Shown in pieces: positions 1-23,813 of a stretch of 23,813 nt of DNA. The translations under genes and the position numbers were made by a program. The notes beneath the pieces were generated by a model. It was not told where the DNA came from, did no database searches, and saw nothing but the letters and a program-made list of their open reading frames with translations. How positions within the stretch are numbered: position 1 is the stretch's first letter; every line of letters starts with the position of its first letter. Where the stretch lies: positions 1-23,813 of the IMG/VR virus record IMGVR_UViG_3300031705_000980; one strand, 5' to 3'. This stretch comes from a virus.

Positions 1-166
1 CGCCAACGTCAACTGCGCGGATGGCTGGTCCCACAGCCGGACCAAAAAGAGTGAAGCGCGCCGAGCGGCCACCACTGCTGCCAAGGGGTTAACAGCACTG
101 TCTCAGGAAATCCAGTCCGCCCCCGCTGAGGTCCAGATCGGCGGCGCGCTGGCTGATCTGTGGTAA
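1..166 (+). CDS. 3' end of an unidentified gene, possibly the AAA ATPase partner of the next gene
   Basis: An open frame runs in from the left edge (first full codon at base 2) and stops at TAA 164-166, giving about 54 visible residues ending in GGALADLW. The visible part is rich in Ala, Lys, Arg and Ser and shows no catalytic motif. The next gene is a CobT-like metallopeptidase/VWA protein, and in bacteria and phages such genes commonly follow a MoxR/CobS-like AAA+ ATPase, so this tail may belong to one. That is inference from position only. Codon composition resembles that of the following gene, which supports it being real. Confidence 0.5.
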   Translation, partial: ANVNCADGWSHSRTKKSEARRAATTAAKGLTALSQEIQSAPAEVQIGGALADLW

Positions 167-181
167 CACCCGTCTGATGAT

Positions 182-200
182 GGCCGACTGGTTATCGGCC
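182..200 (+). other. Small hairpin in a short intergenic gap
   Basis: GGCCGA (182-187) and TCGGCC (195-200) form a 6-bp stem with a 7-base loop, between the end of the partial gene and the next start. No T-run follows, so it is not a normal intrinsic terminator; it could be an RNA processing or stability element, or chance in GC-rich DNA. Confidence 0.25.
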
Positions 201-252
201 GAAACGTCCCCCGGGGCGTCACGGGAAACCACCCTAAAACGGAGTAACGAAA

Positions 253-1659
253 ATGAAGATTAACGCTATACCGCACTACACAAACGAGGCCGATCTATAC
301 ACATGTCGCGCATACGTTGAGGCGGCCACGCTGCTGCGCAAAGTCTGCCCCGGCTATGCCTCGGTCGTCGCGTCAGAGGTCACTGTGATCTGCACGTCAG
401 AGGTCGATACAGCAGCGACCGACGGCTACTACATCTACATCAACCCGAAGTTTTTCTTGGGTCTGCCCAACGTCAGCCAGCGCGCTTTTTTGCTGGGCCA
501 TGAGGGCGAACACGTCGCACTCAAGCACCCGCTGAGAGGCTCTGCTTTTGGCAAGCGCGGCTCGGGTCCAGACGGCCGACCATTCAGTCACCGCCTGTAC
601 AATTACGGCGCGGACTGCGTGATCAATCGAGACCTGATCGACGCTGGCCTCGAGATGATCCCCGGCGGCTGCCTCGAGGATCGCTTCACTCGTGAAGACC
701 TTGTAGACGCCGTGTACGTCACGCTGATGAACGAACAGCCCGAAGCTGATTCAGAGTCAGGGGAAGACCCGAGCGACCCCACAGGCGACGACAGCGACGA
801 CGGCGGCCAGTCAGGCGACGACGACGGCGAGTCAGGCGACGACAGCGACGGCGGCGAGTCAGGTGATGACGACGGCGAGTCAGGTGATGATGACGGCGAC
901 GACGGCGACGGCCAGCACCTCGAGCCTAAATACTCAGGCGCTGATCAGGCTACCCAGCAGGCTGAAGACGAGGCGCGGATAGAGCGCGCAGTCGATCGAG
1001 CGATCGAGGTGCAGGAGGTTGCAGTCAAGCAGCGTGAGGTGCGCGAAGACCAGCAGCCGACTGCGGGCCTGCGCGGCGCTGGCAGAGTAGAAGCGCAGGC
1101 GTCCAAAGCCGACTGGCGCTCAGAGCTGGCCGAGGATTTCTACTGCGCGGGCCGCAATGGCACGGCCGACCCAGCGCGCATCCACAGCCGTCGGTTCAGC
1201 CTGCTGGGGGTTGTCAGCCCAGCGACGCGCGGTACTCTTAACTCCTTAGTATTAACGATCGATATTTCTTGGTCGGTCAATCGAGATCGCCTCGTGGCGT
1301 TCATCGTGGAATGCGCAGCGGCGATCGACGTCCTACAGCCAGCCGATGGCGTCACGGTCGTCTGGTGCAACCACAAGGTCAAGCAAGTTGATACGGTCTT
1401 TAGCGGCGGCGAGCTGCTGGACCTCGAGATCCCCGGAGGCGGCGGCACTGACCTGACCGAGTCAGTCAAATGGCTCGAGGCCAACGGCATCGAGGCCGAC
1501 ATCCACCTATGCTTCACCGACGGCGAATACTCCAACGAGGACTGGGCCGAGCTGGGCAAGGCTGGCGTCATCACCGTAATGGATCGTCCGCTCGATAGCT
1601 ACACTCAGCGGATCGTCGCGCAGACAGGCCAGCGAGTGATCGTGGCGGTGGACGCATGA
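253..1659 (+). CDS. CobT-like protein: DUF2201-type putative metallopeptidase plus VWA-like domain
   Basis: 468 residues in two domains joined by an acidic linker. The N-terminal part (about residues 1-160) contains HEGEH followed by VALKH, an HExxH zinc-metallopeptidase signature, as in the DUF2201 N-terminal family. The linker (about 165-215) is a Ser-Gly-Asp-Glu repeat. The C-terminal part (about 320-468) is VWA-like: DISWS gives a MIDAS DxSxS motif, GGGTDL supplies the Thr, and FTDGEY the second Asp. Known relatives work beside MoxR/CobS AAA+ ATPases in chelatase-like or remodelling complexes; the target of phage copies is unknown. The start has GGAG (241-244) 8 bases upstream. The stop overlaps the next start as ATGA. 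Family assignment is confident; whether the metallopeptidase site is active is not known. Confidence 0.85.
   Translation: MKINAIPHYTNEADLYTCRAYVEAATLLRKVCPGYASVVASEVTVICTSEVDTAATDGYYIYINPKFFLGLPNVSQRAFLLGHEGEHVALKHPLRGSAFGKRGSGPDGRPFSHRLYNYGADCVINRDLIDAGLEMIPGGCLEDRFTREDLVDAVYVTLMNEQPEADSESGEDPSDPTGDDSDDGGQSGDDDGESGDDSDGGESGDDDGESGDDDGDDGDGQHLEPKYSGADQATQQAEDEARIERAVDRAIEVQEVAVKQREVREDQQPTAGLRGAGRVEAQASKADWRSELAEDFYCAGRNGTADPARIHSRRFSLLGVVSPATRGTLNSLVLTIDISWSVNRDRLVAFIVECAAAIDVLQPADGVTVVWCNHKVKQVDTVFSGGELLDLEIPGGGGTDLTESVKWLEANGIEADIHLCFTDGEYSNEDWAELGKAGVITVMDRPLDSYTQRIVAQTGQRVIVAVDA
793..910 (+). repeat. Degenerate in-frame repeat coding for the acidic linker
   Basis: Repeated units of the kind GAGTCAGGTGATGACGACGG code for Ser-Gly-Asp-Asp-Asp-Gly-Glu. 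The unit length is a multiple of three, so repeat expansion or contraction would only change linker length. Acidic linkers in the same position are a feature of CobT-type proteins. Confidence 0.6.
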
Positions 1660-2165
1660 GCCGCCGCGACGCCGACGTCGTCTACTGGTGCGCACCCGCG
1701 CACCCGAGGCCGCTGACGCGCGCACAGACGTCTGGCTGGGCCTCTGCCATGTCTGCACTCAACTACCGCCAAGACGGCGACACCGCGCTCTGGCGCGCCC
1801 AGAGAGGGCGCTACAAGACCGCGCGGAAGATCACCATGCACCGCGTTGACATCGAGCTGGCCGAGCTGGCCGCAGGCGCGCTGGCGCGCTCACCGAGCAG
1901 CGCGCGGGCTGGATCGACCGCACTTGAAACCCTGCGGCGCGCCTGTCGCGCGACCGCCGCGCACGAGGTCCGGCACGTCGATCCTGACCAGCTCCACAAG
2001 CAAGCTGGGCTGGCGCGCATAGCCGCGTGGTCCACATACATATCAGTGTTCAACCGCCGCATCGCCGCCGAGTTCGATCGGACTGAGGCGGCAGCCAACA
2101 CGCCGATGCGGCGGGCAGGAAAAATAATCACCACTACTGTTAATCAACTAGGAGCAAGACTATGA
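1656..2165 (+). CDS. Hypothetical phage protein, 169 residues
   Basis: No family was recognised. The protein is rich in Ala and Arg and looks mostly helical; there is no signal peptide or membrane segment. Residues around 95-110 contain HEVRH within a helical stretch, which is HExxH-like, but there is no third ligand that can be recognised and it may be coincidence. The start overlaps the stop of the CobT-like gene (ATGA), implying translational coupling, and the stop overlaps the start of the next small gene in the same way. It probably belongs to the same functional unit as the CobT-like protein. Confidence 0.6.
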   Translation: MSRRDADVVYWCAPAHPRPLTRAQTSGWASAMSALNYRQDGDTALWRAQRGRYKTARKITMHRVDIELAELAAGALARSPSSARAGSTALETLRRACRATAAHEVRHVDPDQLHKQAGLARIAAWSTYISVFNRRIAAEFDRTEAAANTPMRRAGKIITTTVNQLGARL

Positions 2166-2305
2166 AAGCTAAATATAACCGACCTGATCGACCCTGCACG
2201 AACAAGCGCGATAAGCAGACCAAGCGAATGCATCAGCGCACTGCAATGAATGGGTGCGACATGCACCGTTACCTAGAACCAATGCGTAAAGGGAGTATGA
2301 AATGA
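2162..2305 (+). CDS. Small basic hypothetical protein, 47 residues
   Basis: ATG 2162 overlaps the upstream TGA (ATGA). AGGAG at 2150-2154 lies 7 bases upstream, an ideal Shine-Dalgarno position. The product begins MKAKYNRPDRPC and is rich in Lys, Arg and Met. No domain was recognised. It sits in a chain of very small overlapping genes typical of phage accessory regions. The existence call rests on the ribosome binding site and the overlaps on both sides. Confidence 0.5.
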   Translation: MKAKYNRPDRPCTNKRDKQTKRMHQRTAMNGCDMHRYLEPMRKGSMK

Positions 2306-2385
2306 GCAACAACGACCTGACAGGGCTGCTGGTATTAGCAGTCTACCTAACACCCATTTATCTACTGATAGGAGCGTGGATGTGA
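2302..2385 (+). CDS. Tiny single-span membrane protein, 27 residues
   Basis: ATG 2302 overlaps the upstream stop, with GGGAG at 2291-2295 six bases before it. After MSNNDLTG, residues 9-27 are almost all hydrophobic and could form one transmembrane helix, with a short polar N-terminus. The role is unknown; small phage membrane peptides of this type are sometimes involved in exclusion or lysis control, but nothing here shows that. Confidence 0.45.
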   Translation: MSNNDLTGLLVLAVYLTPIYLLIGAWM

Positions 2386-2537
2386 TCTTTGATTACAACA
2401 AGTCCAAGCAGCGAAAAAACCGACACTGTCGGGCCGCCAAGAAAGCCAACGATCGGCGGCGCGAACGCTCACAGAGACAACGTAAATGGCAGGCCGCTGC
2501 CCTTCACAAGCTAACAATAGGAGTAACACATGACTAA
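2382..2537 (+). CDS. Small, very basic hypothetical protein with a GTG start, 51 residues
   Basis: The frame opens with GTG 2382, overlapping the stop of the membrane peptide, and ends at TAA 2535-2537 inside the start of the next gene. GGAG at 2371-2374 is 7 bases upstream. An in-frame GTG at 2376 is too close to that GGAG to be preferred. The product is dense in Lys, Arg and Gln (for example KQRKNRHCRAAKK), so it could bind nucleic acid. No family was recognised. Confidence 0.42.
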   Translation: MIFDYNKSKQRKNRHCRAAKKANDRRRERSQRQRKWQAAALHKLTIGVTHD

Positions 2538-2727
2538 AAAACAAATGCTTGACGTCCTCGATGCCGTCGCCCAGTTAAAGAGCGAAGGCTACGCCGTGGT
2601 AGTTTTCTGCCCCGGCGAACTGGAGGGCGCGACACCCAAGAAACTGGAAGCATCGCTGGTGAAATTCGGAAGGATCGTGATCTCGGATTTGATTGACGGA
2701 CCGGAGGAAGGAATCCAGTATCACTGA
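2530..2727 (+). CDS. Hypothetical small protein, 65 residues
   Basis: It begins MTKKQMLDVLDAV, with AGGAG (2519-2523) 6 bases before the start. The pattern of a helix, a hydrophobic beta strand (YAVVVFC), another helix and a second strand (GRIVIS) suggests a small compact alpha/beta fold. No known domain was identified. It is the last of five overlapping genes before a hairpin. Confidence 0.6.
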   Translation: MTKKQMLDVLDAVAQLKSEGYAVVVFCPGELEGATPKKLEASLVKFGRIVISDLIDGPEEGIQYH

Positions 2728-2742
2728 CCAGTTAGCAGCAAC
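2724..2742 (+). repeat. Imperfect direct repeat, left copy
   Basis: CTGACCAGTTAGCAGCAAC here matches 17 of 19 bases with the copy at 3254-3272. The two copies bracket the lone DUF4102 gene and its terminator. Confidence 0.55.
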
Positions 2743-2750
2743 AATATACT

Positions 2751-2774
2751 GCGGCCCCCTAACGACCGGGCCGC
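2751..2774 (+). terminator. Possible weak intrinsic terminator
   Basis: GCGGCCC (2751-2757) pairs with GGGCCGC (2768-2774) over a 10-base loop, just after the stop of the 65-residue gene. The following tract is mixed A/T rather than pure T, so it may attenuate rather than fully stop transcription into the next gene. Confidence 0.45.
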
Positions 2775-2805
2775 ATAAATTTTAAAAATATTTTGAGGAA
2801 CAACG

Positions 2806-3105
2806 ATGAAGAGACATCCCGTTAAAGCAATAACCCCGGATACCATCAGCCGAATGGTTGCCGCTGGCAAAAAGGCCAAACGCGCTGACGGCAACGGCCT
2901 GTACCTAATAGTACAAGCCAACGGCCGCAAGGCGTGGTACTGGCGCGCGATAGTTGCGGGCCGCCGCAAGTATGTGGGCTGCGGAGGCGACCGCGTTTCG
3001 CTTGAGGAGGCGCGCGCTGCGGCGGCAGAGCTGTCCCAAGACCTTAGACAGTGGAGAAGGAAGGAACTACTGGATAGGCGGCGAGGCGAGTTGTTTCCTA
3101 GCTAA
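2806..3105 (+). CDS. Stand-alone integrase arm-binding (DUF4102-like) domain protein
   Basis: 99 residues. The segment ADGNGLYLIVQANGRKAW and the later YVGCGGDRVSLEEARAAA follow the pattern of the N-terminal DUF4102 arm-DNA-binding domain of P4/CP4-type tyrosine integrases. There is no core-binding or catalytic domain and no coding remnant of one downstream; the frame ends cleanly at TAA 3103-3105 and a terminator follows. TGAGGAAC upstream supplies a ribosome binding site. It could be a DNA-binding regulator or architectural protein derived from an integrase, or a truncated integrase that stayed open. The window's real integrase (17946-18926) has a different N-terminus, so this is not its missing part. 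Fold assignment is good; function is inferred. Confidence 0.72.
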   Translation: MKRHPVKAITPDTISRMVAAGKKAKRADGNGLYLIVQANGRKAWYWRAIVAGRRKYVGCGGDRVSLEEARAAAAELSQDLRQWRRKELLDRRRGELFPS

Positions 3106-3125
3106 CCGCCCTGCCCCACTAGGGT

Positions 3126-3153
3126 GAGCCGAATGACATAGGTTATTCGGCTC
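3126..3153 (+). other. 9-bp stem hairpin before the terminator
   Basis: GAGCCGAAT (3126-3134) pairs perfectly with ATTCGGCTC (3145-3153) over a 10-base loop. No T-run follows directly. It precedes the main terminator by 9 bases and may stabilise the 3' end of the transcript. Confidence 0.5.
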
Positions 3154-3162
3154 AGTATACTC

Positions 3163-3189
3163 AGCCCGCCATCGTGCGGGCTTTTTTTT
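3163..3189 (+). terminator. Strong Rho-independent terminator
   Basis: AGCCCGC (3163-3169) pairs with GCGGGCT (3176-3182) over a 6-base loop and is followed by an uninterrupted T-run to 3189. It closes the plus-strand block ending with the DUF4102-like gene. Confidence 0.9.
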
Positions 3190-3210
3190 GCGCCTGTCAA
3201 CCCCCTAAGT

Positions 3211-3236
3211 GGGCAAAAACCGATTCGTTTTTGCCC
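3211..3236. other. Perfect 10-bp palindromic hairpin with a 6-base loop
   Basis: GGGCAAAAAC (3211-3220) and GTTTTTGCCC (3227-3236) are perfect inverted repeats around CGATTC. Neither strand has a T-run after the stem, but the stem itself contains one. It lies between the ends of convergent transcripts and could be a termination or processing element, or a protein-binding palindrome. Confidence 0.55.
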
Positions 3237-3253
3237 GCCTAAAAAACCTAGCT

Positions 3254-3272
3254 CCTGACCAGTTAAGAGCAA
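3254..3272 (+). repeat. Imperfect direct repeat, right copy
   Basis: CTGACCAGTTAAGAGCAAC, 17 of 19 bases identical to 2724-2742. Confidence 0.55.
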
Positions 3273-3309
3273 CGCTACACGAAGTCAAAAACGAAAACTA
3301 ACCGGAAAA

Positions 3310-3327
3310 GGGTTCCAAGGGTTCCAA
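3310..3327 (+). repeat. Tandem 9-base repeat
   Basis: GGGTTCCAA is present twice, head to tail, in noncoding DNA. Its role is unknown. Confidence 0.5.
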
Positions 3328-3414
3328 ATTGAAAAAAACGAGGCTCTGTATTGACGTCTAAGCGATTTGCCGAGGCCACCCCTACCACTGACACCCCTGA
3401 TTTTGGGGGCAAAA

Positions 3415-3846
3415 CTATTTGCGGGCCAGCCGATACTCAGCTTCCGACAACAACTCCATGCAACGCGCAACCCGCCCATCGTGAGCAGCGCGGCTCTTCC
3501 TAAACGTATGGCGCGTTACTCCTAACAGCCTAGACACAGTCCGCTCGCCAAACACGTCGCCGTAAAAACTGGCCGTCGTGGATAGCAGCGCGACTGACGC
3601 CTGCCGCTCGGACCCGCCGACCCACTCGGTCAGGCGCGACAGCTCACCGCGCGACAGCTCCCCGAGTACCAGCAGCCGAGCGAACTCAGCGACGGGTCGC
3701 GGGTCATCAGGAGCGGCCAAGCTGGCGGCGACGTCCTGCCACCCGCTCTGAAGTCCTGCCGCGCGCCCTGAAGTCCTGCCGCCCGAGTCAGAGAATGCGG
3801 TGCTGCTCCGACACCCGAGCAACGCGATCCGCTCGAGGGCGCTCAC
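3415..3846 (-). CDS. Hypothetical protein with possible HTH, last gene of the leftward operon
   Basis: 143 residues from a GTG start at 3846 that overlaps the TGA of the upstream cupin-like gene (GTGA), which supports the start. The N-terminal quarter is Ser/Gly/Arg-rich and low in order; the rest looks helical. Residues about 100-125 (ERTVSRLLGVTRHTFRKS) resemble a helix-turn-helix, so it may be a DNA-binding protein, conceivably a late regulator given its place at the end of the leftward early operon. The family was not recognised. Its coding DNA near the N-terminus carries 20-base tandem repeats whose length is not a multiple of three, so successive copies are read in different frames. Confidence 0.55.
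   Translation of the reverse strand: MSALERIALLGCRSSTAFSDSGGRTSGRAAGLQSGWQDVAASLAAPDDPRPVAEFARLLVLGELSRGELSRLTEWVGGSERQASVALLSTTASFYGDVFGERTVSRLLGVTRHTFRKSRAAHDGRVARCMELLSEAEYRLARK
3733..3792. repeat. 20-base tandem repeat, three copies plus one detached copy at 3854
   Basis: Units start with GTCCTGCC at 3733, 3753 and 3773; the first two match at 17 of 20 bases and the third decays in its second half. A further copy of the first 13 bases, GTCCTGCCGCGCG, starts at 3854, about four unit lengths on. The set spans the start of the 143-residue gene and the 3' end of the cupin-like gene. Confidence 0.65.
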
Positions 3847-4253
3847 CCTTTTAGTCCTGCCGCGCGTCCCGTCTTAGACAGATGCTGGCCCGCGTCAACC
3901 CACCCAGTTGGGGTCGAGAAACCCCACCGCCGTTTGACGGGGCCAGTGATAAATACAGTCCAAACCGGGCTGTGATATACGTCAAGCCGATGAAGCAGCT
4001 TGGCTCTGCGATACACAGGCCAAAGCCACGGTATCCTGCGATCAAAGCACCGACCACTTTTAGCCCTTAACTCCTCCCACAAGCAACCCCTAAGCAAGAA
4101 ACTTACCGACCACCACGGATGGTCGTGTAGGATAGCGTCGTCTGAGTTGTGAAATCTGTGCAAGTAGATGTTGCAATATTTATTCCGAGGGATGAGATGC
4201 CATCGCGTCATGTAATCATCTCGGATCACCACTTTCTTAAAAAACTTTCTCAT
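3843..4253 (-). CDS. Cupin-like metal-binding phage protein
   Basis: 136 residues. The pattern NSDDAILHDHPWW (about residues 36-48), a downstream HRL near residue 86, FITGP and RRWGF matches a cupin-like family common in phage genomes near nucleotide and replication genes. HxH together with a later His would form the metal site of a cupin beta-barrel. No enzymatic reaction is established for the family as far as I know. The start overlaps the stop of the kinase gene (ATGA) and the stop overlaps the next start, so all are translationally coupled. The last ten residues are coded by DNA that includes the detached 20-base repeat copy, which may have extended the C-terminus. Confidence 0.7.
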   Translation of the reverse strand: MRKFFKKVVIRDDYMTRWHLIPRNKYCNIYLHRFHNSDDAILHDHPWWSVSFLLRGCLWEELRAKSGRCFDRRIPWLWPVYRRAKLLHRLDVYHSPVWTVFITGPVKRRWGFSTPTGWVDAGQHLSKTGRAAGLKG

Positions 4254-4771
4254 CGTACCCCCAACAGTTTGCGGGCTGTAAATTCAAGTTGCTCTATTGA
4301 TGAGTCGTTATGAATAACAGGCTCACCTTCTCGCGGGATAATCCCACCCTCGCTGGTGTGCGCAGCAACAGTAGGCGCGGCCCGACGGCGAACGTGCCAT
4401 AGCTCACCTTTCGCTCTGACCCACGCCGCCTCGTTCTCGAACCGGACGTCAGGAATAATTACAAACGTGTACCGCTCTGAGAATTTGCTTGCAAGGATCA
4501 GCCATGTGTCTTGGTGGACAATGTCACGCGCCCACTCAGTGCCAAGCGTTTGCAGCAACTCGCGTGGACTCTTGCCGAGCGGCTCGAGAACCACTTCTTT
4601 TAAATGGCCGTTGAGATGATCCTCGCTGAGACCGAACCCCGCCGCCAACATTCTTTTAAGGGGGTCGGCAAAACCGTAGCGCGTGTATCCGTGGTCGCGC
4701 ACAAGGTGAGCGGCGATCGTGTCCTTGCCCGTTCGCGCTGGCCCAGCCAGCCCTATAATTTTGACGGTCAC
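4250..4771 (-). CDS. Deoxynucleoside monophosphate kinase
   Basis: 173 residues beginning MTVKIIGLAGPARTGKDT; residues 10-18 form a P-loop of the GxxxxGKDT type typical of phage dNMP kinases. FADPLK (about 35-40), the conserved LLQTLGTEWAR segment and a later IIPDVRFENEA strand-Asp-Arg motif fit the same family. It would transfer phosphate from ATP to dNMPs in the cytoplasm, raising dNTP supply for phage replication. The length is close to that of short phage dNMP kinases. It overlaps the primase-helicase stop by 4 bases and the cupin-like start by 4 bases, so it belongs to the leftward replication operon. Confidence 0.88.
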   Translation of the reverse strand: MTVKIIGLAGPARTGKDTIAAHLVRDHGYTRYGFADPLKRMLAAGFGLSEDHLNGHLKEVVLEPLGKSPRELLQTLGTEWARDIVHQDTWLILASKFSERYTFVIIPDVRFENEAAWVRAKGELWHVRRRAAPTVAAHTSEGGIIPREGEPVIHNDSSIEQLEFTARKLLGVR

Positions 4772-7344
4772 TTGAACTCACCTCCAACCGTTGCGTCAAG
4801 CGCAACACGCACACGGTCTGAGAAGTCTGGCGCAGTGCTTTGTAATCCGCTCTTGGCAAGATTTACATAGACCGTAAAGCTACGACCGCGCCACTTCAGC
4901 TTTCCCTCCGTGTTGACGTTAAGCTTCTCGTAGCCAAAACCACGGAGGAGCATAGACAACCGAGAAGGCCGAACAGTGGTAAAGAACTCACTCCGCAGAC
5001 GTTGTGCTATAGCGGCTGTAGTGACCACCCCACCCTCCCCGTTGCAACCTTCAAAAATATCTGACAACACTTCGGCCAGTGCAGCTTCGTCCTGCGGCAA
5101 TGTATTGCCGCGCATGACGTGTTTAAATTCTGAGTCGGGCGCGTGGCCGAAGGGTTGAAAGGTGTGTGGAATCTTGACGTTCTCTAAGTACCAGCGCAGT
5201 GCAGGGGCGTGGTCGCTGTAGGCTTTAAACACACCGGAAAAAAGACCGGGGCAACGCTCGACCATTGCGGCAACGTCGGACTCGTTTCGAGGTGTCGTGA
5301 ACGTGACAAAATATCTGCGGTCTCCGCTCTCAAGCGGGATGGCATCCTCGTGATTAGTTAACATTAAGTAGTTTGTGTAATTTGGTACTTCAAACGGGTC
5401 GCGGCCTTTTCGATGTATCGGCACTCGGTTGTTAGTAATGTACGGCTTCATTGCATTTATGATCGAGTGCGCTGTGCCTCGCTCTCCGGGCAACCGAATT
5501 TCCTCGATGATTTTTAGCGAGGAACCCTCTGCCCACGAGGTGAAGCCAGTAGATAAAACGTGCGCGTCAACTGAGCTGGCATTCGGCGCTCCAAGGCAGG
5601 CCCGCATAATCTCAGACAGCATCGTTTTACCCGCGCCCTGCGGACCTTGGATAATAGGACACCAGTTGATGTGTACTCCTTCATTTTGAATGATCCAAGC
5701 CATCCAGTAGAAGAATATCTTGCGCTCCCTACGAGGGAGAAGCAGGGTCAGCAACCGCAAAAAGCTGCCAACCGCGCGGTAGTCTGCGTCAAGCCAAGCC
5801 TCTGGAGGGCAGCCCTTTGGAACTGTCTCGGCGGACCACTCGTTTGCATATGTTATTCCTGTGCTGTCATCAGTAAAGACAGGGGGACGCCCCGGTGCAT
5901 ACATTCTTTGGCCTACTATTTTTATAGGCTTCTCGCAAAGCGACAACGCCCACACGTCGGCAGGGGCCATCAGCACACCGTCAGGGCCAGTCATCTTTCG
6001 GTTAAACTCAGCCTGAAAACCCCGTGAAGAACATCGGCGCTTGCTCTTCAGCTCCATGAACTCGTCGCCGTTCTGGAGATACACCCAACCAGCGGGCCAG
6101 CTATCCTCAAGGTCAGCGGCCACACCCTTATTGGGCGGCGTGTTCTTAGTTAACCTCTTAGGATTAAGCCACTCTCGCACTTCGCCGATCGGGTGAGGCT
6201 TAACCGTCCTGCCAGTAGACGTCACCGCCATTTCCTGCAACCTCGCCTGAATGGCTTGCGCGAGCAAGTTCCGGTCGTAGTCTCCGAGGGCTATCTCCTC
6301 ACAAATCTCTACGGTGTACTGGTCCCGCAGCTCACCCTCGTCTGCGCACCGCGCGATCTTCCGCGACCACAGTTTTCTGATCTCCTGCCGCGCGGCAGTG
6401 CGCTCTTTCTTTCCGAGGTTCTTGCACACCGACCGGATCGTGATGGGCGGTCGGTCCGAGAGCTGTGAGTTAAAAGACGTGTACTCTTTTTCGCAGATGC
6501 CTTCGACGTACTTGTCGCCCGAGCCGATGCTCCACTCATCCCAAATCTCTAAGCCCTCATCCTCACCCCCATACTGATGGTGCAGTCCCATGCCTACTCG
6601 CAGCCACTCCTCTCGGGAGCAGCTTGGATCAAGGCCAGCCAACTCTTCGGTGATCTGCTCGCGCGTAACGTCGTGCAAAACAGGGCGAAAGTTTTTCAGC
6701 GCACCGTCGAGATCGTCAACGGGCGCGGCCAATACGCTAGTTGCAGGCACTGTTAGGTAGGCAGTGAGGTCTAAGAAATCCGCGTCGATAACATGCACTT
6801 GGGGTGTCAAGTCGTCAAAAATCAGGGGTAGCATCTGGGCTTGGCAAGGGTTGTATGAGCAACTGTCGGCAGAGATGTCGTGCATACGCAAAAATTCAGG
6901 GGCTGCGATCTTGAACTGTTCGACCGTCAGCTCGACGTTGAGAGGCAGCGTGACCCGCCAACGCCTCGCCCCGCCAACGCTGTTTGCCGTCTGGAAATAG
7001 ACGCAGGCCCACGACGCATATTTCTGCGCGAGGTCGTGGTGGGATTGATCGTTTTCGTCGAGGTCTAGTATTAACTGGTCAACACCAGTGACAAACTCTA
7101 GCTTGCGCCGCGTTCCTTGCGTCTTGCCCGCTATTATATAGTGGCACTTGACCTTGAGAATATCCCGCTGCTTTTTTGGCAGCTCATGCCACGAGGACAG
7201 GCTGCCGAGGGAGGGGTCCAGCTTACTGACGTGCGTTGCACCACCTCGGATAAAGTCTCCAAAGTCTGCGATGGTGTTTAAGTTAATGCGCTTGAGGTTG
7301 TTCGCGTTAGATGCGCCCGTACCATACGTTACATTGATTGTCAT
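4768..7344 (-). CDS. Primase-helicase of the PrimPol/PriCT-2/VapE (DUF5906) type
   Basis: 858 residues. The N-terminal part (about 60-185) has LILDLDEND, a DxD-type metal motif, then RRWRVTLPL, as in archaeo-eukaryotic primase-like domains. The middle (about 225-320) has the EEWLRVGMGLHHQYGG pattern of PriCT-2. The C-terminal ATPase has Walker A GPQGAGKT at about 565-572, an acidic Walker B region IIEEIR, a sensor LTNHED near 660 and an SGDRRY arginine-finger motif near 670, as in the VirE/DUF5906 superfamily 3-like helicases; a winged-helix-like tail follows. It likely primes and unwinds phage DNA at the origin. It is a full-length single-chain primase-helicase and the main gene of the leftward operon. 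A loose GGGCAGGG precedes the start. It replaces a separate DnaB-type helicase, none of which is seen here. Confidence 0.88.
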   Translation of the reverse strand: MTINVTYGTGASNANNLKRINLNTIADFGDFIRGGATHVSKLDPSLGSLSSWHELPKKQRDILKVKCHYIIAGKTQGTRRKLEFVTGVDQLILDLDENDQSHHDLAQKYASWACVYFQTANSVGGARRWRVTLPLNVELTVEQFKIAAPEFLRMHDISADSCSYNPCQAQMLPLIFDDLTPQVHVIDADFLDLTAYLTVPATSVLAAPVDDLDGALKNFRPVLHDVTREQITEELAGLDPSCSREEWLRVGMGLHHQYGGEDEGLEIWDEWSIGSGDKYVEGICEKEYTSFNSQLSDRPPITIRSVCKNLGKKERTAARQEIRKLWSRKIARCADEGELRDQYTVEICEEIALGDYDRNLLAQAIQARLQEMAVTSTGRTVKPHPIGEVREWLNPKRLTKNTPPNKGVAADLEDSWPAGWVYLQNGDEFMELKSKRRCSSRGFQAEFNRKMTGPDGVLMAPADVWALSLCEKPIKIVGQRMYAPGRPPVFTDDSTGITYANEWSAETVPKGCPPEAWLDADYRAVGSFLRLLTLLLPRRERKIFFYWMAWIIQNEGVHINWCPIIQGPQGAGKTMLSEIMRACLGAPNASSVDAHVLSTGFTSWAEGSSLKIIEEIRLPGERGTAHSIINAMKPYITNNRVPIHRKGRDPFEVPNYTNYLMLTNHEDAIPLESGDRRYFVTFTTPRNESDVAAMVERCPGLFSGVFKAYSDHAPALRWYLENVKIPHTFQPFGHAPDSEFKHVMRGNTLPQDEAALAEVLSDIFEGCNGEGGVVTTAAIAQRLRSEFFTTVRPSRLSMLLRGFGYEKLNVNTEGKLKWRGRSFTVYVNLAKSGLQSTAPDFSDRVRVALDATVGGEFK

Positions 7345-7411
7345 TTACCCTGCCCTTCTAATTGATTTTTTACCGTGCCTTAACGGTCGGAGTACAAATA
7401 AGAGGGGCAGG

Positions 7412-7645
7412 CTACTGAGACCGGAAAACATCCGGGCGCAGTTGATGCTCAGTGACTTCGTTGTCGAGCGCATTGCACACTTGCACGACTCGTTGAGCCG
7501 GGACTGCGCCCTTAACCATCCACGACTGAACGGCTTGGGGTGTGACGTCGCAACGTCTCGCCAACTCTGACAGGTTCCCGTCGAGGATGCGTAAGAGTGC
7601 GGCTTGAAGGGCGCGGTCGGCTGATTTGAGTTGGGCTTTGGTCAT
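7412..7645 (-). CDS. Cro/YdaS-like HTH regulator
   Basis: With the start at 7645 the product is 77 residues, beginning MTKAQLKSADRALQ. Residues about 24-45 (NLSELARRCDVTPQAVQSW) are a clear helix-turn-helix, and WMVKGAVPAQRVVQVCNAL after it is characteristic of YdaS/Cro-type phage regulators. In-frame starts also exist at 7669 and 7711; none has a convincing Shine-Dalgarno, so the start is uncertain. It is the first gene of the leftward operon, divergent from the repressor gene, the usual place for Cro. It probably competes with the repressor for operators in the region 7713-7760. A gap of 67 bases separates it from the primase-helicase gene. Confidence 0.8.
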   Translation of the reverse strand: MTKAQLKSADRALQAALLRILDGNLSELARRCDVTPQAVQSWMVKGAVPAQRVVQVCNALDNEVTEHQLRPDVFRSQ

Positions 7646-7712
7646 ACTGTGGGATCGAGAACTGGACATATATAAGGTGGCCTTAGACAAGTAAGAGGTG
7701 AAAACACACATA

Positions 7713-7760
7713 AAGTGTAAATCCGTGTAACTTGTAGCAAGTGTAACTGCAACTTGTAAT
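7713..7760 (+). promoter_or_regulatory. Left operator cluster
   Basis: AAGTGTAA occurs at 7713-7720 and 7739-7746, with a one-base variant CGTGTAA around 7724-7730, and ACTTGTAA at 7752-7759. ACTTG-TAG-CAAGT at 7730-7742 is a short dyad. These are the same words, in opposite orientation, as those at 8880-8962 on the other side of the repressor gene, which points to repressor or Cro binding sites controlling the leftward transcript. Confidence 0.6.
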
Positions 7761-7874
7761 CAACACAACCGCGCTTCACAACTTTACCCCGAGTAATGCG
7801 TGTTGCTTACAACCTACGCTTGCATTTAACCTCGGTGTGACGTAGAGTGACGGTTCGCAGACTTTCTCTGCGAA

Positions 7875-7899
7875 ACTTTGCCAAGCCGATGGGCAAAGT
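7875..7899 (+). promoter_or_regulatory. 8-bp inverted repeat upstream of the repressor gene
   Basis: ACTTTGCC (7875-7882) and GGCAAAGT (7892-7899) form a perfect 8-bp dyad with a 9-base spacer. If translation begins at 7958 this lies in the leader or promoter and could be an autoregulatory site or an RNA hairpin. The sequence differs from the TTACACTT operators. Confidence 0.4.
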
Positions 7900-7957
7900 A
7901 CACTCTGCGCAAATGGCGACACGGATTAAACGCCCCCCGCACACGAAGGTTATGACC

Positions 7958-8821
7958 ATGACCAAAACTGTCCACAGCGGCTTTGCCGCGAGAGCTTCTA
8001 ACGAAGCCAAAAATCTAGGCTTAACACAGACCGAAATTTCTAAAGAGTGCGGGGTTACGCCCCAGAGCGTTCAACGCTGGTTTAGTGGCGACTCGCTTCC
8101 GAGGCCACACCACCTCCCAGTGCTTGCTAAAATGTTGCAGTGTAGCGTTGGCTTTCTCATCAGCGACACGCCAGAACTAGCTTCAGGGGGGTTCTCGATC
8201 CCGACGCCCCTGCGCGAAGAAAGCCCGCTCAAAGAAATTAACGCGCTACGAAGGTCTACAGAAGAACTAAGTACCATAGCTTCTAAACACCAGATTGCAC
8301 TGGCCGCCGCGTCAGAGGTGTGCGGGCGGACTTTGCTCGAGCAGTTAGGCTGGCATGGGTATTTTCAGGCTGGGGATATTCAGCCGACAGGTTCTCCGTA
8401 TTTAGTGTCACGCGACGGCCATGAATATTCAGTCGAGTTGCGCATGCACCCGCCGTCAGTCGCCGATACTGCTAGGATGTCAAGAGCAACAACCGCACAG
8501 AACTCACGCGGGATTACTGCATACGCTTGGTACTCAGAGCGCGTTAAATCTCTACGTTTTTTTATAGCGCCCGACCGGCTTTTCCTTACGAGACAAGGGG
8601 TTGAAATATTAAAAATGGTAGGCGTACTTCAAAGTAAAATTCGGGCTGGGATACTTGACCTTAGCGTAGGCGACGCTTCGATGTCCGAAGGCGAATACTT
8701 GGATGTCTTGTTCGGTGAACAAGACAGGGTTTATCAAAAGGTGTTTGAGTGGGTCGATCTTTTTGAGCTGGAAGAGGCCGTCGAGGCCACAAAGCATTGG
8801 GATTTGATCCGCAGTAAATAG
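7958..8821 (+). CDS. Phage repressor: XRE-type HTH with an unusual C-terminal domain
   Basis: The chosen start, ATG 7958, has AAGG (7946-7949) 8 bases upstream and gives 287 residues; ATG 7952 and a GTG at 7847 are in the same frame but less well placed. Residues about 20-65 (LTQTEISKECGVTPQSVQRW and following) are an XRE helix-turn-helix. A linker and short helical stretch follow. The C-terminal half (about 130-287) is not an S24/LexA-like peptidase: I see no Ser-Lys dyad context and no Ala-Gly cleavage site. It has a helix, then LGWHGYFQAG, then LVSRDGHEYSVELR and later LRFFIAPD, a strand order reminiscent of PD-(D/E)XK-fold proteins but without a full active site. By position and the operator array it is the lysogenic repressor; induction would then not be simple RecA-stimulated self-cleavage. 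Confidence 0.8.
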   Translation: MTKTVHSGFAARASNEAKNLGLTQTEISKECGVTPQSVQRWFSGDSLPRPHHLPVLAKMLQCSVGFLISDTPELASGGFSIPTPLREESPLKEINALRRSTEELSTIASKHQIALAAASEVCGRTLLEQLGWHGYFQAGDIQPTGSPYLVSRDGHEYSVELRMHPPSVADTARMSRATTAQNSRGITAYAWYSERVKSLRFFIAPDRLFLTRQGVEILKMVGVLQSKIRAGILDLSVGDASMSEGEYLDVLFGEQDRVYQKVFEWVDLFELEEAVEATKHWDLIRSK

Positions 8822-8835
8822 CTTCACGGATGCAG

Positions 8836-8870
8836 CCCACGCTTGTTTTACACGGGCGTGGGTATTTTTT
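8836..8870 (+). terminator. Rho-independent terminator of the repressor gene
   Basis: CCCACGC (8836-8842) pairs with GCGTGGG (8856-8862) over a 13-base loop, then TATTTTTTT. It insulates the rightward early operon from repressor transcription. Confidence 0.85.
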
Positions 8871-8879
8871 TACATTCAA

Positions 8880-8962
8880 TTACACTTTCTAGTTGACAAG
8901 TTACACTTACAAGTCTAATATCAACTCAGTTGTAACGCAGTACCGAAAAAAACCTATTACAC
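8880..8962 (+). promoter_or_regulatory. Right operator cluster
   Basis: TTACACTT occurs at 8880-8887, 8901-8908 and 8957-8964. The middle copy is embedded in ACAAGTTACACTTACAAGT (8896-8914), a symmetric arrangement with CAAGT words on each side. This is the reverse complement of the words in the left cluster and overlaps the rightward promoter. Confidence 0.65.
8893..8921 (+). promoter_or_regulatory. Rightward early promoter, sigma70 type
   Basis: TTGACA (8893-8898), a 17-base spacer and TAATAT (8916-8921) make a near-consensus promoter facing the early operon. The spacer is filled by the operator copy TTACACTT with flanking CAAGT words, so a bound repressor would block RNA polymerase. Confidence 0.8.
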
Positions 8963-8986
8963 TTTTAACGACTGAGAGCTGAAACC

Positions 8987-9385
8987 ATGATCGAAAAAAC
9001 ACTCCAAGACCTTACCGACCAGATAGTCATTCTCGCAGGCCAGATGGAAAGTCTTCGCGCCCTGCTGCCCCCGCTCGAGCAGCCTCTACAGAGAGGCCCG
9101 ACCGCCGAAGAGTGGCAAGCCGCTGTGCGCAGCTCTCCGATCGAACAGCGGGATGAGCCGCCCGAGAAGGATTACCCGCACATGCACATACCCCTCAAGG
9201 TCCAACGATCTTTGGACGATGCGAGAGGCGTCGTGATGGCTATTGCTGACACGCTGGGGCGTGACAGGGCGAAGGAGCTTGTACAGTCCTTTGGCGTTGA
9301 TCGCCTCGGCGATTTAGATGCCAGCAAGTACGACGATTTGGTTGAGACCGCGTCTGACTGGATGGTTAAGGCTGGCAAAGCGTGA
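8987..9385 (+). CDS. Hypothetical early protein, 132 residues
   Basis: First gene of the rightward operon. The N-terminus (about 1-35) is a Leu-heptad-like helix that could form a coiled coil, followed by a proline- and charge-rich linker and a C-terminal helical part with [21 protein letters not shown], a pattern seen in various phage early proteins of unknown function. No enzyme motif is visible. Its position before the nuclease and SSB genes suggests an accessory recombination or replication role, which is inference. Its stop overlaps the GTG start of the next small gene. Confidence 0.65.
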
Positions 9386-9531
9386 TTCTCTTTATCGAAG
9401 CGATCAGTCCTGCGTGGTTCAAGCTGACGGTCCAGACGCCTGCTACTGGCTCACTGGTCTTCTTTGCAAAAACGCGCGATCAAGTGACCGTCAAATGGCA
9501 CAACTACCGATTAGCAATGGAGCAACGATGA
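9382..9531 (+). CDS. Small hypothetical protein with a GTG start, 49 residues
   Basis: GTG 9382 overlaps the upstream TGA (GTGA) and the stop TGA 9529-9531 overlaps the ATG of the DUF2800 gene (ATGA). Both junctions are typical of translationally coupled phage genes. The product, starting [13 protein letters not shown] (Met in vivo), looks like a small beta-rich protein with SLVFF and QVTVKWH strands. No family was recognised. Confidence 0.6.
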
Positions 9532-10742
9532 GCGCCCACGCTGTTTTTTCAGCCAGCAGCGCGCACCGCTGGATACCCTGCCCCGGCTCTATTGAGATGT
9601 GCAGGGACATTCCTGACACGTCATCGCCTGCCGCGATCGAGGGTTCAGCCGCGCACTGCGTTGCTGCCAACTTGTTAGATGGTACTGAGGCCGACGTCAA
9701 AATGCTTTACCACAAGGCAAAAGATGCGCTGGTATGGCCTTCTGAGTATCCGGGTCCGGTGGAGTTGGATGCCGACATCGTGAGACTCGATGACGCGATG
9801 TTTGAACATGCCCATGCTTACGCAGACTACTGTAACGCGATCGTTGGCGACCATTTCACCGAGGTGCGGGTCAGCTATGAGTCCTACGTCAAGGGCGGCT
9901 TTGGAACGAGCGATCACATTGTATTAGGCGACGGCGTCATGGATGTCATCGACCTCAAATACGGAAAGGGCGTACTGGTACACGCTGACAAGAACGAGCA
10001 GGGTCTGCTCTACGCCCTTGGCGCGTACCTCGAGTTTGAGTTTGCTATGTCAACGCCGCTCAAGACCATACGCATACATATATACCAGCCGCGCAGAGAT
10101 CACATCTCGGTCGCCGAGTATACGCTTGAGGAGGTTCTTGCGTTTGGGTTAGTTGCAGCCGAGGCCAGCGAGCTTGCTAGGCAGCGCCCTGCCCCACTGG
10201 TCCCCGGCAATAAGCAGTGCAGATTCTGCCTAGCAAAAGGCAAATGCCCAGCTCGGGCCGAAGAGTCAATGCGGGTTGCATGCGAAGAGTTTGGTGAGTT
10301 CGGCACTGCTCTTGAGACGTTACAAGCAGGCAAACCGCTGGCTACCAAGAATCCCGAGCTGCTGGATTACGCAGACCTTGGGCTGCTGCTAGAGCAAGTC
10401 CCTACCATCGAGGCGTGGTGCGCTGCGGTGCGAGAAGAAGCTTTTGGCGGTCTGGTCAAAGGGCTAGACGTTCCGGGTTTCAAGATTGTCGAGGGGCGCG
10501 CTAACAGGAAGTGGACAGGCAACAGCCAAGCCGAGGCCGCCCTGCTTTCGCTAGGAAAAAACCAACATGAAATTTATACGTCGTCTCTTATCTCACCCGC
10601 GCAGGCTACCAAGCTGCTGGGTAAAGCAAAAGCTCGACACCTAGAATCTGTGATCACGAAGCCCAAGGGTAAGCCCAGCGTCGTGCCAACCGATGACCCA
10701 CGCCCCGACTTTCAGTTTGACGACGGCCGTGAATTTAACTAG
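9528..10742 (+). CDS. DUF2800 family Cas4/RecB-like PD-(D/E)XK nuclease
   Basis: 404 residues from ATG 9528; [21 protein letters not shown] is the usual N-terminus of the family, and the overlap with the preceding stop confirms this start over longer in-frame alternatives. GTSDHI (about 125) and VIDLKYGKG (about 140) give the Asp and Asp-x-Lys of a PD-(D/E)XK active site. Cysteines at about 230-241 ([12 protein letters not shown]) together with the N-terminal CPGS/MC cysteines resemble the iron-sulphur cluster set of Cas4/AddB-type nucleases. It likely processes DNA ends for phage recombination or replication. It forms a conserved phage pair with the following DUF2815 gene. Confidence 0.85.
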
Positions 10743-10760
10743 TAAAAAAAGGAAAACGCT

Positions 10761-11333
10761 ATGAACGCAACAGCACAGAAAAAAGAAGCATCTGATACTT
10801 CAGTTGTAACAGGACAAGGCCGAGGCTCTTACGTCTCAATTTTTACCCCCCGTCTTAACGAGCTGTCGGGCAAGGAGGAATACTCTATGTCCTTCCTGAT
10901 ACCTAAAGACGACAAGGACACCATCCGCAATTTGAACGGTGCGGTGGAGGCCGCGACTGCGGCGAAGTGGCCTGACGCTGGCAAGCGTCCCCCGAACTTG
11001 CGCCATCCCCTTCGGGACGGCGACGCTGAGAAACCTAACGACCCAGCATACGACGGTTGTTATTGGATCAACGTCAAGACCAAGAACATGCCGGGGATTG
11101 TGGACGCGAAGGTCCAACCTGTTATAGACGCGCGCGATTTTGTGAGCGGAGACTATTGCAGGGTGTCGGTTAACGCCTATGCCTACGATCAGAAGGGCAA
11201 CCGAGGCGTCGCCTTCGGGCTGAACAATGTTCAAGTCACCGGAAAAGGCGAGCCGCTCTCGGGCGTTGGCCGACGTGCCGAGGACGAGTTCAGCGCCATC
11301 AAGGACACGTCCGACGCTGATCCTTGGATGTAA
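10761..11333 (+). CDS. DUF2815 family single-stranded DNA-binding-like protein
   Basis: 190 residues; GRGSYVSIFTPRLNELSGKE, then YSMSFLIPKDD and a later DPAYDGCYWINVKTK are family hallmarks. DUF2815 proteins are predicted OB-fold ssDNA-binding proteins akin to T7 gp2.5, and the C-terminus here is acidic with a hydrophobic end (DTSDADPWM), as in SSB tails that recruit partners. AAGGAAAA lies before the start. Placement between a RecB-like nuclease and the DNA polymerase supports a role in coating ssDNA during replication or recombination. Confidence 0.82.
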   Translation: MNATAQKKEASDTSVVTGQGRGSYVSIFTPRLNELSGKEEYSMSFLIPKDDKDTIRNLNGAVEAATAAKWPDAGKRPPNLRHPLRDGDAEKPNDPAYDGCYWINVKTKNMPGIVDAKVQPVIDARDFVSGDYCRVSVNAYAYDQKGNRGVAFGLNNVQVTGKGEPLSGVGRRAEDEFSAIKDTSDADPWM

Positions 11334-11379
11334 AAAGTAGAGAGTGTGCGCTAAGGAGGCCCAGTGGCGCATCATTGAA

Positions 11380-11403
11380 GGGAGGGGTGACATTGCCCCT
11401 CCC
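11380..11403 (+). other. 8-bp hairpin after the SSB-like gene
   Basis: GGGAGGGG (11380-11387) and CCCCTCCC (11396-11403) form a perfect GC-rich stem with an 8-base loop. It lacks a T-run; it may stabilise the 3' end of the highly expressed SSB-like message or retard polymerase. Confidence 0.5.
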
Positions 11404-11477
11404 TGACAAAATAACGCCTTCAGCCAGCCGCGCAACTACTCCTAGTTACATAGTTTTACGCGAAGGGCTGGCCGCTT

Positions 11478-11503
11478 GGCCCCCGTGACGGGCCTTTTTT
11501 TTG
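11478..11503 (+). terminator. Intrinsic terminator between SSB-like and polymerase genes
   Basis: GGCCC (11478-11482), a 7-base loop and GGGCC (11490-11494) are followed by a run of eight T. It ends only two bases before the ribosome binding site of the polymerase. It probably terminates part of the transcription, lowering polymerase relative to SSB. Confidence 0.75.
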
Positions 11504-11517
11504 TTAAGGAGATTTTT

Positions 11518-13611
11518 ATTAAACTGCACATCGACCTTGAAACTTACTCGGACGTGGACCTACGCGCGCAGGGTATGTATGTGTACGCCGAGCATCCGAC
11601 GACTGAGATTCTGATGGTCGGGGCCGCCTACGATGACAAAGAGCCAGTGCTATTTGACACCACCACCGACAAACCACCGCAGTGGTTGCTGGATGATTTG
11701 ATTGATCCTACTGTTGACAAGTTAGCATTTAATGCGCCCTTTGAAATGGAAATTTTAAGAAACGTCTGGGGCTTAGACATACAGACAGACGAGTGGACAG
11801 ACGTGATGGTGCTGGCTAAAACCCTCTCGTTCTCAGGAGGTCTGGGTATGGTCGGCGAATGCGTCGGCATCCCCCAAGACGCGCGGAAATTAAGTCAAGG
11901 ACGCGCGCTGATCAAGAAATTCTGTGGTCCGAAAGTGAAGACAGAAAAACACCCCCACGGCCGCAGCACAAAGCTTACCGACCCCGAGGCTTGGGCAGAT
12001 TTCTGCGGGTACTGCGTACAGGACGTCATTGCCGAGCGCGCTATTTACCGGAAAATGCAACCCTTCGTTAAGTACACACACCCTGACGGCGAGCGATACA
12101 TCTGGTTGTTAGACCAAGAGATCAATAAACGTGGACTGCCTATCGACAGTGAGCTGGTCGCGTCAGCCATTGAAGTGTACGGAAAAAATCTGAAAGGTTT
12201 GCTGGCAGCGATCAAGTCAATAACTGGATTGGATAATCCAAACTCGGTGGTTCAGCTACGGAGCTGGTTAGCCACCCAAGGCGTTGCTGTTGACAGCTTA
12301 ACAAAAGAAGTCTTACGCGACGTACTCCTGCGGCCTGACCTTTCTAGCCACGTCCGCCAAGTCCTATTGCTGCGTCAAGAGGCCAGCAAAGTCTCGCCTA
12401 AAAAGTTCAGTGCTTTTAAGAAGCGGACGAGTGTGGACAGTAGGCTTCGAGGAGGCTTTCAATTCTACGGAGCCGCGCGGACGGGAAGATGGACAGGGAA
12501 CGGCGTACAACCCCATAACCTTGTCGGCCCAACGGCTGCGTTTGCTGCCCCCGACACTCCACAGCTCCAGCGAAAACTTGCGCAGGCCATCAAAGCTGTC
12601 AAGCAGCAGGACTGCGAGCTTCTGACGATACTCTACCCGAGCGTGACAGACGCACTGGTCAGTACGATCCGGTGCGCGATTGCCGCCCCCGAGGGGCAGA
12701 GACTCAGGGTCGCTGACCTATCTTCGATCGAGACAGTGGTGATCGGGTGGCTGTCGGGCTGCGATCGAATCTTAGATTTATTCAGGACAGGCAAAGACGC
12801 ATACAAAGATTTTGCCACTGAAGTTTTCTCTGTCGAGTATGACGACGTTACTAAAGACATGCGTAAGTTTTGTAAGCCGCCTGTCCTCGGCTGCGGCTTT
12901 GCGCTGGGCGCGAACGGACTGGCTGCCTACGCGCAGGGATTCGGTATGAACTTGTCACAGCTCTTTGAAGACGGTGACAAGTGGTTAATCGACGGGCTGA
13001 AAAACCCCGAGGACCAGACAGCCGACACCCTCAGTGAACAGGAGAAGGCCGAGGGGGTGGGCAGGCGACTGGTCAATGTCTACCGACGTTCCTACCCCCA
13101 AGTCTCAGCTTTTTGGGCCTCCCTCAAGTTTGCGTCTTTCGACGCGCTGACAAACGCCTCCGGGTTTTCGCGCGCGGGGAAAATAACGTATGAGTACATA
13201 GAACCTTTTCTTTTTTGCCACCTTCCATCGGGGCGCTCGTTGAGTTACTTCAAACCCGAAGCTCGGATGCAGGAACACCCCAAGTTTGAACGGCCCGTGA
13301 AGACGCTGACCTACGAAGGCATTGATCAATACACTCGGAAGTGGTGTCGGTTGACAACTCACCCGGGCAAGCTGGCGGAGAACGCCGTGCAAGCTGTTGC
13401 CCGTGACCTGTTAGCAGCAGGGCTGCAAAACGCTGACGCCGCAGGGTTCGACATCGTCGGCCATGTTCACGACGAAATACTGGCAACGACCGCCGAGGGT
13501 GGGCCAGACGTTGAAGGTCTTATTAACTGCATGACGGACGCGCCCGCGTGGGCAGAAGACATGCCCATTTTTGCGACGGGCTGGGAAGGCTCGTTCTACT
13601 TAAAAGATTAG
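11518..13611 (+). CDS. Family A DNA polymerase with 3'-5' exonuclease; apparent ATT start
   Basis: About 697 residues. The exonuclease domain shows HIDLETYS (Asp-x-Glu near residue 5), AFNAPFEME and CGYCVQDV (Exo III-like). The polymerase domain shows motif A ADLSSIE (about 400), motif B-like KFCKPPVLGCGFALGANG (about 450) and motif C HVHDE (about 650). It replicates phage DNA. The homologous N-terminus should read xKLHIDLETYS; that x is ATT at 11518, six bases after AAGGAG (11506-11511). The only upstream in-frame candidates, TTG 11476 and GTG 11485, lie in or at the edge of the terminator hairpin, without Shine-Dalgarno sequences, and the next ATG (in GMYVY, at 11575) would delete the first exonuclease motif. 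The start is therefore inferred to be AUU, unless there is a sequence error. Confidence 0.88.
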   Translation: MKLHIDLETYSDVDLRAQGMYVYAEHPTTEILMVGAAYDDKEPVLFDTTTDKPPQWLLDDLIDPTVDKLAFNAPFEMEILRNVWGLDIQTDEWTDVMVLAKTLSFSGGLGMVGECVGIPQDARKLSQGRALIKKFCGPKVKTEKHPHGRSTKLTDPEAWADFCGYCVQDVIAERAIYRKMQPFVKYTHPDGERYIWLLDQEINKRGLPIDSELVASAIEVYGKNLKGLLAAIKSITGLDNPNSVVQLRSWLATQGVAVDSLTKEVLRDVLLRPDLSSHVRQVLLLRQEASKVSPKKFSAFKKRTSVDSRLRGGFQFYGAARTGRWTGNGVQPHNLVGPTAAFAAPDTPQLQRKLAQAIKAVKQQDCELLTILYPSVTDALVSTIRCAIAAPEGQRLRVADLSSIETVVIGWLSGCDRILDLFRTGKDAYKDFATEVFSVEYDDVTKDMRKFCKPPVLGCGFALGANGLAAYAQGFGMNLSQLFEDGDKWLIDGLKNPEDQTADTLSEQEKAEGVGRRLVNVYRRSYPQVSAFWASLKFASFDALTNASGFSRAGKITYEYIEPFLFCHLPSGRSLSYFKPEARMQEHPKFERPVKTLTYEGIDQYTRKWCRLTTHPGKLAENAVQAVARDLLAAGLQNADAAGFDIVGHVHDEILATTAEGGPDVEGLINCMTDAPAWAEDMPIFATGWEGSFYLKD

Positions 13612-13619
13612 GAGCTGTA

Positions 13620-13847
13620 ATGGCATTTGGACTTAGCAAGAGCGAAGAAACAAAACTAAGGATCGAGCGGCTAGTGGCGCTACTGAACCAGAGTAACGAT
13701 CTCTTGATCGGACTCGGGCAGTACGTCGGAGACAAAGATTCAAACCGCAAGGTCATGGAGGAAGTTATCGCGTCGAACCGCGTGGTAATAGACCAAGAGT
13801 TGGACACGATGCACATTGAAGAAAGCAGGATCATAACTCGGCTATGA
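13620..13847 (+). CDS. Hypothetical small helical protein, 75 residues
   Basis: ATG 13620 has TAGGAG 5-6 bases upstream, giving MAFGLSKSEETKLRIERLV. An upstream in-frame start lies inside the polymerase gene and lacks a ribosome site. The protein is mostly amphipathic helix (KLRIERLVALLNQSNDLL) and may form a coiled coil. No domain was recognised. Its stop overlaps the VRR-NUC start (ATGA). Confidence 0.6.
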   Translation: MAFGLSKSEETKLRIERLVALLNQSNDLLIGLGQYVGDKDSNRKVMEEVIASNRVVIDQELDTMHIEESRIITRL

Positions 13848-14134
13848 GAGAAAGTGCGATTGAGAAGTACCTTGTCTCGCGGGTTAAGGCGGCGGGCGGC
13901 CTCGCCTTGAAGTGGTCTGCTCCGGGCAACAACGGAGTGCCAGACCGAATCGTATTTTTACCCGACACGTTCCTGACCCGTCTAGTTTTTGTCGAGTTAA
14001 AAGCTCCCGGCAAGCTACCGACAAAACTGCAACTCGCGGTCCACAAAAAACTGCGTACCTATGAGCAGTCAGTGGTAGTGGTAGCCAGCAAAAAACAAGT
14101 TGATAAATTACTCGGAGAGTTAGTATGTCCCTAA
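13844..14134 (+). CDS. VRR-NUC domain nuclease
   Basis: 96 residues, the size of a minimal stand-alone VRR-NUC. GVPDRIVF supplies the Asp and VFVELKAPGK the Glu-x-Lys of the PD-(D/E)XK active site; an N-terminal Glu (ESAIEKYL) is also typical. Such phage proteins are likely structure-specific nucleases acting on branched DNA, related in fold to the FAN1 nuclease domain. The common neighbour is an SNF2-type helicase, as here (14414). The last 10 bases overlap the next gene. Confidence 0.85.
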   Translation: MRESAIEKYLVSRVKAAGGLALKWSAPGNNGVPDRIVFLPDTFLTRLVFVELKAPGKLPTKLQLAVHKKLRTYEQSVVVVASKKQVDKLLGELVCP

Positions 14135-14412
14135 AGAGATTCAATGCTGAAGAACGACAAGAGCTTATGAAGACGGCACTTGACCTGAAACAAACGGAGG
14201 GTCTCTCCAACCGGAGGATCGCCGGAAAGCTCGGAGTGTCGCCGACCACAATCAACCGACTCCTGAGACCACAAGAGTTAGCAAAACCAAACCCCGTTAA
14301 AACTAAAAACTACCGCCCGTGGTTGCACGAAGTTCAGACTGCGGGCGTGGCGTTTATCCGCCGGGCTAATTCTCTTTGGCCGCCTACGAAAACTCCAAAC
14401 GAGAAAGAGTAG
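14125..14412 (+). CDS. Small HTH protein
   Basis: 95 residues. LSNRRIAGKLGVSPTTINRL (about 30-49) is a clear helix-turn-helix of the resolvase/HTH_38 style. The C-terminal part has no recognised motif. GGAGAG precedes the ATG inside the end of the VRR-NUC gene. Lying between a nuclease and a helicase it could be a DNA-targeting partner of either or a transcription regulator; the sequence does not decide. Confidence 0.65.
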   Translation: MSLKRFNAEERQELMKTALDLKQTEGLSNRRIAGKLGVSPTTINRLLRPQELAKPNPVKTKNYRPWLHEVQTAGVAFIRRANSLWPPTKTPNEKE

Positions 14413-14413
14413 T

Positions 14414-15796
14414 ATGGAATTTAAACCGCGCAATTATCAGATACCCTCTATCCAGTTTTTACTGGACGTTAAAAAGTGCGGGCTGTTTCTTGACGTCGGG
14501 ATGGGAAAGTCCGTAGTGGCTACTTCTGTTATTAGGACTACGATTTATTCGCAAGAGATTAACCACTGGCTCATAGTGGCTCCATTGCGCGTCTGTCAAA
14601 CGACATGGCGCAGTGAATTTGAGAAGTGGGACGAGTTAAAAGATTTAAGTGTTCAGTTTCTGGATGGGCTTCCTGCTAAGAAGCGGTTAACAGCAGTGGC
14701 GCAGCTTCGTAGCGACGTCACCGTAATTAACATCGACAATCTGGTGTGGCTGATCAAAGAAATAGGCGTAAAGAATTGGCCGTTCGACGGGCTAGTAATC
14801 GACGAGTCTTCTAAGTTTAAGTCTTCGGCCACGACACGCTTCAAGACACTGCGCAAAGTCCTGCACAAAGTTGACAGGTTGATTGAGCTGACGGGTTCAC
14901 CCTGCGCGCAAGGGCTTCTCGGCCTCTGGTCTCAGATGTTTTTACTTGATCAAGGCGAGGCTTTAGGCAGAACAAATTCAAGTTTCAAAGCAACTTTCTT
15001 TGATTCAGATTACATGGGTTATAAGTTCGACCCGAAGCCAAACGCCAGTGTAGATATCGAGAACGCAATACGTCACAGATGTCTGACGATGAGAGCTATA
15101 GATCATTTACCTATACCTGACACTATCCACAACGTAATCCATGTACCTCTGGATAAGAAGGCGACCGAGCAATACCTTGAGATGGAGAGGCACTGCGTTT
15201 TAGAGCTTACCGACGCGGTGATTACAGCGGTTAACGCTGGAGTTCTTATTGGCAAGTTGTCACAAGTAGCCTGCGGAGCTGTGTATTTGGGTGAAGGGGC
15301 TGACAGGACTTGGACTGAACTACACAACTCGAAGTTCGATGCGCTGTCGGAGCTAGTGGACGAGGCGCAGGGAAGCCCATTTCTTCTGGCCTACCATTTC
15401 AAGTCGGACAGGGAGCGGCTAAGAGCTAAGTTCTCTGAGGACGTGCTAGAGTTTTTTGACGGCAGTGCCGAGCAGATTAAGAGGTGGGGCGACGGAGAGA
15501 TACCAGTCCTTGCAGCGCAACCCGCGAGTGCGGGGCATGGAGTAGACAGCCTTCAACACGCCACATGCACGGTGGTCTGGCTCAGTCCTCCTTGGAGCCG
15601 AGAACTTTACGATCAGTTCAACGGCCGCGTCACAGGCGCTCGCCAGATAGGCACACAGTTTGAGACTACAAACTCTGTCATACACCACCTTGTGGCGACG
15701 GGGACTATAGACGAGACCGCGATGGCGGTCCTTGAATTACGCGGCGCAAGCCAAAACGATTTTCTTAACGCGCTCAAAGCGCGAATGGGGCAGTAG
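14414..15796 (+). CDS. SNF2/DEAD-like superfamily 2 helicase
   Basis: 460 residues. RNYQIPSIQFLLD is a Q-like motif, GLFLDVGMGKS the Walker A (about 25-34), VIDESS the DEAH-box equivalent (about 128-133), LTGSPC motif III, and the C-terminal lobe has FNGRVTGARQ in place of the usual GRxxRxGQ motif VI. This is the compact SNF2-type ATPase found beside VRR-NUC and polymerase genes in many temperate phages; it would translocate on or remodel DNA, possibly assisting replication or recombination. The start lies two bases after the upstream stop. Motif VI is weakened (the GR...R spacing survives), which may be a family trait. Confidence 0.85.
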   Translation: MEFKPRNYQIPSIQFLLDVKKCGLFLDVGMGKSVVATSVIRTTIYSQEINHWLIVAPLRVCQTTWRSEFEKWDELKDLSVQFLDGLPAKKRLTAVAQLRSDVTVINIDNLVWLIKEIGVKNWPFDGLVIDESSKFKSSATTRFKTLRKVLHKVDRLIELTGSPCAQGLLGLWSQMFLLDQGEALGRTNSSFKATFFDSDYMGYKFDPKPNASVDIENAIRHRCLTMRAIDHLPIPDTIHNVIHVPLDKKATEQYLEMERHCVLELTDAVITAVNAGVLIGKLSQVACGAVYLGEGADRTWTELHNSKFDALSELVDEAQGSPFLLAYHFKSDRERLRAKFSEDVLEFFDGSAEQIKRWGDGEIPVLAAQPASAGHGVDSLQHATCTVVWLSPPWSRELYDQFNGRVTGARQIGTQFETTNSVIHHLVATGTIDETAMAVLELRGASQNDFLNALKARMGQ

Positions 15797-16072
15797 ATGG
15801 GTGAGATTATAGGCATTGGGGACGTCGGTGTTGCACTTCAGAGAAGAGAAACTCTCGAGACGGCCCAAGACGTAGCGAAGCGAGTGACTGAAGGCGAGTG
15901 GAAAAACGCAGTGGGAATGTTGGCTATCGTAATAACTGAGGATAGTTTGATCTCTTTTACGACCAGCAAAAGCGTAGACGAGGCGACGGCGATAACGCTT
16001 GCCACTGTCGTCACACACGCGCTTTGCCCTTTATTACTATCAGACGAACTGGACTTTGAAGATGACTCCTGA
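15797..16072 (+). CDS. Hypothetical protein, 91 residues
   Basis: The ATG follows the helicase TAG directly. The protein alternates beta strands (GMLAIVIT, LISFTT) with helices and ends with an acidic tail (SDELDFEDDS). No family was recognised. The tail overlaps the start of the phosphoesterase gene. Translational coupling on both sides supports it as a real gene. Confidence 0.6.
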   Translation: MGEIIGIGDVGVALQRRETLETAQDVAKRVTEGEWKNAVGMLAIVITEDSLISFTTSKSVDEATAITLATVVTHALCPLLLSDELDFEDDS

Positions 16073-17234
16073 ATTAGCAAATGTACTACTTAAATATACG
16101 AATACGGAGGCGCAGCGAGAGTTGATTAAGATGCGCCGCGACGGTGCGACATGGCCCGAGGTTGCCACTAAGCTCAAAATCGACGGCGGCAACGGTCGGC
16201 AAACCATTCGCATCTTGAAAGAGCGAGCGGCGAAGCAAGGGTACGCGCCTGAGTACGACATGAACCATCCTGTGCCAGAGGGATTTGTCGTGAACAAAGT
16301 GTCAACTCTCTATGATGCAGAGGGCAATGTAAAATCGCAGTGGGTGAAGTCTCAGGGCGACAGGGAGAGGCAGTTGCAGATGCTGCTGGATACGATTCAA
16401 AGTGGTGGGAGTGGATATAAGAAGTATAAGCCCACCGCCCAACCGAAGAAATTAGACGCCGACCTTCTCTGCCTGTTAACCATAACAGACTTCCACTTAG
16501 GCATGTACGCATGGGCGGCCGAAGCGGGTGACGACTGGGACTCAGAAATAGCACGTTCGGTTTTCTTAGACTCGGTCGCGGCCATGATCGCGGCCGCACC
16601 CCCTGCGGGGACAGCCGTCTTAAATCAGCTAGGAGATTTTTTACATTTTGACGGGCTGCTCGCAGTGACCCCCACGGGGGGCAACATCCTAGACGCTGAC
16701 ACCAGATACGGAAAGCTGGTGGATATGTCCATGTCGGTAATGGCCGAGGCCATTCGGATGATGCTTAAAAAGTTCGGTGAAGTTCGCGTCATTCAAGCGG
16801 AAGGGAACCACGACATGGCTGGGTCGATATGGCTTCGCAAGCATCTCAAGCATGTATTCGCAGACGAGCCGCGTGTGTCAGTTGATGATAGTGAGTTCCC
16901 CTACTACGCATATCTGCACGGGAAAACAATGCTTGGATTTCACCACGGACATAAGGTCAAACTCGCGCAAATGTTCAAGCTGTTTTCTTCTGAACCTAGA
17001 TTCCGTGGTATGTGGGGCCAAGCTGACCACACCTACATACACTCCGGGCATCTGCACCATGAGCGCGTTGTCGAAAATGGCGGCGCGATTGCAGAGCAGC
17101 ACCCAACCCTTTCGAGTAGGGATGCTTACGCCGCGCGGGGTGGCTGGATCAGCATGCGGGGAGCCAAGATGATTACTTACGACAAGACAGACGGTGAAGT
17201 TCACCGAATCACAGTCCGACCACGGACAATATAA
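16062..17234 (+). CDS. Metallophosphoesterase with N-terminal HTH
   Basis: 390 residues from ATG 16062, which overlaps the upstream gene; a longer in-frame start would lie deep inside that gene. The N-terminus (about 20-60, MRRDGATWPEVATKLKIDGG) looks like a helix-turn-helix. The catalytic domain has all calcineurin-like motifs: DFHLG (about 143), GDFLH (about 190), GNHD (about 248), a His-rich GFHHGH and GHLHH (about 329). Two metal ions would be bound. Relatives include phage-encoded phosphoesterases and Mre11/SbcD-like nucleases, but no capping domain is seen, so the substrate (DNA ends, nucleotides or RNA) is open. Its location in the replication operon favours a nucleic acid substrate. 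Confidence 0.83.
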   Translation: MTPELANVLLKYTNTEAQRELIKMRRDGATWPEVATKLKIDGGNGRQTIRILKERAAKQGYAPEYDMNHPVPEGFVVNKVSTLYDAEGNVKSQWVKSQGDRERQLQMLLDTIQSGGSGYKKYKPTAQPKKLDADLLCLLTITDFHLGMYAWAAEAGDDWDSEIARSVFLDSVAAMIAAAPPAGTAVLNQLGDFLHFDGLLAVTPTGGNILDADTRYGKLVDMSMSVMAEAIRMMLKKFGEVRVIQAEGNHDMAGSIWLRKHLKHVFADEPRVSVDDSEFPYYAYLHGKTMLGFHHGHKVKLAQMFKLFSSEPRFRGMWGQADHTYIHSGHLHHERVVENGGAIAEQHPTLSSRDAYAARGGWISMRGAKMITYDKTDGEVHRITVRPRTI

Positions 17235-17244
17235 GGGGGAGGTT

Positions 17245-17433
17245 ATGGATAATTATGGGACGCTAAAACTGATAGAGGTACTTAGCCATATAGCCGTTTC
17301 TCTGCGCGCTATATCTAACGCAGTTGAGACCGCGATACGAGAAGACGTCGAAGACGTGGACGAGGACGAGGGCGAGGACGAGGAAGACGACGACGGCTCG
17401 CCGTCCTCTCATTTCGGAGGGGGTACTATATGA
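17245..17433 (+). CDS. Small protein with a highly acidic tail, 62 residues
   Basis: ATG 17245 has AAGGGGGAGG a few bases upstream, better than the earlier in-frame ATG inside the phosphoesterase gene. The first 35 residues form a hydrophobic-polar helix; the rest is EDVEDVDEDEGEDEEDDD and a Gly-rich end. Such acidic proteins can mimic DNA or bind basic partners, but no specific family was recognised. Its stop overlaps the next start (ATGA). Confidence 0.6.
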   Translation: MDNYGTLKLIEVLSHIAVSLRAISNAVETAIREDVEDVDEDEGEDEEDDDGSPSSHFGGGTI

Positions 17434-17726
17434 GTCCGTACCGGAGCAGATTGGAAGTGGCTAAGAAAGGCTACATAGCAACAGAGGGAGTTGGTGAGTG
17501 TGGTGTACGCCTGTGGTGGTGCGTCGCACAAGTCGGACATAGCTATACAAACATGAGTGTCGAAAACTTGCGGGTGCTATTCCCCGCATTAAAGAAGCAG
17601 GCTACTGACGGGAGAGACTGGGCCTACGTCATAGGCCACGCCGCTCAGTTTTTAATCGTGCCTGTGATTGTTTGCCAGCTCGTCGTAGTATTTAAACATC
17701 GACAGGAGACTTGGTATGGAGGCTAA
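17430..17726 (+). CDS. Hypothetical protein with a possible C-terminal membrane segment
   Basis: 98 residues. It begins MSPYRSRLEVAKKG with GGAGGGGG upstream. Cysteines and aromatic residues (CGVRLWWCVAQVGH) occupy the centre. Residues about 71-87 (AQFLIVPVIVCQLVVVF) are hydrophobic enough for one transmembrane helix followed by a basic end, though a buried strand-helix is possible. No family was recognised. It overlaps the excisionase-like gene by 11 bases. Confidence 0.55.
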   Translation: MSPYRSRLEVAKKGYIATEGVGECGVRLWWCVAQVGHSYTNMSVENLRVLFPALKKQATDGRDWAYVIGHAAQFLIVPVIVCQLVVVFKHRQETWYGG

Positions 17727-17949
17727 AGAAAAGTTGATAGTCACTATTACTGACCTGTCAACACTAATAGACAAATCCCCTCGCTCAATCGAACACGCGA
17801 TAGCGCGCGGTTCAGACTGGCTACCGCCGGGGTTCCGAATGGGTAAGAGATGGTGTTGGTTGAAGAAAGATATTGAAGCGCATCTTATCAAACTTGCCGA
17901 CCGCTCAGTTAAACCGTCACGAGTTGGGAGGCCACGTCGCCATGTTTAG
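17716..17949 (+). CDS. xis: Excisionase-like HTH protein (recombination directionality factor)
   Basis: 77 residues. ITDLSTLIDKSPRSIEHAI is a winged-helix/MerR-like helix, followed by GFRMGKRWCWLKKDIEAHL, the wing and second helix typical of AlpA/Xis-type proteins; the tail is basic (RVGRPRRHV). GGAG lies 8 bases upstream. It would bind attachment DNA and turn the integrase toward excision. It is the last gene of the rightward operon, and its TAG (17947-17949) overlaps the TAA of the opposing integrase gene, so it is made only when the early operon is read through. The excisionase role is inferred from fold, size and position. Confidence 0.7.
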   Translation: MEAKEKLIVTITDLSTLIDKSPRSIEHAIARGSDWLPPGFRMGKRWCWLKKDIEAHLIKLADRSVKPSRVGRPRRHV

Positions 17950-18926
17950 CCCAGTTTCAGGGCTATGTTAGATGGACTCAAGTGCGTATAGGCCAGCAGC
18001 ATTTTCAGGTCTTTGTGACCTGTGATTCTTTGGACCTCTACTATTGACAAGTTATGCACTTCAAAGAAACGGCTTGTGGCTTCGTGCCGTAAGTCGTGTA
18101 AGGTCAAACCTTCGATCCCTGCCCGCTTGCATGCCTCTGAAAAATGGTAGGTGGCTATGCTGGGCAAGTGATCCCAGACCTTACCCGTCTTGCTTAATAT
18201 TTCTACTTCTCTCAGCACTCGAATTGCCCGACGGGACAAAGGCACGTCCCTCTTGTCCCCATTTTTGGTCACGCTCAAGTGCGCAAAACGCTCTCTATAA
18301 TTTATTTGCGCAAACTCAAGGCTGCATAACTCTCCCCTTCTCATCGCGGTGTATATAGCCAGACGCACAACAGGTCGGAGAGAAGGTCTACCGACTACAA
18401 TCTCCCGCATCAACCGCCGATACTCGCCGTATTGCAGGCGTCTACTCCTGCTATTCGGCACTTTCGGTTTATCAACCCCAACCGTCGGGTTAACCAAGTT
18501 CTTATAGCCCCATCGGGTAATTGCTTTTGTATAGAGATGGCTGATAACGGCTAGTTTCTTTCGGACTGTCCCCGGCGAGTTTAACGACTCGTCGGCAAAC
18601 GCTTGGATGTGGTCGGACGTGATATCGTCTAGCTTATAACCAGCCAACTCGTGCCGCTGCCAGATACGGATGTTGCACATCTCGCTGGCTACCCCTCTTT
18701 TCTTACTTGTAACCTCTTCACCGTAACGCTTTAACGCTTCACCCAGTCTTGGTATGCTTACCCCCAAGGAACGGCCTAAGTATTTATCCGCGAGAACGTC
18801 ATGCTCAAGACCACTGGCGAACGCCTCCGCGTCTCGGCGTGTGGCAAATGTTCTGCTCATACTAGGAGCGTTCTTGCGCCTGATCTGTGCGCGAAACTTC
18901 TTGCCGACCTTGGTTATCGTAGCCAC
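17946..18926 (-). CDS. int: Tyrosine site-specific integrase
   Basis: 326 residues from a GTG start, with GGGAG about 9 bases upstream. The N-terminus (ATITKVGKKFRAQIRRK) is an AP2/arm-type DNA-binding domain, then a SAM-like core-binding domain (about 55-160). The catalytic domain has Arg in TAMRRGEL (about 194), Lys in VTKNGDKR, HDLRHE (about 275), GHKD (about 300) and the nucleophile Tyr in AYTHL (about 313). All the expected catalytic residues are present, so it should be active. It recombines attP with the host attB. The gene faces the early operon tail to tail, so rightward transcription runs antisense over it, which would favour excision on induction. Confidence 0.92.
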   Translation of the reverse strand: MATITKVGKKFRAQIRRKNAPSMSRTFATRRDAEAFASGLEHDVLADKYLGRSLGVSIPRLGEALKRYGEEVTSKKRGVASEMCNIRIWQRHELAGYKLDDITSDHIQAFADESLNSPGTVRKKLAVISHLYTKAITRWGYKNLVNPTVGVDKPKVPNSRSRRLQYGEYRRLMREIVVGRPSLRPVVRLAIYTAMRRGELCSLEFAQINYRERFAHLSVTKNGDKRDVPLSRRAIRVLREVEILSKTGKVWDHLPSIATYHFSEACKRAGIEGLTLHDLRHEATSRFFEVHNLSIVEVQRITGHKDLKMLLAYTHLSPSNIALKLG

Positions 18927-19171
18927 CCAGTGCTTCTCCCGTAAAACGTCAGGGATAATACTGCTTTTATTTGCTTCTAATTACAAGGGGGAATTGAAGA
19001 TTTAAGGTGAATGCTACGGTATCAGTGGCCTGAGAAATAGGGCGAAATGCACTACTATTGCGGTCGTATGGTTAAGCGCAGCAAGGGTTTCCAGTGATAG
19101 CAAGGGTTTCAAGCCCCACTGGATACCCATTCATACCCCGCGTTACGGAGTCAGTGCTTTTAATTGCTTTT
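18927..19171. other. attP: Noncoding region upstream of int: candidate attP with arm-type repeats
   Basis: Because the xis gene fills the 3' side of int, attP most likely lies here. Repeats seen: AGCAAGGGTTTC at 19080-19091 and 19099-19110; ATACCC at 19124 and 19134; CCAGTG (19091-19096) with CACTGG (19117-19122) inverted; and TGCTTTTATTTGCTTCTA (from 18962) with a close copy TGCTTTTAATTGCTTTTTTA (from 19155) at the outer edges. This nested pattern suits arm and core sites. The exact core cannot be fixed without the host junctions. Confidence 0.5.
19080..19110 (+). repeat. Direct repeat of AGCAAGGGTTTC in the putative attP
   Basis: Two perfect 12-base copies with starts 19 bases apart (19080 and 19099), roughly two helical turns, consistent with binding of one protein on one DNA face. 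Confidence 0.6.
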
Positions 19172-19303
19172 TTAGTAGCCTGACTTCATCTTTTTTGCAG
19201 GCTTCTTTTTAGCCGCAGGCTTGTTGTGCGATGCACCCGCCATCACCTTGCCATTTGGCATAGTGTGGGTTGCTTTTTTCTTCGCGGGTTTTTTAGTTGG
19301 CAT
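19172..19303 (-). CDS. Small lysine-rich protein, 43 residues
   Basis: It starts MPTKKPAKKKATHTMPNG and ends AAKKKPAKKMKSGY, with AAGAGG about 9 bases upstream of the ATG on the minus strand. Its repeated Lys-Pro-Ala-Lys motifs resemble histone H1-like tails and small basic proteins found near structural genes in many phages. It may bind DNA or a virion component. It lies 22 bases downstream of the large virion-type gene on the same strand and is probably co-transcribed with it. Confidence 0.7.
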   Translation of the reverse strand: MPTKKPAKKKATHTMPNGKVMAGASHNKPAAKKKPAKKMKSGY

Positions 19304-19325
19304 GCTCTTAACCTCTTAGTAGTAA

Positions 19326-22300
19326 TTAAAACTGATAGGGTTGTGGCCCTTTCCCGTCTTGCTGCTGACCACCTTCGTTCATCGCGGCTCGGATCGCCTT
19401 CGCCGTTACTGAGTTGCGGATATTGTCGCTGGTCACTTGCATAGTGGGGTTCTTTACGCTGAACCTTCTAATGGCCGCTATCGTTTCTCCCGACAGTCCG
19501 CCCCCACCATTTATATCTTTCCTCGCCTGTTTCATTAGCGCGTCCCTGCGATCGCCAAGCTTTCTAAGCTTCGTCATTTCGATCCGGTTCCTAGTGTACT
19601 GCAACTGAAGTTCAGTAGGCGAAAAACCCAGAGTCTGCAACGCCAGCTCCCACCCGTTGAACTCATCAGCTTCTATAAGAGGTAGGTTTTCTGAGTTCGT
19701 TGCACCTTCTAGGTTGTATCTAACCGACTTACTGACGTCCCGAACAAACTTAGGCACTACTTTCTCAGCCCCCTTCCAGTATTCACCCTCTTTAAGCAAC
19801 TCCTTCGCGTCCATAAACATCCCTAAGACGCCACCAAGAACCGGACCAGCCATTTGCAAACCGAAGTGGGCTAACTGCTCTCGGCCTTCCTTGCCGTTAT
19901 CTTGTGGCTGAATAAAGAGACGTAGAATATCTGGCGCGACTCTCAAGCCAACGCTTCCCCCTACCAACACGTCAGTAGGACCGTCAACGACAATCTGCCC
20001 GAGAAGGCTGGCTAACTTTTCGTCCTTGACGGCGTCATTTATCATCAGGTAAACCCCTTCACGCAGCTCGCCCTCAAAGTCTTTCGGCTCATCCTCGTCC
20101 CCAAATAGGTCTTCAAGAAGGTTCCAAATTGTCTTGACTACCGAGTAAACAAAGACGCCTTGGATTCCAGAGAACAGCATGGATATAGCCACCGACGCGA
20201 GGGATCGATTCACCATCTCCCGCTTAACCACCGGATCGGTTTCATCCGATAAGTTAACCGCCACATAGGCGTCCCGCAAAACACGGAACGACATATTGAG
20301 CGCGTACTGTTTGTACTGCCCGATCACTTTTGCGGCTGGGAGTCTGAGAATCCGAGGTCGGCCCGCGTTGCTATAGTCGAAGTGTACGTCGAGAGTCACG
20401 TTGTATGCGTAGTCCAAGGCCACGTTGTAGTTCTGACCTCCTGCTATTGCCATGCGGAAGGCAACCATCGCAGTGACTTCTCGGTTAAACACTTCCGCGT
20501 TATGGAAGCTTGCCGAAATTCTGTCCACTACGACTCGGCCCATCATTGATCGGTTCATCCCCTCGTCGCTGATGCCCGCGAGGTCGTGCGCACGAGTCTT
20601 CTCGAAAAGGCTACGCCTGACCATCTCTTGATAAAACTCCAGCTCGACGCCTTTGAGGCTGTCGCTCCAATGTACCTTCATGTCGTTCTCGAGGAACACA
20701 GTCTTGTCTTTAGCTCTCACGGCTATGTTTGCCGCGATGACACCTGAAAACTCGTTTGTCGCCTTGGCGAATGCGGCAGCGGTTTTAGAGTAGCCATACC
20801 TCGCCCCTATGACGGGTATCCCTACCATCGGAGTCTGGAAAGTGTTTATCAAAGCGGCGGCAGGAGAAACCCCCAACTGGTAAATAAACCCGAGGCTGGT
20901 CAAAGTTGAGGCCCACGGTTTGTTGGTCGGGTTCATCGCCCAGTCAACCCCGTCCTCTATCTCACGGAGAAGGCGACCAGCAAAAGCAGAGTCTTTCAGA
21001 GAATTGGACTCTTCTTTAGCTCGCACCAGCAAACCTCGAATCACATCACCGTGCCGCAACTTTGTAATGTGGTGAGCGTGGTGCAACGCGATAGAAGAAT
21101 AGGCCCGCATGGCGTCCTCATCCCAGCCTTTTACCTTGCCCCTGTGAATGGACTGCTTGCGGATCGACATCTCTGGCAGAGTCTGTAGGTAGAGTTGCCA
21201 CACCGCATCGGCCAGCTCAAATTGCTCCTTGCGACCTATGCCATCAGCGTTCTGGATAAGCCCCGTTACGGCGCTGGCGTACTCAGGATCAACTTCTTGG
21301 AACGAGCTTTGCTCTTCGTCTTTAACGCCCTTCTTAGAAATCCAAGTCGGATGTTTTTTCTCCATGTCGTTCTGATACTGAAGTGCTTGCTCGTTAGTCT
21401 CAAATATTCGGAACTCTTCGGTCACTTCTTTACCGTCCACCACCGATTTCAGTACCACAAAGTGTTCACCGAATCGGGAGAGAGGAAAGTACGGCCCACG
21501 CACTTCGTTGCTTTCAAACGCTATCCGTAACTTGTCAGCCATAGCAGTACGGACTGTCTCGGACATCTCAGCTCGTTCGATGCGGTCGGCCAGCTCTTTG
21601 TGCATGGCACTGCGCTGCCGTCCGTATTCATCCCTGACTCTGTTGTACAGGTCTTTTGCTTCCTTAGATAACGCAGAGTACCGAGAGTCGAGTCCCGCCT
21701 GCGCGTTCTTGCGCGTCACCTCGTCAGCTCTCTTCTGTTCTAGGGCTTTAAGAAGCCCGCTGTAACGCAGCCTCTGATCGGCAGTCCCAGCGGAGCGCAT
21801 CTTAGTAGAGAGCCGCGTCTTCTCTTTGAAGTATTCTTTCTCGGTGAGTATCGACTTGTATGGCGCAGACGGGTCGTAGCCCACCAGCGTCGTGTCGTGC
21901 ATTAAAGTGTGTAGTTTGCTCGCCATCTTCCTGTTCTTGCGCGCCCAGCGATGCCATATATTAAGCACCTCGCCAGCGTCAGACAGTATCTGGTTACGGT
22001 CTGCGTCCATCTGCTCCGCCTGTCGGATCACTTTAGCCGCAGTGGGCATTTCCTCGGGGATTATTTCTGCGAGCGCACGTCGAGGCAGAAGCGACAACAG
22101 GGATGGCCGTTGAGAGATCATCCGCTGGAATCGGTTTTGCGTGTTTGCTGTAGTGGGTAAACGCCCGCCTCTGCCCTCGGAGTCAATAGACCCTAAGAGA
22201 TCGGCCAAGCCTTCTAGCCCTGACTGCTCCGTGTCGTTGCGACGGGAGCCGAGTATGTCAGAGTCTAGCTGTCCTGCTCTCCCTCGGGCTGAAGCTCGAC

Positions 22301-23813
22301 GGGTAGGTTTGACATCTCCTCGGGATCGGTTAGAAGCTCCTGTATCTCTTCCTCCGACCTGTCTGGGTACGCCATCGTCATATACATCGCGGCTGTAAGT
22401 GCCATTTGCCTTCCGATCATTACGTCCAGAATCGGATCGGGATGCCCATCCGGGTACATCTCCTTTAGTTTTTGCGAGTCCATAAGCTTCTTTCCTCACT
22501 TTAGCGAGGGTCATTTTACCCTCGGCAAATTGTTTCCACAAGGCGTTTATTTTTAGGAGGTTGACTGATTCCGTGTCCTTAAACTTCTTGGGATAAATGA
22601 CGCGAATCTCCTCCCATGTAATGCTTTGCAGCTCACGCGGTAGCAGCCCTAACTCGGCAGCCGCTTCTCGATAGGCGTCGGCTACGATGCCGTATATTCC
22701 GCCTATGCCATTTGATTTTGAACTCCCTGCGCCTGCACGTTCTACCCCTTCTGGTATGCCACGCAAGCCTTTTACGGGAGTACCGCCAAAGACGTGAGCG
22801 ACCTCATAACTCTTTGCCGACAAGGGCTTGAACACCGCCGCCGCCATTGCGTGGGTGTCAATAGTCACCTCACCCAGATTACTGTTGGGTGCGATAATGT
22901 TGTTGTAAAAGTTTCTGACCTTGTGCGCGCCGCCCAGACTCATCGACACCGATTCCAGTGACCCGTCTTGCAACACCCTCATCGCCTTGGCGATCTCAGT
23001 GAACGAACCCCACGCAACAGACGAGGGTGTAACACCGTCGTCGTTCATCGCAAGCCCAATGATTTCGCCTGTTGGCTTCATCATGCGGTACTGGCGAGAG
23101 TGCTTCGCTTCGTCGTACATGCGTACCCAGATCGAGACAGCAAGGTTGCCATCACGTTCGGAGACGAGAGACCTCACGTCAGACAGCTTGGCGTTTTTAA
23201 TCAAGCCCCATATCTCACGGTATTCTCGTGTCTGGGCTACCTTATCGGATTCACCCTTCCGTGGGTTTTTGCTGACTATGATCAGCTTGCCTTTGTCGTC
23301 CCGCATCACGACGCGGTTAAACGCTTTGTCCATGTCCTTGTCTGCGGTCGCGTCTTGGCGGTAGGTATGGATGTCCATGATCCGCTCGGCCAGAGACATA
23401 TTCATAAACCAGTCTTTTTGTGGTGACAAGTTAGCAATAACAGCAGCCACCTGTCTCGACTCTAACCCATACCGAGCAGACCAGATGTCTACGTTCTTGC
23501 GCGCGCCGTCGTACCACTTGCGGGCAGTCTCTCTAAGGTTGGGGTCCATCTGATTGTGCAGCCAGATCAGGTTCTTCACCATGAACTGCTTGAACTCGTT
23601 GATGGTCTCTTCCGCAGTCAGGTCTGACCGAGAAGGGGTAAAGAAGTCGTAGCCCTCAATAGTTTTCTTTTGTGTTTTAGCGACTTTTTCAACGGACAGT
23701 ATACGGTCAACGCCTATCGAATATTCTTCGGGCGCACCTGTAATATAGTAGGGTACTTTGTTTTTCATCCCTGACGGCAACGACGTCTGGACGCGATCCT
23801 CACCACCCTTAAC
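19326..23813 (-). CDS. Large internal-virion/polyvalent-type protein, 5' end beyond the window
   Basis: The frame is open to the right edge, so the visible ~1,495 residues are a C-terminal portion; an internal TTG (23780) or ATG (23768) could be a start but the upstream codons look coding. Numbered from 23780, about 60-150 has KWYDGARKN and AAVIANLSPQKDWFMN, as in the DUF7178-like domain of large phage proteins; about 430-540 is a low-complexity Arg/Gly/Ser/Asp linker; about 550-900 is long charged helix; about 950-1200 has FDYSNAGRPR and hydrophobic segments, resembling the LPD38-type large polyvalent protein domain; about 1200-1225 is hydrophobic. Such proteins are thought to be ejected with the DNA. 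No transglycosylase or peptidase motif is visible. The domain names are from pattern memory and moderately sure. Confidence 0.75.
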   Translation of the reverse strand, partial: VKGGEDRVQTSLPSGMKNKVPYYITGAPEEYSIGVDRILSVEKVAKTQKKTIEGYDFFTPSRSDLTAEETINEFKQFMVKNLIWLHNQMDPNLRETARKWYDGARKNVDIWSARYGLESRQVAAVIANLSPQKDWFMNMSLAERIMDIHTYRQDATADKDMDKAFNRVVMRDDKGKLIIVSKNPRKGESDKVAQTREYREIWGLIKNAKLSDVRSLVSERDGNLAVSIWVRMYDEAKHSRQYRMMKPTGEIIGLAMNDDGVTPSSVAWGSFTEIAKAMRVLQDGSLESVSMSLGGAHKVRNFYNNIIAPNSNLGEVTIDTHAMAAAVFKPLSAKSYEVAHVFGGTPVKGLRGIPEGVERAGAGSSKSNGIGGIYGIVADAYREAAAELGLLPRELQSITWEEIRVIYPKKFKDTESVNLLKINALWKQFAEGKMTLAKVRKEAYGLAKTKGDVPGWASRSDSGRNDRKANGTYSRDVYDDGVPRQVGGRDTGASNRSRGDVKPTRRASARGRAGQLDSDILGSRRNDTEQSGLEGLADLLGSIDSEGRGGRLPTTANTQNRFQRMISQRPSLLSLLPRRALAEIIPEEMPTAAKVIRQAEQMDADRNQILSDAGEVLNIWHRWARKNRKMASKLHTLMHDTTLVGYDPSAPYKSILTEKEYFKEKTRLSTKMRSAGTADQRLRYSGLLKALEQKRADEVTRKNAQAGLDSRYSALSKEAKDLYNRVRDEYGRQRSAMHKELADRIERAEMSETVRTAMADKLRIAFESNEVRGPYFPLSRFGEHFVVLKSVVDGKEVTEEFRIFETNEQALQYQNDMEKKHPTWISKKGVKDEEQSSFQEVDPEYASAVTGLIQNADGIGRKEQFELADAVWQLYLQTLPEMSIRKQSIHRGKVKGWDEDAMRAYSSIALHHAHHITKLRHGDVIRGLLVRAKEESNSLKDSAFAGRLLREIEDGVDWAMNPTNKPWASTLTSLGFIYQLGVSPAAALINTFQTPMVGIPVIGARYGYSKTAAAFAKATNEFSGVIAANIAVRAKDKTVFLENDMKVHWSDSLKGVELEFYQEMVRRSLFEKTRAHDLAGISDEGMNRSMMGRVVVDRISASFHNAEVFNREVTAMVAFRMAIAGGQNYNVALDYAYNVTLDVHFDYSNAGRPRILRLPAAKVIGQYKQYALNMSFRVLRDAYVAVNLSDETDPVVKREMVNRSLASVAISMLFSGIQGVFVYSVVKTIWNLLEDLFGDEDEPKDFEGELREGVYLMINDAVKDEKLASLLGQIVVDGPTDVLVGGSVGLRVAPDILRLFIQPQDNGKEGREQLAHFGLQMAGPVLGGVLGMFMDAKELLKEGEYWKGAEKVVPKFVRDVSKSVRYNLEGATNSENLPLIEADEFNGWELALQTLGFSPTELQLQYTRNRIEMTKLRKLGDRRDALMKQARKDINGGGGLSGETIAAIRRFSVKNPTMQVTSDNIRNSVTAKAIRAAMNEGGQQQDGKGPQPYQF
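22265..22483 (-). CDS. Nested out-of-frame ORF inside the large virion-type gene, 72 residues
   Basis: It starts at ATG 22483, just after an in-frame TGA, with AGGA 9 bases upstream. The product begins MDSQKLKEMYPDGHPDPI and continues through a Met/Ala-rich helix and an acidic helix (RSEEEIQELLTDPEE) to an acidic end. Its composition looks like a folded protein, whereas the same DNA in the host frame codes for a low-complexity Ser/Arg/Gly/Asp linker. This asymmetry suggests true dual coding, with selection mainly on the nested frame. Function is unknown; it could be an embedded virion or regulatory protein. Confidence 0.5.
   Translation of the reverse strand: MDSQKLKEMYPDGHPDPILDVMIGRQMALTAAMYMTMAYPDRSEEEIQELLTDPEEMSNLPVELQPEGEQDS

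Follow-up and report, generated by a model that had tools for sequence, protein, structure and literature searches.

A predicted family of small, usually acidic phage proteins encoded behind DUF7178 and often nested within giant polyvalent proteins

Introduction

In two-component spanins such as Rz/Rz1 of phage lambda, the upstream partner gene is accompanied by a small gene in its +1 frame, and embedded, overlapped and separated arrangements are found, which annotation often misses (PMC6139136). The survey that described them found no family in which embedded members occur alongside other architectures, and suggested that the loss of a stop codon, followed by read-through, might be one way in which genes become embedded. 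Multidomain giants with LPD or DarB-like domains are known as polyvalent proteins (Iyer et al. 2017, PMC5512222). Nothing in the parts of that article covered by our text search suggests a gene embedded in another frame ("overlap" does not occur; "nested" occurs twice, the displayed instances referring to protein structure).

Here we analyse a locus that resembles both systems, in a viral DNA stretch of 23,813 nucleotides (positions 1 to 23,813 of IMG/VR record IMGVR_UViG_3300031705_000980), called the window below. A first-pass annotation had proposed a gene within a gene in the linker of a large virion protein, and every available sequence test supports the gene within a gene. The host ORF, with its LPD39 domain (PF18858) and DarB-like C-terminus, is itself built like a polyvalent protein, and the small gene lies, as in Rz/Rz1, in the +1 frame of an upstream partner. 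This partner is DUF7178 (PF23802), which occupies the upstream position in the window as it does in each of the 151 loci of our survey; the nested protein belongs to a separate family without a Pfam model. The literature that we searched does not mention DUF7178 or PF23802.

Results

The ATG-started ORF lies exactly at the position given, in an alternative frame and behind a Shine-Dalgarno (SD) sequence as described; the strand, which had not been mentioned, is minus (Table 1). The ORF extends from an ATG at 22483-22481 to a TAG at 22267-22265 and, as also described, opens after a TGA of its own frame, found at 22498-22496, five codons 5' of the ATG. It lies 17 nt beyond the end of the DUF7178 match, and its offset of 1297 in the giant ORF (1 modulo 3) corresponds to the +1 frame. 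No other ORF of at least 60 aa in another frame exists on the minus strand inside the 4.5-kb giant. The product is predicted to be acidic (pI 4.05) and helical. A stable hairpin, at most a candidate element of the nested gene, is predicted just 5' of the SD sequence in the window and in contig L012, with no excess in L008 or L036. Promoter scans and Rfam gave nothing useful.

The containing frame had been read as a linker, and it is indeed a G/R/S/D-rich stretch between DUF7178 and LPD39, with a pI of 10.9 in the window versus 4.6-5.1 in other giants. The DarB-like region of the giant shares about 27-31% identity with the best phage "DarB-like" proteins. It is plausible that the giant is a large virion protein, judging from its DarB-like and LPD39 domains and from a 942-aa ORF upstream of it (L007:144-2972) with a match to phrog_2206, a family of virion RNA polymerases (E 8e-34). 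A phage integrase gene (PF00589, window 17946-18926) adjoins the giant, so that the phage is probably temperate. At the other end of the window, positions 253-1659 encode a DUF2201 metallopeptidase/VWA-like protein, and GC content reaches 0.61-0.66 in the first 2 kb (1-2165) versus about 0.48-0.59 over the remainder.

Table 1. Coordinates of the features discussed in the text (window positions unless a contig is named)
Feature	Position	Strand	Remarks
Giant host ORF	19326..23813	minus	cut by window edge; full length 2,925 aa on contig L007
DUF7178 domain of giant	22500..23690	minus	PF23802 E 6.1e-27; score 460 with HMM built in this analysis; directly upstream of nested gene
Hairpin GAGGGT/ACCCTC (predicted)	22505..22524	minus	just 5' of SD; z -3.0
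SD sequence GAGG of nested gene	22494..22497	minus	10 nt 5' of ATG; overlaps TGA 22496-22498
Nested gene, 72 aa	22265..22483	minus	+1 frame of giant ORF
Host-frame linker over nested gene	22265..22485	minus	pI 10.9; not conserved between clades
LPD39 polyvalent-protein domain	21483..22130	minus	PF18858 E 2.2e-31; start of C-terminal partner
DarB-like antirestriction C-terminal region	19368..21548	minus	phrog_10089 E 4e-117
DUF7178-protease/capsid fusion, small gene between	L072:4585-8292		partner with Peptidase_S78 and HK97-type capsid matches
DUF7178 fusion with L072-homologous partner, small gene nested between	L080:3813-7517		
Inverted small gene	L051:5956-6165; L058:3689-3910; L060:983-1549; L069:1807-2013		convergent to DUF7178

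An initial scan with the DUF7178 part of the giant gave 38 loci. At nearly all of them an ORF of 60-100 aa in the +1 frame starts where DUF7178 ends; at about ten the DUF7178 gene itself stops there, leaving the small gene stand-alone or overlapping. We thus built a family HMM from nine stand-alone members of other uncultivated phages, excluding the window. This HMM matches the nested frame of the window (E 8.5e-6, model positions 14-67) as well as the nested copies of other giants, with E values from 4e-6 (L008) down to 4e-17, and has no off-target match among 12,929 six-frame ORFs. Stand-alone homologues, which the first-pass annotation had considered decisive, therefore exist. The family consensus reads G-DPvl-ll-k-glPlTRENYL-LAYp-g-Pe-ltaE-EaeLP-elr, and the median pI is 4.44, with 87% of members under 6 and 13% at 6 or more. 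The family has no match in Pfam, NCBIfam, PHROGs or the PDB. Single members compared with family libraries gave a best E of 0.0063, each weak family being matched by one member only, and when isolate phages and plasmids were searched by tblastn with one member at a time, no credible match appeared. An AF2 model of the small protein displays five short helices at moderate confidence (pLDDT 77), and a fold search with it returned no match. Altogether, sequence comparison confirms that the nested ORF belongs to a new, uncatalogued family of small predicted proteins, about 60-80 aa long and usually acidic.

Related DUF7178 domains are present in three isolate phage records. One of them, OP947163 from Rhodobacteraceae phage LS06-2018-MD07, likely contains a divergent, unlisted +1-frame copy of the small gene inside a CDS labelled "methyltransferase" (E 8.6e-5, by HMM only). 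The HMM found no copy in the other two, CRP-738 and zth2-2; by inspection there is none in CRP-738, and zth2-2 has only stop-broken frames in a locus that stops at the record end. In the Parvibaculum class, 385 genomes were examined; the small protein was found in one, the source genome of the query itself, and DUF7178 in two. On a Parvibaculum indicum contig (L046:7842-8177), the small domain stands in frame behind an apparent remnant of the DUF7178 C-terminus, and is probably prophage debris.

Two further scans, each taking the nearest 80 of more than 500 relatives, led to a survey set of 151 non-redundant viral DUF7178 loci; for collection scans with the small family a second alignment was used, the first one being too diverse. 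The small gene is located at the DUF7178 3' end in 130 loci, a proportion (about 86%) that is no estimate for DUF7178 as a whole since the sample leans to relatives of the window and of L008. No match was detected away from this 3' end across the 151 loci, and when only loci fetched by DUF7178 alone are counted, the small gene is present in 89 of 101. Its arrangements comprise 49 copies nested in a giant, 45 nested in a DUF7178 tail, 26 overlapping, 4 separate, 4 convergent antisense and 2 at a contig edge, every nested copy being in frame +1. In L051, L058-L060, L063 and L069, DUF7178 lies on the opposite strand, tail to tail with the small gene and with overlapping stops. Adjacency is thus kept even when the small gene is inverted, and this points to a functional link. 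In L060 and L063 the inverted small gene additionally carries an in-frame N-terminal fusion to a part that by eye resembles DUF192. Two tandem copies follow DUF7178 in L048 (5998-6492) and L049 (3690-4184), and a 572-aa ORF of L075 (6016-7734) has the small domain as its N-terminus. In L016, portal and DUF7178 precede the small gene, and scaffold and major head protein follow it, in this order.

No small-gene match was obtained in 21 of the 151 loci, about a dozen of which appear to lack the gene. The DUF7178 3' ends of L023, L029, L032 and L158 bear instead a different or very divergent +1 ORF with an LT/SLEEAY-like motif. Homologues that keep the large protein and lack the nested frame, which had been put forward as evidence against the gene, are consequently found in a minority only (about 12 to 21 loci, or about 8-14%). 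They indicate that some lineages can do without the small gene or have replaced it.

An ATG preceded by an SD sequence of at least 4 nt is present in 108 of 124 loci, and any start with an SD sequence in 114, while the background at random positions is 21%. We infer that translation starts internally behind DUF7178, by re-initiation or coupling.

We then considered which of the two frames is conserved. The giants of the window and of L008 are 64% identical in DUF7178. Outside the nested gene, they differ mostly at codon position 3 of the DUF7178 frame; inside it, most differences fall at host position 1, equivalent to position 3 of the nested frame (Fisher p 8e-4). Over 18 independent giant pairs, changes at the three nested positions number 230/219/383 and those in the flank 1461/1031/3026 (p 5.7e-48 for the switch), and 19 tail-nested pairs give p 2.0e-63. 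The comparison of codon changes per frame that had been suggested thus reveals a switch to the nested frame. The switch persists (p 2.4e-37 and 9.5e-69) when DUF7178 identity decides the pairing and the alignment follows the host frame, so that it is not created by the frame of the alignment. In eight of nine giant pairs, similarity in the nested frame exceeds a synonymous-shuffle null (z 4.8-13.4), the window-L036 pair being not significant. Similarity of the host-frame linker is low between clades (window versus L012: nested 59, host 22). Nested position 3 changes more slowly than flank position 3 (0.34 versus 0.48), which suggests that the host frame, or signals in the DNA, are still under some constraint. 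On this substitution pattern the nested frame is under purifying selection of its own, as is required of an embedded overlapping gene. The codon-position pattern designates the nested frame as the conserved one and the linker of the giant as largely its by-product.

The giants themselves are heterogeneous. Those of the window and of L008 have DUF7178 and the nested gene in common and are then unrelated in the alignment (LPD39 versus LPD38, the latter also contained in the L012 giant). The C-terminal partners of 44 giants form eight clusters without mutual BLAST matches, one of which carries prohead protease and capsid domains. On a DUF7178 tree (FastTree, unrooted, with many long branches), there are 14 changes between fused and unfused states, at least six of them forced by well-supported branches. 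Combined with the existence of stand-alone and antisense copies, these partner clusters and tree changes suggest that a pre-existing gene was entrapped by read-through fusion.

Discussion

Taken together, the data are best explained by a real gene of a mostly acidic, helical family that accompanies DUF7178 in dsDNA phages and has been embedded by run-on of the upstream frame, with a proposed partner role and translation by re-initiation or coupling; we give this joint reading a probability of about 0.8. In many phages the DUF7178 frame, having no stop at its 3' end, continues into a tail or into a large polyvalent protein. The small gene is thereby embedded, its DNA is read as a linker in the host frame, and the frame of the small protein is the main target of selection.

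One would wonder whether the nested frame could be an untranslated, chance open frame of a low-complexity linker. Other frames are often open in GC-rich linkers, and when the codons of the window linker are shuffled synonymously, the nested frame stays open in 29% of cases, so that openness by itself is weak evidence. However, homology and substitution pattern exceed chance: an independently built HMM ties the frame to stand-alone homologues, the gene is confined to the DUF7178 3' end, and the codon-position switch and SD enrichment point the same way. The idea can be regarded as refuted by these sequence data, and we give it almost no weight. Slightly less remote, and still very improbable, is a +1 frameshift extension of DUF7178. 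The constant +1 relation of nested copies would suit it, but most loci have their own ATG and SD sequence, and separate, antisense and independently fused versions exist. Classical overprinting, with an older host linker inside which the small gene was born, deserves more consideration, embedded forms being common (clearly so in 94 of 130 loci) and an unrooted tree giving no direction. Nevertheless, at separate and antisense loci the small protein occurs without an overlying host frame; the linker is the unconserved frame and is poorer in order-promoting residues (21% versus 30% in the small protein); and the C-terminal partners share no mutual match. We thus consider overprinting improbable, and infer entrapment by read-through fusion rather than birth in the linker. 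The first-pass annotation had left the choice between a linker free to host an overprinted gene and a linker that is a by-product of the nested gene. The second fits better, since the small protein occurs without the host frame and the linker is unconserved between clades, and the first is less favoured.

What the small protein does is a more delicate question. The adjacency makes a functional pair with DUF7178 our best guess, in which the small protein would most likely be a chaperone or a holding inhibitor. It may act as a binding partner of the DUF7178 protein, helping its assembly or holding it inhibited; it would be made in the head/packaging module and possibly be delivered together with the DUF7178 protein. 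DUF7178 displays many invariant polar residues, as expected of an enzyme. Searches of the PDB yielded no fold match at E<=0.001 for its AF2 model (pLDDT 85) and no sequence match for its profile; assignment to the HhH-GPD-type DNA glycosylases, considered for its K..NFY and DTH motifs, was dropped for lack of any such match. A strong rival is that the gene is real and encodes an independent small late protein, such as an acidic anti-restriction protein, a DNA mimic or a head accessory, that travels in the cassette. The low median pI, the DarB-like nature of the window's giant, the position between portal and scaffold in L016 and the fusions to other ORFs in L060 and L075 would all suit such a protein, whereas the adjacency to DUF7178, which holds across giants with different partners and after inversion, argues against it. 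We regard this independent role as quite possible, at somewhat less than an even chance. The most specific form of the partner reading, namely that the virion delivers a DUF7178 enzyme whose dedicated partner is kept beside it by nesting, overlap or convergence and was entrapped as a pre-existing gene by repeated fusions, is more doubtful still, and we propose it tentatively. If the partner reading were true, a previously unseen effector-partner pair would be hidden across hundreds of phage genomes.

Whatever its role, the family is widely conserved and uncatalogued, and gene callers can miss it inside larger genes. In reading polyvalent architectures it should also be borne in mind that a linker of a giant phage protein can be the by-product of a trapped gene.

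A parallel can be drawn with the spanins, from which the present system nevertheless departs. The host is DUF7178 and not an inner-membrane i-spanin. The window product contains no Cys, and only one of 124 members has any, so that, unlike an o-spanin, the small protein has no lipoprotein signal and no lipobox. Unlike in spanin families, separate, overlapping and inverted members occur here in one family with members embedded in a tail or in a giant, and such mixed arrangements let the read-through route to embedding be studied directly. The finding is thus new at the level of the family, and its arrangement is an unusual variant of embedded phage genes such as Rz1.
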